Below are positions 1 through 64,000 of a stretch of 64,000 bases of DNA, piece by piece. The first letter of the stretch is position 1, and each line of letters opens with the position of its first letter. Below the pieces are notes generated by a model. It was given only the letters and a program-made list of their open reading frames with translations. It made no database searches and was not told the DNA's origin. Source of the DNA: Pseudanabaena frigida (lineage in GTDB: Bacteria > Cyanobacteriota > Cyanobacteriia > Pseudanabaenales > Pseudanabaenaceae); assembly GCA_003242085.1 (NCBI GenBank), contig QBML01000006.1:85541-149540 (forward strand), written 5' to 3'. A program made the translations under genes and the position numbers.

Positions 1-258
1 TAATGCGGGATGTGGATCGGTATCAAAGTCTGGATAAAACAGATAGGAAATCTTGGGTTGTTCGTAATTAAATTTGATGAGCGTAAATTTGCTTTCTTCT
101 GGAAGTAGTAATCTAGCTTGGCGATCGCATTCTTGTAATTGTGGAGATAAAGAAGCGATCGCTGATATATGAACATAGAGAGCAGTGGGTAACTTTTTGC
201 CAACTTTGCTTTGTTGGCAGAGGGCAATGAGTTGGTTGTGGCTATACTCTGTGATCAT
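1..258 (-). CDS. Partial dnd-associated methyltransferase-like protein (N-terminal 86 codons)
   Basis: The reading frame opens with an ATG at 258 on the minus strand and runs off the left edge, so only the first 86 residues are seen. They include GKKLPTALYVH and end in YLFYPDFDTDPHPAL. From memory this resembles the family NCBI calls DNA phosphorothioation-associated putative methyltransferase, in which a YPDFDxDPHPAL segment recurs. No SAM-binding motif is visible, because the rest lies outside. The dnd genes 1.4 kb away support the call. Identity is moderately likely; that it is a real gene is fairly sure. Confidence 0.6.
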   Translation of the reverse strand, partial: MITEYSHNQLIALCQQSKVGKKLPTALYVHISAIASLSPQLQECDRQARLLLPEESKFTLIKFNYEQPKISYLFYPDFDTDPHPAL

Positions 259-334
259 TGCGACAAGAGCTTTATTGGATGTTTAGATTATACTAGTAAC
301 ACCTCATTACCCAAGTAATTGCCAAGGTAAAGCC

Positions 335-907
335 ATGACTCCAACTTTAACTAAAACGGCTGATCAATACCTAGTCAAGCAGGCTGTGACATGGGAGCAA
401 TTCAAGGCTCTGCAATCTGCATTTGCAGAAATTGGCGGAGTAAGATTAAATTATTGTGAAGGAGTAGTAGAAATTGTGGGCATTGGTTTGCTGCATGAAA
501 TGGTATCTACCTTGTTGGGTGCGTTGCTTAATTACTATTTTTTAGTTAAACGGATTCGATTTACTGGTACAGGTGCTTATACCCAAACCATTGAGCCTAA
601 GTTAGAGTTTCAAGCAGATTTATCTTTTGCATTTGGTGACAATCCTGAACTTACAGATTTATGTATTGAGATTGTGGTGACTAGTGGCAGCGTCAAAAAG
701 CTAAGGAAGTACCAGTTAAGAACCATTCCTGAAGTTTGGTTTTGGCAAGACGGCAAGATCAAGATTTATCGATTACAGGATGGAGAATATGTACAGGTTG
801 AAGCAAGTGGATGTTTGCCTGATTTGGATATTGCTCATTTAGAACAGTGTTTGCTGATGGAGTCCCAATTAGAAGCGATGTTGGCTTTTCAGGAAAGATA
901 TAAATGA
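335..907 (+). CDS. Uma2-family (DUF820) PD-(D/E)XK nuclease-like protein
   Basis: This 190-aa protein has the layout of the Uma2 family, which is very abundant in cyanobacteria and has a restriction-endonuclease-like fold. The putative catalytic acids are in QADLSF and CIEIVVTSG, and the lysine is in KLRKYQLRTIPEVWFW, the usual Uma2 order. The biological role of the family is mostly unknown. The gene diverges from the partial methyltransferase and precedes the truncated HNH-type gene on the same strand. A second, distinct Uma2 gene lies at the other end of the island. Confidence 0.8.
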   Translation: MTPTLTKTADQYLVKQAVTWEQFKALQSAFAEIGGVRLNYCEGVVEIVGIGLLHEMVSTLLGALLNYYFLVKRIRFTGTGAYTQTIEPKLEFQADLSFAFGDNPELTDLCIEIVVTSGSVKKLRKYQLRTIPEVWFWQDGKIKIYRLQDGEYVQVEASGCLPDLDIAHLEQCLLMESQLEAMLAFQERYK

Positions 908-985
908 TATGGCGATCCGCTGTTGACCTGTGCGATGTATTCTTGTTGCAACGTGTTTGAACAATAAACTGAGTGGAGATCGTTA

Positions 986-1633
986 ATGAGTCAAGGAGCT
1001 AATGCATTACCAAAGTCAGAACAGCTAAATATTGAAGCATTTTCAAAACTATTTACACATACGGCGAACTCTTACAAATATCTATTTTTCTTGGCGTTGT
1101 TGAATATTCTGAAGCAAAGAAACTTTAATCATGCGCCTATTGCACTACAGGATCTTATGGTTGAAATGTTGGTCATTGCTTGGCAAGCATATCATCCCCA
1201 TCGGTTATCGTTTGGCAATAAGGACATGATCGCTGGCAGATTTGATGTTTTTGCTGAGGTTGGGAGCAATCTGTCAGGAGAAGAGTTGCGAAAGGCGATC
1301 GCTTCTAAAATGTTAAGTACGACTAAAGAGTTGAAAAAATTTGCTCCTTATCGTCTGATTAGACCATTTTTTGAAATGGAACTCAAGGGAGTCAAAAGTG
1401 GTGAGACAAATCAAAATATTGCCGCATTATCTCGCGATCGCTTTCAAGACAAAAAACCTTTATATTCTATTGACGATCAAGATGAAACAATTTCATTACA
1501 TCCTGAATGGATAGAATATTTAAAGACCAATTATGATGCTGTCTGCCAGTGGTTTTTTGCTGCATGGCTAGAATATATGCAAAAGTGTAATTCTAGTATT
1601 GACAATCTACCAACAAAGCTAGCTTTGTTGTAG
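986..1633 (+). pseudogene. N-terminal part of an HNH-endonuclease-family protein, probably truncated
   Basis: The 215-aa product carries a segment (SYKYLFFLALLNIL, EMLVIAWQAY, APYRLIRPFFE) that I recognise as the N-terminal region of larger cyanobacterial HNH-domain proteins. In those, a segment ending in a YMQ-like helix is followed by a zinc-binding HNH nuclease domain. Here the frame stops just after EYMQKCNSSIDNLPTKLALL, with no CxxC or HNH residues. The last seven codons sit in a perfect 20-bp palindrome, which suggests a rearranged end. It could instead be a working nuclease-less regulator. The family assignment is from memory and moderate. Confidence 0.5.
1611..1630. repeat. Perfect 20-bp palindrome at the end of the truncated HNH-family gene
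   Basis: CAACAAAGCTAGCTTTGTTG reads the same on both strands and is followed at once by the TAG stop. There is no T-run after it, so it is not a standard intrinsic terminator for the plus-strand gene. It separates that gene from the convergent dndE end. Confidence 0.8.
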
Positions 1634-1683
1634 GTTGCGATGACTATTAACATTGCATCAATTTTTTGCAGCCTGATAAAGTG

Positions 1684-2076
1684 CTACTCTTCAACGTGGC
1701 TAGCAAGAAGAATTAAGTTTTCTATCTTCCTAATATTTGGATCGCCTGATAAGTAGCCAATGCCACGATTGAGGTGTAAACGAAACTGTGCAGCAAGGGT
1801 TTCTTTGTCTGTGTCAAGTCCATCGTTGTGACAGCGTTGTTTTAGGGCAACTATGAGAATGTCTGATAAGTTGCCAGCAAAGACTTGCCAAGTCATCTCT
1901 ACATTACTGTCAGTGAGAATGTTAATAATTGATGGGGGAGTAGGCTCAGCTAGAGATTTACATAAAGCCCAACGACAGAGAACGTTCCAATGTTCAATAT
2001 GAGTAGCACGTTTAAGTTTAAGTAATTGTTCTTTAGCATTTTGAGAGATTCGGATGCGGTCAACAGGGGGTTCCAT
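1684..2076 (-). CDS. dndE: DNA sulfur modification protein DndE
   Basis: This 130-aa protein matches DndE in size and in its basic N-terminal segment (RIRISQNAKEQLLKLKRAT). It also has the family C-terminal block FRLHLNRGIGYL. DndE forms a tetramer that binds nicked DNA and belongs to the DndCDE complex, which replaces a non-bridging phosphate oxygen with sulfur. It is the last gene of the dndC-dndD-dndE unit, 29 nt after dndD, the usual gene order. It ends convergently with the truncated HNH-type gene. Confidence 0.9.
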   Translation of the reverse strand: MEPPVDRIRISQNAKEQLLKLKRATHIEHWNVLCRWALCKSLAEPTPPSIINILTDSNVEMTWQVFAGNLSDILIVALKQRCHNDGLDTDKETLAAQFRLHLNRGIGYLSGDPNIRKIENLILLASHVEE

Positions 2077-2105
2077 AGATTAGATAATTGGTGATAGGTG
2101 ATTGA

Positions 2106-4097
2106 TTACCAGAAATAGCCCGATCGCACAGAGGTACGATTAATTGATTCGTCGTAGTCTAGGATATATTCGTGGGCGATTAGTTGATTTTGGCGGAGGC
2201 GGGTTACCTCTTCTTTGCCGATTTCGGTATCAGTTGAAAGCAAAATCACTTGTTGGCTGGCATTGGGGAAATAGCGATCAAGCAGATTTAAACGATGGGA
2301 TGAGTCCAGACGACCAAGCGGCGTGTCAATGACAACGGGTAACTGACAGCCTGAAACACGAGCTAATCCCCATAGGAAAGCGATCGCTAACATTTGTTTC
2401 TCACCTGCGGAGAGACGATGTTTACGGATAGATTTACCTTCAGCGTTGTATAGCTCTAGGCGAAAGGTATCGGGAGCGATCGTGATGCGATGTACAAGTC
2501 GGGATTTATGTAAAAGATGAAGAAAACATTCGGTGACGCTATTTTCTAGTTGAGCAATTTTATGGGCGGTGAGTTCTTTTCTAAATGCATCCATTGTTGA
2601 TTGCACCTTACCAACAGACTGGAAGAAGAATTCTAAATTGCCTCTTGCAACTATAGTTGTGCCATAGTTTTCTAGTTCTCTTTTACTAGAGGTTAACTTG
2701 CGTTCGAGCAGTACTAAGTTACGCTGGGCATCATCTAGTTCATTTGCTAAAGATTCACAGATTGATTCAGCTTCTTCTCTGTTCTGTAAGAGTTGTTGAT
2801 AGATTTCTGGACTTGCTGCCGAAGCAATCACATTTTGGATTTGGGTGCTTTCGCGATCGCAAGATGCTAATTTTTGCACTGTGGTACTAGCGAAAGCAAA
2901 GGTTTCAGGTAAATCATTCTCTAAAAGAGTTGAGAGTGCATTCACTAGATCGAGATCGCTACCAAGCCATATTTCTCCATGCTGTGATTCATCTTCGAGT
3001 TGAGCGAGTTCGGTTTCCAAAAATTCTTGGACTAAGCGATTGTACTTTTTAGGAAAATTCTGCTCTACAAATTCTGATAGCTTGCGATCTCGTTCTTTGA
3101 TCAGATCTAGGGCAGCTTTTGCTTTTTGCAGATGTAGTTCTTTTTGGCTTTGGGAGAGTGCTTGTTCTAACAGAGGTGATTTAATCAACATCAAGGGTAA
3201 ACAAGTTTCTGCTAAATCTAGCAATGCTTTTCTTTGCTGATCAGTTTCTTCTTTGAGTCTTTGATAGTTTTGCTCTAGTTCTTGCTTGTCTCCCGCCGCT
3301 TTTCCGCCTTTACGCATAAATTCACGTTCAGCATCTGCTAAAGTGACTTTTGCTAGCTCTAAGTCAGCTTCTAATTGAGTTTTACGTTCTTTTTCTAATT
3401 CGATTTCAGCTAATTGCTGCGTGATTAGAGTTTCAATTTCCGCTAGTTTGTTAAAGGCTTCTGTGTCAGATGATTCACGCCGTTTTTTGCTGGCTAAGAC
3501 TTCTAAATCAATTTCTAAGCGATCGACTAGCTCTAGTCCAAGAATTGTGCGAATAGCATCGACGATTCCTTGTGTGGGAGTGTCTTGGAGCGCAAGTTCT
3601 CTAACTTGTTCACCATCAAATAGAAATAAGCCCGAAATACCGATGGGCATTATCTCTTCGATAAATTCATCCCATGTATTAGTTAGTATTTCATCATTCC
3701 AATCATTGACACGAACTTCTAAAATATCGCGACCATTTTTGGGTTGCTGTGTCCAGCGACGGGAGACGGAAATGGGAGCTTGACGTAGCTCAGATTTATT
3801 GAAGCTAGCTTGCTCAAAGACTAATTCGATCGCCGCTTCTTCACCGATCTTGGCTTCACGATTGACGCTTTGAGAAAGAAATTCGCCATAGCTTAGGTTT
3901 CCTCTTGTCGAGCATTGAGCTTTTGCACCATATAGGACAAGGCGAAGGGCATCGATAAAGGTAGTTTTACCACCACCATTTAAGCCACCTAGCAGGACAA
4001 TTGGTGGATGGTCTTGACTGACATCGACAGAAAGATCGATCGTGTGCTTTCCTTGATAAGCACCGAAATTTTGCAGAGTTAATTCGCGAAAAATCAA
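2106..4097 (-). CDS. dndD: DNA sulfur modification ATPase DndD
   Basis: This is an SMC/Rad50-type ATPase. Walker A is GGLNGGGKTT near residues 37-46, followed by long coiled-coil segments. An ABC-like signature LSAGEKQMLAIAF and a Walker B segment (PVVIDTPLGRLD) lie near the C-terminus. DndD works with DndC and DndE in phosphorothioation, probably by coupling ATP hydrolysis to DNA opening. I chose the TTG at 4097, whose TTGA overlaps the dndC stop, because family members start directly with a MIFRELxLxNFG-like segment. An ATG at 4142 would add 15 residues inside dndC. Confidence 0.92.
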   Translation of the reverse strand: MIFRELTLQNFGAYQGKHTIDLSVDVSQDHPPIVLLGGLNGGGKTTFIDALRLVLYGAKAQCSTRGNLSYGEFLSQSVNREAKIGEEAAIELVFEQASFNKSELRQAPISVSRRWTQQPKNGRDILEVRVNDWNDEILTNTWDEFIEEIMPIGISGLFLFDGEQVRELALQDTPTQGIVDAIRTILGLELVDRLEIDLEVLASKKRRESSDTEAFNKLAEIETLITQQLAEIELEKERKTQLEADLELAKVTLADAEREFMRKGGKAAGDKQELEQNYQRLKEETDQQRKALLDLAETCLPLMLIKSPLLEQALSQSQKELHLQKAKAALDLIKERDRKLSEFVEQNFPKKYNRLVQEFLETELAQLEDESQHGEIWLGSDLDLVNALSTLLENDLPETFAFASTTVQKLASCDRESTQIQNVIASAASPEIYQQLLQNREEAESICESLANELDDAQRNLVLLERKLTSSKRELENYGTTIVARGNLEFFFQSVGKVQSTMDAFRKELTAHKIAQLENSVTECFLHLLHKSRLVHRITIAPDTFRLELYNAEGKSIRKHRLSAGEKQMLAIAFLWGLARVSGCQLPVVIDTPLGRLDSSHRLNLLDRYFPNASQQVILLSTDTEIGKEEVTRLRQNQLIAHEYILDYDESINRTSVRSGYFW

Positions 4098-5710
4098 GAC
4101 TGTACCTCTGCAACTGGGGAGCCAAATTTCATCGATGCCCAACTATTCACTTTTGGGGGAGCATCTGAGTCGTCAGGTTTAGCTGGCTGCCCTAGTGCAA
4201 GTTGACGTACTTTATCAGCATCTCCTTTCTCTGCGGCATCTTTTATGTTTTTGAACCGATGAGCGTTTTGAATTGCTTCTTCTTGAGAACGCGAACTGGT
4301 TTCAAAGCATTTTTCGAGGGCTTCGTAGATACCGACACGGCGCATTTTGCCATAATGTTGCTTTTCAACACTGAGCAGTTTGGTGGTGAGTTCGAGGTGC
4401 ATGGCATTGTCACCGCAAAGCCGAGCGAGGATTTCCCATTCATCGGCTCCTAACAGGCTTTGATTGTTGGGATTGTTAATATCTTGGAATTTTTCGCCTG
4501 TTATATCGAGATAAATGTGGGGCAGTACGTCATCAAATTCGTGTTTGTCTTCGCGCCAAATGCGTCGAATTTCGCTGAGTTCAGCTTGGGTAATTAGTTC
4601 AATTTCCTGCATCTCAGGAGGTGCATTTTTACGTGCTTCAGTTTGTGCTTTGAGTAATTCTCTCAGCCAATTTTCACGCCATGTTTTGGTATAAGGACCT
4701 GGGATCGGCTTGACTTCTTGTTTGCCGTCGCTGTTGTGAGTAAATAGCTGTACGTTGCCACTCATACGGCGAAAATCGCGTTTGTCCCAGTCATCGGGGC
4801 TATCGAGGGCATTGCGTAGGTCTAGCATGGGCTGCATCCATTCTTTTTCGTCATCATTGAGGATCATCGCTTCCATAGATTTGTCTTTGTTGACGAGGGT
4901 GCAGACCCAGCAACCAAAGCGGGAGTCACCGCAGCTAGGCGTATTGCTGTCGATGACGAGAGGACATTCGTTGTCGGCGGTTGCGCCGCGATACATGGTG
5001 AAGAGGTCTTGATTGCTATTGCCCCAAGGGTTGGGATATTGCATGAGGTATAGCCATACTTCGCTGTTGCTCCAGTCAGCGATTGGGCTATAGATCAATG
5101 AGTTGGGTAGGCTGCCGCTATAAAGCAGGGAGGTGAGATTGCTGTCGCCAATGCGATCGCCAATGCTGCCCATTTCGTGATCGCTCATCGATCTCGATCG
5201 CCTAGAGCTTTCGGCTTTGCGTGTGCCAAGGACGATGATTACTTCACCTTTGGCTCGGACGACATTTTGGACAAATTGATTGGATGGTTTGATTTTGAGA
5301 CGTTCGGTACACCATCTAAAACCGTTGCGGGGGGCGGGATAGCCTTTTCCGATCAGGTTGACCCAGAAAGTATCTTTGACATCAGGAACTAGTAAATTTG
5401 CAGAAATTGGTAAGCCTTGCTCAGTGGCGGCGGCTTGCATATTCGCGATCGATCGCTTCACCCATGCGGCGACGATGGGGTTTTCAACACGGGTGTCGGT
5501 GGTGATCACGTAAATCTGTTTGGTGCGGCGATCGCTTGGTAGTTGTTGGAGGGCTTGCCAAACGAGTTGGAGGGTGGCGGTGGAGTCTTTGCCGCCTGAA
5601 TAGCCAATAATCCAAGGGATTTCGTCATGGCAATACAACTGCTGGATCTCAATTATCAGCGCTTTGATGTCTTCGATTAATTGGGGTGCAGTGCGTTGTG
5701 GTTCGGTCAT
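4094..5710 (-). CDS. dndC: DNA sulfurtransferase/ATP pyrophosphatase DndC (PAPS-reductase-like)
   Basis: This 538-aa protein carries the PP-loop SGGKDS near residues 38-43. It has a four-cysteine cluster (C249, C260, C267, C270 in CPLVIDSNTPSC and CWVC), which in DndC holds an iron-sulfur cluster. DndC takes sulfur from a cysteine desulfurase (DndA or a housekeeping IscS/NifS) and activates the DNA backbone for thiolation. I prefer the ATG at 5710. A TTG at 5764 would add 18 residues but falls inside a perfect operator-like palindrome. dndC leads the dndCDE unit and overlaps dndD by 4 nt. Confidence 0.93.
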   Translation of the reverse strand: MTEPQRTAPQLIEDIKALIIEIQQLYCHDEIPWIIGYSGGKDSTATLQLVWQALQQLPSDRRTKQIYVITTDTRVENPIVAAWVKRSIANMQAAATEQGLPISANLLVPDVKDTFWVNLIGKGYPAPRNGFRWCTERLKIKPSNQFVQNVVRAKGEVIIVLGTRKAESSRRSRSMSDHEMGSIGDRIGDSNLTSLLYSGSLPNSLIYSPIADWSNSEVWLYLMQYPNPWGNSNQDLFTMYRGATADNECPLVIDSNTPSCGDSRFGCWVCTLVNKDKSMEAMILNDDEKEWMQPMLDLRNALDSPDDWDKRDFRRMSGNVQLFTHNSDGKQEVKPIPGPYTKTWRENWLRELLKAQTEARKNAPPEMQEIELITQAELSEIRRIWREDKHEFDDVLPHIYLDITGEKFQDINNPNNQSLLGADEWEILARLCGDNAMHLELTTKLLSVEKQHYGKMRRVGIYEALEKCFETSSRSQEEAIQNAHRFKNIKDAAEKGDADKVRQLALGQPAKPDDSDAPPKVNSWASMKFGSPVAEVQS

Positions 5711-5754
5711 AGTTTGTAAATTTGCCTTGTTTTTCGGGATATCCCTATTACTGC

Positions 5755-5774
5755 TGTAGTCCAAATGGACTACA
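5755..5774. promoter_or_regulatory. Operator-like palindrome upstream of dndC (box D)
   Basis: TGTAGTCCAAATGGACTACA has 9-bp arms around a central AA. It lies 45-64 nt upstream of the chosen dndC ATG. Three related boxes occur about 530-600 bp away, in front of the divergent XRE regulator. That it binds this regulator is inference. Confidence 0.65.
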
Positions 5775-5895
5775 GGTGATCAAGAATAAACCGCAGGGTA
5801 GTACTTTTGCTATATTCGCTAGTTCATTTGCATCAAGTTCTCGAAAGGATGTCGATTTTTCCAGCGATAGGTGTAAAAATTATGAAAATCAATTT

Positions 5896-6075
5896 CTAAA
5901 GACAACTATATTTTTCTGTTAGGTACTCGGTGAGATATTGCTTGTAGTTAACAGATAGGTCAGATTCTGCTTCAGCGCAACCAATTAGACCTGTTTGTTT
6001 GAGAAGTTGTAGAGGTCTAGAGGATTTTTTGTATTGCTTTTGATAATCAATTTCAAGACGGGCGTTAATTCTCAT
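5896..6075 (-). CDS. Small antitoxin-like protein (59 aa)
   Basis: From the ATG at 6075 the product begins MRINARLEIDYQKQ. It has a later motif QTGLIGCAEAESDLSVNYKQYL, which recalls short ribbon-helix-helix-type antitoxin or regulatory proteins common in cyanobacteria (NARLDxxYxxKLxxLQxxTG and similar). The upstream small gene ends 4 nt before this start, so the two are probably translated together. No clear Shine-Dalgarno is seen. Function unknown; a decayed DNA-binding partner is possible. Confidence 0.5.
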   Translation of the reverse strand: MRINARLEIDYQKQYKKSSRPLQLLKQTGLIGCAEAESDLSVNYKQYLTEYLTEKYSCL

Positions 6076-6079
6076 ATTT

Positions 6080-6259
6080 TTATTTGTTTTGACAATCAAA
6101 AACAATAAAGAACTTAACCGTAGGGATGCGCCGCCGTAAAAACCTTAAATGCTCTTCAGCGTCTACTCTACGGCGAAATCTTCCTACGATTACGCTTTGA
6201 ATATTATTGGGGAGAGGACGAGCGATCGCCCAAGGGTGAAGCATTTCTTGGTAGCTCAT
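6080..6259 (-). CDS. Small conserved cyanobacterial protein (59 aa)
   Basis: From the ATG at 6259 the product begins MSYQEMLHPWAIARPLP. It includes VIVGRFRRRVDAEEHLRFLRR and ends near FFIVFD. I recognise this as a short cyanobacterial protein type (xxVxRFRRRSDAxxHLxxLRR) that often accompanies a small RHH-like partner. Its biochemical role is unknown to me. An upstream in-frame start at 6319 is rejected because it would place an operator-like box inside the coding region. It lies 4 nt before the 59-aa gene at 5896-6075, a likely two-gene unit. Confidence 0.55.
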   Translation of the reverse strand: MSYQEMLHPWAIARPLPNNIQSVIVGRFRRRVDAEEHLRFLRRRIPTVKFFIVFDCQNK

Positions 6260-6287
6260 GACGTTAGAAATTAAATAGTAAAAGTTG

Positions 6288-6307
6288 TGTAGTCCAACTG
6301 GTCTACA
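6288..6307. promoter_or_regulatory. Operator-like box A
   Basis: TGTAGTCCAACTGGTCTACA is a near copy of the perfect palindrome upstream of dndC, with one mismatch in the right arm. It lies just upstream of the small-gene start at 6259. Confidence 0.55.
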
Positions 6308-6317
6308 AATTGATCGC

Positions 6318-6337
6318 ACGAATCCAAATGGACTACA
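6318..6337. promoter_or_regulatory. Operator-like box B (one good half-site)
   Basis: The right half CCAAATGGACTACA matches the consensus exactly; the left half is degenerate. Its centre is 30 bp from box A. Confidence 0.45.
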
Positions 6338-6351
6338 AAATTATACATCCT

Positions 6352-6370
6352 TGTAGTCCATTTGGACACA
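6352..6370. promoter_or_regulatory. Operator-like box C
   Basis: TGTAGTCCATTTGGACACA matches the consensus except for one missing base in the right arm. Its centre is about 33 bp from box B, so the three boxes are spaced near three helical turns. It lies 40 nt upstream of the XRE gene start. Confidence 0.5.
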
Positions 6371-6410
6371 TTTCTTTACAGGCTAAACATCCTCTGACAC
6401 GATCAAAGGT

Positions 6411-6632
6411 ATGGGTAAAGCAGGTAAAACACTCGGACAAGTTCTTGAAAAATATAGTATTAGCCAAACAAATCTGGCTAATGCTTTAGGCGTTGGTCGT
6501 TCAAATATTTATCGTTGGATCAATGAAGTTAGAGATCCTAACTCTGAAACGGTTTTACGGATTGTTGCAGCGCTAGAAAAAATTAATCCCAACGCAGCAA
6601 AAGAATTTAAGAATCTGTATATGAGTGATTAG
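6411..6632 (+). CDS. XRE-type helix-turn-helix regulator (73 aa)
   Basis: This short protein is almost entirely one helix-turn-helix domain: the region around SQTNLANALGVGRSNIYRWINEVRDPNSETVLRI is a typical XRE/Cro fold. It is transcribed away from the small gene pair and dndC. Three palindromic boxes precede it and a fourth precedes dndC, so it is the obvious candidate to control both promoters. No sensor domain is present. It converges on the HNH nuclease gene, with a 4-nt overlap of stop codons. Confidence 0.8.
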   Translation: MGKAGKTLGQVLEKYSISQTNLANALGVGRSNIYRWINEVRDPNSETVLRIVAALEKINPNAAKEFKNLYMSD

Positions 6633-7600
6633 TACTCTAAAAAGAGTTGATCGCCTTGATTAAAAACATTTTCTCGATGCCACCGTAAAGCTTCGATTCT
6701 TGGTAAATAGCTTTGTTGTACTGGCAAAACGATATTCTGACCGTGAAAATCTCGCATTGTCTGCGCGTGTGGCGATTCTTCCCTAAGATCGTTAGAGACA
6801 ACAATTCTATAGTCATCATCAACGGTAAACCAACCACGATCAAAAGCCCAGTGATGATTTTTGCAAAGGGAAAGCCCATTATCAAAGCGATCGTCTCGAA
6901 ACTGTGAGAACGGCTTGATATGCGCTCCATCGACAATATGTTGATTTAGAGAATTGAGAACCTGTAACTCACAAAATGCACATCGATATTCATAGGCAGA
7001 AACAACTATTCTACGGAATGCTGCATCTCGCACAATTAGTTTAGATTCATCTTCTACTTCATCAACTGAATAGACAGCCCCACCTCTATCTCGTAAGCGA
7101 TCTTGAAATTCTTGAAAGGAATTGATTTGAAAAAGTTGTTCAATTTGTGACGATTTATCAGAAAACCAAGTATTTACAAGAATATCAATCAAACTATTTC
7201 TTGATGATAGATTCTGCATTAATTCAAAAAGCTCATCATCAAAGTAAGCATACTGCACCGAATCTCTCAACCCATTTAAGGTTTTGATTTTCACTTTGGA
7301 GTTAATTACAGGTTCAAATCCAGCCCTTGCTTTTAGATACCAAAACCCATCTCCCTGAAGATGAAAGAAGGGCTGGGCAATATCTGAGCGATGCGATTCC
7401 GAACCCAAAAAACTCCAATATTTGAGAAATGTTGCAATTAGTTCGGGTGATAAAAATATTCGATTTTGTCTGATTATTCCCTGTTGGATTAGCGCGATCG
7501 CAGATAAAAGTAATATTGGCTTATGTGGTGCAACTCCCCGCACTCGATCTACACGCAACTTTGCAAACTTTTTGGAATAGTACAGTAAATCTTTGCTCAT
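6629..7600 (-). CDS. Probable phosphorothioate-recognising HNH endonuclease (SBD-HNH type)
   Basis: The N-terminal part has VRGVAPHKPILLLSAIA (about residues 19-35), a motif of the sulfur-binding domain first described in ScoMcrA. The aligned pocket segment reads AQPFFHLQGDGFW (about residues 75-87). The C-terminal part is an HNH nuclease with CAFC (207-210), AHIKPFS and SLCKNHHWAFDRG (to about 256). Known relatives cut DNA carrying phosphorothioates. The start ATGA overlaps the stop of dnd-associated protein 4, so the two are probably made together. Substrate specificity is inferred from family and context. Confidence 0.78.
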   Translation of the reverse strand: MSKDLLYYSKKFAKLRVDRVRGVAPHKPILLLSAIALIQQGIIRQNRIFLSPELIATFLKYWSFLGSESHRSDIAQPFFHLQGDGFWYLKARAGFEPVINSKVKIKTLNGLRDSVQYAYFDDELFELMQNLSSRNSLIDILVNTWFSDKSSQIEQLFQINSFQEFQDRLRDRGGAVYSVDEVEDESKLIVRDAAFRRIVVSAYEYRCAFCELQVLNSLNQHIVDGAHIKPFSQFRDDRFDNGLSLCKNHHWAFDRGWFTVDDDYRIVVSNDLREESPHAQTMRDFHGQNIVLPVQQSYLPRIEALRWHRENVFNQGDQLFLEY

Positions 7601-8055
7601 AGAAATCTACTCAAATCAAAATCTTCTTGATCTCCTCTATCTTTTTCATCTAGTAGCAGCAACAAAATCCCGTCTGTATAATCGACACTTCCTTGTAAAG
7701 TGTTCTGTAAAACTTCAAGCCCTCCATTGGCATACTCTTCAAAGATTTGAACGCGGATATTTCCAGATTCTTCATCAAGAGCAAGACTTTTGGGATCTTT
7801 GGTATGGGCGATCGCAATTAAATTAATTACAGGTTCATAGCCTCTAGCTAAAAACTGATCTTGAGGAATTGGATCGGGTTCTTTTCTTGATGTTTTGCCA
7901 AGAGGAATCTTTTTTCCTCGTTTAGCTCCAAGCACAGCCGCAAAAGTCATCACGTCAGCATAGGTCTGAAATGGCGCAGTGGGGTTTTCGGCAGATCTTA
8001 AAGACCGTACTAATTCAGCTTTGTCTTCAGCAATATAAACTCTACGAATGCTCAT
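7597..8055 (-). CDS. DNA phosphorothioation-associated protein 4
   Basis: This 152-aa protein matches what I recall of dnd system-associated protein 4: an early segment YADVMTFAAVLGAKRGKKIPLG and a hallmark block IFEEYANGGLEVLQNTL. No enzymatic motif is evident. The family is known only by co-occurrence with dnd loci. Its last codons overlap the start of the SBD-HNH nuclease (ATGA), which suggests a direct partnership such as regulating or loading the nuclease. That partnership is inference. Confidence 0.78.
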   Translation of the reverse strand: MSIRRVYIAEDKAELVRSLRSAENPTAPFQTYADVMTFAAVLGAKRGKKIPLGKTSRKEPDPIPQDQFLARGYEPVINLIAIAHTKDPKSLALDEESGNIRVQIFEEYANGGLEVLQNTLQGSVDYTDGILLLLLDEKDRGDQEDFDLSRFL

Positions 8056-8280
8056 TATTTGCCCCCAACTCCGCCTTATCCTTCGCGATCTTTACCCTTG
8101 CATCAGCCATGCTTACTTATTCCTCAATACCCAATCTAAAAACATCTTACACACAAGCCACTGACCCTTTAACTTCAGTTGCCATTAATCCAGCCATCAT
8201 CAACAAGCAAGCATCTTTTAGAGTGCGTTATAATCTTTATATATTTTACCTGAATTTATTATTTCTTTAAATCAATTTAA

Positions 8281-8502
8281 ATGAGCAGCACTAACTCTGA
8301 AAATTTTAAATTTAACCTATCTACACATAGCATTGCGAACTTAAATGATGAGGACAACGAAGATCGTGCATATTGGCTTCTAAAAAGTCCAAAAGAGCGA
8401 TTAATTGCCCTAGAATATCTACGTCAAGTAATGTATGGCTATGATCCAAATACCTCCAGACTTCAAAGAGTTTTTGAGATTGCTAAACTTCCATCAAGTT
8501 GA
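8281..8502 (+). CDS. Small protein of a toxin-antitoxin-associated type (73 aa)
   Basis: The product contains YWLLKSPKERLIALEYLRQVMYGYDP. This resembles short proteins (YWxxKTPxERLxALExLRQ) often found immediately upstream of a nucleotidyltransferase-type gene in bacterial toxin-antitoxin or abortive-infection loci. Here no such partner follows: the gene faces convergently onto the HEPN gene, with 3 nt between stop codons. It may be an orphan. Function unproven. Confidence 0.5.
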   Translation: MSSTNSENFKFNLSTHSIANLNDEDNEDRAYWLLKSPKERLIALEYLRQVMYGYDPNTSRLQRVFEIAKLPSS

Positions 8503-8505
8503 TAG

Positions 8506-8985
8506 TCATAGGTTACTTTGCCCTTCTAAAAACTCAGCAAAACCAATTAACTCTCTTCTTGATAGCTCAAAAGCCCTAACCAAATCTTTTACTCCATCTC
8601 CAATGATTTCGGAATCAAACTCAAAAGCATAGACATGACGAACAACATGGCGAAACTTACGGTAGCCATTGAGCATTTCTTTACAAATTTCTGAAATTAC
8701 CGCAGGGCGAATATCCGATAAATCATTACTCATTTGCATCAACAAAGAGTAATGCCATTCATTCCCTTCAGGTCTTTCACCATCAATACGAGTGGCAATA
8801 ATTTCAAAAAGTCTTTCTAGTCCACCATAAAACCCATGTAAACTTAATGCAACACTATCAAGATACAGTTCATCATTAGTTTGTAAGAATTTTTGCCAAC
8901 CTGCGATTGCTCTTTCCACAAGCATTTCTATTTCAACCAAATCATTCCTAATTCGCTCAGCAATATCTATTAGAGAACTTTTCAA
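8506..8985 (-). CDS. HEPN (HepT-like) toxin
   Basis: This 159-aa mostly helical protein has the HEPN ribonuclease motif RX4HXY (RHVVRHVY, about residues 114-121). HepT-type toxins cleave RNA and are silenced by a cognate MNT nucleotidyltransferase that adds AMP near the active-site tyrosine. The start is the TTG at 8985, overlapping the stop of the nucleotidyltransferase gene (TTGA), so the pair is translationally coupled in the normal order antitoxin then toxin. It lies inside the dnd island. Confidence 0.75.
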   Translation of the reverse strand: MKSSLIDIAERIRNDLVEIEMLVERAIAGWQKFLQTNDELYLDSVALSLHGFYGGLERLFEIIATRIDGERPEGNEWHYSLLMQMSNDLSDIRPAVISEICKEMLNGYRKFRHVVRHVYAFEFDSEIIGDGVKDLVRAFELSRRELIGFAEFLEGQSNL

Positions 8986-9353
8986 ATCACTATACCCTCT
9001 CTATTAATGCGTTCTGCGATAGCTTGACGACAGCGATCGAGATTCACTAGATCAACCTTAAAATCACGGGCAATAAGTTCTATATCATCCACAGCTTGAT
9101 AAAACTGTTTAAAAGTTAATCCACTAATAGCCAAATCAATATCTGAGTGCCTTGTAAAACGTTCTTTATTTGTTAGGGAACCAAAAACAATTATTTGCTT
9201 TGTCCTGTAGCGATCACGCAATAAGACTGCAATCTTTTGAACAACCTGCCATGCCTCTGTCCATCTAGCCGCATCTTGTAAGCTATCCAAATTTCTAGCT
9301 GGGAAATATGCCTTGCGTTCATGGAGCGTTAGTTCAACAGCAGTTTTTGACAT
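8982..9353 (-). CDS. MNT-type nucleotidyltransferase antitoxin
   Basis: From the ATG at 9353 this is a 123-aa minimal nucleotidyltransferase. The pattern GSLTNKERFTRHSDIDLAI supplies the GSX11DXD residues that bind NTP and metal. MNT antitoxins neutralise HEPN toxins by AMPylation. It overlaps the HEPN gene by 4 nt. An upstream TTG at 9368 is possible but less likely. It forms a complete HEPN/MNT module. Confidence 0.78.
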   Translation of the reverse strand: MSKTAVELTLHERKAYFPARNLDSLQDAARWTEAWQVVQKIAVLLRDRYRTKQIIVFGSLTNKERFTRHSDIDLAISGLTFKQFYQAVDDIELIARDFKVDLVNLDRCRQAIAERINREGIVI

Positions 9354-9519
9354 GGTTAATAGTCTCAAAAAGTTTGGAGCTTATACTCCATCTGTAACTA
9401 GATAGCTAATTTGCATATTATTTTACAGCAAATTTCATTCGTCAGTAAGAATTGATTGCACTGATGACGAGTATGCAAAGCCAAAAGCGATCTCGTCTTA
9501 CAGAATCTTCGCCATATCC

Positions 9520-10164
9520 TTACCCGTTAAAAGTCTGCAATAGCCATCTAGCGATCGCGCCATCATCTTCAGTTTGACTACGTTTCAGCGCTTCTTGTAC
9601 CGTGGCAATTTCCAAACCTTCGAGAACCTGCGATCGCACAACTATGCCACTACGTCCATCAGCGATCGTAAAAGCAAACACCTCAGAAGTTTGAGCATTC
9701 ACCACCCAATATTCTTTAATACCCAAACGTTCATACAGTAAGCGCTTATACCCTAGATCATCTTGCAGAGTTGTCGAAGAGATTTCTACAGTCAGCGTTG
9801 GCAGGTCAAACTTATTGAGATCCACAGGTGCATTGTTTCGAGGCGGCAACTTCAAATCATCCCCTAGATAAAATGCAATATCTGGCTGACATTCACTCTC
9901 ACCCTTTTTCCTAAAGCTACAATTTATGTACTTATGGATACAAATATTCTTAAGTGCTGCAAATAGTCCAATTACCTTAGAAACAATTGCATTTTCATGG
10001 GCGTGAATTGGTCCAACTGGTGACATCTCAATCCTCATTTTATGATTGTCATAATAAAATCTACCCTTCTCTAACTTAGGATCGTCTGCAAGCGCAATAA
10101 ACTCATCCCAAGTTGCCTTAACCCAGCGATCGCTGACAATCGGAGCCGTAGTTGTATTAACCAT
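9520..10164 (-). CDS. Uma2-family (DUF820) nuclease, coupled to the SMC-like ATPase gene
   Basis: This 214-aa protein has the full Uma2 signature: QPDIAFYLGDDL, LTVEISSTTLQDDLGYKRLLYERLGIKEYWVV in two adjoining segments, so the predicted acid, glutamate and lysine of a PD-(D/E)XK site are all present. Its ATG at 10164 overlaps the stop of the SMC-like ATPase gene by 8 nt. Such coupling is not typical of scattered Uma2 genes and suggests it is the last gene of the helicase/57-aa/SMC cassette. Confidence 0.8.
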   Translation of the reverse strand: MVNTTTAPIVSDRWVKATWDEFIALADDPKLEKGRFYYDNHKMRIEMSPVGPIHAHENAIVSKVIGLFAALKNICIHKYINCSFRKKGESECQPDIAFYLGDDLKLPPRNNAPVDLNKFDLPTLTVEISSTTLQDDLGYKRLLYERLGIKEYWVVNAQTSEVFAFTIADGRSGIVVRSQVLEGLEIATVQEALKRSQTEDDGAIARWLLQTFNG

Positions 10165-12232
10165 GATTCACCTCCAAGACTTCGGTATATTCATAATCAT
10201 AGGCACTCTTTCGCACTAACGGATAGCTTTTGCCGTAGAGAACTATGTCATCGGTTTGCGTGTCAGGTTTATTGGAATTAAAAACAAACACATATTCTTT
10301 ACCCACGCGAGGAGTCATTTCTTCGGCAACTTCAACACGCCACTGGGTTTTAGAAACCATCACTACAAGCTGATTTGCTAGTTGAGGTATTAACTTTGCC
10401 ACCTGCCGACGGTAAATTTCATCAAGACTACCAAAGGGCGAATCCATCACCATCGGAAAAGTACTGCTATCTGGCCCCATCACCAAACCAGACTTGCTCC
10501 ATTCCCTCACGCGATCGATGATGCTCCCAATAAAAGACAAACTGAGAATCTGATTCTCTCCCGTCGAAGCCCCAGATTGAACCTCTTGTCCAGCTACAGT
10601 TTCTACTAGGCTCAACTCATACTTTTCACTTAGTCTCGGTGTTTGCGCCTTGAATGAAATCTGACTAAAGATTTCATCGATTCGAGTTTCTAATTGTTTG
10701 CGAAATAGCTCATTACGATTAGTCTTTAACTCAATCAGGAGATCGATCGCCTGTTGAGCAGCATCAATGCGCTTTTGAGCAAGCTTTTGCTTACCTTCAT
10801 TTTGCTTACTGCTCTTAATTTGCTTCTGAAGATTTTCAATTTGCCCTTGATAATCAGTCCATTTCTGAAGCTTCTTTCCTTTCTCTAGATTTAAATCCTC
10901 AACCTTGCGATCAATCTCATCAAGGCGAGTTTGCATTTGCCGAATATCCTCAACGGGACTCTTGCGTAACTGTTCGCTAATTGCTTCCAACTCTAGCTCC
11001 AGCCGAGAGATCGCCGTCTTGAGATGATTGATATTAGATTGCTTTATATCAATGTCTTGCCAAAAATCCGTAGCCTTTTTCTCTTCCTCATCGACAAAAC
11101 CTTCCAGTTTTAAGGTAGCAGTTTCCACATCCGCTAAACCTGCTTTCTCTAGCCAAGACCTAACCTGCTCATAATTGGGAGAGCCATCATGCAATGCTGC
11201 ACCACAAATGCATTTGCGGCGTTCCAATAGATCTAGGACAAAGGTCTGTTTGATATCCGCAGGCAGTTCGCCGCGTTCGTGGAGTCCACCAACCAGTTCC
11301 CGAAAATCAGCGATCGCCTGAGGCAAGAAGACACTATAACCCTGCTTAGAAATCGCCTCCTTAAGTTCATTTTTTACACCCCGCAAGTTACTACGGTTTT
11401 CTTTCTCTTGCAACTCAAGAGTCTCACGCCGCTTTTGGATTTCATCAATACCACCCAATTCCGTCAAGCGTTGATTACAAGACGCTTTTAGTTGATTTTG
11501 AGCTTCAACTTCCTGTTCAATTTCTTTAATTCTTACTTCACATTCAGTACTATCACTCTCTATTTTTTGCTTTTGAGAAATCAAGGTTTTAGTTTGAGCA
11601 TCACCAATGTTTTTAAGTTCATCCTCAAGGGACTTTCTTGCTTCCTTAAGATGCTTAATTGCATTGTCTAAAACCTGTACCCCCAAAAGTTTTTTGGTCG
11701 CTTCCGCAACCTCATTGCGGTTATCCGATCGCACAATTTGCTCGATCCGCTCACCATCAAAAAAGAAGTACTGATGCAAACTCTTAGGTAAAATGCCATT
11801 AATTACGGCTTCAGGATAATTTTGGGTAGCCCATTTTCCATCATCACCCGCCACTTGCAAAAACAACTCGCTCTTGCTGTACTGAATATTTTTCTCGCCA
11901 TTATTAGCAAGCTTAAAGGCACGGGTTAGCCGCCGCACCCGATAGCGCTTACCATCATGCTCAAAGAGAACCTCTGCCCAGCATTCTACAGGTTGATTTA
12001 ATTGTGATTCAGCGATCGCCTGACGGTTGACAAGCTGCTCTGGATCGCCAAAGGCTGAGGTGAACTTTTCGTATAGCACCCATGTAAAAGCATTGAGTAG
12101 CGAGGTTTTACCAGTGCCATTGTTGCCATGCATGATCGTAATGTTACGATCGTCCAGTCTTGCCAATACGATCTCAGGCGTTTGTTGATAAAAACAGCGA
12201 AAATTAAACAGCTTGATCGAGATTAGCTTCAT
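10157..12232 (-). CDS. SMC/Rad50-like ATPase of a dnd-linked restriction cassette (DndD-like)
   Basis: This 691-aa protein has Walker A GNNGTGKTS (36-44) and a conserved YFFFDGERIEQI after the first half of the head. Long coiled coils flank a CxC hook (KCICGAALHDG). A signature STGENQILSLSFIGS and a Walker B segment VMDSPFGSLDE complete the second half of the head. It resembles DndD in length and plan but is a separate gene from the dndCDE DndD. The start ATGA overlaps the stop of the 57-aa gene, and its own stop overlaps the Uma2 start. Its role, probably DNA end or tract sensing for the helicase and nuclease, is inference. Confidence 0.8.
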   Translation of the reverse strand: MKLISIKLFNFRCFYQQTPEIVLARLDDRNITIMHGNNGTGKTSLLNAFTWVLYEKFTSAFGDPEQLVNRQAIAESQLNQPVECWAEVLFEHDGKRYRVRRLTRAFKLANNGEKNIQYSKSELFLQVAGDDGKWATQNYPEAVINGILPKSLHQYFFFDGERIEQIVRSDNRNEVAEATKKLLGVQVLDNAIKHLKEARKSLEDELKNIGDAQTKTLISQKQKIESDSTECEVRIKEIEQEVEAQNQLKASCNQRLTELGGIDEIQKRRETLELQEKENRSNLRGVKNELKEAISKQGYSVFLPQAIADFRELVGGLHERGELPADIKQTFVLDLLERRKCICGAALHDGSPNYEQVRSWLEKAGLADVETATLKLEGFVDEEEKKATDFWQDIDIKQSNINHLKTAISRLELELEAISEQLRKSPVEDIRQMQTRLDEIDRKVEDLNLEKGKKLQKWTDYQGQIENLQKQIKSSKQNEGKQKLAQKRIDAAQQAIDLLIELKTNRNELFRKQLETRIDEIFSQISFKAQTPRLSEKYELSLVETVAGQEVQSGASTGENQILSLSFIGSIIDRVREWSKSGLVMGPDSSTFPMVMDSPFGSLDEIYRRQVAKLIPQLANQLVVMVSKTQWRVEVAEEMTPRVGKEYVFVFNSNKPDTQTDDIVLYGKSYPLVRKSAYDYEYTEVLEVNHG

Positions 12233-12402
12233 TGCACAGCTTCCTTAACAATTTTGAGAATATCTTCGTTGATCCGCCCCAATTCGTTTTTGTCGAGCCG
12301 ATCCTTTTCTATTTTTAGTACTTGACTAATAATTTGCTGAACTTCAGGCGGAGCATTTTTAATTGGCTCATGGATACTACTTAGACTTGGTACTTTGCTC
12401 AT
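12229..12402 (-). CDS. 57-aa protein between helicase and SMC-like ATPase
   Basis: An ATG at 12402 opens a frame of 57 codons ending in TGA at 12229, which overlaps the ATG of the SMC-like ATPase (ATGA). The product starts MSKVPSLSSIHEPIKNAPPE and continues with a charged, probably helical stretch (QIISQVLKIEKDRLDKNELG). Only 102 nt separate it from the helicase stop. The stop/start overlap and same strand support a real gene. No homology is recognised; it could be a bridging subunit or an inhibitor. Confidence 0.65.
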   Translation of the reverse strand: MSKVPSLSSIHEPIKNAPPEVQQIISQVLKIEKDRLDKNELGRINEDILKIVKEAVQ

Positions 12403-12504
12403 GGACAATCACCCCATAGATTTATTAATTTTATCTTAAATATCTCTTAGATCTGCCAGATCCTCACCTTTTTCTTTAAAACCCACTCTCTGGGGTGAAT
12501 ATAG

Positions 12505-14628
12505 CTATAAATCCAGTAACCCGTAGCGTTGTTGCAAGTCCACTAACTTTAATCTCGCTTCACCGCCGTTATCAGCCAAGTTTGCAAATTCCACAAATCG
12601 TTGTAACTCTTTTCTCAGCAAATTGCGTTCCACATCTAAAGTCTCACGCCCCAGATCAGGCGGCAATACAATCATGTCAAACAAAGTTGCCCGTTTTTTC
12701 TGAGGATGCGACCTTAAAATCCTCCCCCGACGCTGAATAAATTGTCGCGGATTGCCACTGCTCGCTAGCATAATTGCCGTTTGAATTGCGGGAATATCGA
12801 CACCTTCATCTAAACAGCGAATCGCCACCAGACCCTGTAATTCACCAGTTTCAAACCAAAACCTCAAATTTTCTCGCTCATCTAACGATGTTTCGGCTGT
12901 ATAGGTGTTAACGCGATATCCCAATTCTGAGCCTAACAACTGCGCCACCGCGTCTAATTGGCGATTACTCTCAGTTGTCACCTCATCCTCGACCGAGCCA
13001 TCACCACAATAAATCAATGTATGTGTTGTATCCAGACGTGGCTGCATCAATTCTCGTAAAGCGACTAGCTTATTAGCCGCTGCCCCCAATAGCCTCGCCC
13101 GTTGCATCAATAAAGCCGCTACTATCTCGTTATCATTGCGATCGCTATCAAATGTGATCGCTCGACCAATCTTTTTCGTCAGGTCAGCATATTTCTCAGT
13201 CTCAGATGCCGTCAGTTCCACCAAAATCGGATAGTAGAGATAATGCACGAGCGCCCCTGCTTTGATTGCATCCTCCAGCGTAAATTCTGGCTGGATGACT
13301 GCACCAAAATACTCAAATATTGCTTCTGTTCCATCCTCATCAAAATAGCGTTCTGGAGTTGCTGATAAAGCTAGCCTTAGCCCCAAATTACGCGGCAAAC
13401 TCTCCACTAAACGCTTTGCACCTAAGTTATGCGCCTCATCTCCAACAATTAAAGTTCGCTCAGGCAGATATCGCAACTGCGACTGTAACCCTTGACCAAT
13501 CAGCGTCGCATTTGTAGTAATTATGGTCAGAAATTTCTGATTGCCCGATCGCACATTATAAAGTTGTGTAGATAAGCGATCTTGCCAGTTATGAACACTT
13601 TCAAAAGCAAGGATTGGTTCCATTCCAAATTTTTGACATTCCCTTGACCATTGGATCACCAAATGGCGATAGGGACAAACGATTAGTAAAACCTGTAAAC
13701 CAATCTTTTGATAAAGTTCAGTAGCGATCGCCAGTGCCGTAATCGTCTTACCGCTACCTGTCGCCATTTTCAGCGTGCCGCGCCCATTATTCTTAAACCA
13801 ATTAGCGATCGCCTGTTTTTGATATTCCCGTAGTTCTAGATTAGAAGGTAATACTGGCACACCACGATCTTGCTGAATGACAATAGGAATATATTCTTTG
13901 CTTGCTTCAGACATTACAGTAGTTCTTTTTGTAATTTCATCGACAGGAAATTTGTCAGGACGTAATCGCAATAGCGATCGCTTAGCCGCTTCAGGAAAAT
14001 CAAGAATATCTAGCAGTGGAGTTTGATTTTCCCATAACCGTCGAAAGTTTTCAGCCTTACTGAGCGTCCGTTCTCTTACACCTGCTTCCCAAGAGCAAAA
14101 CACATCAATACATTCAAAATTATCAATCAACGCACTAGAACTCTCATTGGCTGAACCTGTAAAGGCAACAAGATTCCCAACTTCATCGGAGAAAATCCCT
14201 AACTTCTCATGATAGATCCCTCTATGATTACGAATGTCCTTACAAACTGCAAGCTTAATTTCTAATATGTTTTTGCCTACAAGCCATGCGAGGCAAGCCA
14301 GACGATCTTGGAGAACTTCTTCAAATTCTTGATTTAGTTCTCTTAGGATACTTTGAGTAATTACATCTTCTCTTTGTTTCAGACCTAAAGCGATCGCCTC
14401 GGCATCAGACTCAGATAAACACGGTGAAGCAATCAACCGCATTTTGCCACCAGAACTAAGCAATGACATCAGACCTTTTGCCATTGTCGCCATTGAGGTG
14501 CTAGAAAAGAATCCCACAGCACGACTATAGAGAATAGAATTCTCTAAACAAGGAATGTAGAAATCTTGAACTAGATCACAGCGATCGCTACGATACTCAC
14601 CTTGAAGGTTTAGGTCACTTAGCCCCAA
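12505..14628 (-). CDS. PLD-nuclease/SF2 helicase, dnd-system restriction enzyme family
   Basis: This 707-aa protein starts with a phospholipase-D-like domain: HEK at 140-142, then FTGSANESSSAL near 157-168. An SF2 helicase follows, with Walker A ATGSGKT (about 290-296), DEAH (GDEAHNLG), SATPERYF and a C-terminal motif QFIQRRGRILRS. I recall this architecture being named DNA phosphorothioation system restriction enzyme because it tracks dnd loci. Its mechanism is not established to my knowledge. It is first in the minus-strand cassette with the 57-aa protein, SMC-like ATPase and Uma2 gene. Confidence 0.8.
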   Translation of the reverse strand: MGLSDLNLQGEYRSDRCDLVQDFYIPCLENSILYSRAVGFFSSTSMATMAKGLMSLLSSGGKMRLIASPCLSESDAEAIALGLKQREDVITQSILRELNQEFEEVLQDRLACLAWLVGKNILEIKLAVCKDIRNHRGIYHEKLGIFSDEVGNLVAFTGSANESSSALIDNFECIDVFCSWEAGVRERTLSKAENFRRLWENQTPLLDILDFPEAAKRSLLRLRPDKFPVDEITKRTTVMSEASKEYIPIVIQQDRGVPVLPSNLELREYQKQAIANWFKNNGRGTLKMATGSGKTITALAIATELYQKIGLQVLLIVCPYRHLVIQWSRECQKFGMEPILAFESVHNWQDRLSTQLYNVRSGNQKFLTIITTNATLIGQGLQSQLRYLPERTLIVGDEAHNLGAKRLVESLPRNLGLRLALSATPERYFDEDGTEAIFEYFGAVIQPEFTLEDAIKAGALVHYLYYPILVELTASETEKYADLTKKIGRAITFDSDRNDNEIVAALLMQRARLLGAAANKLVALRELMQPRLDTTHTLIYCGDGSVEDEVTTESNRQLDAVAQLLGSELGYRVNTYTAETSLDERENLRFWFETGELQGLVAIRCLDEGVDIPAIQTAIMLASSGNPRQFIQRRGRILRSHPQKKRATLFDMIVLPPDLGRETLDVERNLLRKELQRFVEFANLADNGGEARLKLVDLQQRYGLLDL

Positions 14629-14667
14629 ATTTTGCTACTCCTACGGCTCATTCAGTCTTGCATATTT

Positions 14668-15822
14668 CTAAATGATACTTTCTTGACAATAGCCGATCAC
14701 ATTAACAACATTAATCCTTGGCAAGCGGTGTTTAAATCCGCAGAGGATTTCCCATGAGATTGTGCCTAATAAATTAGCCCAATCATCAGCCGTATTTTCT
14801 GAATCGCCGCCTAAAAATGTGACCACATCACCAACATGCACGTTAGGCACATGGGTAACATCGATCGCACATTGATCCATCGTAATTGTGCCAATCTGAG
14901 CAACTTTTTGATCGTTTACCGCTACACGAATACGATTCGATAAACCGCGAGGAATGCCGTCAGCATAACCGATCGCTACGGTTGCCATGATCATATCCTG
15001 CGGTGCGATGAACGATCGCCCATAACTAACGCTTGTCCCTGCTTTAATTTCCTTGACTTGGGTAATGCGTGCTTTTACGGTGAGCGCAGGACGTAAATCG
15101 ACAATATTTTTCAGGTGCGGTGCAGGATAGAGTCCGTAAATGCCCAAACCAGTTCGCACGATGTCGTAATGGATTTGGCGATCGCATAGCATTGCCGCTG
15201 TATTACAAATGTGAATACGTGGCGGATAAATGCCTTCAGACTTAAGTGCCGCGATTACTTGCTCAAATCTCTGGGATTGCAATTGCATGAAGGTGCGATC
15301 GCTATCATCGGCGGTGGCAAAGTGCGAATACACGCTCATAATTTCTAGGTTAGGCAAATGCTGCACTAACTGCACAAAGGCGATCGCCTCTTGCCAATTC
15401 ACCCCCAGTCGCGACATCCCCGTATCAATTTTCAGATGAACGGGAACCTGTTCGCCAATTGCGGATAAAACATCGTGATAGATTAGCGCTTGTTTCGGAT
15501 TACAAATTGTTGGTTGTAGGCGATATTCAGCGATCGCTTTAATTTCATCGACACCATTCGTCGAACCTAAAACGGCGATCGGGGCAGTAATCCCTGCATT
15601 ACGTAACTGAATCCCTTCAGGAATTGTGGCGACCCCTAGCCATGCAGCCCCCGCCTCGATCGCCGTTTGACTGACGTCGACCGCCCCATGTCCATAAGCA
15701 TCTGCCTTTACTATCGCCATTAACTCCGTAGACGCAGTTAGCAAAGACTTTAATTGATGCACATTATGCTTGATTGCTGACAAATTAACTTCTACCCATG
15801 CTCGATGGTTTTGCTTGAGCAT
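14668..15822 (-). CDS. alr: Alanine racemase
   Basis: This 384-aa PLP enzyme interconverts L- and D-alanine for peptidoglycan. The PLP lysine is K39 in VKADAYGHG. The second catalytic residue is the tyrosine of VSYGRSF, about residue 275. Length and motifs are normal. It marks the right-hand border of the dnd island: its stop is 39 nt upstream of the helicase gene on the same strand, so read-through into the restriction cassette is possible. Confidence 0.95.
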   Translation of the reverse strand: MLKQNHRAWVEVNLSAIKHNVHQLKSLLTASTELMAIVKADAYGHGAVDVSQTAIEAGAAWLGVATIPEGIQLRNAGITAPIAVLGSTNGVDEIKAIAEYRLQPTICNPKQALIYHDVLSAIGEQVPVHLKIDTGMSRLGVNWQEAIAFVQLVQHLPNLEIMSVYSHFATADDSDRTFMQLQSQRFEQVIAALKSEGIYPPRIHICNTAAMLCDRQIHYDIVRTGLGIYGLYPAPHLKNIVDLRPALTVKARITQVKEIKAGTSVSYGRSFIAPQDMIMATVAIGYADGIPRGLSNRIRVAVNDQKVAQIGTITMDQCAIDVTHVPNVHVGDVVTFLGGDSENTADDWANLLGTISWEILCGFKHRLPRINVVNVIGYCQESII

Positions 15823-16068
15823 TACAGCGCACTCCTGATGCGATAAGCTGAAAACATGAAAATATATGATAATTCGGCAAAAATACGCTTGCTCTTATAC
15901 CAAGTTTTGTTGCAAACTCAAACTAACATCTCAGTTTTTTGTCTCAATTCTCGTCATAAAATCTAAGCCTGATTGTTTAAAAGCCTTTCTTGATAAAGCT
16001 TTTACAAAGCTAGATTTATAATTGGAATTGCGATCAGTATTTTTACTTAGCCCAAATATTTATAACCT

Positions 16069-17421
16069 ATGCGACTCATGCAACTTATCAAAAGTTTCAT
16101 GCCTAAAGGCTGGCAGAAATATAGTCTTAGTCATAACTTTAGACAATTGTGGCGATCGCGCAAGCAGTTTTTGTCATTTCTTTTTAGCGTAACTTTTGTC
16201 ACGACGCTAATTTTACATAACGCGATTCCTGCATTGCTAGGAAACGATCGGGCGATCGCGCAGACAAAACCACAAATAAAACTACTAGTCCCACAGTTAA
16301 AGCAACCTGTTATCCCACCTAGTCCGCCAATCAACCAACCCGTAGACAAGCGTCAAGAGATTCGCGGCGTATGGTTAACCAGTAATGACTTTACGATGTT
16401 TAGCGATCGCAAACAGCTAGGGGAAGCTCTCCAACAACTCAAGCAACTAAACTTTAATACAATTTATCCTGTCGTCTGGAACTCGGGCTATGTGATGTAT
16501 CCCAGCACCGTTGCTAAAGATGCTGGCATTCAGCCCTTTGTCTATCGGGGTGATCGAGGTCAAGATATTGTCGCTGACATCATCGCGCAGGCACATCAGA
16601 ATAATTTATTAGTGATGCCTTGGTTTGAGTTTGGATTTATGGCTCCTCCTACATCGGAACTAGCAGTTACGCATCCTGATTGGCTGACGCAAGAACGCGA
16701 TGGCGATAAAACCTCAGTGACAGCCGCAGGGGAAGTTGCTTGGCTCAATCCTTTTCATCCCGAAGTTCAAAAGTTTCTAACAGAATTAGTTTTAGAAGCA
16801 GTCTCCAATTACGATCTTGATGGTATTCAGTTTGACGATCACACTAGCTTGCCGAAGACTTTTGGCTACGATCGCTACACTCTCAATCTTTATCGCCAAG
16901 AAATGAAAGAAGAAGCTCCTGCCGATCCTAACGATTCCGATTGGGTGCGTTGGCGAGCAAATAAGATTACTGCATTTATGGCTAGACTGAACAAAGCTGT
17001 AAAGCAAAGAAAACCCAACGCAATTTTCTCAGTATCTCCTAACTATTATGAGTTTGCTTATAAGCAGCAACTTCAGGACTGGCTGGGCTGGGTACGTCAA
17101 AATATTGTCGATGAATTAATTGTGCAGGTATATCGCACTGATTTAGATGATTTTCGCTCTCAAGTTAGTCGTCCTGAAATTGTGGAAGTCCAAAATAAAA
17201 TTTCTACAGGTATTGGAGTTCTATCTGGACTGCGTAACAGTAATGTACCGATGTCTAGAGTCTATTCTCAAGTTATCACTGCTCAAGAGCGCGGCTTAGG
17301 TATCTCTTTCTTCTATTACAAAAGTCTATGGGGCTACGGGCCAGAATCAGCTAGCGATCGCCAAAAAGAGATTCAATATCTCTTCCGTAATCCTGCACCA
17401 AGACTTGCGAATACGAATTGA
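16069..17421 (+). CDS. GH10-like (DUF187/GHL10) glycosyl hydrolase, secreted or membrane-anchored
   Basis: This 450-aa protein has a basic N-terminus and a hydrophobic segment (FLFSVTFVTTLILHNAIPALL, about residues 37-57, written here with its flanks), which suggests export. The rest is a TIM-barrel domain of the family-10-like glycosylhydrolase type: EIRGVWLTSND, VYPVVW-like strand, MPWFEFGF, DGIQFDDH. These cyanobacterial proteins probably act on cell-wall or extracellular polysaccharide, but the substrate is unknown. It is divergent from alr and followed by two long hairpins. Confidence 0.8.
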   Translation: MRLMQLIKSFMPKGWQKYSLSHNFRQLWRSRKQFLSFLFSVTFVTTLILHNAIPALLGNDRAIAQTKPQIKLLVPQLKQPVIPPSPPINQPVDKRQEIRGVWLTSNDFTMFSDRKQLGEALQQLKQLNFNTIYPVVWNSGYVMYPSTVAKDAGIQPFVYRGDRGQDIVADIIAQAHQNNLLVMPWFEFGFMAPPTSELAVTHPDWLTQERDGDKTSVTAAGEVAWLNPFHPEVQKFLTELVLEAVSNYDLDGIQFDDHTSLPKTFGYDRYTLNLYRQEMKEEAPADPNDSDWVRWRANKITAFMARLNKAVKQRKPNAIFSVSPNYYEFAYKQQLQDWLGWVRQNIVDELIVQVYRTDLDDFRSQVSRPEIVEVQNKISTGIGVLSGLRNSNVPMSRVYSQVITAQERGLGISFFYYKSLWGYGPESASDRQKEIQYLFRNPAPRLANTN

Positions 17422-17452
17422 TCATAAGGATTTGGTTTGATAGGACAAAATC

Positions 17453-17505
17453 AAAATCCACAGGAGAGTTGTAGCGCTAAATGATGCTACTCTCCTGTGG
17501 ATTTT
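17453..17505. repeat. Intergenic hairpin (16-bp outer stem)
   Basis: A 16-bp perfect outer stem (AAAATCCACAGGAGAG and its complement) encloses an inner GTAGC/GCTAC stem after a 3-nt bulge. It is preceded by TAGGACAAAATC, a flank seen at other copies. Confidence 0.85.
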
Positions 17506-17533
17506 ACAGCGCTTTGCGCTCAAACCCAAACCC

Positions 17534-17578
17534 AGATATTTTTGAAAGTGTTGCTTCGCAACACTTTCAAAAATATCT
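17534..17578. repeat. Intergenic hairpin (21-bp perfect stem, TTC loop)
   Basis: AGATATTTTTGAAAGTGTTGC pairs perfectly with its complement around TTC. The tip GCTTCGC matches the tips of other hairpins in the window. It lies between the GH10-like gene and the VanW-like gene, which end convergently. Confidence 0.9.
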
Positions 17579-17662
17579 AATGGTTCGTTTGATCGGTAAT
17601 TGCTGTAAGTGTTGATACACTTAGCAACAGCTATATATCGATCGTAATATTGAGATTAATCT

Positions 17663-18487
17663 TTATTTTCCAGCACTCAAGAGTGGAGAATACATCATTA
17701 AAGCGCAGTTCTCTGTAACAAACTCTTCATCTAGTAATTGGTTTGTATTGAAGTCGTATATTTTACGAAAAATTTGATTCTGACGTATGTATTGTCCTGC
17801 GATCGGCCCAGTTATTAGATGATTCCTTTCCAGAATTTCGTACTTATAGAGACTTCCTAAATCAGAACGAATCTCTCCAAATAAATGCTCATCAGTTAGC
17901 CATAAACAAAATTGATACTTGTGAGGTGTTTTGTTCTCAATTTGTAGATCGATGTAGTTGTATGACACTGTTGCTCCACTTCCAAACGGCAATGTCCGAT
18001 TCACATCAGGAAAAACATCATAGCTATGTCTCCATCTTTCTTTGATCGATAAAGGGGAATGTAAAGTCATCCAATAAATTAAGTTTGCCAGTAGGCAAAG
18101 TCCGCCGCCATATCCAGCACTAACTTTGCCATTATCTAAAACCATTCCCAACTTAAAGCCTCTTCTCTTGGTTGGATTCCCAACTAAATACCAAAAAGAA
18201 AAGACCTCTTCAGGTTGAATCACTAGACCATTGATACGCGCGATCGCTAGATGTAAGTTGTTGACTTTATTATATTGTAGCCACATATCCACATCTTTTA
18301 ATTGGCGCATCAGAATAGACTGATGCGTGAAGATTGGAATAGGCAAGCGATCGGGAAGAATTTCTGTAGAAAATTTTATACCAGAGAACAGCCAATCCCA
18401 TCGACGCTTGAGAATGTAGAAGTATCGCCCTAACCACAATCTCAATTTACTACGTTTTACGGTTGGTTGAAAATGATGGTTTTGCAT
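17663..18487 (-). CDS. VanW-domain protein
   Basis: From the ATG at 18487 the 274-aa product contains the VanW core: EEVFSFWYLVGNPTKRRGF, VSAGYGGGLCLLANLIYW, HSYDVFPDVNRTLPFGSGA. The function of VanW domains is unclear; they occur in cell-envelope proteins and in some vancomycin-resistance clusters. An upstream start at 18601 is rejected because its first codons would lie in an intergenic hairpin (18565-18617). Confidence 0.85.
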   Translation of the reverse strand: MQNHHFQPTVKRSKLRLWLGRYFYILKRRWDWLFSGIKFSTEILPDRLPIPIFTHQSILMRQLKDVDMWLQYNKVNNLHLAIARINGLVIQPEEVFSFWYLVGNPTKRRGFKLGMVLDNGKVSAGYGGGLCLLANLIYWMTLHSPLSIKERWRHSYDVFPDVNRTLPFGSGATVSYNYIDLQIENKTPHKYQFCLWLTDEHLFGEIRSDLGSLYKYEILERNHLITGPIAGQYIRQNQIFRKIYDFNTNQLLDEEFVTENCALMMYSPLLSAGK

Positions 18488-18564
18488 AGCCTTACTACAA
18501 AATCTTAGCCTTATTAATGTAAGGTTTGTGGCGTATATAGCTATAGCTATTTTAGTTAAGACGT

Positions 18565-18617
18565 AAAACCCAAAAGAGAGTTGCGGTGCTACGCGCCGCA
18601 ACTCTCTTTTGGGTTTT
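18565..18617. repeat. Intergenic hairpin (22-bp perfect stem)
   Basis: AAAACCCAAAAGAGAGTTGCGG pairs perfectly across a 9-nt loop. The flank TTTGTCCTAACATA follows. Its ends and left flank closely match the copy at 20522. Confidence 0.92.
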
Positions 18618-18657
18618 GGGTTTGTCCTAACATAACTTACATCTATATCTAGCGCAT

Positions 18658-18752
18658 CTATAGCAATCCTACTTCATTTATGAGATTAAACAGTTTGAGA
18701 AAGTTTACCCTGAAGTGGGGGCACTTTCTCAAACTGTTTAGGATTGCTATAG
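18658..18752. repeat. Interrupted long hairpin
   Basis: The left arm CTATAGCAATCCT plus AAACAGTTTGAGAAAGT pairs with a continuous right arm. A 17-nt segment (18671-18687) interrupts only the left arm. The loop is about 18 nt. Confidence 0.8.
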
Positions 18753-18783
18753 ATAATTTCATGACAATTTTGCAAATTAAAAA

Positions 18784-19677
18784 CTAATAAGCCCCATTTC
18801 CTACAGGCATATATTCTTGGATGAGGTTGCGCTGACTGACCCGATCGCCTTCGGCTAATAGGCGATCGCCTGCCTCTTTAAGAGTTCTCAAATCAAAGCT
18901 AGGCGGACGAAATTCTGGCAAAGCCTCAGTGCTATTAACTAACCGTAAAGACAAACGCTCTAGACCGATCTCATAGACAAACTTCCTTACCTGCTCGTCA
19001 TACAAACTCGATCGCAATGAGCCAAAGAAATCAATCGAGCGATCGGGATACATATCCACAAGCCGCTCAATTTCCCATTGCGGAATATTATCGGGTGCAA
19101 AAATGCCACTGACAATACCAATGCGATCGCTGCGATCGGGCATCCAGAAAAATTTCTCCATGCGTCCATCACGTACCAACGGAGCATACAAAGTTGAAAA
19201 ATCATTCCCCGTCACAATAATCGGTACGCGCCTGATCGGATTGCTGTCGTAGCTCCCTGGAAGCTGCACATTCGTTGGATTATCGGCAATATTCATCAGA
19301 GTGGCATTCACCAACTGTGTATTCACCGTATATTGCGTTGTCGTGTCAACCCGTCCCGCCCCTGCATCGAGATCGTTAATTAAGAGAGCGCACATCTTGC
19401 CCCGCACCTTCACCAATTCCGCCGCCTCACGATAGCGCATTCTAATCAATCGTGCAGGATCTCCCGCATCGGGACTTTCCAACTCTCCACCCGACATTCT
19501 AATCGGTTCAATACCAAGTTTCTCAAAAGCTAATTCACATTGAAATGACTTACCTTCACCTTTGCCTCCATGAATACCCAAAATCAGCGGCACAGTCACA
19601 TTGGGCAACTTCATGAAATTCTTAGCTAGATGTACAGCCAATTTATCCAAAAAGCGTGGTGAAATGTAATAAGACAT
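18784..19677 (-). CDS. rca: Rubisco-activase-type AAA+ ATPase, without SSUL domain
   Basis: This 297-aa AAA+ protein matches the Rubisco activase core: Walker A GIHGGKGEGKS (about residues 33-43), Walker B LLINDLDAGAG, and sensor region PIIVTGNDFSTLYAPLVRDGRMEKFFW. Activase removes inhibitory sugar phosphates from Rubisco. Beta-cyanobacterial activases often carry a C-terminal Rubisco-small-subunit-like domain. Here the protein stops soon after the AAA+ lid (RNLIQEYMPVGNGAY). It is a single gene followed by hairpins. Confidence 0.85.
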   Translation of the reverse strand: MSYYISPRFLDKLAVHLAKNFMKLPNVTVPLILGIHGGKGEGKSFQCELAFEKLGIEPIRMSGGELESPDAGDPARLIRMRYREAAELVKVRGKMCALLINDLDAGAGRVDTTTQYTVNTQLVNATLMNIADNPTNVQLPGSYDSNPIRRVPIIVTGNDFSTLYAPLVRDGRMEKFFWMPDRSDRIGIVSGIFAPDNIPQWEIERLVDMYPDRSIDFFGSLRSSLYDEQVRKFVYEIGLERLSLRLVNSTEALPEFRPPSFDLRTLKEAGDRLLAEGDRVSQRNLIQEYMPVGNGAY

Positions 19678-19771
19678 ACAGATTAATTTTGAGAACTATA
19701 AGCAATTTACCTTATTCCAAGTCTCTCTTTAGATCTCATTTTTGGGCAATGCGTTTACACGGTTCTAAAGT

Positions 19772-20443
19772 TCATAGTTGCAATGGGTTTCTAGGCTTTG
19801 CCCAAAATCCTTGAATTTCCTGAACCACTCTAGGATGAGTTCGTAGGGCAGAGTGATTCACTCCATTCAAACAAACAAAATGAGCGTGTTCGATCTTAGT
19901 GGACTCAACAGTGACCATTAAGTCCCATCCGCCGATAATATGCCCTGCTACAACTAATGTCGGAATTACAGCCGCAATCTTTTCTGCTAAATATCGTCTA
20001 TCTTCGCTAAGATGCTTAGCCATGCCAATTCTAAATCCCCAAGAGCTAATGATTTTGGCAAGGTCTGCACCACCAATGGGAGAGCCTAAAAGGATTAAAG
20101 ATTCAATACGATTCCACCATTCGGGATGGCGAGATAATACTTCTATCCAGATAACTCCACCGAGTGATGTAGCAATGATCCGAGCAGGTATATCTGGATA
20201 ATCCTGAAATGTTTGCTCGGCAGATTTAGCTACTTTTTGAATAAGCGGTGCGATCGCAAAATGAGTTTCAATAGAAAATCTAAATCTATCTGGTATGAAG
20301 GATGGTAAAGAGCCTAGATAAGGGGCAATGATTTTAGATTGTTGGGGAGCAACTTTTTTGGCTAGAACCTCCATAGCATAATTGCCGTCACTCATACCAT
20401 GCTGGGAAAATACTATAAGTTTGAATTTATTACTATTTGTCAT
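19772..20443 (-). CDS. Alpha/beta-hydrolase-like protein
   Basis: The 223-aa protein has an alpha/beta hydrolase layout: strand and oxyanion region IVFSQHGMSDGN, nucleophile elbow IIATSLGG, and a late histidine in NGVNHSALRTHP. The elbow reads ATSLG rather than the usual GxSxG, but the serine remains. Substrate unknown. Same strand and 94 nt upstream of the Rubisco activase gene. Confidence 0.7.
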   Translation of the reverse strand: MTNSNKFKLIVFSQHGMSDGNYAMEVLAKKVAPQQSKIIAPYLGSLPSFIPDRFRFSIETHFAIAPLIQKVAKSAEQTFQDYPDIPARIIATSLGGVIWIEVLSRHPEWWNRIESLILLGSPIGGADLAKIISSWGFRIGMAKHLSEDRRYLAEKIAAVIPTLVVAGHIIGGWDLMVTVESTKIEHAHFVCLNGVNHSALRTHPRVVQEIQGFWAKPRNPLQL

Positions 20444-20521
20444 AATATATAATTTTCAGTTTTACAGCACTTTATGGTTATAGACCATATTGATATCTAT
20501 TGCCATTTTAGCTAAGACATC

Positions 20522-20572
20522 AAACCCAAAAGAGAGGTGAGGTGCTCCGCACCTCACCTCTCTTTTGGGTTT
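20522..20572. repeat. Intergenic hairpin (24-bp perfect stem, TCC loop)
   Basis: The arm begins AAACCCAAAAGAGAGG and ends GGTGC. The two arms are perfectly complementary over 24 bp around TCC. The left flank TTTTAGCTAAGACAT and right flank GTTTGTCTAACATA nearly match those at 18565. Confidence 0.93.
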
Positions 20573-20610
20573 GGGGTTTGTCTAACATAGATGTCATAGC
20601 TACACAAAAT

Positions 20611-20638
20611 AAAAAAGCCCGCCTAAGCGGGCTTTTTT
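20611..20638 (-). terminator. Intrinsic terminator after psbT
   Basis: On the minus strand, GCCCGC-TTAG-GCGGGC is followed by six T, 3 nt after the psbT stop codon. Confidence 0.9.
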
Positions 20639-20640
20639 AT

Positions 20641-20754
20641 TTACTTCTTATCTTTAGAGTTAGAGATAACCTTAGGAGGTTCGCGGAAGAAGATTGCAAA
20701 GAAGAACAAACCAATCAAACAAGCGAAAATAAAGGTATAAGTGAGAGCTTCCAT
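20641..20754 (-). CDS. psbT: Photosystem II protein T
   Basis: An ATG at 20754 opens a 37-codon frame, [20 protein letters not shown] followed by [17 protein letters not shown]. This is a single membrane span with the typical PsbT REPPK segment. PsbT sits at the photosystem II dimer interface. It follows psbB by 6 nt, the conserved psbB-psbT order, and a strong terminator follows. Confidence 0.95.
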
Positions 20755-20760
20755 TAGATA

Positions 20761-22290
20761 CTATGCCTCAACAGCGCGAGTAGTTTTGTCGCCAACTTTT
20801 TGGAATGCGCCCCATTCAACTTGCTCTTCGCTGAGTTCTGGATCAACGCCAGCAAATACATCGCGGAACAAGGTGCGAGCACCATGCCAAATGTGACCAA
20901 AGAAGAAGAACAGTGCAAATACAGCATGTCCAAAGGTAAACCAACCACGAGGGCTAGTACGGAATACACCGTCAGAGTTATTCTTTTCTTGATCGAATTC
21001 AAAGATTTCGCCTAGCTGAGCTTGACGAGCATACTTCTTGACAGAAGGCGCATCGGTGAAGGTTTTACCACTTAACTGACCACCAACGAAGGAGACAGTT
21101 ACACCAGTTTGCTCAACACTGTACTTGGATTCAGCACGACGGAAAGGAATGTCAGCACGAACAACGCCATCTTCGTCTTGGAGAACTACAGGGAAAGTTT
21201 CAAAGAAGTTGGGCAGACGACGAACGCTAAGTTCACGACCTTCACCATCTTTGAAAATTGGATGTCCTTGCCAACCTTGAGCAATACCATCGCCATTGTT
21301 CATCGGACCAACGCGGAACAAGCCACCTTTTGCGGGGCTATTACCAACGTAGTCATAGAAAGCGAGTTTATCGGGAATTGTCGACCAAGCTTCATCAGCG
21401 CTCAAACCAGCATTCAAGCCAGTTTGCACGCGGCGAGAAATTTCTTGTTGGAATGCGTTGCTATCCCACTGATAGCGGGTAGGTCCAAATAATTCGATGG
21501 GGGTTGCAGCCGAGCCGTACCACATGGTTCCAGCAACAACGAAAGCTGCAAAGAATACCGCAGCAATACTGCTAGAGAGTACGGTTTCGATGTTACCCAT
21601 CCGCAACGCTTTGTACAAACGCTCTGGTGGACGCACAGTCAGGTGAAATAGACCTGCCACGATGCCAACGATACCCGCAGCAATGTGGTGAGCGGCAATA
21701 CCGCCTGCATTGAATGGGTTAAATCCGTTAGGTCCCCATTCAGGAGCAACTGGCCCAACGTGACCAGACAAGCCATAGGCATCAGAGATCCACATACCAG
21801 GACCAAAAAGACCTGTTTGGTGGAATGCACCGAAACCAAAGCAGAGTAAACCAGATAAGAAAAGGTGAATGCCGAACATCTTAGGTAAGTCTAGAGCAGG
21901 CTCACCAGTACGAGGATCTCTGAATAGTTCTAGATCCCAGTTAACCCAATGCCAGATTGCAGCAAGAAAGAGTAACCCAGAAAGGACGATGTGTGCCAAT
22001 GCAACACCTTCAAAAGACCAAAAACCTGGGTCAGCAACCTGCTCGCCAGTAATAGTCCAACCACTCCAAGAGTTGGTAATACCAAGACGGGTCATAAAAG
22101 GCATTACGAACATGCCTTGCCGCCACATGGGGTTGAGGACGGGGTCACTGGGGTCAAAAATTGCTAGCTCATAAAGTGCCATCGAGCCTGCCCACCCTGC
22201 TACGAGAGCAGTGTGCATCAGGTGCGTGGCAATCAGTCTTCCTGGATCGTTCAGGAGAACTGTATGCACTCGATACCAGGGTAATCCCAT
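20761..22290 (-). CDS. psbB: Photosystem II CP47 chlorophyll apoprotein
   Basis: This 509-aa protein is full-length CP47, starting [20 protein letters not shown]. Its histidine-bearing membrane segments bind the inner-antenna chlorophylls. The large lumenal loop and the C-terminal [20 protein letters not shown] are conserved. It forms a unit with psbT immediately downstream and is probably light-regulated. About 200 bp of AT-rich leader precede it. Confidence 0.98.
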
Positions 22291-22493
22291 TGCAAATGTT
22301 CCTTAATCTATGTAGTGAGTAAGATCTTAACGATTCTTAATTTTAATTTATGATAATTGATCCTGACTTAGGTAACTACTCAAATACCTTAGGTAATGTA
22401 AGTAAATACCTTCTTCAGAAGCGTAAAACCAATCTAGTTATTTTATTTGTAACATCATAATAAACTATTCCTTCCGATTGATTGCGACAAAAC

Positions 22494-22536
22494 CCAAAAA
22501 CTAAGAGCGGTGCTTTGCGGCGCTCTTAGTTTTTGG
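22494..22536. repeat. Intergenic hairpin reaching into the 3' end of glyK
   Basis: A 16-bp stem, CCAAAAACTAAGAGCG, closes around GTGCTTTGCGG. The right arm contains the last two sense codons and the stop of glyK, so the repeat set this gene's end or acts as its terminator. Confidence 0.88.
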
Positions 22537-23665
22537 CATAAATTCTTACTGGTAAGTGCGATCGCGAAATTTCCACAATTAAATTTACTAGTGAGCGATC
22601 GCTACTTAAATTTTTACCGATCGGAGCGCCCAAAAGTCGATCCTCGCTGGCAATCATACGGGGGAAGAACAGTTCGGGGTGGAGTGCTTTCCAAAAATAT
22701 TTGACAAATTGGGTAACTTCATCGTCGCTCATACCTGTTTTTCTAGAATTAAATAGCTTGCGTTCTGCTTCAATGCGCCATTGCAAACTGTAGTTGTAAT
22801 CTTCAGGGACAAGGACAATTAAACTGTCAAGATAGTCCCACATTGGCAAATAGTCATAGAGATAGGCGTTACATTCGAGTGCAAATTCGCGATCTTCTTC
22901 TGACAAAATTGGCGGGATAAAATTGCGAAATGCCGAAATTGGTAAAGGATGCATTCCCACAAACCAACCTTCAAATAAAACAATATCTGCACCATAGGAA
23001 ATTTCGGGTTCAGTGCGATCGCCTGAGCCATTATGTAGAGATTTATCAAAGCGGGGAATGGCGATCGGTTGTGGACTATCTGGGCGATCGCGCAATTGTT
23101 GCAAAACCTGAATGCCCAAATTAATATCATGGGTGCTAGGGGGACCTCGCCAAATTAAGTATGGACGACGCTCTCGTAGTTTTTGGCGATTGGCGTGAGT
23201 TTTATATAAATCGTCAAGGGAAATCCTTAAAAAAGTTTTGCCAAGATGCGGCAATAAAACACTTAAGACTATACCTAGAGTTGTTTTGCCTGTGCCTTGT
23301 CCACCCAATAAGCCTTGGATCAAAGAGCGCCCCATTTGCTGTTGCTGATTAGCGAGGCGTTGTGCTAGAGGGAGCCAATAGTACCAAAGAAGAGGAAATA
23401 TTACATCGGATGGCTCGAGCTGAATATTGTGAACGCTCAGACTTTGTGAAATTTCTGGGTAAACTCGTCGTAATAATTGCGATCGCTGTTGAACAATTAC
23501 GTCAATTTCATCGGCATCTAAATTACGGAGACATTTAAAACCTAAGACCTGAAAGCGATCGTAGCTATCTAATAAATCTCGTCTTAGGCAATCGCGATCG
23601 GATATGGATAGGATCTGACCCTGAGCAATTAGTTCAAAAATTCTTATAAGTACTTTTTCGATCAT
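22526..23665 (-). CDS. glyK: D-glycerate 3-kinase
   Basis: This 379-aa protein has a P-loop LLGGQGTGKTTLG (about residues 118-130) and the plant/cyanobacterial glycerate kinase features SLDDLYKTHANRQKL, WRGPPSTHDI and VLFEGWFVGMHPL. It phosphorylates D-glycerate to 3-phosphoglycerate, the last step of photorespiration. Monocistronic on the minus strand; the stop codon falls inside a hairpin repeat. Confidence 0.9.
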   Translation of the reverse strand: MIEKVLIRIFELIAQGQILSISDRDCLRRDLLDSYDRFQVLGFKCLRNLDADEIDVIVQQRSQLLRRVYPEISQSLSVHNIQLEPSDVIFPLLWYYWLPLAQRLANQQQQMGRSLIQGLLGGQGTGKTTLGIVLSVLLPHLGKTFLRISLDDLYKTHANRQKLRERRPYLIWRGPPSTHDINLGIQVLQQLRDRPDSPQPIAIPRFDKSLHNGSGDRTEPEISYGADIVLFEGWFVGMHPLPISAFRNFIPPILSEEDREFALECNAYLYDYLPMWDYLDSLIVLVPEDYNYSLQWRIEAERKLFNSRKTGMSDDEVTQFVKYFWKALHPELFFPRMIASEDRLLGAPIGKNLSSDRSLVNLIVEISRSHLPVRIYAKN

Positions 23666-23874
23666 TTCCTTATCAAATCAAGCTTCTGCATGATTTAAGT
23701 CATTGGTCGGCTATACAGATTACAAATTTACAAAAATTAAGCTATTAATTAACAATTATTTAACATAGAATGATCCTGTAAGTAATTATACGCAAGCTCC
23801 TCCACAAAAATGGCATGTAGTTACTTACATTCAAAATTAGTTAGTCCATTACTAAACATCAAAAAATTACAACT

Positions 23875-24261
23875 ATGAACTTGAAAGCTCTCCTGATTGT
23901 TGCAAGCCTTGGTTTATCTGCTGGCCTAGCTTCTTGTGCTTCTGAAACCCCAACCCCACCTGCTGCAACGCCTGCTGCAACTTCTGCTCCTTCTGCTAAG
24001 CCTGATGCAATGGCTAAACCTGATGCTGCAAAAAAAGATAAGGCTGGTGATGCAATGAAGCCTGATGCAATGGCTAAGCCTGACGCTGCTAAGGATGCTA
24101 AACCAGATGCAATGGCTAAGCCCGATGCTGCTAAAGATAAGGCTGGGGATGCAATGAAGCCAGATGCAATGGCTAAGCCAGACGCAATGAAGCCTGATGC
24201 TGCTAAAGATGCTAAGCCTGCAGATGCAATGGCTAAGCCTGATGCTACCAAAAAGCCTTAG
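23875..24261 (+). CDS. KPDA-repeat lipoprotein
   Basis: The 128-aa product starts with a lipoprotein signal (MNLKALLIVASLGLSAG, lipobox LASC with Cys about residue 21). A short Pro/Ala/Thr linker follows, then about ten units built on the words AMAKPDA, AAKDAKPDA and DKAGDAMKPDA. The repeats are low-complexity, rich in Lys, Pro, Asp and Ala, with no known domain. A periplasmic lipid-anchored spacer or protein-interaction tail is plausible. A hairpin 62 nt later could end the transcript. Confidence 0.8.
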   Translation: MNLKALLIVASLGLSAGLASCASETPTPPAATPAATSAPSAKPDAMAKPDAAKKDKAGDAMKPDAMAKPDAAKDAKPDAMAKPDAAKDKAGDAMKPDAMAKPDAMKPDAAKDAKPADAMAKPDATKKP

Positions 24262-24322
24262 TAGTTTCTAAACTTCATAAAAAAGTGGATAGTGCTGGCT
24301 AAATGCCCCACCTTAATGCTTT

Positions 24323-24371
24323 AACCTAAAAAGGGGAGAGGGCGCTTTGCGCCCTCTCCCCTTTTTAGGTT
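24323..24371. repeat. Intergenic hairpin (23-bp perfect stem, TTT loop)
   Basis: The arm AACCTAAAAAGGGGAGAGGG ends CGC and pairs perfectly around TTT. It follows the KPDA lipoprotein gene and is flanked by TATTGCTATAG. Confidence 0.92.
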
Positions 24372-24416
24372 TTTATATTGCTATAGAATTTATGTGGAAG
24401 TTTATTAAGAGTAGCC

Positions 24417-25010
24417 ATGAGATCGATAACTTCAAAGCCGATCCAAAATCTGGCAACTAAGGTTTTTCATTGGGTTAGCCTCATTAGTTTGTTTCTAATG
24501 ATGACTAGTGGCTTACAAATTTATAATGCTAATCCTGTGTTTGGAGGTCGTGCAGGTATTCATATCCCACCAATTTTAGGATTAGGGGGCTGGTTAGCTG
24601 GTGGGAGGCATTGGCACTTTGCGATGATGTGGATATTTGCTCTGAATTTATTGTGGTTCGGTGTATACGTTTTGCTGACTCGGCGCTGGCGACATCGTTA
24701 TGTAAGCAACAAAGATGTTAAGGCCTTACTAGTTAGTCAAAATACCAAGCGCAAAAACTATGCTTGGCATCGCTTGGTTTATACATTGCTGATTCCGATC
24801 TTGTTGTTATCTATATTTACGGGTGTCGGGATGTATAAGCCGGCTCAGTTTTATTGGATTGTCGATAGTTTTGGTGGCTGGGATGCTTTGAGAATCACTC
24901 ACTTTATGGCAGTGCCGATTACACTGATCTTAGGTAGTATTCATTCACAATTGGGGCGCAAAGTGGGCGGCGATCGCTTGCTTGATTCAATGTTTTGGAC
25001 GGATAACTAA
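24417..25010 (+). CDS. Membrane cytochrome b561/thiosulfate-reductase-type b subunit
   Basis: The 197-aa protein has about four membrane spans with histidines at typical haem-ligand positions (VFHWVSLISL, HWHFAMMW, AWHRLVYTLL, RITHFMAVPI). It probably passes electrons from the quinone pool to the molybdopterin enzyme encoded 2 nt downstream, as in other sulfite-oxidase-family systems with membrane haem partners. The donor and acceptor here are inferred. Confidence 0.8.
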   Translation: MRSITSKPIQNLATKVFHWVSLISLFLMMTSGLQIYNANPVFGGRAGIHIPPILGLGGWLAGGRHWHFAMMWIFALNLLWFGVYVLLTRRWRHRYVSNKDVKALLVSQNTKRKNYAWHRLVYTLLIPILLLSIFTGVGMYKPAQFYWIVDSFGGWDALRITHFMAVPITLILGSIHSQLGRKVGGDRLLDSMFWTDN

Positions 25011-25012
25011 AA

Positions 25013-25753
25013 ATGTCACAGGAACCAGAGCAAAAACAATCAAACCCTGAGATTAAGTTTGATGATGATATTGTCCCGCGCCGCCGCTTTTTGACTTTAG
25101 CTGGGGCTGGTTTACTGACGATTGGCTTCGGCAGCCTTGCAGAAGGTCTAGTTGGTGGGTTATCGGAACCATTTAATCAGCAAGTTGAGTCCCTGATATT
25201 TCAGCCACAGCAACCAGTACCAGAGTTTCCGATAAGTGCGATCGAGCCAGATAAGTTAATTGTCAATAGTTTTAGAGGTACACCAGCAATTGAGCCTGCC
25301 TCTTACCGCCTCATTCTTGACGGTGAAGTAAGCAGACCATCAAGTCTCAGCATTAATGATTTGCAAAATCTACCTTTTGCGTCAATGGTTGTTCGCCACG
25401 TGTGTGTTGAGGGTTGGGCGGCAATCGTTCAGTGGGGCGGTGTGCGGTTGCGAGATTTAATCGCGATCGCTCAGCCATCTTCTCAGGTCAAATACGTATA
25501 TTTCTATTCGGCTGATGGTTACTACGAAAGTTGGGATATTGACTCAGTCATGCACCCACAGACTTTGATGGCATATCAAAAAAATGGACTACCTTTAACG
25601 CCAGATTATGGCGCTCCTTTACGTCTTGCGTCACCGATCAAGCTTGGCTATAAGCTCAGCAAATGGGTCACAAGAATCGAGTTTAAAAGTGAGTTAAGTG
25701 AAAAGCGCGGCTATTGGGAGGATCTTGGTTATGAATGGTATGCGGGGCTGTAG
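25013..25753 (+). CDS. Molybdopterin-dependent oxidoreductase, sulfite oxidase/MsrP-like, Tat-exported
   Basis: The 246-aa protein begins with a twin-arginine-like signal (PRRRFLTLAGAGLL, about residues 22-35). The molybdenum-ligand cysteine is in RHVCVEGWAAI, and further family blocks are YFYSADGYYESW and LASPIKLGYKLSKWVTRIEF. Relatives reduce or oxidise small sulfur or oxidised-protein substrates outside the cytoplasm. The substrate is not determinable here. It is coupled to the cytochrome b gene. Confidence 0.85.
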   Translation: MSQEPEQKQSNPEIKFDDDIVPRRRFLTLAGAGLLTIGFGSLAEGLVGGLSEPFNQQVESLIFQPQQPVPEFPISAIEPDKLIVNSFRGTPAIEPASYRLILDGEVSRPSSLSINDLQNLPFASMVVRHVCVEGWAAIVQWGGVRLRDLIAIAQPSSQVKYVYFYSADGYYESWDIDSVMHPQTLMAYQKNGLPLTPDYGAPLRLASPIKLGYKLSKWVTRIEFKSELSEKRGYWEDLGYEWYAGL

Positions 25754-25828
25754 CAATCTGCAACTCAGAAAAATGTTAAGCGGTACCAAAAATTAACGGC
25801 TGCTTATTAAGGCTTTATGTAGAAAGTG

Positions 25829-25874
25829 AAATTATTTAAAAGTTTTGCAAAGTAAAGCTTTTAAATAATTTTTT
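25829..25874 (+). terminator. AT-rich hairpin with T-run after the oxidoreductase gene
   Basis: AAATTATTTAAAAG and its perfect complement enclose about 15 nt and run into TTT. It lies 76 nt after the stop codon. Confidence 0.6.
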
Positions 25875-26041
25875 CGGTTTTGAGAAGGTGCAAAGCACGG
25901 TGTCTACATTTTTTGCTGTGAAATTAGGTGTTTGTTAATTTTTATTAAAAAGCCTATGTTATGTTCAACTTATAAAAGTCTCGTATAAGTAGCACATTGT
26001 GAATTGCATCTTTATCCAGCAAATCAAATTAGGTTAAATCT

Positions 26042-26236
26042 ATGCGTTTAATATTTACTTCTAGTTTTAATAAATTTCAACCTATAAATGCTACTCAGGC
26101 ATGGTCTCTATTTTTGACAGGCTGTAAAAAAGATGACTCACTCGGCAAAAATCCCATGATTGGTAAATATGTCACAGTCGCAATTCTAGGCGCTATCATT
26201 GCTCAAATGTTGGAAGCAATTTTGAGAGCCTCCTAA
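26042..26236 (+). CDS. Small single-span membrane protein (64 aa), hypothetical
   Basis: The frame starts at an ATG at 26042. It has a polar N-terminal half and one hydrophobic segment near its end (MIGKYVTVAILGAIIAQMLE). No family is recognised. It is flanked by hairpin repeats, and coding status rests only on an open frame and a plausible membrane segment. Treat as tentative. Confidence 0.35.
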   Translation: MRLIFTSSFNKFQPINATQAWSLFLTGCKKDDSLGKNPMIGKYVTVAILGAIIAQMLEAILRAS

Positions 26237-26278
26237 AAAACTGAATTATAGCCATAGTCATTTGTATTAGGACAAATC

Positions 26279-26333
26279 AAAACCTAAATATTGTGAGGCG
26301 GCGCGAAGCGCCGCCTCACAATATTTAGGTTTT
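26279..26333. repeat. Intergenic hairpin (26-bp perfect stem, GAA loop)
   Basis: The arm begins AAAACCTAAATATTG and ends GGCGGCGC, perfectly paired around GAA. It is preceded by TTAGGACAAATC. Confidence 0.93.
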
Positions 26334-26422
26334 ATATCCCGATATTGCTGCCTACAGCTTATCTATATATGAAAGGAGCTTTGATGTATCGTGTTTTATC
26401 GCTCCAGTGCGGTAATCTTTCT

Positions 26423-26479
26423 CAAAACCCAAATAAATAGAGGCGGCGCTTCGCGCCGCCTCTATTTATTTGGGTTTTG
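26423..26479. repeat. Intergenic hairpin (27-bp perfect stem, TTC loop)
   Basis: The arm begins CAAAACCCAAATAAATAG and ends GGCGGCGC, perfectly paired around TTC. Confidence 0.93.
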
Positions 26480-26529
26480 CATTGCTAGACATAATGCCTA
26501 AACAGGCTCGATCGCCAATTTTAGATACT

Positions 26530-26568
26530 AAAAGAGTGAGGGGACATTAAACGTCCCCTCACTCTTTT
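26530..26568. repeat. Intergenic hairpin (16-bp stem)
   Basis: AAAAGAGTGAGGGGAC pairs with its complement across 7 nt, followed by GGGCTTTAT. It lies downstream of glnB and could end its transcript. Confidence 0.85.
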
Positions 26569-26673
26569 GGGCTTTATTTCCTAACCGACAAGATCGGGAA
26601 GTAGTAAAGATTAGATTTTAGGCTTAGAAAAATTAGCGTGATGTGCATCTTTTTCTAAACTTTGTGATGAGAC

Positions 26674-27039
<366 letters not shown>

Positions 27040-27068
27040 TTAATACACTTGAATCGATACCCAAATTT

Positions 27069-27082
27069 GTAGCCTAGCATAC
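27069..27082 (-). promoter_or_regulatory. Candidate NtcA box upstream of glnB
   Basis: On the minus strand GTATGCTAGGCTAC fits the NtcA consensus GTA-N8-TAC, centred about 63 nt before the glnB start. A TAN3T-type -10 candidate (TAAAGT) follows about 26 nt later, slightly farther than the usual 22-23. Confidence 0.6.
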
Positions 27083-27109
27083 TTTTCTGGATTGTCATTC
27101 GGTTTGACG

Positions 27110-29899
27110 TTAGGATTGGCGTTGCCACAGCCACCAACGAATTACCAATTTCTCTAATTCTATCCAAACAAACATCAAAGCGCTAAAACCAAAGCAAATA
27201 GCTAATTCTGTTGGTGTGAGTAGATGTGTCCCAAAGAATCGACGTAGTGGCTCGACGTAAATTAGCGCCATTTGCAAAACAGTGGTCAAAATTACCGATC
27301 CCCATACATAAAGATTGGTTCGCGGATCGAGTTCAATAGTAAGTTGGGTGTTAGACCGAATGGCGATCGCATGTCCCATTTGGGCTAAACAAAGAGTAGT
27401 AAATACCATTGTTTCCCATCGATTAGCAGTATAAATCTCGTTAAAGTTGGCGTTGGTATAGCCATGCGCCCAAACCATTAAGGAAACTGTGATAATTGAC
27501 AAGATAATGCCGATTCTCACCATGTAAGCCCCCATACCTCTTGCAAAAATATTTTCACGAGGATCTACAGGTGGTCGTTTCATGACATTTGGTTCGGCAG
27601 GCTCAACCGCAAGGGCAAGAGCTGGTAAACCATCTGTGACTAGATTCATCCATAAAATTTGCAGAGGAATCAAGGGAACTGCAAAGTTCAGCATTGGGGC
27701 AACAGCGATCGTGATTACTTCGCCAATGTTACTGCCGAGAATATATTTAATAAAGCGACGAATATTTGTATAAACTACACGTCCTTCTTCGGTGGCGGCA
27801 ACAATTGTGGCAAAGTTGTCATCAAGCAGGATCATGTCACTAGCTTCTTTAGAGACATCAGTTCCTGTGATCCCCATTGCGATCCCGATATCAGCTTGCT
27901 TGAGGGCTGGAGCGTCATTGACTCCATCACCTGTCATCGCCACAAAGTGATGTTGTCTTTGTAAAGCTTGCACGATGCGTAGTTTGTGCTCAGGTGAGAC
28001 GCGGGCGTAGACGTTAACCAGATCGACTTCGCGATCTAAGTCGTCAGAGCTCATTTGCTCTAGCTCTCTACCCGTAAGAACGCGATCGCCTGTTCTGGCG
28101 ATCCCCAAATCGATCGCGATCGCTTTAGCTGTAAGTTGGTGATCGCCAGTAATCATCACAGGACGAATTCCTGCTTCCCGACAAAGTATGACGGCTTCTC
28201 GTACTTCTGGGCGGGGGGCATCGAGCATTCCCACTAGACCAACCCAAACTAAATTGCTTTCATCTCTTTCGGTAATACCTTCTTCGGGTAGATAAGAGAA
28301 TGTCCGATAAGCAAAGCCTAAGACTCGCAAACCACGGCTGGCAAGATCGTTATTTTCATCGATAACTTGTTGGCGTTGTGAATCACTAATTGCATGGATC
28401 CGATCGCCGATTTGAATATGAGTACAACATTCTAAGGTTAGTTCTGGCGAACCTTTACAAAAGAGTACGTTCCCACCATGCTCACCCTGCACTAGTACAC
28501 TCATGCGCTTGCGCTCAGATGAGAAAGGAACTTCAGATACTCTTGGCATTCGATGTTGCCATTCTGAGAAGTCGCATCCACCTTTACTGGCAAGGACGAT
28601 CAATGCACCTTCAGTTGGATCGCCAATAATAATCCATTCACCATCTTTTTGCTGCAAAATCGCATCATTGCAGAATACACAAGCCATTAACAATTGCTGA
28701 ACTTCAGGAATATTGGAAACCGTAAAAGTGGAGTCTTTAGTAGTATCTTCCTGAGAATTGTTAGAAAAACTAAATTCTCCAAACGGGTTATATCCATCTC
28801 CTGAAACTTTGAGAGAATGTTGGCCAGTGCGAATGCCCTGAACAACCATTTTGTTTTGGGTCAATGTTCCTGTTTTGTCAGAACAAATCGTGGTTACCGA
28901 TCCAAGCGTCTCGACGGCTGGTAAACGACGAATGAGGGCATTTCTTCTAACCATACGCTGAGTTCCCAACGCGAGGGTCACTGTAACTACCGCAGGTAGA
29001 CCTTCAGGTACTACGGCAACTGCCATACTTAGTGAGGTTTTGAGGAGTTCTCCAAAGTTACCTTTGTTGAACATTCCGATCAGTACAACCAATCCCACTA
29101 GTGCGAGTGAACCGCTTACCAGTACATTGCCTAACTGAGTCATCCGTTGTTGCAATGGTGTATCTTCAGTTTCCACGTCTTGAATTAGAGCCGCAATTTT
29201 CCCTAATTCGGTCTGCATTCCCGTTTTGGTGACTAGCACTTTTGCTCGTCCTTGTACAACTTCTGTACCTTGGTAGACGCAGTTTAGGCGATCGCCTAAA
29301 CTAGCATCTACCGCCAAAATCAGTTTGGCTTCTTTATTAACTGCTTCTGCTTCCCCTGTTAGTGCTGATTCGCGTACTTGCAGATTTTGCTCTTCTAGTA
29401 ATCTTCCATCGGCAGCAATTTGCACACCTGCCTCCAAAAGCATGATATCGCCAGGCACTAGCTCTTTGCCGTTAATTTCGATAGTTTCACCATTGCGAAC
29501 TACCCTTACTTTTGGAGAAGATAGGCGTTTAAGAGCGGCAAGAGCTTTCTCGGCATTGCTTTCCTGCATATAGCCGAGAATACCGTTCAAAATGACTATT
29601 GAGGAAATAGCGATCGCGTCTTTGGGGAAATCACCTGTGCGGATATCCAATACTGCCGAGACAATCGCCACTGCCATCAACATCAACAACATGATGTTTG
29701 TAAACTGATCGATAAAAATTTGTAGGGAAGATCTTCCAGCTTTTTCGACTAGTTCATTTGCACCATAGCGATTAAATCTAACGGATACTTCTTGATTAGT
29801 GATCCCTTGGTCTGCATCACTTTGCAGTAATTTAATCGATCCATCGGCATCAAGTGTATGCCAATGCACAGTAGCAGGATCTTTTGTCTCTATTTCCAT
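27110..29899 (-). CDS. P-type cation-transporting ATPase (P2A/PacL-like)
   Basis: This 929-aa pump has the phosphorylation site [13 protein letters not shown] (about residue 340), TGES-type actuator segment ([14 protein letters not shown]), [16 protein letters not shown] and a full set of membrane spans with [15 protein letters not shown]. It belongs to the Ca2+/Mn2+ or Na+ ATPase group; the transported ion cannot be fixed from sequence alone. The glnB start lies 97 nt beyond its stop on the same strand. Confidence 0.9.
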
Positions 29900-29990
29900 A
29901 GATATTTACTGGTAAACGGTTATAACCATAGTACTAAAAAATAGTACTAGTTACCTCAAATAATCTTAAAGTTCACATCACCTTTCGCTA

Positions 29991-30051
29991 AATTAAAACC
30001 CAAAAAACAGAAGCAATGCTTTGCGCCACTTCTATTTTCTGGGTTTTAATT
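29991..30051. repeat. Intergenic hairpin, degenerate copy
   Basis: The outer arm AATTAAAACCCA pairs perfectly; the inner stem has mismatches and the tip contains TGCTTTGCGC. It is followed by TGTCCTGAG. It lies in the divergent region between the P-type ATPase and the ATP-binding protein. Confidence 0.75.
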
Positions 30052-30079
30052 TGTCCTGAGATTACTATACAATTACGGC

Positions 30080-31222
30080 ATGATTAATAATCCATTTTTG
30101 CCCCAGCGATTGGTGGGCAGACAAACAGAACTAGAGCAGATTAGTCAAATTTTGCTAGCAGATGGCGATTTGCTGATTGCAGGAGTTGCAGGGAGCGGAC
30201 GTAGAACTCTAGTTAAGTGGGCAGCCCGAAAAGCTGGAGCAAGGGTGATCACTTTAGATTGTTTAAGGGCAACCGATGGCAATCGCTTTTTGCAACTGTT
30301 AGCGGAAAGTCTTCTTATTGCCTTCGATCGCCCTGAAGAACTGCTGAAATTGCAACAATTACTCAAAGAGCAGCCTGTCACATTTGACCCGTCCGAACAG
30401 ATTAAACCTCGAATTAGTTGGAAACTCTCATCTACAGCTATATGGAGTCTATTTCAAAATCTACTCAGCTTACCGCAGCAGATGGCTGAATGGCTTGATT
30501 GTCGGGTAGCGATCATTCTACATAACTTTACACATATTCGCTCTTGGGATCGCAAAGGGGAGTGGGAAGAATATTTGCGGCGTGAAATCCAACTTCAGAG
30601 CCGTGTTAGCTATGCTCTGATTGCCACAGTGCCAGAGCCTTGGATGCACAAACTCAGTCTTCATGTTGTGGAACTTCCACCACTCAGTAATGCTGAACTG
30701 TGCGAATGGCTCGAACCAACTATGGAAAGCAAAGGAATAAGGTTCGATCCGCATCCTTCTACTCAGATACCCAGCCATTTAGCCAATCATTATCCCACTT
30801 CTATCGAGCTATTTACAGAATACGTTCAAGGAAATCTTAGCGATGCGATCGCTCTAACTAGAAGGATTTGGCTTGATTGCCTGACTCAAGTAAATTCTGA
30901 ACCTCATCCAGAATTTCTCATTCAACCGCATCACGTCCATCGCAATATGCTCGCCTTGATTGAAGATCTCGCCCCAACTTTTGAGTCCTTAATCATGCTT
31001 TTGCCACCATCTCAGGTACGCGTACTAGAGAGCTTAGCGATCGATCCTACTGTTAGCCCCCATAGCCGAGAATATATTCAAAAGCATCAACTTTCCAAAG
31101 GTGGGAGCTTGCAGGGAGCGCTGGACAGTTTAGAACAAAAAGGATTAGTCTATGGCGCAAAATATGGCTATCGGATCGCATTGCCAACCTTGCAGTTTTG
31201 GCTAAAGCTGCGTTTAGGATAA
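30080..31222 (+). CDS. ATP-binding protein, AAA/STAND-like
   Basis: The 380-aa protein begins NPFLPQRLVGRQTELEQI, followed by a P-loop GVAGSGRRT (about residues 35-43) in which Arg takes the usual Lys position. DCLRATDGNRFLQLLAE follows. The C-terminus looks like a winged helix (SLQGALDSLEQKGLVYG). I recognise this as a conserved cyanobacterial family of unknown function. mutL follows 51 nt later on the same strand. Confidence 0.7.
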   Translation: MINNPFLPQRLVGRQTELEQISQILLADGDLLIAGVAGSGRRTLVKWAARKAGARVITLDCLRATDGNRFLQLLAESLLIAFDRPEELLKLQQLLKEQPVTFDPSEQIKPRISWKLSSTAIWSLFQNLLSLPQQMAEWLDCRVAIILHNFTHIRSWDRKGEWEEYLRREIQLQSRVSYALIATVPEPWMHKLSLHVVELPPLSNAELCEWLEPTMESKGIRFDPHPSTQIPSHLANHYPTSIELFTEYVQGNLSDAIALTRRIWLDCLTQVNSEPHPEFLIQPHHVHRNMLALIEDLAPTFESLIMLLPPSQVRVLESLAIDPTVSPHSREYIQKHQLSKGGSLQGALDSLEQKGLVYGAKYGYRIALPTLQFWLKLRLG

Positions 31223-31273
31223 CCTGTTTTATAGAGCTTACAAAGCAAGTTCCATAAAACACAATCAAGATTT

Positions 31274-32896
31274 ATGCAAAATATCCACACCTTACCAATT
31301 GAAGTCGTTCATCTTATCGCCGCGGGTGAAGTGATCGACTCTTTGGCGGCCGTGGTACGCGAACTCGCGGAGAATGCGATCGATGCGGGAGCAACGCGGA
31401 TCGTCATCTCAGTTTGGACAGATACGCTCTCAGTACAGGTGAGTGATAATGGCTGTGGTATGGCGATCGCAGATTTATCACAGGCAGCAACACCACATAC
31501 AACTAGCAAAATTGCCAATGCTGAAGATTTACGCCAAATTCATAGCTTAGGTTTTCGGGGAGAAGCTCTTTATAGTCTTGCCCAACTTGCCGATCTGAGT
31601 ATTTGTAGCCGACCGATTTTGGAACCAGTAGGCTATCAAGTTAATTACGATGAACACGGTCATTTGCCAGCTAGCCCTAAAGTCGTTGCGATCGCTACTG
31701 GTACTGTGGTCACAGTTCGCAATCTCTTTTCGCGCTATCCCAATCGCTTGCAAGCTTTGCCTAGCAATTCACAGCAAGTTCGTAAAGTGCAATTACAAGT
31801 GCAACAAATGGCGATCGCCAATCCAAAAATTAGCTGGCAAGTCAACTTAGATGGTCGGGAGTGGATTTCAATCTGGGCAGGAGAGAATGCTAGCGAAATT
31901 CTGCCACAAATTATTAATTCTATCCAGACTTACGATCTGGTTTATAAAGAGTTCGACCTCATCGCTATTACCCTTGGACTGCCAAATCGCCTATCTCGCC
32001 ATCGTCCTGATTGGGTGAAAATAATCCTTAATGGAAGATCTGTAAATTTTCCTGAATTAGAACAAACAATTCTTTCTAGTCTAGAGCGAACTTTATCGCG
32101 CAATCGTTTCCCAGTTTGCATTGTTCATTTAAACTTACCTTACGATCGCATTGATTGGAATCGTCATCCTGCTAAAGCAGAAGCATATATCCAGAATTTA
32201 GGGGAAATTCAAACACTCTTAAAAGACTGCATTACAGAATCTCTAAAAGTTACTGAGTCGAGTGCCACTAATAATTACGGTAGTGCAGCCAAAGATTTGT
32301 TGCGAACTGCTGAACGAAAAACTTCTTATCTAATTCCCGCTAAGCGTGAAAACTTCAATCAGCCACATTCCAATCTAAAGGCGATCGCACAAGTTCTCGA
32401 TACTTATATTCTTGCCGAACATGCAGGTGGTTTGTGGTTAGTAGAGCAACATGTTGCCCACGAGCGTATTCTTTTTGAACAAATCGAAACCCAATGGAAA
32501 ATTGCGATCGTCGAGCAACCAATCTTATTAAAACAGCTTTCAGAGGAAGGAATTGCTCGCTTACAAGCATTAGGATTGGAAATTGAAGCATTTGGGAATG
32601 GTCTTTGGGCAGTGCGATCGCTGCCAGAGATTCTCATCGGTCATCAAGACTGTGCTGTAATTTTGCAAGAAATGTCTCAACAAGACGATCCCACACTCGC
32701 AAGGGCGACGGCAGCTTGCCGTAGTGCGATTCGCAATGGCACAAAGCTTGATTTAACAACGATTCGTGACTTGCTCTGGCAATGGCAACAAACTCGCAAT
32801 CCTCATACATGCCCTCATGGTCGTCCCATTTGTCTGGCGATCGATGAGTCCGATCTTGCTCGCTTCTTTCGTCGCAATTGGATCGTTTCGAAATAA
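31274..32896 (+). CDS. mutL: DNA mismatch repair protein MutL
   Basis: The 540-aa protein has the GHKL ATPase N-terminus: VHLIAAGEVID, ELAENAIDAGATRI, VSDNGCGM, HTTSKIANAEDL and GFRGEALYSL. The MutL C-terminal dimerisation region follows a variable linker, ending ACRSAIRNGTKL and CPHGRPICLAI. It couples MutS recognition to strand incision. The start motif is MQNIHTLPIEVVHLIAAGEV, slightly diverged from the usual IxxLPxxVxxxIAAGEV. Confidence 0.93.
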   Translation: MQNIHTLPIEVVHLIAAGEVIDSLAAVVRELAENAIDAGATRIVISVWTDTLSVQVSDNGCGMAIADLSQAATPHTTSKIANAEDLRQIHSLGFRGEALYSLAQLADLSICSRPILEPVGYQVNYDEHGHLPASPKVVAIATGTVVTVRNLFSRYPNRLQALPSNSQQVRKVQLQVQQMAIANPKISWQVNLDGREWISIWAGENASEILPQIINSIQTYDLVYKEFDLIAITLGLPNRLSRHRPDWVKIILNGRSVNFPELEQTILSSLERTLSRNRFPVCIVHLNLPYDRIDWNRHPAKAEAYIQNLGEIQTLLKDCITESLKVTESSATNNYGSAAKDLLRTAERKTSYLIPAKRENFNQPHSNLKAIAQVLDTYILAEHAGGLWLVEQHVAHERILFEQIETQWKIAIVEQPILLKQLSEEGIARLQALGLEIEAFGNGLWAVRSLPEILIGHQDCAVILQEMSQQDDPTLARATAACRSAIRNGTKLDLTTIRDLLWQWQQTRNPHTCPHGRPICLAIDESDLARFFRRNWIVSK

Positions 32897-32986
32897 AAGC
32901 AACGCAAGGTATATTAATTGTAGGCATTAGTTCTCGATGCCTACAATTGAATAATAAAAAAGTTTGCGATCGCAGGTTTAGCCAAA

Positions 32987-34744
32987 ATGGATGAGTTACT
33001 GACTAAAGAAAAAAGCTCCAACAGTCAATTTACCTATAGGATATCGATTCCGGAGCCAGAAAATCATCTACTACAAGTCGAACTAGCGATCGCTAATTGG
33101 CAAGCAGAATTTGTCGATCTCAGGCTTCCAGTTTGGACTCCAGGTTCGTATTTAGTGCGTGAATATGCTAAGCATTTGCAAGATTTTACCGCGATCGCAG
33201 GGACTGGTGAAGAGCTTAAATGGCAGAAAGTTAGCAAAAATCATTGGCGCGTGCGTAATTCTCTCCAAGGCAATTCTTCAATTACAGTTCGTTATCGGAT
33301 CTTCTGTAATGAATTAACCGTTCGCACCAATCATATTGACAGTACCCATGCCTTCTTTACAGGTGCAGCAGTGTTTATGTATGTTAGCGAGCACCAACAG
33401 CAAGCCTATAGAGTAGAGATCGATTCACTTAAAGAGAACTGGAAAATTGTTACGGCACTACCTGCGATTGCCGATAGTGCTAACTCTTTTCATGCCAAGG
33501 ATTTTGACACTTTAGTAGATAGCCCGTTTGAAATTGGCATTCATCATCGCTATGAATTTACCGTGCAAGACAAGCCCCACAACTTCGTCGTTTGGGGCGA
33601 GCACAATGCGGATATGCAGCGCATTGTGAGAGATACTGCGGCGATCGTGGCAATAGAAGCAGACATGTTTGGCGGATTACCCTACGAACATTATGACTTT
33701 ATCCTTCATGCTAGTAATGGATTTGGGGGGTTAGAGCATAGAGATTGCTGCGTACTTCTGTACAATCGTTTAGGATTTCGTAAGGAAGAAAGCTATCTGC
33801 AATTCATCAATCTTATTGCTCACGAGTTCTTCCATACATGGAATGTGAAAAGGATACGTCCAAAGGCGATCGAAGCTTTTGATTACGATAGCGAAAATTA
33901 CACGGGTTCGCTTTGGTTTAGCGAAGGAACGACCAGCTATTACGATCAAATCTTTCCACTTCGGGCAAATCTCTACGATGCCAAGCATTATTTAAAGTTA
34001 ATTAGCAAGAGTATTACTCGGCTGCAAACCACTTTTGGTCGAAATGTGCAATCGCTCCACGATTCTAGTTTCGATACATGGATTAAGCTCTACCGTCCCG
34101 ATCCGAATACGCATAACAATCAAATTTCCTACTATCTCAAAGGTGAATTGGTCTCAATGCTGCTCGATCTGTTGATTCGTGATAAATCTAATAATCTGCG
34201 ATCGCTCGACCGCGTGATGCAAATTATGTGGGAACGCTTTGGTAAAACTGAAACTGGCTTTAGTGAAACCGAACTGCATGAAGTAATTGAAACTGTCGCA
34301 GGAGTCGATCTTTCATTGTTCTGGAAGGATTATCTCTATGGAACAAAGGAATTAGACTATAACTATTATCTTGAACCCTTTGGACTGGAATTGCGAACTG
34401 CACGTCAAGATATTCCATTTGTTGGTATGACTCTCAAATCTAAAAATGGAATGGCTGAAGTCGAGAAAGTCGAGTTTGGTTCGCCAGCCCAAAAGGCAGG
34501 AATTAGCACGGGTGACTCCTTACTAGCGATCGCAGGTATTCGCGTCACAGCCGAGAACTTTAGCGATCGCCTACGGGATTTTTCTGCTGGTGATGTAATC
34601 TCATTGACTATCTTCCAACAAGATATATTACGCACCGTTGAAGTGATTTTGCAAAAGCCTATTGATAGTCATTTTGAAGTCGTACAAATCCCTAACGCTT
34701 CTCCAAATCAAGAATTAAACCTAAGGTTATGGTTAACACCATAG
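32987..34744 (+). CDS. M61-family metallopeptidase with PDZ domain
   Basis: This 585-aa protein has the zinc motif HEFFHTWNVKRIRP (HExxH near residue 278), the downstream SEGTTSYYDQ segment, and a C-terminal PDZ-like domain (EVEKVEFGSPAQKAGISTGD). It belongs to the glycyl-aminopeptidase-like M61 family. Substrates are unknown in cyanobacteria. No clear signal peptide, so probably cytoplasmic. Confidence 0.9.
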   Translation: MDELLTKEKSSNSQFTYRISIPEPENHLLQVELAIANWQAEFVDLRLPVWTPGSYLVREYAKHLQDFTAIAGTGEELKWQKVSKNHWRVRNSLQGNSSITVRYRIFCNELTVRTNHIDSTHAFFTGAAVFMYVSEHQQQAYRVEIDSLKENWKIVTALPAIADSANSFHAKDFDTLVDSPFEIGIHHRYEFTVQDKPHNFVVWGEHNADMQRIVRDTAAIVAIEADMFGGLPYEHYDFILHASNGFGGLEHRDCCVLLYNRLGFRKEESYLQFINLIAHEFFHTWNVKRIRPKAIEAFDYDSENYTGSLWFSEGTTSYYDQIFPLRANLYDAKHYLKLISKSITRLQTTFGRNVQSLHDSSFDTWIKLYRPDPNTHNNQISYYLKGELVSMLLDLLIRDKSNNLRSLDRVMQIMWERFGKTETGFSETELHEVIETVAGVDLSLFWKDYLYGTKELDYNYYLEPFGLELRTARQDIPFVGMTLKSKNGMAEVEKVEFGSPAQKAGISTGDSLLAIAGIRVTAENFSDRLRDFSAGDVISLTIFQQDILRTVEVILQKPIDSHFEVVQIPNASPNQELNLRLWLTP

Positions 34745-34762
34745 AGTTCAACCTATCAAATG

Positions 34763-34819
34763 AACTGAAAGAAATTTTGAAAGCATTGCTTTGCAATGCT
34801 TTCAAAATTTCTTTCGGTT
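34763..34819. repeat. Intergenic hairpin (27-bp stem, TTT loop)
   Basis: The arm begins AACTGAAAGAAATTTTG and ends GCATTGC. One G-T wobble (AACTG/CGGTT) is the only departure from perfect pairing. It lies between the convergent M61 and GGDEF-EAL genes. Confidence 0.9.
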
Positions 34820-34845
34820 TGGGTTTGCAAGCAAAGCACTGTAAT

Positions 34846-37011
34846 TTATGGAATATTATTAGGCTTAGTTACTGCTTGTGCTCTTAATAAACACTCTATC
34901 TCATCTGCTGGTAGAGCTTTATGGAAAAAATAACCTTGAATGCGATCGCAACCTAGCTCCTTCAACAAATCAGCTTGCTCTTTTGTCTCTACTCCTTCGG
35001 CTATTACAACCAAATTTAGACTATGGGATAAATTAACTAGCGACGCCACAATTGCGCGATCGTGATCGTTGTGAGCTATATATTCAATAAATGTTCGATC
35101 GATCTTTAGAGTATCAATCGGCAAATTTTTGAGATAGCTGAGTGCTGAATAACCAGTACCAAAGTCATCGATTGATATCTGAATGCCCATCTGGTGAAAT
35201 TGATGTAATAGGACAATCTTTTCTTCAACATTCTCCATCATAATCCCTTCAGTAATTTCCAACTCAAGGTAATGGGGATCGAAAGTTGTCTCATCTAAAA
35301 TTTGCTGTAAAGAAGCGAGAAAATCCTTTTGATGGAGTTGCTTAATAGACAAATTTACACCGATCTGAATAGGCGGTAACCCCATGTTTTGCCATGCGAT
35401 CGCTTGTAAACAAGTGTGTCTTAACACCCAACTGCCAATAGCAATAATTAGACCTGTTTCCTCTGCCAATGGAATAAATTTACTTGGTGAAATGGAACCT
35501 AGTGCAACATGTTTCCAACGTAGTAAAACCTCTAAACCAACAATTTTACCTGTGCTTAGTTCAACTTGTGGTTGATAGTAAGTCTCTAACTCTTCGTTTT
35601 CTAGCGCTCTTCGTAAATTATTTTCCATTAACAGTCGTTGGAAACTTTGTTCCTGCATATTGGGAACATAAAACTGAAAACTATTGCGCCCTTCAGCTTT
35701 AGCGCGATACATTGCCATATCAGCATTACGAATTAGCCCCTCCACATCAGTATTATGATCTGGATAAATACTTGCACCAATGCTTGTGGTGATATGTAAT
35801 TCATGACCACCGCAACTAAAAGGCAATGTCAGAGCTTGAATCATCGCTTCGGCAATTTGGACGACTACATCTTGAGAGCCAATAGATTTAGCAATTATTG
35901 CAAATTCGTCGCCTCCCCAACGAACTAGTAAATCACCTTGACGCAATAAATTATGTAAGCGATCGCCAACTGCTTTTAGTAGTAGATCGCCGATTCCATG
36001 TCCTAAAGAATCATTAATTAACTTGAAGCGATCGATATCGAGAAATAAAACTGCAAACTTTTGTTGCTTATCCTCTAATTTCTTTACTACTTCAACTAAA
36101 TAATCATATAGATATTTCCGATTTGGTAAGCCTGTGAGTGAATCGTGATGAATTTGATAAGAAATGATTGCTTCAGCTTGTTTCTGTTTTGTAATATCTG
36201 AAATGTGGACTCGAATTACTTCGTTCCAAGGCATAAAATGAATAACTTCTTCAAATACTTTGCCATTTATCCCTATCTCACGGGTGAAAAAAGTGCGGAT
36301 AGGGTTAACAAGAGGTACTAGTTGTATCAGTAGATTTTGAAGTAGAGGATGATTAATCTGAAGATTATCAAGGTCGGGAAATTGATGCAAAGCTGCTGGA
36401 TTGAGATATAAAACTTTTCCTGCTAAATTTAAATCGATAATTGGTTGGGGATTGATCTCTGGAGATGAAGTGAATTGATTGATCATTTCACGGATATGAA
36501 CCGACAAATCCTCGTCAGAAATAGATACTAATGGAGAAAATTGAATAGTCTCTATACTACTTAAAGGTAGATTATTTCTAAGTAGATTGTTGTCTTTATA
36601 GGACTTGTTGTCAGTATTTTTTCCCTTCGGTATATTAGTAATTGTGCTAATAACCTGATATACAGCTTTAGTATCTTTACTAAATAGAATCTCATCTCCG
36701 TGCGACAGTATGTGCGAAAATCTTTTTCTACCATTGATGAGAATTCCATTGGTGCTACGTATACCATCTAGACTGCCATCAATGACCCGAAAAAAACAAG
36801 AAAAATTTTTAGGGTCGGAAACTGCCAATAAATTGGCATGTTGCCGAGATACAAGGTTAGAACGAAGAACAATTGAATTATCTAGACTCCGTCCTAGCGA
36901 GTAGGTCGTATTTTGCAAGAGAAAATTTCGAAATCCTTTTGGATCTTCAACCGTAAGTACGTGATGAAGTACATCTTTCATTGCAAGAGTGGATGACTCT
37001 TCTGATTTCAC
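34846..37011 (-). CDS. FHA-PAS-GGDEF-EAL cyclic-di-GMP enzyme
   Basis: This 721-aa protein starts with an FHA domain (YSLGRSLDNSIVL, LVSRQHANLLAV; about residues 20-115). A PAS region (about 165-275) follows, then a GGDEF domain with intact RWGGDEFAII. The EAL domain begins ETYYQPQVELSTGKIVGLE and has EVL in place of EAL (the glutamate is kept) and later DDFGTGYSALSYLK. Both synthesis and breakdown of c-di-GMP look possible. The FHA domain suggests input from Ser/Thr kinases. Confidence 0.9.
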   Translation of the reverse strand: MKSEESSTLAMKDVLHHVLTVEDPKGFRNFLLQNTTYSLGRSLDNSIVLRSNLVSRQHANLLAVSDPKNFSCFFRVIDGSLDGIRSTNGILINGRKRFSHILSHGDEILFSKDTKAVYQVISTITNIPKGKNTDNKSYKDNNLLRNNLPLSSIETIQFSPLVSISDEDLSVHIREMINQFTSSPEINPQPIIDLNLAGKVLYLNPAALHQFPDLDNLQINHPLLQNLLIQLVPLVNPIRTFFTREIGINGKVFEEVIHFMPWNEVIRVHISDITKQKQAEAIISYQIHHDSLTGLPNRKYLYDYLVEVVKKLEDKQQKFAVLFLDIDRFKLINDSLGHGIGDLLLKAVGDRLHNLLRQGDLLVRWGGDEFAIIAKSIGSQDVVVQIAEAMIQALTLPFSCGGHELHITTSIGASIYPDHNTDVEGLIRNADMAMYRAKAEGRNSFQFYVPNMQEQSFQRLLMENNLRRALENEELETYYQPQVELSTGKIVGLEVLLRWKHVALGSISPSKFIPLAEETGLIIAIGSWVLRHTCLQAIAWQNMGLPPIQIGVNLSIKQLHQKDFLASLQQILDETTFDPHYLELEITEGIMMENVEEKIVLLHQFHQMGIQISIDDFGTGYSALSYLKNLPIDTLKIDRTFIEYIAHNDHDRAIVASLVNLSHSLNLVVIAEGVETKEQADLLKELGCDRIQGYFFHKALPADEIECLLRAQAVTKPNNIP

Positions 37012-37646
37012 CTGAATAAATTTCCTTTACAACGAGCTTTAAACACTTAATCTTCGATCTAATGATTCCTTTGTTTTTTAGAATTACTAATTGAATTATC
37101 AAGACTTACTGAGTAAGTACAACTATGTAGCATAGACTTACATCGATCTTATGAATACCTTATCCCACCTCTCTACAATGTGGCAATACGTCAGAAACAT
37201 AAAAACTCAGACTAGTTCAAATTTTTTAGCCTATAAATTGCAAACTTTATCTGAAGATTGCACCTGCATAACAGTTATAGCAACTTAGAAAGCAAAGTGA
37301 GTACAAATTATTATCTATACATTCTATTTTTTGATTATTCCTAAGCATTATGATGCTTTGACAGTGATTTTAACTGTAAAAAAGATTTTGGTATCAACAT
37401 ATCGATCTCTGTGATGGTGATGGGCTTAGATAATGAAGTAAAATCCAAATTTTTATCGAAAATATTGTGAAGCTATACATTCTGCAAAAACCTTGAAATT
37501 TGTGTCAAATCAAATTGCTTTCTTGATAAATCTATTGTTTTTAAGGCAACTTATAGCAATCTCATTACAAAAACAATTTACTAATACAAAAAATTTGCTG
37601 TAATTTAGCCATAAAATCATAAAAAACTTCATATTTATTACTACAA
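37012..37646. other. 635-bp AT-rich divergent intergenic region
   Basis: This lies between the divergently transcribed GGDEF-EAL and recQ genes. I see no gene, RNA or family hairpin in it. It probably holds both promoters. Confidence 0.6.
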
Positions 37647-39056
37647 ATGACAGAGGTACCTAAAGAATGGATAAAAGTTCGGCAGATGTTTCAGAGGGTA
37701 TGGGGATATGAAGATTTACGAGCATCTCAGTATGAAGTCATCTCAAGTTTATTAATGGGGCAAGACAGTTTGGCAATTTTGGCTACAGGTGGAGGTAAAT
37801 CCATTTGTTTTCAGTTGCCAGCAATTCTCAATGAAGGCTTGACTATAGTAATTTCTCCATTATTGGCTCTAATGGAAGATCAAGTTAGAGACTTGCATAC
37901 ACGAAATTTGCCCGCCGCCGCACTTCATAGTAATCTATCGCAAATAGAACGACGTGAAGTATTAAAAAATTTACCAAATACTCGATTACTTTATATCTCC
38001 CCAGAAACTCTCTTAAGTCAGCCTGTATGGGAAAAGCTCTGCGATCGCCAGCTTAAAATTACGGGTTTAATGCTCGACGAAGCTCATTGTCTAGTGCAAT
38101 GGGGTGATTCATTTCGTCCGAGTTATCGACGTTTAGGGGCAGTTAGATCGGCTTTGATTTCACAAAAGCCTGACCATCACCCGAGGATTTCTCTAGCTGC
38201 ATTCACAGCCACCGCCGATCGAGATACGACTGCCGAGTTACAAGCTTGTTTGCAGATGCAAAATCCAAATATCGTGCGTACTAGCCCATATCGTCCTCAT
38301 CTCAGTCTCAAAGTTGAGATCGCATGGACACCCGCAGGACGAAAATCGCGCACGCTCAAGTTTATTCGCGATCGCAAGGGACAATCGGGTTTAATATACG
38401 TGCGAAGTCGTCGCGATGCCGAAGTCTTAGCTGCATGGTTGCAAGAGTATTCTTTTGCAACTGCTGCTTATCATGCAGGTTTACCGCCTCAAGAGCGTCG
38501 TTATATTGAGCAACAATGGCTAACCAACAAATACCCTTTCGTGATTTGTACTTCAGCTTTTGGTCTCGGCATTAATAAGCCAGACACCCGATGGGTATTG
38601 CATTTTCATCCGCCCTTAACACTCTCCGAATATATCCAAGAAATTGGAAGAGCGGGGCGCGATGACAAACCTGCTGAGGCTTTGATGTTAGTTAGCGAAC
38701 CAACGGGTTTACTAGATGATAGCGATCGCCAGAGGGTAAATTTTTTCTTGCAGCAACAGCAAAAACTACACCAACAAGCACTGGCTCTTTTGCCTAAATT
38801 GCCGCGAAAAGGTAATTTTGCTGAAGTCGCAAAACTGTATCCTGATGCCGCGATCGCTCTCGGTCTGTTGCATCGTTCGGGGAATCTCACATGGCATACG
38901 CCATTTATCTATGAAATTCATAACTTGCCAAACCATCAACAAAAATTAAAACAACAAATAGGGGATCAAAGCGAAATTACGAAAATGCAAGATTTTATTC
39001 GCACGAGAGGCGATCGTTGGGATTTTTTACTCAATGCATTTAATTGTGATGAATAA
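37647..39056 (+). CDS. recQ: RecQ-family ATP-dependent DNA helicase
   Basis: The 469-aa protein has Walker A ATGGGKSICFQLPA (about residues 46-59), DEAH (LDEAHCLVQWGDSFRPSY), SAFTATAD-like motif III and FGLGINKPDTRWVLHFHPP with QEIGRAGRD. It is shorter than E. coli RecQ and lacks an HRDC domain; the zinc/RQC region is poorly defined. It probably unwinds recombination intermediates. Confidence 0.88.
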   Translation: MTEVPKEWIKVRQMFQRVWGYEDLRASQYEVISSLLMGQDSLAILATGGGKSICFQLPAILNEGLTIVISPLLALMEDQVRDLHTRNLPAAALHSNLSQIERREVLKNLPNTRLLYISPETLLSQPVWEKLCDRQLKITGLMLDEAHCLVQWGDSFRPSYRRLGAVRSALISQKPDHHPRISLAAFTATADRDTTAELQACLQMQNPNIVRTSPYRPHLSLKVEIAWTPAGRKSRTLKFIRDRKGQSGLIYVRSRRDAEVLAAWLQEYSFATAAYHAGLPPQERRYIEQQWLTNKYPFVICTSAFGLGINKPDTRWVLHFHPPLTLSEYIQEIGRAGRDDKPAEALMLVSEPTGLLDDSDRQRVNFFLQQQQKLHQQALALLPKLPRKGNFAEVAKLYPDAAIALGLLHRSGNLTWHTPFIYEIHNLPNHQQKLKQQIGDQSEITKMQDFIRTRGDRWDFLLNAFNCDE

Positions 39057-39116
39057 GCTAAGTCCCTGCTAATATTTAAGTATTAACTTAATTTTTCTTA
39101 ACAACAGGAAATATAC

Positions 39117-40199
39117 GTGTCGTCTACGACTATCCATCGGATTAATCTCGAAAACCCACTTACCGATACATCTTCAACATCCCAAACTGAACTTCCGTTT
39201 ACCTTTCAAGATGTAAAAGCTGCTATTCCTAATGAATGTTTTGTTCCGAATGTATGGCGCTCGCTCGCCTATTTTTTTGCCGATACTGCGATTATTGTAG
39301 GCTTATATGCTACTGCTGCCTACTTAGATGCATGGTGGTTTTATCCAATTTTTTGGTTCGCAACGGGGACAATGTTTTGGGCTTTCTTCGTAGTCGGACA
39401 TGACTGCGGTCATGGTTCTTTTTCACGATACAAATGGCTAAATAACCTTGTAGGTCACCTTACACATATACCAATCCTTGTGCCTTATCACGGTTGGCGG
39501 ATCAGTCATCGTACTCATCACCAAAACACAGGCAATATCGACACTGATGAAAGTTGGTTTCCAGTTACTGAAACTCAATACAAAGAAATGGATTGGATTG
39601 GGAAATTCATTCGTTTTGATGCGTTGTTATTGGCTTATCCACTCTATCTATTTAAGCGATCGCCTGCTCGTCCCACCGCTTCACATTTCATTCCTAACAA
39701 CGATCTATTCCGTAAATCAGAAACCGCAGACATCATCACTAGTACCACTCTATTTGCGATGATGATTGGTTTGTTGGGATGGTTGGGCTTTACTTACGGA
39801 TTCCTATTTGTATTCAAGTTTTATATTGTTCCATATATTATTTTTGTTGTATGGCTGGATCTAGTGACCTATTTGCACCATACCGAAGCTGATATTCCTT
39901 GGTATCGCGGCAAAGACTGGTATTTCTTAAAGGGAGCGCTTTCGACCATTGATCGTGACTATGGCATATTTAACAATATTCATCACAATATTGGTACTCA
40001 CGTTGCTCATCACATCTTTATCGGAATCCCTCATTACCACCTGATAACTGCAACTGAATCTATCAAGCCAGTTCTCGGTAAATATTACCGAGTTTCTAAT
40101 GTCCCAATCTGGAAGTCCTTCTTTATCTCTCAAAAAGCCTGTCAGTTTGTTTCTGATTCAGGTGGTGAAGTATACTATCAAGCCCAAAAAAATAAGTAA
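39117..40199 (+). CDS. desB: Membrane fatty acid desaturase, omega-3 (DesB-type)
   Basis: This 360-aa protein has three histidine boxes: HDCGHGSFSRYK (about residue 95), HRTHHQNTGNIDTDESWFPV (about 130) and HHNIGTHVAHHIF (about 288). That pattern fits the omega-3/DesB group rather than DesA or DesC. It introduces a double bond into membrane-lipid acyl chains, usually cold-induced. The start is a GTG preceded by AGGAAA. Desaturation position is inferred. Confidence 0.85.
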   Translation: MSSTTIHRINLENPLTDTSSTSQTELPFTFQDVKAAIPNECFVPNVWRSLAYFFADTAIIVGLYATAAYLDAWWFYPIFWFATGTMFWAFFVVGHDCGHGSFSRYKWLNNLVGHLTHIPILVPYHGWRISHRTHHQNTGNIDTDESWFPVTETQYKEMDWIGKFIRFDALLLAYPLYLFKRSPARPTASHFIPNNDLFRKSETADIITSTTLFAMMIGLLGWLGFTYGFLFVFKFYIVPYIIFVVWLDLVTYLHHTEADIPWYRGKDWYFLKGALSTIDRDYGIFNNIHHNIGTHVAHHIFIGIPHYHLITATESIKPVLGKYYRVSNVPIWKSFFISQKACQFVSDSGGEVYYQAQKNK

Positions 40200-40245
40200 C
40201 TAACCAACTAGCCTTAGTTCAGTTTTATAGCTTTAGTCAGTTTTG

Positions 40246-40297
40246 AACCCAAAAATCTAGAGGCAAAGATTCTCGTCTCCTTTAGCTTTTTGGGTTT
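40246..40297. repeat. Intergenic hairpin, degenerate copy
   Basis: The terminal arms AACCCAAAAA/TTTTTGGGTT pair, but the central stem is broken up by mismatches. A small hairpin TGTGTCTAAAGACACA follows at 40301. Confidence 0.65.
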
Positions 40298-40320
40298 TGA
40301 TGTGTCTAAAGACACACCAA

Positions 40321-40371
40321 AACCCAAATAAATGGAGGTGGCGCGAAGCGCCGCCGCCATTTATTTGGGTT
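40321..40371. repeat. Intergenic hairpin (24-bp stem, two mismatches, GAA loop)
   Basis: The arm begins AACCCAAATAAATGG and ends GGCGC. It is nearly the same as the copy at 26423. Two non-matching stem positions show early decay. Confidence 0.9.
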
Positions 40372-40636
40372 ATTGCTATAGGACAGCTGTGCCCTAGCTA
40401 TCTTTGGGTTACAATGCGTACTTCACATTTTTGGGGGTTCGTACTTATAATATAGGTGCACATGTTAAGGATTATTAAATCTCGGCTTTCAGATTTATTA
40501 TGCAAGCATGAGATTGAATTGGGTCTTATCCACATTGCATATATGCAAACACTCTAATCTCTCTTAATGCGCCGAATTTAAATCCTGCAATTATCTAACT
40601 TCATAAATTAACCCTTATTGGAGGCAACCTAAATAT

Positions 40637-40918
40637 ATGTCTACCGAAACTATTACTCGTCCCGCCACCATACGTAAAATTGCACCAAGATATCGAGTTT
40701 TATTACATAACGATGATTACAACTCAATGGAGTATGTCGTTCAAACCTTAATGCAAGTTGTAAATGGTCTAACTCAGCCTCAAGCTGTTGATATTATGAT
40801 GGCGGCTCATGCCAGTGGCTGTGCATTGGTAATTACTTGTGTGCAGGAACATGCGGAGTTTTATTGCGAAGGTCTGCAAAGTAAAGGTTTAACCAGCACG
40901 ATCGAACCAGAAGAATAA
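40637..40918 (+). CDS. clpS: ATP-dependent Clp protease adaptor ClpS
   Basis: This 93-aa protein contains VLLHNDDYNSMEYVVQTL, the ClpS hallmark whose acidic pair binds the alpha-amino group of N-degron substrates, and MMAAHASGCALV. It delivers such proteins to ClpC/ClpP. A Shine-Dalgarno-like GGAGG lies 12-16 nt before the ATG. A stem-loop (40960-40991) follows 41 nt after the stop. Confidence 0.93.
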   Translation: MSTETITRPATIRKIAPRYRVLLHNDDYNSMEYVVQTLMQVVNGLTQPQAVDIMMAAHASGCALVITCVQEHAEFYCEGLQSKGLTSTIEPEE

Positions 40919-40959
40919 ATGAGAGACGGCACAAATCGTCGCCTCGTATTTATGAAGAG

Positions 40960-40991
40960 AAAAGGTAGGATGATTAACAATCCTACCTTTT
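40960..40991 (+). terminator. Hairpin between clpS and the CPBP protease gene
   Basis: AAAAGGTAGGA and its complement TCCTACCTTTT enclose TGATTAACAA. It could end clpS transcripts and argues against a CPBP start upstream of it. Confidence 0.6.
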
Positions 40992-40993
40992 CA

Positions 40994-41851
40994 ATGATTG
41001 TGAATTTCGATCGCTTAAATTCTTATCCAGCCCCGATACGCATAATCCTTTTTTTATTAACCTTATTGGTGATGTGGCTGCCGATCGCCGCACCGATGCA
41101 TCTGATTTATGGTGAATCGGTCGGAGTTGCCCTCACAATTTTGCTTTATTGCGGATTTTTAGGATTAATTTGGTTCTGGGGGCGCAGAATTTCCAAATAT
41201 GCCCATCCTTTTCGCTATTACGGGCTGTCATTTACGCGCAAAAATGGTCTCGATTTTCTATTTGGCTTAGGATTAGGCTGTGCGACGTTAATTGTATTCT
41301 TTTGCTTGCAAGTGAGTCTTGGTTGGCTAGCAGTTCAAACTGTTACTTGGCAAGCGCCATTGCCCGCACGATTATTACCAGCGATCGGGGTATATTTTGT
41401 CGATTGGCAAGGTGCAATTTTTCCAGGACTACTGACATCGGTTGGAGTTGCCTTTGCCGAAGAAATGCTGTTTCGTGGTTGGTTACTGTCAGAGCTAGAG
41501 CGTGACTATTCAAAAAAGACTGCCCTAATTTCGGCAAGTCTGGTATTTGCGATCCTACATTTCATCAAACCACTGAACGTGATTTTGGCAACATGGAGTC
41601 AGTTTGTTGGGTTGATGATGCTAAGTATGGCGCTGGTGCTAGCACGTCGTCGATGTGATGGCAGATTGGGAGTGTCCATCGGTCTACATGGGGGCTTGGT
41701 TTGGTGTTACTACGTTGTCAATACAACTCATTGGCTACAGCCAACGGGAACTGTGCCTAATTGGGTGACAGGGATTAATGGCAATCCGATCGCTGGAGTA
41801 ATGGGGATTGTTTTTTTAGGGGCGATCGCGATCGGATTTCATAAAAAATAA
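40994..41851 (+). CDS. CPBP-family intramembrane metalloprotease
   Basis: From the ATG at 40994 the protein has 285 residues with about eight hydrophobic segments and the family motifs EEMLFRGWLLSELE and FAILHFIKP. CPBP (CAAX/bacteriocin-processing) proteases cut substrates in the membrane. An upstream ATG at 40919 directly abuts the clpS stop and would give 310 residues, but would translate through a hairpin. Substrate unknown. Confidence 0.82.
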   Translation: MIVNFDRLNSYPAPIRIILFLLTLLVMWLPIAAPMHLIYGESVGVALTILLYCGFLGLIWFWGRRISKYAHPFRYYGLSFTRKNGLDFLFGLGLGCATLIVFFCLQVSLGWLAVQTVTWQAPLPARLLPAIGVYFVDWQGAIFPGLLTSVGVAFAEEMLFRGWLLSELERDYSKKTALISASLVFAILHFIKPLNVILATWSQFVGLMMLSMALVLARRRCDGRLGVSIGLHGGLVWCYYVVNTTHWLQPTGTVPNWVTGINGNPIAGVMGIVFLGAIAIGFHKK

Positions 41852-41881
41852 AAAGAGGCTTAGCCTCTTTTTATTTTTTAT
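41841..41881. terminator. Perfect 19-bp terminator hairpin after the CPBP protease gene
   Basis: ATAAAAAATAAAAAGAGGC pairs fully with its complement around TTA and ends in a T-rich arm. The CPBP stop codon lies in its left arm. Confidence 0.9.
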
Positions 41882-41950
41882 GAAAATTGCTATTGCAAGT
41901 AGTGCAATAAGTGTATATGATTAGATTCGCTTAGAAGACAACTAAGTAAA

Positions 41951-42032
41951 GGGTCGATGCCCGAGTGGTTAATGGGGGCGGACTGTAAATCCGCTGGCTA
42001 CGCCTACGCTGGTTCAAATCCAGCTCGGCCCA
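41951..42032 (+). tRNA. tRNA-Tyr (anticodon GTA)
   Basis: An 82-nt class II tRNA. The acceptor stem GGGTCGA/TCGGCCC has one G-T pair and discriminator A. The anticodon loop reads CTGTAAA with anticodon GTA. The long variable arm (GCTGGCTACGCCTACGC) and T-loop GGTTCAAATCC fit bacterial tRNA-Tyr. CCA is not encoded. Confidence 0.95.
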
Positions 42033-42035
42033 TCT

Positions 42036-42076
42036 AAAAAAAGAGAGAACAAACTTACTTTGTTCTCTCTTTTTTT
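42036..42076. terminator. Bidirectional terminator between tRNA-Tyr and the epimerase gene
   Basis: An 18-bp stem begins AAAAAAAGAGAGAACAAA, with loop CTTAC and a T-run on each strand's 3' side. It serves the tRNA and the convergent minus-strand gene. Confidence 0.9.
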
Positions 42077-42084
42077 TAGGCGAA

Positions 42085-43005
42085 TTAGGCGAAAATTTGA
42101 TTTAAGGCTGTATCTATATCTGGATATTGGAACGGAAATTTATCGATCTCTGCCTTATGTGGTACAACTCTCTGACCATCTAGGATTACAGTTGCCGCTT
42201 CGCCAAATAACAAAATCAAAGCCGCCGCAGGAACTGGCAAAAAAGCTGGTCGTTTAATTGCTTTGGCAAAGGCTACGGTGAAATCTTCATTAGTGACGGG
42301 TTTTGGAGCTGTACCGTTGAGTGTTCCTGTAATTTGGGCATTCTTCATAGCGTAGATAATTAATGCAACCAAATCATCGCGATGGATCCATGAAAACCAT
42401 TGCTTGCCAGTGCCAATCTTACCGCCGCCGCCAACTTGGAAAATTGGCAGCATCTTAGCGATCGCCCCACCCAAACCTAAAACAATCCCCGTACGGATTT
42501 TGACCAAGCGCACGCCTAAGTCTGTGACTGCATCAGCTGCCGCTTCCCAGTCTTTGCAAACATTCGCCAAAAAATCATCGCCAGCATAACTATATTCATC
42601 AAAAGTTTTGTCGAGACTCGTCCCGTAATAGCCGATCGCAGAACCACTAATTAAAACTTGAGGTTTGACATCGGCTTGGGAGATCGCGGAGACTAATACT
42701 TTTGTTGTTAAAATACGGCTATTGCGGATATCTTGCTTCCGTTTATCAGTCCAACGCACACCAGCGAGAGGCTCTCCAGCAAGATTAATTACCGCATCAC
42801 TGCCAGATATAGCATTTGCCCAATCTCCCAATTCAAAAGGTGTATAGCCGATTACCTCAACATTGGGGAAAAGTTCTTGGGTAAATTGACGACTTGCTTT
42901 TTGTGGATCGCGTGCTAGAACGACAATTCGATCGCCCTGAGCATGTAAACTCTCTACTAACTTTGTGCCCACAAATCCCGTAGCACCCGTCACTACAATT
43001 TTCAT
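42085..43005 (-). CDS. TIGR01777-family NAD(P)-binding epimerase-like protein
   Basis: This 306-aa short-chain-dehydrogenase-type protein begins with MKIVVTGATGFVGTKLVESL (Rossmann GxxGxxG). It includes INLAGEPLAGVRWTDKRK, SGSAIGYYG and FSWIHRDDLV, all typical of TIGR01777. Cyanobacterial and plant members have been linked to thylakoid or photosystem II biogenesis (ThyD-like). The biochemical activity is unknown. Confidence 0.88.
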   Translation of the reverse strand: MKIVVTGATGFVGTKLVESLHAQGDRIVVLARDPQKASRQFTQELFPNVEVIGYTPFELGDWANAISGSDAVINLAGEPLAGVRWTDKRKQDIRNSRILTTKVLVSAISQADVKPQVLISGSAIGYYGTSLDKTFDEYSYAGDDFLANVCKDWEAAADAVTDLGVRLVKIRTGIVLGLGGAIAKMLPIFQVGGGGKIGTGKQWFSWIHRDDLVALIIYAMKNAQITGTLNGTAPKPVTNEDFTVAFAKAIKRPAFLPVPAAALILLFGEAATVILDGQRVVPHKAEIDKFPFQYPDIDTALNQIFA

Positions 43006-43181
43006 AATATATTTTTGCTTAAATTGCTGTTGAATTAATTAAGAATGTCGCACAGTAAACGATATTGGGGGCGCTAACTTTGCTAGCTTCATAAAAGTCG
43101 ATTTTTTAGATATTCCCTTAAAGAAATCATCCCAATACTAGTTAATTATCTTAGAGCGAAAACCAGTTCGCAAACACACTC

Positions 43182-46085
43182 ATGGATAGCTTGCCAAAGC
43201 CTAAATTACTGATTGTTGATGATGAAGCTGATAACTTAGATTTACTTCAGCGCATGTTTCATCGAGGATATCAAGTTCTACGAGCTACAAATGGGTTCGA
43301 GGCCTTGTTAATATTGGAGAAAGAGAAAGACATCGGCGTAATTGTCTCCGATCAGAGGATGCCGATGATGTCAGGTACAGAACTTTTAAGCCAAGTTGCC
43401 GAAAAATATCCCGACACTTTGCGAATTATTTTAACTGCACATACAGATGTTCGCGATCTGGTCGAGGCAATTAATCAATCTAAAGTTTTTAAATATATCA
43501 CTAAGCCCTATAAGGTTGATGAGTTATTACAGGTAGTTCAACAAGCTACCGAAACCTATAAATTATTGAAGTTAAGGACTTCTAAACTCCGTGACGATCT
43601 GGAAAGTGCAGAGGCTAAATATCAGAGTATTTTCGAGAATGCGATCGAAGGAATTTTTCAGACAACGATTGATGGGCGCTATCTAATTGCCAATCCCATG
43701 TTGGCAAAAATTTATGGGTACCCTTCTGCCGAGGCTTTAATTAGCAGTGTTACTAATATTGCCGATCAACTTTATCTAAATCCATCCCGCCGCCAAGAAT
43801 TCATTAATATTTTACGTTTTCACGATACGGTTTCTAATTTCGAATCTCAAGTTTATCGCCGCGATGGTACTAAGATTTGGATTTCCGAAAACGTGCGGGC
43901 AGTTCGTGACGAGAATAAAAATTTAATTGGCTTTGAAGGCACCGTCCAAGACATTACCCAGCGTAAAAGAGCTGAGGAAGAATCGCAATTATTACAAAGC
44001 TTGACTTTGGAAATTAGCGCTGCTAAAGATTTTCAATCAGCTTTAGAAATTGTGCTTAGAAAGATTTGTCAGTTTACGGGATGGCATTACGGCGAAGCTT
44101 GGATACCATCAAGCGATCGCCAAGTTTTAGTATGTAGTCCTGCTTGGTATAGCAGCATTGAGGGTTTGGATGGTTTTCGTCGTTGTAGTGAAAAGATTTC
44201 GTTTCCTTCAGGAATTGGCTTTCCAGGCAGAGTTTGGAGCCACCAGCGACCAGAATGGATTTGGGATATTTCTCTAGAAACCGAATCGCACTTCTTACGC
44301 AAATATCCCGCAATGGAATGTGGCTTACGATCGGGATTAGCAATTCCTGTGAGTGCCGCTGACACCAATGTGGTGTCGATTATGGCCTTCTTCACCATGT
44401 CTCCCAATGATGGAGATCAGCAACTAGTAGGACTGATTGGCGCGATCGCGATGCAGTTAGGGGCATTGATGCTTCGTAAGCGAGATGAAGAAGCCCTCCG
44501 ATTTATGAATGAAGAACTGGCGCTAGCACGCGATCGCGCCTTGGAAGCAAATCGAACTAAAAGTACATTTGTCGCCAATATGAGTCATGAATTGCGCACT
44601 CCTCTCAATGCAATCATCGGCTATAGCGAGATGCTGCAAGAAGATGCAGCTTTATTGGGAATAGAAGATTTTGCAGACGATCTTCAGAAGATTTATCACG
44701 CTGGCAAGCACTTGCTAGATTTGATTAACGATATTTTGGACATGACCAAAATCGAAGCAGGTAAATTAGAAATTCATTACGATGACTTTGATGTGCCCAT
44801 GCTTGTATGGGATACGAGTACTACAATCCAACCGTTACTAGTTAAAAATAACAATCGCTTAAGCATTGACTGCGATAACGATCTTGGCATTATTCGTGCG
44901 GATATGACCCGCGTTCGCCAAGTCCTTTTAAATCTTTTGAGTAATGCTTGTAAATTTACGAAATCAGGAGAAATCCAAATCGAAGTAAAGCGTCAAAATT
45001 TTGCTCAAGGAGAATATTTTTGCTTTTTGATTCGCGATACGGGAATTGGTATAAGTCCGACAAACCTCCAGCATCTCTTTCAACCATTTCATCAAGCTGA
45101 TAGCTCCACCACCAGACAATATGGAGGAACTGGCTTAGGACTAGCGATCAGTCATCGTCTATGCAATATGATGGGTGGCGATATCGTGGTGACCAGTGAA
45201 TTAGGTAAGGGTTCAACCTTTACAATTTGCCTACCTGTTAATTGTGAAGGAGCGACTAAAAAGACGCAACAAGGGAAGCCTAAATTGCCAGAAATTCCTC
45301 CGCAAGACTTATCGAAATCAAACAAAACTTTCCCTTCGATATTAGTGATTGATGACGATCCTGCAATCCATCAGCGCACTCAATCACATCTCAGCCATCT
45401 TGGGGTTTTTATCTATTCAGCATTTACTGGAGAGGATGGTATTGCATTAGCTCATGAAATCTTGCCTAATGCAATTATTTTAGACGTGCAAATGCCTTCC
45501 ATGAGCGGTTGGGACGTTCTTAAAGAATTGAAGTCTCAACCTCTAACTTCGGGAATTCCAATTATTTTATTGACAATTAACGAGGAACAAAATGAAAGTT
45601 ACGAGATTGGTGCAAGTGATTATTTATTTAAACCAATCGATCGCGATCGATTGGTTTCAACGATTGAAAAATATCGCTCGGAGCCAAAGTCTCGCTTATC
45701 GGTGCTAGTTGTCGAAGATGACATTAACGTCAGATCGATGCTGAAACGGATGCTCGAAAAGGAGAACTGCGATGTTTGTGAGGCTCAGGATGGTCATGAA
45801 GCTTTGAAAGAGATTACAAAGCATATGCCTCAATTGATTTTGCTGGATTTGATGATGCCAAATATTGACGGCTTTGAATTTATCCATCTACTAAGGTTGC
45901 GTCAAGATGTTTCCTCTGTTCCGCTTGTGATTATTACGGCTAGGGATTTGACTGATGATGACTATATTCGACTGAGTGGATCTGTGCAAAAAATCTTGCA
46001 GAAGACAAATTTTAGTTACACTCAGTTGCTTGAGGAAATTGTCGAACGACTTTATAAGTTTGGAATATTAATGCCTCCAAATTAG
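43182..46085 (+). CDS. Hybrid sensor histidine kinase: REC-PAS-GAF-HisKA-HATPase-REC-REC
   Basis: This 967-aa protein starts with a receiver (LLIVDDEADNLDLLQRM, VSDQRMPMMSG). PAS (about 145-265) and GAF (about 280-430) domains follow, then a HisKA box ANMSHELRTPLNAIIGYS (about residue 465) and a GHKL ATPase domain (DTGIGI, GGTGLGLAISHRLC). Two further receivers follow (about 715-830 and 840-960). A phosphorelay within one chain is likely. It stands alone on the plus strand; input signal unknown. Confidence 0.9.
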   Translation: MDSLPKPKLLIVDDEADNLDLLQRMFHRGYQVLRATNGFEALLILEKEKDIGVIVSDQRMPMMSGTELLSQVAEKYPDTLRIILTAHTDVRDLVEAINQSKVFKYITKPYKVDELLQVVQQATETYKLLKLRTSKLRDDLESAEAKYQSIFENAIEGIFQTTIDGRYLIANPMLAKIYGYPSAEALISSVTNIADQLYLNPSRRQEFINILRFHDTVSNFESQVYRRDGTKIWISENVRAVRDENKNLIGFEGTVQDITQRKRAEEESQLLQSLTLEISAAKDFQSALEIVLRKICQFTGWHYGEAWIPSSDRQVLVCSPAWYSSIEGLDGFRRCSEKISFPSGIGFPGRVWSHQRPEWIWDISLETESHFLRKYPAMECGLRSGLAIPVSAADTNVVSIMAFFTMSPNDGDQQLVGLIGAIAMQLGALMLRKRDEEALRFMNEELALARDRALEANRTKSTFVANMSHELRTPLNAIIGYSEMLQEDAALLGIEDFADDLQKIYHAGKHLLDLINDILDMTKIEAGKLEIHYDDFDVPMLVWDTSTTIQPLLVKNNNRLSIDCDNDLGIIRADMTRVRQVLLNLLSNACKFTKSGEIQIEVKRQNFAQGEYFCFLIRDTGIGISPTNLQHLFQPFHQADSSTTRQYGGTGLGLAISHRLCNMMGGDIVVTSELGKGSTFTICLPVNCEGATKKTQQGKPKLPEIPPQDLSKSNKTFPSILVIDDDPAIHQRTQSHLSHLGVFIYSAFTGEDGIALAHEILPNAIILDVQMPSMSGWDVLKELKSQPLTSGIPIILLTINEEQNESYEIGASDYLFKPIDRDRLVSTIEKYRSEPKSRLSVLVVEDDINVRSMLKRMLEKENCDVCEAQDGHEALKEITKHMPQLILLDLMMPNIDGFEFIHLLRLRQDVSSVPLVIITARDLTDDDYIRLSGSVQKILQKTNFSYTQLLEEIVERLYKFGILMPPN

Positions 46086-46218
46086 ATTTGGTTGCAAAAT
46101 GACCCAATCTCAGGATGTCAGGCGATGAAATTAATTTTCATACTGTCGATTGCTATAAACTATTGCAGTAAACGATCGCTTGTTTTTTAGCGCCCCAGAT
46201 TATAAGACCGCTATTTCA

Positions 46219-47049
46219 ATGCCAAATACCAATATTACGATTCATCCCCGCGCTATCGTTCATCCTCATGCCAAAATTGGCGAAGGTACAGTAATCGAAG
46301 CCGATGCCATTGTTGACGAGTTTGTGGAGATCGGCGATCGCTGCGAGATTCGCGCTAGGGCGATTGTGACGGGTCATACCAAGATTGGCAATGATAACCA
46401 AATTGGTTATGGAGCAATCGTTGGCTCCGAGCCACAGGATACTTCGTACAAGGGGGCAGTTAGTTTTGTCGAAATTGGCGATCGCAATGTATTGCGCGAG
46501 TATGTCACCGTCAATCGCGGTACAAAGGAGGGCTCGGCAACCAAAATCGGCAATGATAATTTATTCTTTACAGGCGCACATGTTGCCCATAACTGCACGA
46601 TTAGCGATCGCGTGATTTTAGTAAATAATGTACTGCTCGCAGGATATGTCGAAGTACATAACAATGCTTTCATGGGTGGGGATTCGGTTGTACACCAATT
46701 TACGCGCATTGGTTCTTATGCGATGATTCGCGGACAGACTCGCCTTGGGATGGATGTACCGCCCTACTGTATGGCTGTAGATACGAATATGGTATTTGGT
46801 CTAAATCGTCTGGGGTTACGCCGCAATGGTTTTAGTCACGATCGCCGCCGTACCATCCTTGCTGCCTATGAAATTCTCTATAAGTCCGATCGCAATCGTA
46901 CTCAAGCGATCGAGTTTTTAGAGTCAGATCCTGAATTTGCCAATAATCCCGATATTCAATTATTCTGCAATTTCATCAAGTCCAGTCGTCGCGGTATTTG
47001 CAAACTCTACGAAAAAGGTGCAAGCCGAGTCGAAGAGGATCGCGATTAA
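46219..47049 (+). CDS. lpxA: Acyl-ACP--UDP-N-acetylglucosamine O-acyltransferase
   Basis: From the ATG at 46219 the protein has 276 residues. It shows left-handed beta-helix hexapeptide repeats, the catalytic-histidine segment GAHVAHNCTI, and the C-terminal helical part (FGLNRLGLRRNGFS). LpxA performs the first acylation of lipid A synthesis. An upstream TTG at 46180 would add 13 residues of unrelated sequence. It ends convergently with the 1800-aa kinase through a 31-bp hairpin. Confidence 0.92.
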   Translation: MPNTNITIHPRAIVHPHAKIGEGTVIEADAIVDEFVEIGDRCEIRARAIVTGHTKIGNDNQIGYGAIVGSEPQDTSYKGAVSFVEIGDRNVLREYVTVNRGTKEGSATKIGNDNLFFTGAHVAHNCTISDRVILVNNVLLAGYVEVHNNAFMGGDSVVHQFTRIGSYAMIRGQTRLGMDVPPYCMAVDTNMVFGLNRLGLRRNGFSHDRRRTILAAYEILYKSDRNRTQAIEFLESDPEFANNPDIQLFCNFIKSSRRGICKLYEKGASRVEEDRD

Positions 47050-47050
47050 C

Positions 47051-47119
47051 TTATAGAGCATTTGCTATTGCAAGAGGCGGCACTTCGCGCCGCCTCTTGC
47101 AATAGCAAATGCTCTATAA
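47051..47119. repeat. Long intergenic hairpin (31-bp perfect stem)
   Basis: The arm begins TTATAGAGCATTTGCTATTG and ends AGGCGGC; the loop is ACTTCGC. It joins the 3' ends of lpxA and the 1800-aa kinase gene, covering the kinase stop codon, and could terminate both. Confidence 0.93.
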
Positions 47120-50100
47120 AAATTGCTGAATTGTGGCATTGAGGGTTCTTAACTTAACTGGTTTAGCCAGATATGCATTGGCTCCCGCATTTAGGCATCT
47201 TTCGCGATCGCTTTCCATTGCCAGAGCAGTTAAGGCAATAATCGGAATTTTGGCAATTGTTTCGTCAGCACGAATCAGCCCGATCGCTTCTAGACCATCC
47301 ATTTTTGGCATTTGAATATCCATGAGGATGATATCTGGAGAAAAATCCTTAGTCATCGCAACTGCCTCTTCTCCATTTCTGGCGAGGATGACACGGTAAT
47401 TGACTGCGGTTAGATAAGAACTGAAGGTTTGGATATTTGCTTCGTTGTCCTCAGCAAGCAGGATGAGTGGTGCGATCTCGCTTTCAGGATTTACGACCAG
47501 TGGCGATGCTGCGGAATTTGGCGCGGAGCTTGAAGTGCTGAACTGAGATATATCATGGTCATAGGGGAGGATAACTGTGAAGCGGCTGCCTATTCCAACT
47601 TCACTCTCTACCATGACGTAACCTCCATGAAGTTCAACAATTTGCTTAACTAGGGCTAGCCCTAAACCAGTGCCTTCGTACTGACGGTTGAGTGTACTAT
47701 CTACCTGCACAAAGGGCTGGAAGAGTAGCCGCAAATCTTTCGGGGCAATACCAATGCCAGTATCTACTACTTGAAATACGATCATCGGTGAATTCATTGC
47801 TTTGATTTGTGGGCAAACTGTCGCTTCTCCTTTCCATTTATCGCCACTACCGATCGCAACTAACAGACTGATATTTCCTCCATTTGGAGTGAATTTGACA
47901 GAGTTTGTAAGCAAGTTGATCAATACTTGTTTGATGCGTCGTTCATCGATATTGATGTTGTGTATCCGTGGAGGAATATTGCGATTGATTTGTATTCTCT
48001 TTTGAAATGCTTGCTGCTTAACAAAAGCTAAACTAGATTCACAGATATTTTGGACTGATACTGATTCAATATTTAGTTCCATCATTCCTGATGAGATTTT
48101 TGATAGATCGAGAATGTCATTAATTAGTGATAGTAGATGCTCGCCACTTGACCCGACTGTCGCGATCGCCTTTAATTGCCTTGCATTCATAGATCCCAAA
48201 ATCTGTTCTTGAAGAGATTCTGATAGTCCTAAGATAGAATTTAGCGGCGTGCGGAGTTCGTGGCTCATGTTCGCTAAGAACTCGTCCTTAAGCTTGGTGG
48301 TGCGAAGAAGTTCTTGATTAACTTTCTGTAACTGCATTTCTGCTTGTTTGCGATCGCTAATATCTAGAATCACACAAATGGCTTCAGTATTTTCCTCTTG
48401 CAGCAATGCCGCCCCAATCATGATAGAAACACGACTACCATCTTTGCGATAATATTCCTTTTCCCAAGGATCGATTTGACGATGTTTGAGCAGGATTTCC
48501 ATGCAAGCATAGTCTTTCTCTAGATATTCGGGTGGAGTCATCGCTAGCCAATTAATTGCCCCAGATTGGAAATCTTCTCTGGTATAGCCAACCATCTCTA
48601 AAAAACGATCGTTGGCATCGATAATATGCCCTTGAAAATCAACAAAGATCATACCGACGACGCTAGAATCAAATATTCTGCGAAAACGGTCTTCGCTATT
48701 TTGTAATGAAATTTCTGCTTGTTTGCGATCGCTAATATCAAAATTAACCCCAATCATACTTTCAGCATTACCTTGCGTATCTCGCTTAACCTTGCCATAG
48801 GCTTTAATGAAGTGAATACTACGATCGGGATGAACGATCCGAAACTCGCAATCGTATTCTGCTTGTCCTAAGACGGCTTGTTGGAGTAAAGTTTCAGTAG
48901 CGTTGCGATCTTCGGGATGGATTGCGGTTGCCCAAATTTCATAAACTATGTGGAACTCATTTGTTTTACCAGTTCCATACAGTTTATACATCTTCTCATC
49001 CCAATGAATAATGTTCTGCTGAATATCCCATTCCCAGCAGCCGATCGCTCCAGAACTGAGTGCCAAAGTGAGGCGTTCCGATGCTTTTTGTAATTTTGTT
49101 TCAGTTAGTTTGCGATCGCTAATGTCGCGACATACACAAATCAGCAAGCCATCCTCGGTAATGGTGAGAGATAGTCCTTCATCAAAGGTAGATCCGTCTT
49201 TACGAGTAGCGACCGCATCTCCTTGCCATGAGCGATCGCGCTGTAGCACAGGAGATACTTCTTGCTCAAATCGGGTCATCTCTTCTGAGGAATACAAGTC
49301 TGTCCAAGATTTGCCCAAAAGCTCGTCAGGACGCTCGTAGCGAAATATTTCTAGATGGGATTGGTTTAAATAGATGTATTTATTGTCTTGCAAAATCGCA
49401 ATACCATCGATCGCGGCTTCAATGGTAGCAAGTTGTTGTTTGAGAGCTTTTTCGGTAAGTTTGCTGGCGCTAATGTCAAAATTAACCCCAGTCATTTTTA
49501 GGGCATTGCCATCAATATCTCGTTCTACAACTCCATAACCTTTGATGAAATGGATACTCCGATCGGGATGGATGACTCGATATTCTACATCGAATTCCCT
49601 TTGTCCAGCTATTGCTTGTTCAACTGATGCTTGGGTAGATTGGAGATCGTCTGGATGAACGCTACTAGTCCATGTGTCAGAAGTTACATCTGTCCCGAAG
49701 GGAATACCATGTAGTTCATATGCTCGCTCATCCCAACTAATTGCGTAGTTGGCAAGGTTCAATTCCCAGCAACCGATCGCCCCAGACTTGAGTGCCAAAG
49801 ATAAGCGATCGGTTGTTTTCTGTAGTTGCAGTTCGGCTTGTTTGTGATCGCTGATATCAGTAACGACCCCATGCCAGACAACGTCACCATTTTTGCGCCG
49901 TGAGGGAAGGGAGTCACCTCTCAGCCATTTAGTGCCAGAATTTGTGATAATTCGCCATTCATAAGAGAAAGGTTGTAATGTTTTTAGACTTTGTTCGATT
50001 GCATCCCCATAGCCTTGGAGATCATCTGGATACATCTGTTCAAAAATGATCGCAGAATTTTGATAAGCTTCAGCGACGGTCAGTTCATGGATTTTCTCAC

Positions 50101-52516
50101 ATGCAGGGCTGAGGTATTCAAAGTAAGGTACTCCATTCAAAGCTTGAACTATGCTATAAATCACACTTGGTGAAGCATTGGCTAATTCTTGGAATTGCTG
50201 TTCTTTTTGAGCTAATGCTAATTCTGCTTCTTTGCGATCGCTAATATCCTGAAACGTCCCCATCACTCCGATCACATTCCCCTCTGCATCTCGTAGAGGA
50301 ATTTTATTAGTCTGTAACCATTGATGTTCGCCAGATGCCAAGGTAATATGCTCTTCAATATTCAGTTTCGCTAAGCCAGATGCCATAACCTGTTGATCGT
50401 CAGCAATATAAGTAAGTGCTTCTTCTTCGTCACAGGCAAAATCATAATCGCTTTTACCAATCGCTTCTAAGGGCGAATTCATTCCAGATGTCACAGCAAA
50501 TAGTTGATTGCAGCCTAAGATAACTGACTGGCGATCTTTCCAAAATACAGATAATGGGAACGCATTGAGGACAGTTTGTAATAATGTTTGAGATTCTCGC
50601 AAGGCATTTTCAGCTTGTTTGCGATCGCTAATATTGTTAGAGCAACCAATCAAGCGAATGGGATTTCCCAGCGCATCACAAATGACCGAAAGACGCAAGC
50701 GTATATAAATTATTGTTCCTGATTTTGTCTGATTCCGTAGCTCAGCTTCATGATTTCCTTTTTCCATTAGCGGGCTAAAGACTTCAGCGTTCATGATAGG
50801 GAGGTCTTTCTCTAGGTAAAGCATGGTAATGTTCTGCCCGATCGCCTCATTAGACTTGTATTCATAGAGTCTCTCAGCCCCAATGTTCCAAGTTTGGATC
50901 GTGCCATCCAGCGTAGTAGAAATTACAGCATCGTGAATCTGCTCCAGCATTTGCGATTGCAATTGTATGTCTTGGGTGCGTTCTGTGACTTTCGCTTCTA
51001 GGGATTGATTGAGATGTAGCAGTTCTTGCTCGGCTCGTTTGCGATCGCTGATATTGCGAATCATCCAGAATAGTTGAGGCTGATTATTACCAAGATTGAT
51101 ATTTTGGATGACGCTAATTTCGGCAGGGAAAAGATCGCCCTGATGATTTCTCAGCGTAATTTCCCAAGTTGTTTTTGCATTGGTTGAGGGTAACTGACTA
51201 TTGAGTTGGCTGTAGAAAAAATCTCTGTTTTCGGAGGCAACAAACACCACCAATGGCTTTCCTAAAATAAACTCACGACTAATTGCAAGCAGTTCTAAAA
51301 TAACTTGATTTACTTCTGATATCCTGCCCGATAAGTCTGTCACCAGATAACCATCAGGCGCAAAGTCAAATAAATTTTGGTAGCGATGCTGCTCGTATTC
51401 TAGTCGTTGATGTTGCGCGATCTGTTCTTCAGCAGCGACCCGCAATTCCTCTACAGTACATTCCAAGTCCGCATATGTCTTGGCTAACAAGTCATTACGG
51501 TTTTCTAGCTCTTCTTGCTGCTCTAAGAGTAAAGCCTCAACTCGTTTGCGTTCAGCTAGCTCATTTTGAATTTGTTGATAAGCGATCGCTTGCTGAATGG
51601 AAATAGATAACTTTACTGATAGACGCTGAAGTAACTGAATATCTGACTCTTCCCAAATCCTTGGAGCCGAACATTGATGTAAAATTAGCAAACCCCATAA
51701 AATGTGTTTGTTGGCATTTGGCAATAGGATCGGTACGACTAGATTGGCGCGTACTTGAAATCTTTCGAGCAATTTAATATGGCAAGCTGTCAAATTAGCA
51801 TCATAAATATCATTGGCAAAGAAAATCTTCCCCTCACAATATGCACCACCGAGATTTTCGCGAAAGCAAGTATCTTGAACTTGAACATTTAAGCAAGGCT
51901 GCCAAGGTGAGACGATATCTTCGGCAACAATTGTGCCACTCATATCTGGGTTAAATTTATATATAGCGGCGCGATCGGCATTTATAAATTGACGCACCTC
52001 TTTAACAATTGCCTTCGAGATATCTTCTAAATTCAGAAATTCGCGAATCCGCAATGCGATCACAGAGATTAATATTTGCTGTTGTTGCGATCGCCGTAGT
52101 TGCTGACCTAACACAGTTTCTCGTAGTACTTGCCTAACCGAAATAGTCAGTGATTTCGCCGTGATATCCCCTTTAACCAAGTAGTCAGACGCGCCTAATT
52201 TCATGGCGTTTACAGCCATTTTTTCATTTCCCTGCGCCGCCAACATAATCACAGGAACGCTTTCTCCTGAACGATCTACATTGATAGCTTCTAGAAATTC
52301 CAAGCCATCGCCATCGGGCAAATTAAGATCGAGCAGCACGATGTCAGGCTGCTGCGATCGCCTTAGTTCTAAACCTTCTTCTAGGGTTTCCGCTTCGATA
52401 ATGCGATAAGTTTGCTCTGAGTCTGATTGCAAATAACGCGAGTAAATTTCGCGATCGCTTTCCGAGTCATCGACTATCAACAGGGTTATATTAGACGGCA
52501 AGAGTTGATTAGTCAT
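47114..52516 (-). CDS. Giant hybrid histidine kinase: REC-GAF-(PAS)8-HisKA-HATPase-REC
   Basis: The 1800-aa protein starts with a receiver (LLIVDDSESDREIYSRYL). A GAF domain with phytochrome-kinase-like spacing (about 155-320) and about eight PAS modules follow, one after another. Then come HisKA (LANMSHELRTPLNSILGLS, about residue 1420), a GHKL ATPase (VVDTGIGIAPKDL, YEGTGLGLALVKQIV) and a terminal receiver (LLAEDNEANIQTF, about 1682-1800). The fifth and seventh PAS modules are near copies (SGAIGCWELN/SGAIGCWEWD). No signal peptide, so a cytoplasmic sensor; ligands unknown. Confidence 0.92.
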   Translation of the reverse strand: MTNQLLPSNITLLIVDDSESDREIYSRYLQSDSEQTYRIIEAETLEEGLELRRSQQPDIVLLDLNLPDGDGLEFLEAINVDRSGESVPVIMLAAQGNEKMAVNAMKLGASDYLVKGDITAKSLTISVRQVLRETVLGQQLRRSQQQQILISVIALRIREFLNLEDISKAIVKEVRQFINADRAAIYKFNPDMSGTIVAEDIVSPWQPCLNVQVQDTCFRENLGGAYCEGKIFFANDIYDANLTACHIKLLERFQVRANLVVPILLPNANKHILWGLLILHQCSAPRIWEESDIQLLQRLSVKLSISIQQAIAYQQIQNELAERKRVEALLLEQQEELENRNDLLAKTYADLECTVEELRVAAEEQIAQHQRLEYEQHRYQNLFDFAPDGYLVTDLSGRISEVNQVILELLAISREFILGKPLVVFVASENRDFFYSQLNSQLPSTNAKTTWEITLRNHQGDLFPAEISVIQNINLGNNQPQLFWMIRNISDRKRAEQELLHLNQSLEAKVTERTQDIQLQSQMLEQIHDAVISTTLDGTIQTWNIGAERLYEYKSNEAIGQNITMLYLEKDLPIMNAEVFSPLMEKGNHEAELRNQTKSGTIIYIRLRLSVICDALGNPIRLIGCSNNISDRKQAENALRESQTLLQTVLNAFPLSVFWKDRQSVILGCNQLFAVTSGMNSPLEAIGKSDYDFACDEEEALTYIADDQQVMASGLAKLNIEEHITLASGEHQWLQTNKIPLRDAEGNVIGVMGTFQDISDRKEAELALAQKEQQFQELANASPSVIYSIVQALNGVPYFEYLSPACEKIHELTVAEAYQNSAIIFEQMYPDDLQGYGDAIEQSLKTLQPFSYEWRIITNSGTKWLRGDSLPSRRKNGDVVWHGVVTDISDHKQAELQLQKTTDRLSLALKSGAIGCWELNLANYAISWDERAYELHGIPFGTDVTSDTWTSSVHPDDLQSTQASVEQAIAGQREFDVEYRVIHPDRSIHFIKGYGVVERDIDGNALKMTGVNFDISASKLTEKALKQQLATIEAAIDGIAILQDNKYIYLNQSHLEIFRYERPDELLGKSWTDLYSSEEMTRFEQEVSPVLQRDRSWQGDAVATRKDGSTFDEGLSLTITEDGLLICVCRDISDRKLTETKLQKASERLTLALSSGAIGCWEWDIQQNIIHWDEKMYKLYGTGKTNEFHIVYEIWATAIHPEDRNATETLLQQAVLGQAEYDCEFRIVHPDRSIHFIKAYGKVKRDTQGNAESMIGVNFDISDRKQAEISLQNSEDRFRRIFDSSVVGMIFVDFQGHIIDANDRFLEMVGYTREDFQSGAINWLAMTPPEYLEKDYACMEILLKHRQIDPWEKEYYRKDGSRVSIMIGAALLQEENTEAICVILDISDRKQAEMQLQKVNQELLRTTKLKDEFLANMSHELRTPLNSILGLSESLQEQILGSMNARQLKAIATVGSSGEHLLSLINDILDLSKISSGMMELNIESVSVQNICESSLAFVKQQAFQKRIQINRNIPPRIHNINIDERRIKQVLINLLTNSVKFTPNGGNISLLVAIGSGDKWKGEATVCPQIKAMNSPMIVFQVVDTGIGIAPKDLRLLFQPFVQVDSTLNRQYEGTGLGLALVKQIVELHGGYVMVESEVGIGSRFTVILPYDHDISQFSTSSSAPNSAASPLVVNPESEIAPLILLAEDNEANIQTFSSYLTAVNYRVILARNGEEAVAMTKDFSPDIILMDIQMPKMDGLEAIGLIRADETIAKIPIIALTALAMESDRERCLNAGANAYLAKPVKLRTLNATIQQFL

Positions 52517-52626
52517 TAAGAAGATTTATATTTATCTCGTTATTATCAGATTCTCTTCTTACATTATCTCATGTGAAGATTTCATAGAGTACTTTGAAAT
52601 CTTATTAAAATCTTTTTTTTAGAAAC

Positions 52627-53208
52627 TTAAAGCGATGTTAAAATTTGCTGAATTGCATTGTTAAGTTGACGGCACTTGATGGGTTTAGCTAGATATTCAC
52701 TGGCTCCTGCCGCTAGACATTTTTCGCGATCGCCTTCCATCGCCAGTGCAGTTAGGGCAATGATGGGAATAATCAAGTTAGGTTCGAGACGAATTTGCTT
52801 AGTTGCTTCTAGTCCATCCATATTAGGCATTTGAATATCCATAAGGATGATATCGGGCAAGTTCTCTTTAGCTTGAGCAATAGCTTCTATTCCATTTCGA
52901 GCGATGATGAGGCGGTAATTGAGTGCGGTCAGATAAGCGGTAAATGTAAAGCGGCTGCCTTGTCCAACTTCGCTCTCAGCCATGACTTGACCGCCATGCA
53001 GCTCGACAATCTGCTTAACTAGGGCTAGCCCTAAGCCAGTACCTTCGTACTCACGATTGAGACTGCTACTAACTTGTACAAATGGATGGAAGAGTCTTTG
53101 CAGATCATTTGAGGTAACGCCAATGCCAGTATCAACGACTTGAAATACGATCAGCGATGAATTGACGTTACTGCTGTCAATTCTTAGATGCTTTCTAAAG
53201 AAAATAGG
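52627..53208 (-). pseudogene. Remnant of a hybrid histidine kinase (ATPase tail fused to receiver)
   Basis: An open frame runs from after a TAA (53209-53211) to the stop at 52627. It encodes VVDTGIGVTSNDL, YEGTGLGLALVKQIV and MAESEVGQGSRFTF, then jumps into the middle of a receiver, TAYLTALNYRLIIARNG. The junction and the first receiver strand, including its acidic pocket, are missing. HisKA and sensory domains are absent. Paralogues at 47114 and 56187 show the intact order. An internal ATG at 52983 could still make a 118-aa fragment. No start codon fits the whole frame. Confidence 0.8.
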
Positions 53209-53306
53209 TTACTTTCTGACTGAGGGCATAAACTTTCACTATTATCGAATTTGCTAAGTATTTATGGATTAACCCTAAAAAAAATTTAGCGTAAGGATAT
53301 TAGTTG

Positions 53307-55619
53307 ATGAACCAGCTTTCAATACAAATTACCAAGAGTGAGCCTAATCCGCTTGATACAGTTAATCTGACCAACTGCGATCGCGAACCTATTCATACTC
53401 CTAACTGTATTCAGCCGCAAGGTTTACTGCTGGTTCTAGCCGAACCCGATCTGAAAATTGTTCAGGTGAGCGAAAATGCTCCTGAAATTTTAGGGATTGC
53501 AACGAGTGAATTACTTGATCGACCTTTAGCAGATTTTATTAGTAGCGATCGCGGTGATATCACAAAAGTGATTGGAGCCTGCCTTGATCGCAGTTTTGAC
53601 CATATTAATCCACTGCATCTGTCAATTACCCCCACTAATGAAGATGTGAGATCGTTCAATGGCATTATCCATCGCGCTCCTAGTGGTGAGATCATCTTGG
53701 AATTGGAACGTCTGCAACCAACGGCGGAGAGTGACTTCTTTCAGTTTTATCGGCAGATCAAATTCACTTTGGCAAAAATGCAGACAGCGGATAATCTCGT
53801 CGCTTTATGTAACTTAGTGGTTCATGAAATGCGTGCGATTACAGGATTTGATCGGGTGATGATCTATCGCTTTAACGAGCATGGCGATGGCAGTGTGATT
53901 GCCGAATCCAAAAAGGATAACTTAGGCGCTTTTTTGGGAATGCATTATCCTGACTCCGATATTCCCAAGCAAGCAAAGCATCTCTATACGCTGAATTGGC
54001 TGCGACTAATTTCTGATGTGAATCGTCAACCGATTGGGTTAGTCACAAACCAAAAATTGCAGCATTCTCTTGATATGAGCTATTGCGGCTTACGGGCGGT
54101 GTCGCCTCTCCATATTCAATATCTCAAGAATATGGGCGTGGTCGCATCGATGTCAGTTTCCTTAATCCAACAGCAAAAGCTTTGGGGATTGATTTCTTGT
54201 CATCACCATACTCCTAAGCTTGTCTCCTATGAAATGCGTACCGTCTGTGAGTTTCTAGGACAGTTAATGTCAACGGAGCTAGCAACTAAGGAGAATAACG
54301 AAAACCTCGATTACAAACTGCATCTCAAGACAATCCAAAGCCAATTTGTGGAACGTCTCACCAAAGCAACTGACTTTGTTATCGAAATCACAGCGGACAA
54401 CGAATCCTTGTTGAAGTTGACAGGCGCTTCGGGTGCGGCTGTGTGCGATGGCAACGATATCATTTTGATTGGTAAAACCCCTAATCGGTCAGCCATGCAA
54501 CCTCTGCTCACTTGGCTGATCGATCGCTTTGATCAAGATATTTTTGTCACTGATGTCTTGACTAGGCTATATCCAAGCGCAGAAGGGTATAAAAATGTCG
54601 CCAGTGGACTGCTAGCGATGGCAATCTCTAAAACCCAGCATCAATATGTCCTCTGGTTCCGTCCTGAAATATTGCAGACATTGACTTGGGCGGGCAACCC
54701 TGACAAGCCCACTCAGATCGAAGCAGATGGCAGTTTGACGATTTTTCCGCGTCAGTCCTTTGCGGCTTGGCAAGAGATTGTCCGAGGTAAGTCTAATCCG
54801 TGGTTCAGCTATGAAGTAGAAGGGGCGATCGAATTACGGCGGGCAATCATCGATATTGTCTTGCGTCAAGCGGGAGAACTTGCCAACATCAATTTGGAAC
54901 TAGAACGCAGTAACAGCGAACTGGATGCCTTTGCCTATATTGCCTCCCACGACTTGAAGGAACCTCTGCGCGGCATTCACAACTATGCCAATTTTTTGTT
55001 AGATGACTATGGCGAGATCCTTCAAGGCGAAGGCACTGAAAAACTGCATACGCTCCTACGGCTGACCACCCGCATGGAATCACTGATCGACTCCTTGCTG
55101 AAGTTTTCCCGTCTAGGTCGGCAAGAGTTGCAAATGAATTCTATCGATCTTAATCTCTTGCTGCAAAATGTCATCGAGTTGTTTGGGATGAATCCAGAAT
55201 GGGAGAACTGCATAATTCGGATTCCCCGATCGCTACCCAAGGTATTTGGCGATCGGGTTCTGCTTGAAGAAGTTTTTACAAATTTAATTTCTAATGCCTT
55301 TAAATACAACAATCAACCTGAAAAATGGGTGGAAATTAGTTGGATCGAATCTAGTGATCAGCCGCATAATATCCTCATCTTTTGTGTTCAAGACAATGGC
55401 ATCGGTATCCGCGAGCAGCATTTAGAATCAATATTTCGCATTTTCAAGCGATTACACGCGCCCAGTAAATATGGAGGTGGTACTGGTGCAGGGCTGACTA
55501 TTGTCAAAAAGATCGTTGAACGTCACGGAGGTGAAATTCAGGTCAAATCGATTTATGGTCAGGGAACCACGTTTTGGTTTGCGTTACCAATTCAGAATAC
55601 GAGTACAACAATTCTATGA
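53307..55619 (+). CDS. Bacteriophytochrome histidine kinase (PAS-GAF-PHY-HisKA-HATPase)
   Basis: This 770-aa protein has Cys24 in LTNCDREPIH, the position of the biliverdin-binding cysteine of bacteriophytochromes. Its GAF domain lacks the phytochrome-type PCB cysteine (AVSPLHIQYLKNMGV). Chromophore-pocket motifs YPDSDIPKQAKHLY and SCHHHTPK and the PHY tongue PRQSF are present. A HisKA with SHDLKEPLRGIHNYA and a GHKL domain (GGTGAGLTIVKKIV) follow. Probably a red/far-red sensor. Its stop overlaps the response-regulator start (ATGA). Confidence 0.92.
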   Translation: MNQLSIQITKSEPNPLDTVNLTNCDREPIHTPNCIQPQGLLLVLAEPDLKIVQVSENAPEILGIATSELLDRPLADFISSDRGDITKVIGACLDRSFDHINPLHLSITPTNEDVRSFNGIIHRAPSGEIILELERLQPTAESDFFQFYRQIKFTLAKMQTADNLVALCNLVVHEMRAITGFDRVMIYRFNEHGDGSVIAESKKDNLGAFLGMHYPDSDIPKQAKHLYTLNWLRLISDVNRQPIGLVTNQKLQHSLDMSYCGLRAVSPLHIQYLKNMGVVASMSVSLIQQQKLWGLISCHHHTPKLVSYEMRTVCEFLGQLMSTELATKENNENLDYKLHLKTIQSQFVERLTKATDFVIEITADNESLLKLTGASGAAVCDGNDIILIGKTPNRSAMQPLLTWLIDRFDQDIFVTDVLTRLYPSAEGYKNVASGLLAMAISKTQHQYVLWFRPEILQTLTWAGNPDKPTQIEADGSLTIFPRQSFAAWQEIVRGKSNPWFSYEVEGAIELRRAIIDIVLRQAGELANINLELERSNSELDAFAYIASHDLKEPLRGIHNYANFLLDDYGEILQGEGTEKLHTLLRLTTRMESLIDSLLKFSRLGRQELQMNSIDLNLLLQNVIELFGMNPEWENCIIRIPRSLPKVFGDRVLLEEVFTNLISNAFKYNNQPEKWVEISWIESSDQPHNILIFCVQDNGIGIREQHLESIFRIFKRLHAPSKYGGGTGAGLTIVKKIVERHGGEIQVKSIYGQGTTFWFALPIQNTSTTIL

Positions 55620-56206
55620 TTTCAACTAAAGCGAAGCCAAGCAATTCCACTCTCCTCCAGAGTGAAAATCTTAGAATTTCTCCACAAGGACAATATTCAA
55701 TGAGCGCTTACACTAAAAGTCTATTAACTTCACCTTGGGATGACCTCACTCATCCTGTCATAGTAATCGTTGAAGATAATGATGAAGACTTCTATACTTT
55801 TATACGGATCGCTCAAAATATAGACCAAATGAAGCGATCGCTCTATAAGTTTTTGCGTTTTGAAGATGGAGATGAGGCGATCGACTATTTATATCGGAGA
55901 GGAGAATATCAAGAACTAGATGCGCCCTTGCCTGTGGCGATCTTGCTTGACCTAAACCTTCCTGGCACTGATGGACGAGACATTATCAAAATGGTTAAGA
56001 AAACCCCACATTTGCAAATAATTCCGATTGTGGTTTTGACAACTTCTAATAATCAAAACGATATTAAAACTTGCTACGAATATGGGGCAAACTGCTATAT
56101 GCTCAAACCGATGGGCGTTTCCGATATGAAGCAGACTGTCCAAATTTTATTTAAGCAATGGTTCCAATTTACGATTTTACCTAGTTATGGACAATTCACA
56201 TCCTGA
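55616..56206 (+). CDS. Rcp1-like response regulator, phytochrome partner
   Basis: From the ATG at 55616, overlapping the phytochrome stop, the protein has 196 residues. About 45 low-complexity residues precede a single receiver domain (VIVEDNDEDFYTF, phospho-acceptor in LLDLNLPGTDGRD, switch VLTTSNNQ, lysine in MLKPMG). This is the Rcp1 type that usually accepts phosphate from phytochrome kinases. An internal ATG at 55700 would remove most of the tail. It overlaps the next gene by 20 nt. Confidence 0.9.
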   Translation: MISTKAKPSNSTLLQSENLRISPQGQYSMSAYTKSLLTSPWDDLTHPVIVIVEDNDEDFYTFIRIAQNIDQMKRSLYKFLRFEDGDEAIDYLYRRGEYQELDAPLPVAILLDLNLPGTDGRDIIKMVKKTPHLQIIPIVVLTTSNNQNDIKTCYEYGANCYMLKPMGVSDMKQTVQILFKQWFQFTILPSYGQFTS

Positions 56207-58370
56207 GCCGATGATATCTTCGCCCTTATTATCCCCAAACTTATCTCCAAGCGTTGCCGAAGAATCTCTGACTACAAACATCACAACAACCATCACAATC
56301 TTGCTTGTGGACGATTCGCAGAGCGATCGCGATTCCTATATCCGTTATCTGAAATCAGATACGGACTATTCCTATGCGATTACCGAGGCAGAAACACTAG
56401 AAGACGGGCTGGAACTATGGCGATCGCACCAATCCGATGTTGTATTACTAGATATAAATCTGCCCGATGGCAACGGGTTGGAATTGTTGGAATCCATATC
56501 CAAAAGTCCATCCGCTCAACAATCTTGCGTGATCGTGTTGACTGGCAAAGGCGATGAGCAGACGGCAGTGCGCGCGATGAAACTGGGCGCGGATGACTAT
56601 CTGGTAAAAAGTGATGTCACTCCAGTTTCGCTCTGCCATACGGTTAATCAGGTACATAATTGCTGTATCAACAAACTCCAATTGTCGCGATCGCAACAAC
56701 GACAACAAGAACTCCTTCAAAATCTCCAACAATATACAAATCAACTTCAAAAACGCGAAGCAGAACTCGAAAGACTATCAGAACGCCTCACCCTGTCGCT
56801 AAAATCTGGAGCGATCGGTTGTTGGGAATGGGATATTGTCACGAATACCATCCATTGGGATGAGCGCATGTACGAACTATATGCAGTCACGGAGAGTCCA
56901 GCCCTTGATCTCTACAATGTTTGGGCAAACGTTCTACATCCCGACGATCGTGTTGTTGCTGAGTCACTACTTCAGCAGACTATCCTCGAAAAGGAAAAGT
57001 ATGAGGCTGAGTTTCGGATCGTCCATCCCGATCAAAGTATTCATTTTATTCACTCCTATGCAACCGTATTGAGAGATTCGGAAGGCTTAGCTCAAAGGAT
57101 CATCGGGGTTAATTTTAATATTAGCGATCGCAAACAAGTCGAAGAGCAACTTTTACGCATCAATGAAGAACTGATTAGAGCGACAAGACTCAAGGACGAA
57201 TTTCTCGCGAACATGAGTCACGAACTTCGCACACCGCTTACAGCGATTTTGGGTATGTCAGAACTATTGCAAAAAGAGCTACTGGGTTTGGTGAATGACC
57301 GCCAACAGAGAGCTATTGCCGCGATCAGAAAAGGTGGGCGACATCTACTAGAATTGATTAATGACATTCTTGATCTGTCAAAAATTTCATCAGGCAAAAT
57401 GGAACTAGACCTTGAATCTGTTTCAGTGCAGAATGTCTGCGATTCCAGCTTGGTCTACATCAAGCAGCAAGCATTTCAAAAGCATGTGGAAATTTACAGC
57501 CATATTGCCCCAAATATCAGCAATATTGTTGTCGATGAACGCCGACTCAGACAGATTTTAATTAATCTGTTGATCAATGCCGTAAAATTTACTTCCAATC
57601 AGGGGCGGGTATGTCTTTTCGTTTCCGTTGGCTGTGGCGATACATGGGAAGGTGAAGCAAAGATTCCTAATCAATTCAAGGAGCAGAATATACCATTGAT
57701 TCTGTTTCAAGTAACCGATACAGGCATTGGCATTGCCCCTAAAGATTTACCCCGACTGTTTCAACCCTTTGTGCAGCTTGATAGTGGACTAAACCGTCAA
57801 TATGAAGGCACTGGCTTGGGACTGGCGATGGTGAAACAAATTGCCGAACTCCATAATGGTCAGGTCACAGTCGAGAGTGCCATTAATCAAGGCAGTTCGT
57901 TTACATTGGCTCTACCCTATCAAATGGCGCAATTTGCCTCGCGATCGCCTGAGCTACTTCCTCCATTCTCACTACCCGCCCCCAAATCAAAAGAGGCGAT
58001 CGCGCCGCTGATCTTGCTTGTAGAAGACAATGAAGCAAATATCCAAACCTTTATTGCTTATCTCAGCGCTTATGAATATCGGGTGATCTTAGCCAAAAAT
58101 GGCGAAGAAGGCGTTGCTATGGCAAAAGAACATCAGCCAGACATCATCCTCATGGATATTCAGATGCCCGTGATGGATGGACTAGAAGCAACTCGACTGA
58201 TTCGTGCTGACCCGAAACTCACCACAGTACCGATCATTGCCCTAACTGCAAGAGCCATGCAAGGTGATAAAGAACTTTGCATCGAGGCGGGAGCTAATCA
58301 ATATCTCAGTAAACCCATAGAACTAGAACAACTTGTCGGCGTGATTGGACAGTTTTTTGAAAGGTCATGA
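56187..58370 (+). CDS. Hybrid histidine kinase: REC-PAS-HisKA-HATPase-REC
   Basis: This 727-aa protein has an N-terminal receiver (LLVDDSQSDRDSYIRYL), one PAS module of the SGAIGCWEWDI type shared with the 1800-aa kinase, HisKA (LANMSHELRTPLTAILGMS, about residue 341), GHKL ATPase, and a C-terminal receiver (LLVEDNEANIQTF, about 608). It is third in the phytochrome operon. The ATG at 56187 overlaps the regulator; one at 56211 would give a 4-nt gap. Confidence 0.9.
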   Translation: MDNSHPEPMISSPLLSPNLSPSVAEESLTTNITTTITILLVDDSQSDRDSYIRYLKSDTDYSYAITEAETLEDGLELWRSHQSDVVLLDINLPDGNGLELLESISKSPSAQQSCVIVLTGKGDEQTAVRAMKLGADDYLVKSDVTPVSLCHTVNQVHNCCINKLQLSRSQQRQQELLQNLQQYTNQLQKREAELERLSERLTLSLKSGAIGCWEWDIVTNTIHWDERMYELYAVTESPALDLYNVWANVLHPDDRVVAESLLQQTILEKEKYEAEFRIVHPDQSIHFIHSYATVLRDSEGLAQRIIGVNFNISDRKQVEEQLLRINEELIRATRLKDEFLANMSHELRTPLTAILGMSELLQKELLGLVNDRQQRAIAAIRKGGRHLLELINDILDLSKISSGKMELDLESVSVQNVCDSSLVYIKQQAFQKHVEIYSHIAPNISNIVVDERRLRQILINLLINAVKFTSNQGRVCLFVSVGCGDTWEGEAKIPNQFKEQNIPLILFQVTDTGIGIAPKDLPRLFQPFVQLDSGLNRQYEGTGLGLAMVKQIAELHNGQVTVESAINQGSSFTLALPYQMAQFASRSPELLPPFSLPAPKSKEAIAPLILLVEDNEANIQTFIAYLSAYEYRVILAKNGEEGVAMAKEHQPDIILMDIQMPVMDGLEATRLIRADPKLTTVPIIALTARAMQGDKELCIEAGANQYLSKPIELEQLVGVIGQFFERS

Positions 58371-58382
58371 TCTAAAGAGTAT

Positions 58383-58402
58383 GAGGCGGCGCAAAGCGCT
58401 GC
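58383..58402. repeat. Hairpin-core remnant at the pseudogene breakpoint
   Basis: GAGGCGGCGCAAAGCGCTGC matches the GC-rich tip of the hairpin family, but the outer AACCCAAA arms are missing. Confidence 0.6.
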
Positions 58403-59528
58403 CCCCATAGCGCCTGTCAATTTTAATAAGGCTTCTGGATCGGCGATAAGTTCTTGCACAAAGTCGTTAGCTTTACTGAGACGTTCGATAAATTGACCTT
58501 GAATATTTTTGAGTTGCAATTTGTAATCGAGATTTTCGTTCGCTTCCTTAGAGGCGATCTCTGTGGACATCAACTGCCCCAAAAACTCGCAGACAGTGCG
58601 AATCTGGTATGGCAAAAATTTTGGTTCATTGTGATGACAGGCGATCAGACCCCAAAGCTTCTGCTTCTCGATCAATGAAACTGACATGGAGGCAGCAACT
58701 TTCATATTTTTTAGATATTCAATATGAATCGGAGATACTGCGCGTAAGCTGCAATAGCTCATATCAAGGTGAGAAGGCATCGCTTCAGAGGATATATCAC
58801 CACTCACGACTAAGCCGACTGGTTGAGAATTAATTTCGGGAATAGAACGCAACCAATTTAGAGTGTAGAGATGCTTTGCCTGCTTGGGAATATCGGTGTC
58901 AGGATAGCGCATTCCTAGAAATGCTTCCATGTCGGGTTGTTTGGCTTCGGCAATTACCTCCCCATCGCCCTGCTCGTTAAAGCGATAAATCATCACTTCC
59001 CGTAACCTTATGCATTTCCCGAACTACTAAGTCACATAGTTCCGTTAAGGATTGCGTCGTCTGCATCTTTGCCAAAGTATCTTTGATCAGGCGATAGAAT
59101 TGAAAAAAGTCACTCTCTACATTAAAGTCTACAGGTTCCAATTCCAAAATAATCTCGCCACTTGGAGCGCGATGGACAATTCCATTAAAAGAATTCGTTT
59201 TGCCATCGGCTGTCGCGATCGCAAGCGGTAGTGGATTAATATGCTCAAAGTTCTGATTAAGGCAAGAATGAATTGACTCAATGCGATCGCTTTCTACAAA
59301 GTTAGCTAAGGGGCGATCGAGTAAATCGGCGGTAGCAATGCCTAAAATCTCAGTTGCATTTTCACTCACTTGGGCGATCGATAAATCAGGATCGCTTAAA
59401 ACCATCAGTATTCCATGCGATTGAATCGCTCTAGGAATGTGAATTGGTTCGCGATCGCAATTTGTTAAGTTGACAGAATCAAACCCATTTATTACATTAC
59501 TGACTGACTGTATCGAAGATAAGCTCAT
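58385..59528 (-). pseudogene. Phytochrome pseudogene (PAS-GAF, frameshifted and truncated)
   Basis: The first frame (59528-58977) encodes LTNCDREPIHIPRAIQSHG and a PAS-GAF start ending VREMHKVTGSDDLSL. The second (58996 onward) resumes at MMIYRFNEQGDGEVIAEAK with GAF and start-of-PHY motifs. The intact paralogue reads TGFDRVMIYRFNEHGDG, so about 8 nt were lost near 58990. Homology stops near LLKLTGAMGAALCA, in a GC-rich hairpin core (58383-58402). PHY and kinase parts are gone. The frame then runs on into the antisense of the hybrid kinase gene. Confidence 0.85.
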
Positions 59529-59976
59529 TTACTCCTACCAAGTCTTGAGAATCTATAGACTTTTAATATAATTGGAACTTTTGCTATGCGTACATAGCTA
59601 GACATGCTACAGGAGATAGTTATGCTAAGACCGCAATAACCATTTAAGAATTACTTGCTGCGGTCAAAAACTCTAACAGATCCCCCCCTCAATCCCTATC
59701 ATATAGCAATACCCAAATAAACAAAGACGGCGCTTCGTGATGTCTTTGTTTATTTGGGTTTAGTAAAACTGGCATTGTTATAAACGGGGAAGAATTTAAT
59801 TCTTTGCCCCTAGTCTTTCTCCCGCAGGATAAGGTTTTGGGAGAGAAGGCGATCGCTTAACAGCAGTTATTAATTCATTCGCGATCGCGATCGTAACTCC
59901 TCAAAATCATGCTGTGTGAAACACAATAAAGTGCGAAACTAATCTCTGGTGAATTGCAAATATTTGAGCTACGAGT
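59529..59976. other. 448-bp divergent gap between phytochrome pseudogene and ABC transporter
   Basis: It contains one family hairpin (59711-59759) and otherwise no gene or RNA that I can support. Confidence 0.6.
59711..59759. repeat. Intergenic hairpin (18-bp perfect outer stem)
   Basis: ACCCAAATAAACAAAGAC pairs perfectly; the tip GGCGCTTCGTGAT is imperfect. It is preceded by TATAGCAAT, a recurrent flank. Confidence 0.88.
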
Positions 59977-61734
59977 TTGAAACAACGATCTTTAGGGCAG
60001 TCTTCAAAGCGATCTTCTTATTGGCAGATGCGAGATTACGTTTATCCTCAACGTTTTCTCATTGCTAAAGCATTTTTATGTACGTTAGTGTTTATCGGCA
60101 CGATGCCCCTACTTGCCGAACTGCTGGGACGAGTTGCACAGGCTCTTGGTAAGGGGGATGTTACTGCCATTTTGCAGATTGCTGCTTTTACGGTAGTCAT
60201 GTTTGTGTTTCGGGGCTTGGGGCAGTACGGACAGGACTCGATGATGGCGCAGGCAGCCCTAAATGCTGCGAGGGATTTGCGCGTTGATGTGTATTCGCAT
60301 TTGCAAACTCTCGATCTAGATTATTTTGCTGAGTCGCGTACTGGCGATCTGTCCTATCGCCTTACTGAAGATATCGATCGCATTGGCGAAGTTATCGGTA
60401 AGTTCTTTCATCAATTTGTACCGTCAGTACTGCAATTGATTTTTGTCCTAGCGTACATGATTTATTTAAACTGGATCTTGACGCTGACAACCTTGTCGGT
60501 CGCGCCCCTGATTGCCATCTTAATCGCATGGTTTGGCGATCGCATGTTGAGCCTCAGTCGCCGCAGTCAAGATCAAGTCTCTAATCTAGCCGCACTACTA
60601 TCAGAAATTTTTAGCGGAATTCGTCTCGTTCGTGCCTTCGCCACAGAATCCTATGAAATAGAGCGATTCAAACAAGAATCCGAACAAAATAGCCGTCGTA
60701 AATATGCCGCCGATCGCGTTAGGGCTATCCAATATCCTGTAGTGGGATTTTTAGAAGCAGCGGGAATCTGCTTTTTGTTTCTGCTTGGTGGTTGGCTGAT
60801 TGCTAATAAATGGTTGCTACCAGAACAATTTGTCGCTTTCGGTGCGGGTGTAGCTCTATTAATTGACCCAATTTCTAATACTACTAACAGCTATAACGAA
60901 CTCAAGCAAGCAGAAGCTTCCGTCGATCGCATCTTTGAGATTTTTGAAATTCAACCCGTCGTCACCGAACGTCCTGATGCGATCGCCCTTCCTGAAGTCA
61001 CGGGTAAAGTCGAATATATCAACGTCGGCTTCCATTATCAAAGCGATCGCTCAGTGCTCACAGATATAAATCTAGTCGCAAATAAGGGCGAAGCGATCGC
61101 TCTAGTTGGCGCATCGGGGGCAGGCAAATCTACTCTAATGAATTTGCTAATGCGCTTCCATGATGTCAAGTCTGGGAAAATCCTGATCGATGGCTACGAT
61201 ATCCGCGATGTCAAAATCAAAAGTCTTCGCCAACAATTAGCTCTTGTTCCACAAGAGAACATTCTCTTCTCTGGAACCGTTGCTTCTAATATTGCCTTTG
61301 GACAGAAGGCTTATGACGCGCAAGCAGTGGAGAACGCGGCAAAAATTGCTAATGCCCATGATTTTATTATGGAACTTCCCCAAGGGTACGATACTTGGGT
61401 GGGGGAGCGTGGTGTCAATCTCTCTGGCGGTCAACGTCAACGCATTTCCATCGCTCGCGCCGTTCTCCACAATCCCAAAATCTTGATTCTCGATGAAGCT
61501 ACTTCTGCTCTAGATACGGAATCCGAAAGCCTCGTTCAAGAAGCTTTGCAACGCCTAATGCAAGGACGTACTGTATTTATTATCGCGCACCGCTTAGCGA
61601 CAATTAGAAACAGCGATCGCATCATCGTATTAGAACAAGGTCAAATCGTGGAATCAGGAACCCACGACGAACTTCTCCAAAAAGCAGGACGTTACGCTCA
61701 ACTACATTCCCGTCAATTTGATACCATTGGCTAA
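59977..61734 (+). CDS. ABC exporter, fused permease and ATPase (MsbA-like half transporter)
   Basis: The 585-aa protein has about six N-terminal membrane spans and a C-terminal ATPase with Walker A GASGAGKST (about residue 380), signature LSGGQRQRIS and Walker B ILILDEATSALD. It should act as a homodimer exporting lipids, drugs or peptides. The start is uncertain: the TTG at 59977 gives the full N-terminus, and an ATG at 60031 would remove 18 residues. An imperfect hairpin follows at 61742. Confidence 0.9.
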   Translation: MKQRSLGQSSKRSSYWQMRDYVYPQRFLIAKAFLCTLVFIGTMPLLAELLGRVAQALGKGDVTAILQIAAFTVVMFVFRGLGQYGQDSMMAQAALNAARDLRVDVYSHLQTLDLDYFAESRTGDLSYRLTEDIDRIGEVIGKFFHQFVPSVLQLIFVLAYMIYLNWILTLTTLSVAPLIAILIAWFGDRMLSLSRRSQDQVSNLAALLSEIFSGIRLVRAFATESYEIERFKQESEQNSRRKYAADRVRAIQYPVVGFLEAAGICFLFLLGGWLIANKWLLPEQFVAFGAGVALLIDPISNTTNSYNELKQAEASVDRIFEIFEIQPVVTERPDAIALPEVTGKVEYINVGFHYQSDRSVLTDINLVANKGEAIALVGASGAGKSTLMNLLMRFHDVKSGKILIDGYDIRDVKIKSLRQQLALVPQENILFSGTVASNIAFGQKAYDAQAVENAAKIANAHDFIMELPQGYDTWVGERGVNLSGGQRQRISIARAVLHNPKILILDEATSALDTESESLVQEALQRLMQGRTVFIIAHRLATIRNSDRIIVLEQGQIVESGTHDELLQKAGRYAQLHSRQFDTIG

Positions 61735-61741
61735 ATCTTGA

Positions 61742-61783
61742 TTAGACAAACTTAAATTTGATAAAAATGTAAATTTTGTCTAA
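61742..61783 (+). terminator. Possible terminator after the ABC exporter
   Basis: TTAGACAAA and AAATTT segments pair with AAATTTTGTCTAA, leaving a small bulge. There is no long T-run. Confidence 0.45.
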
Positions 61784-61850
61784 TTAAAACCTGTAATGTA
61801 GCTTTGGATAGTTATACTTATGGGAATTCTCTGAGAGGATTTCGCTTCTT

Positions 61851-62591
61851 ATGTCTGAATCTCCAAATAATAAAAATTGGCTTTACTTTGCCTTTGGTGT
61901 AGGTGCGACGCTTCTACTTGGGGCGATCGCATTTACTCTCCTCAATCTAGGTAAATCAGCACAGTCCCAGAGTGCTGGCACTTGGAAAGTAGAAGCTGTT
62001 GATGTACCTTCAGGAACTCCATCAATCACATTTATTATTTCTGTTGAAGGAAAAATATTTGCACTTAATCCTCAAAATGACAAAGAATCAGTTGAAATTG
62101 GCAAAATTGTAAAGGTATCTGATGTAGCAACTTTACCTGAAGGCGTGAAAAGTGTTCAGGCTAATCCCTTTAATACTCGATCAACTAGGTCAAATCAATC
62201 TGAAGCAAAAACCTATGTTGGAGCTATGAATAGGGGGCAGCAAGCCTATTATCTTGAAAAGGAGAGATGGGCAAAGAATATTGACGAGATTGGTATAGGT
62301 ATTAAAGAAGAATCTGACAATTATCGATACAAAACTCAGCCTATTGATTCGACTAAGACTGTAAATATCAAAAATTATCCAGGAATTGCCGTACAAACTG
62401 GTCTTGCCAAAAAGGAAGGACTAAAAAGCTATCTAGGGATTGCTTATCTATCTGGAACTTCAAGTAATGACCTTACAACATTAGCTATTCTTTGTGAATC
62501 AAACGAGCCAACTACAAAGGAAGCGGGATTGCCGAAATTTGACGGCAAAGAGATGCAATGTCCAGATGGTTACTCTAATGTAGTTAGATAA
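61851..62591 (+). CDS. Membrane-anchored pilin-G/H-like protein
   Basis: The 246-aa protein has one N-terminal membrane span (YFAFGVGATLLLGAIAFTLL, about residues 12-31). Its C-terminal half matches the cyanobacterial type IV pilin-like G/H domain: EAKTYVGAMNRGQQAYYLEK, IDEIGIGIKEESDNY and YLGIAYLSG. There is no prepilin cleavage motif, so it is probably a membrane protein using a pilin-GH fold rather than a pilus subunit. Function unknown. Confidence 0.75.
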   Translation: MSESPNNKNWLYFAFGVGATLLLGAIAFTLLNLGKSAQSQSAGTWKVEAVDVPSGTPSITFIISVEGKIFALNPQNDKESVEIGKIVKVSDVATLPEGVKSVQANPFNTRSTRSNQSEAKTYVGAMNRGQQAYYLEKERWAKNIDEIGIGIKEESDNYRYKTQPIDSTKTVNIKNYPGIAVQTGLAKKEGLKSYLGIAYLSGTSSNDLTTLAILCESNEPTTKEAGLPKFDGKEMQCPDGYSNVVR

Positions 62592-62634
62592 ATTATTTGC
62601 CACAGTGTTAGGCAGTTGTGTCGTGACAAAAGCA

Positions 62635-62686
62635 AACTCAAAAAGATAATTACAGAGCGGATCTCTGCGACTATCTTTTTTGGGTT
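62635..62686. repeat. Intergenic hairpin, degenerate copy
   Basis: Outer arms AACTCAAAAAAGATA and TATCTTTTTTGGGTT pair with one mismatch; the inner stem CAGAG/CTCTG is short. GCTATAGCAAT follows. Confidence 0.7.
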
Positions 62687-62839
62687 AGTATGCTATAGCA
62701 ATGAAGGAGATAGCCATATAAGCTATATTTCTGTGAATGCGCTCTTAATTAAAAAGTGGTCTTCATGGCTTGAGTCATATCTTTTTAGGTAAGATTAGAT
62801 TTGCGATTGACAAAGCCTTTCAGTTAGTAAAATTTTAGA

Positions 62840-64000
62840 ATGTCTCCAAGCCCCAGCTCAACAAATCTCTCAACACTTTTAGAACGTGGTGTTGTTGAAA
62901 TATTTCCCAATAGCGAATCTGACAACTTACGCGATCGCATCCAAAAGAGCGATCGCCCCCTTCGCATCAAACTAGGCATCGATCCCACTCGCCCCGATCT
63001 GCATCTCGGACATACGGTTGCTCTACGAAAACTACGCCAATTTCAAGATGCAGGACATAAGGCGGTTTTAATCATTGGTGATTTCACTGCTCAAATTGGC
63101 GATCCTACGGGAAGATCCGAAGCTAGACCTCGCCTCACGCCTGAAGAAGTTGCCTATAATGCTGAGACATATCTCGATCAAGCAAAGAAAATTCTTGATT
63201 TTTCCAGCGATCGCTTTGAGTTGCGTCGCAATGGGGAATGGCTAAATAAACTCGATTTGCAGCAAATCATTACTTTGCAAGCCAGTATGACCGTTGGGCA
63301 AATGCTCGCCAAAGAAGGATTTAGCGATCGCTACGAAAAAGGCAATCCTATTTATTTGCATGAATTTCTCTATCCCCTGTTGCAAGGCTATGACTCCGTA
63401 GTGATCGACTCCGATGTAGAGCTAGGTGGAACCGATCAAAAATTTAATATTCTCGTCGGGCGTGATTTGCAACTCAAAGATCCCAGCCGACAAGGTAAAC
63501 CTGCTCAATTTGGATTGTTGCTGCCCTTGCTTGTGGGTTTAGATGGTGTCCAAAAAATGTCCAAGTCCCTTGGCAACTATGTTGGACTAACTGATGAGCC
63601 ATTAGCCATGTATTCCAAATTGGAAAAAGTCCCCGATGCTCTTGTCGATAAATATTTTGAGCTACTGACAGATATTGATTTAGCAACGCTCCCAGAAAAT
63701 CCTCGCGAAAAGCAAAAACAACTAGCCTTGGCGATCGTGGGTCAATACCATAGCGCTGAAGTAGCGCTGCAAGCCCAACAGGATGCCGAACAAATTGTTC
63801 TTGCAGGTAATACTACCGATCTCGGTGATATTCCCGAATTTGAGCTCGCGCAGATTAATTTTCCTGCACCCTTACATTACTTAGTTAAGGCATCTGGACT
63901 CTGCAAAAGCAATAGCGAAGCTCAAAGCCAAATCAAAAATGGTGCAGTGAAACTTGATGGTGAAAAATTAGGCGATCGCACTTTTGACAGTGTTGAGGAA
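62840..64000 (+). CDS. tyrS: Tyrosyl-tRNA synthetase (3' end beyond window)
   Basis: The frame starts at the ATG at 62840 and stays open for 387 codons to the window edge. It has the class I signature PDLHLGHT (about residues 51-58), [34 protein letters not shown], and [11 protein letters not shown]. The C-terminal S4-like RNA-binding domain begins near [20 protein letters not shown]. It charges tRNA-Tyr; a tRNA-Tyr gene lies 21 kb upstream. Only the last residues and the stop are missing. Confidence 0.95.

Follow-up and report, generated by a model that had tools for sequence, protein, structure and literature searches.

The closest described counterpart of the locus analysed here is DndCDEA-PbeABCD, in which the phosphorothioate (PT) modification genes are accompanied by pbeA, pbeB, pbeC and pbeD, all four of which contribute, pbeA only partly (Xiong 2019, PMC6459918). 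The archaeal Pbe system tested in that study protects in a PT-dependent manner and stops viral replication; in the available part of the report, cleavage of the viral DNA was not seen. A later analysis placed PbeC among the CxC ABC ATPases, recognised PbeD as a clade-2 DndE and argued that the HKD domain, a nuclease found in the vast majority of systems, implies cleavage (Rakesh, Aravind and Krishnan 2024, PMC10853773). Cyanobacteria are said in another study to lack PT restriction, the restriction component being counted as dndFGH, and this absence is used to argue for an antioxidant origin of dnd, with a non-defence role proposed in cyanobacteria (Jian 2021, PMC8569181). According to the same source, dnd clusters are confined to Cyanobacteriales.

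The window, that is, the whole stretch of 64,000 nucleotides of Pseudanabaena frigida DNA that was analysed, belongs to the Pseudanabaenales and carries dndC, dndD and dndE together with Pbe. Its genes are assigned by sequence to the known Pbe module (pbeA, pbeB and pbeC, with pbeD downstream), and what is new relative to described Pbe is the Uma2 gene located in the slot between pbeC and pbeD. Judged from gene content, the cluster probably restricts DNA without the sulfur mark, with Uma2 predicted as an added DNA-cutting subunit, a reading to which we give odds somewhat better than even (about 0.57).

Gene content of the window cluster

A sequence-only reading had grouped the helicase, small-protein, ATPase and Uma2 genes (9520-14628) into one four-gene unit and knew of no described mechanism for the combination. 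Its observations hold: all four frames lie on the minus strand, pbeB and pbeC overlap by 4 nt (ATGA) and pbeC and the Uma2 gene by 8 nt, and GGAGGTG stands immediately 5' of the Uma2 ATG. The claim of novelty does not, as the first three genes are PbeA, PbeB and PbeC of Dnd-Pbe, and the span falls short of a complete unit, pbeD lying outside it. Beyond Uma2 the same-strand row continues with the MntA/HepT pair, pbeD, a gene for a sulfur-binding domain (SBD) fused to an HNH endonuclease, and then dndC, dndD and dndE (Table 1), in keeping with the suggested tie to phosphorothioation genes. Since pbeD is present, Uma2 as its replacement was rejected.

Table 1. Genes assigned in the window cluster, in transcriptional order.
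Gene	Position	Strand	Length (aa)	Assignment
pbeA	12505..14628	-	707	HKD (PLD-type) nuclease domain + SF2 helicase; TTG start
pbeB	12229..12402	-	57 from ATG; 59 from upstream TTG	
pbeC	10157..12232	-	691	CxC Zn-hook ABC ATPase
Uma2 (type A)	9520..10164	-	214	Uma2 family PD-(D/E)XK nuclease
MntA-like	8982..9368	-		Antitoxin-like nucleotidyltransferase; follows Uma2 within the pbeC-pbeD slot
HepT-like	8506..8985	-		Partner of the MntA-like gene; PF20797 99.9 bits
pbeD	7597..8055	-	152	Clade-2 DndE-like DNA-binding protein; TIGR04062 (dnd_assoc_4)
SBD-HNH	6629..7600	-		Sulfur-binding domain + HNH endonuclease; 4-nt overlap with pbeD
dndC	4094..5764	-		PT-modification sulfurtransferase; TIGR03183 684.4 bits (cut-off 290.4)
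dndD	2106..4142	-		PT-modification ATPase; TIGR03185 583.5 bits (cut-off 245.85)
dndE	1684..2076	-		TIGR03184 130.6 bits (cut-off 71.85)

The PbeA protein matches TIGR04095 (658.9 bits, cut-off 600), the PADLOC PbeA profile (829.6 bits), ResIII and Helicase_C; its PLDc_2 match is under the cut-off (19.5 against 27 bits), and the PLD motif HEK...GSAN is intact. PbeC scores 991.4 bits with the PADLOC PbeC profile and only 151.4 bits with the DndD profile TIGR03185 (cut-off 245.85). Its hook motif reads CICG, and a CxCG motif is found in 61 of 61 PbeC sequences compared with 2 of 13 DndD; the DndD of the window has none, and hence no CxC hook. A sequence search of the PDB with PbeC gave nothing useful. 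Searches of TIGR, Pfam and PADLOC profiles returned no family match for PbeB, which is assigned by its position between pbeA and pbeC and by its conservation in cyanobacteria (41-84% identity to the members of alignment A4). Comparisons of the PbeD sequence with DndE and with the PDB were likewise of no use; for its structure model the match to DndE stands well above those to other solved folds. The helicase, hook ATPase and two predicted nuclease sites of the sequence-only reading are borne out, with the HEK...GSAN and CICG motifs and D95, E127 and K140 of Uma2 in place.

The order A-B-C-D on one strand, beside dndC, dndD and dndE, is that of DndCDEA-PbeABCD, as are the encoded proteins: an HKD and SF2 helicase protein, a small protein, an AAA ATPase and a fourth protein of 152 residues (PMC6459918). 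The window differs from that system, as far as it is described there, in the three extra genes (Uma2, MntA/HepT) between pbeC and pbeD and in the lack of a DndA-type gene over cut-off, the best match reaching 440.5 of 480 bits. Cyanobacterial sets also differ from it in being mostly without HKD and often scattered. The hook ATPase, cognate DndE, small protein and HKD-SF2 helicase likewise resemble the CxC ABC-ATPase/DndE systems (PMC10853773), unlike which most same-strand cyanobacterial helicases examined have no HKD domain. For DptH/DndH, the genome has no match to TIGR03237, a profile equally silent in control genomes.

The MntA-like protein matches Polbeta (39.5 bits) and, under the cut-off of 60, NF047752 (40.6 bits). 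The MntA/HepT pair was rejected as a part of Pbe, being found only in the window and on a plasmid of Pseudanabaena galeata. The SBD-HNH protein resembles the PT-dependent enzymes of the ScoMcrA group (PMC7461809): its N-terminus matches SBDHga1 (8h0l, 1.3e-20). It differs from the model of that group in scoring under the cut-off of NF045808 (154.3 against 180 bits). A nuclease coupled to dnd modification genes is also known from IscS-DndBCDE-DndI (PMC11662687); unlike DndI, described there as DUF262 plus DUF1524, the window protein matches neither domain, its matches being HNH_2 alone in Pfam and the SBD in the PDB.

The Uma2 gene in the pbeC-pbeD slot

The product of the gene that follows pbeC belongs to the Uma2 family of endonucleases (PF05685) by profile match, by the restriction-endonuclease-like fold of its structure model and by its PD-(D/E)XK residues. 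D95, E127 and K140 are present in 29 of 29 type-A Uma2 sequences; in a wider set of 28, E127 and K140 never vary and D95 hardly does. A fold comparison of the model listed no Pbe-specific nuclease, which speaks neither for nor against one. In the available text of the literature searched, Uma2 and phosphorothioation are nowhere treated together and Uma2 is tied to neither Dnd nor Pbe; the word itself is absent from PMC6459918 and from the main text of PMC10853773.

The distribution of the gene was followed in 98 loci, the window and 97 regions drawn from TIGR04062 matches in cyanobacterial genomes, of which 49 are linked, meaning that pbeC and pbeD share a strand, with pbeC upstream (47 had no PbeC upstream in range and two no usable pbeD). 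Of the 49 linked loci, 30 have at least one Uma2 gene in the pbeC-pbeD slot and 19 have none there. PbeB is found in 47, with the exact 4-nt overlap with PbeC in 44. Per kb, Uma2 genes number 0.647 in the slot against 0.0157 elsewhere in the same regions and with the same profiles (about 40-fold), so that the slots hold 43 of them where about one is expected; this density and the recurrence of the PbeB/PbeC overlap indicate an arrangement beyond chance. The same slot is used across several cyanobacterial families. Among 18 related loci in named genomes, 12 have a pbeC of the window's type and nine of these a Uma2 gene behind it (Pseudanabaena types, Aphanocapsa, Richelia, Tychonema, Phormidium and one unclassified genome).

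The strongest rival to Uma2 as a nuclease of Pbe is that it is a well-kept hitchhiker, the pbeC-pbeD gap being a permissive site into which abundant Uma2 genes and toxin-antitoxin pairs insert without any role in Pbe. This we regard as unlikely, although several observations favour it. The source genome alone has 57 Uma2 matches, three distinct types (A, B1 and B2) use the slot, and the slot also hosts other genes, MntA/HepT in the window and different ones in its relatives. The 19 linked loci without Uma2 point the same way, as does the P. galeata plasmid, which has the arrangement of the window with Uma2 shortened to a 76-aa annotation. Against it stands the behaviour of type A, which occupies 18 of the 49 linked loci, directly follows pbeC in every one of them and starts within the end of pbeC, often overlapping its reading frame, or shortly after its stop. 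Type A comes close to being a single lineage: a tree built from 77 Uma2 sequences places 28 genes following pbeC, along with two Pseudanabaena paralogues, in one clade (bootstrap 100), the Uma2 genes of two pbe loci (L014, L120) falling outside the main clade. It also evolves in step with PbeC (r 0.91 between distances over 24 loci, with 0 of 5000 shuffles as high) while retaining its active-site residues. In the window and four other Pseudanabaena-type loci (L009, L010, L011, L013) Uma2 is constant despite the varying genes behind it.

A search from the gene itself gives a similar picture. Among the best 20 type-A profile matches in 386 cyanobacterial genomes (at least 348 bits), 19 lie beside pbe genes, one of them (G011) adjoining only a broken pbeD, and the exception, G286, has no pbe neighbours. 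Twenty contexts were fetched, that of G286 and those of matches from 341 bits down; in one of them (G308) two Uma2 genes come after pbeABC, and pbeD is located elsewhere. Uma2 genes closely related to type A also occur apart from pbe genes. In G296, a fragment resembling the PLD part of PbeA adjoins Uma2.

The HKD domain of PbeA and a possible route to cleavage

A helicase gene lies upstream on the same strand in 30 of the 49 linked loci; 27 of these genes are short, without the HKD part, and three are long. The regions of the 27 contain no PLD-type open reading frame. In eight other linked loci the opposite strand encodes a PLD-type helicase (664-666 aa) that does not match the HKD pattern. 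Loci L020, L024 and L026 have a second PbeA-like gene, with HKD, close by. Across the 98 genomes with PbeA, the best-matching helicase frame reaches at least 640 aa in only seven, and five genomes have a weaker second helicase match of 688-698 aa. Outside cyanobacteria the PLD domain is present in six of the seven helicases examined, that of Halorhabdus being the one without it.

Among the same-strand sets, two have HKD only (L012, L117), the window has both nucleases, 19 have Uma2 only and eight have neither. Slot Uma2 is found in 19 of 27 HKD-less loci and two of three HKD-plus loci, which indicates that it does not merely track the loss of HKD, and Uma2 as a strict compensation for that loss was rejected on these counts. 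A fixed history, in which Uma2 was gained and HKD then lost, was also set aside. It fits a first PbeC tree (L011 and L020 left out), in which the HKD-less loci group with those where no helicase was seen (0.993) and the Pseudanabaena loci with L014 are their sister (0.857), but in a tree of a 37-sequence subset, with outgroups and unlinked PbeC genes added, these nodes reach only 26-39. The latter tree contains a 31-leaf clade, with support of 100, that includes every Uma2 locus in the set.

In the model that we favour, of a restriction system with Uma2 as an added cutting subunit, DndC, DndD and DndE would write the PT marks, as their families suggest, together with a housekeeping IscS-type desulfurase (no DndA-type gene passes its cut-off). 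We infer that a Pbe complex forms and that PbeC with PbeB, plus the DndE-like PbeD, would scan DNA for the target motif. Where the motif is unmarked, the PbeA helicase would be loaded, translocate and stall replication, by analogy with the archaeal system of Xiong 2019, and the HKD domain and Uma2 could then nick or cut the stalled, unmarked DNA. As the same-strand PbeA is HKD-less in most loci examined, Uma2, where present, would bring back cutting there. Several observations are counted against the model: the additional HKD-bearing helicases of L020, L024 and L026 and the opposite-strand PLD-type helicases in eight of the 49 loci; the SBD-HNH protein as a further nuclease in the neighbourhood; the 19 linked loci without slot Uma2, which include eight of the 27 HKD-less ones; and the tested archaeal Pbe, reported in the text available as acting without cleavage of viral DNA (PMC6459918). 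The natural combinations of HKD and Uma2 in cyanobacteria allow the disputed question of DNA cleavage by Pbe to be put to the test.

Co-occurrence and dispersal of the pbe and dnd genes

The sample of 386 cyanobacterial genomes (142 genera) contains PbeA in 98 (E 1e-60 or better), PbeC in 91 (1e-150), PbeD in 96 (TIGR04062, 1e-3; 94 over cut-off) and DndC in 94 (1e-60), corresponding to 57, 51, 54 and 52 genera, respectively. All four are present in 87 of the 104 genomes that have any, and the pairwise Fisher p values, which ignore kinship, range from 8e-73 to 4e-83. Judged by PbeA, a candidate PT-based restriction module would be present in about a quarter of the sampled genomes, and a cyanobacterial Pbe would contradict the absence of PT restriction stated in PMC8569181.

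The genes are often far apart. Of 39 genomes with all four and no more than ten contigs, 13 have them in a single neighbourhood (steps of 20 kb or less), 11 have them spread over two places, one over three and 14 over four. PbeB tends to stay with PbeC. Among 40 PbeC loci, mostly unlinked but including two (G338 and G320) that also belong to the 49 linked ones, 33 have PbeB next to PbeC and 25 preserve the exact overlap. A single weak Uma2 match (G105) lies within 3 kb behind these PbeC genes. No shared neighbour was accepted for 44 pbeD genes without an upstream pbeC, the commonest neighbour family occurring in nine.

The sequence-only reading had held that it would fail if related helicases usually lacked the ATPase and Uma2 genes and if the overlaps were not conserved. 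Of the 98 helicase genomes, 90 also have the ATPase, and the PbeB/PbeC overlap recurs in linked and mostly unlinked loci alike; on both points the reading stands. For Uma2 it gives way: only 31 genomes were found to have the gene within the slot or after pbeC (30 linked loci and G308, the weak G105 match left out), so that most of the 98 helicases have no Uma2 there. Uma2 is a conserved accessory of Pbe, and not a core part.

More tentatively than the cutting role of Uma2, it is possible that PT restriction is an old, co-inherited cyanobacterial core that has become physically dispersed, has mostly lost HKD and has passed cutting to an exchangeable, slot-docked Uma2. DndC would be the writer of the mark, PbeB-PbeC the scanner, PbeD the recogniser and PbeA the helicase, retained together in evolution though up to megabases apart, and the window would represent a double-nuclease state. 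Co-occurrence over such distances is unusual for a defence system. Alternatively, Pbe might have been domesticated in cyanobacteria for housekeeping rather than defence, in the control of replication or repair in PT-marked chromosomes, with Uma2 as a leftover or regulator. To this explanation, which we consider somewhat less likely than a hitchhiking Uma2, the scattered yet co-occurring genes, the scarcity of long helicase frames, the persistence of the PbeB-PbeC pair at unlinked loci and the non-defence role proposed by Jian 2021 lend support. It is opposed by the nuclease genes (HKD, Uma2, SBD-HNH) that clustered forms retain, by the antiviral activity of archaeal Pbe (PMC6459918) and by the P. 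galeata plasmid, which carries the cluster (20 kb of sequence examined, without dnd genes) and so indicates that it can move. A wholly new DNA-degrading machine of four genes, as the sequence-only reading suggested, has in its favour that the literature searched links Uma2 with neither Pbe nor phosphorothioation, but is highly improbable and, as a whole, refuted by the family assignments, three of the four genes being standard Pbe genes with pbeD downstream.

Of 29 plasmid records that matched, eight were compared. In six non-cyanobacterial ones a gene in the pbeD position directly follows pbeC, and a Uma2 profile search of the stretches found no match. Five of these six genes are confirmed by the PbeD profile (E 2e-9 or better), that of L. 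plantarum (0.025) being assigned by position alone. The Chlorohelix plasmid record has no more than a 112-aa ATPase annotation. In the Rhizobium plasmid locus, pbeA stands last.

Occupants of the pbeC–pbeD stretch

In the window, the stretch between the ATPase gene pbeC and the DndE-like gene pbeD contains a toxin-antitoxin pair, whose members are MntA-like and HepT-like, and the same pair is found on a P. galeata plasmid, where HepT is 97% identical. In three Pseudanabaena relatives (L009, L011, and L013), the place behind Uma2 is filled by other genes, namely a 359-aa ORF that by eye we take to be DUF1016-like, and, in two of the three, an antisense ORF of 210–211 aa.

Features of the window and of related loci
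Locus	Position	Feature
Window	6629–7600	HNH endonuclease with sulfur-binding domain
Window	8506–9368	MntA-like/HepT-like pair
L009	7021–7656	antisense ORF
L011	15070–16149	359-aa ORF
L013 (P. biceps)	4509–5141	antisense ORF
L013 (P. biceps)	5573–6043	pbeD

pbeD and its neighbors

The P. biceps pbeD shares 51% identity with that of the window, whereas the Uma2 of the same locus is 94% identical; judged from these sequences, pbeD therefore seems to have been exchanged there. Among regions L028–L119, 44 loci carry pbeD with no pbeC upstream in range, and no neighbor family is common to all of them, the largest occurring in 9 loci. The window's pbeD overlaps by 4 nt the gene of the HNH endonuclease, which lies in a locus that also holds the phosphorothioate-writing genes. 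Enzymes of this sulfur-binding-domain HNH group are described as cutting phosphorothioate DNA (PMC7461809).

Helicase genes and further Uma2 copies

Six loci (L027, L033, L060, L067, L086, and L089) share the same two genes upstream of the helicase gene pbeA, which suggests that its chromosomal place is fixed in them; by eye, these two resemble argF and lexA. Six others (L020, L021, L022, L024, L025, and L026) encode a second, long PbeA-like helicase (41–45% identical) that retains the HKD motif and is accompanied by its own PbeC-like ATPase, this second set either adjoining the first or replacing it.

Type-A Uma2 copies, of the kind that directly follows pbeC in the window, also adjoin helicase genes elsewhere: one in the window's own genome (L125, G000:C7), where the helicase is RecQ by Pfam, and one in a congener (L131), whose genome (G346) gave no match to the Pbe helicase or DndC. 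The whole genome of the window holds 57 Uma2 matches (E 0.001 or better), 56 of them above the Pfam cut-off.
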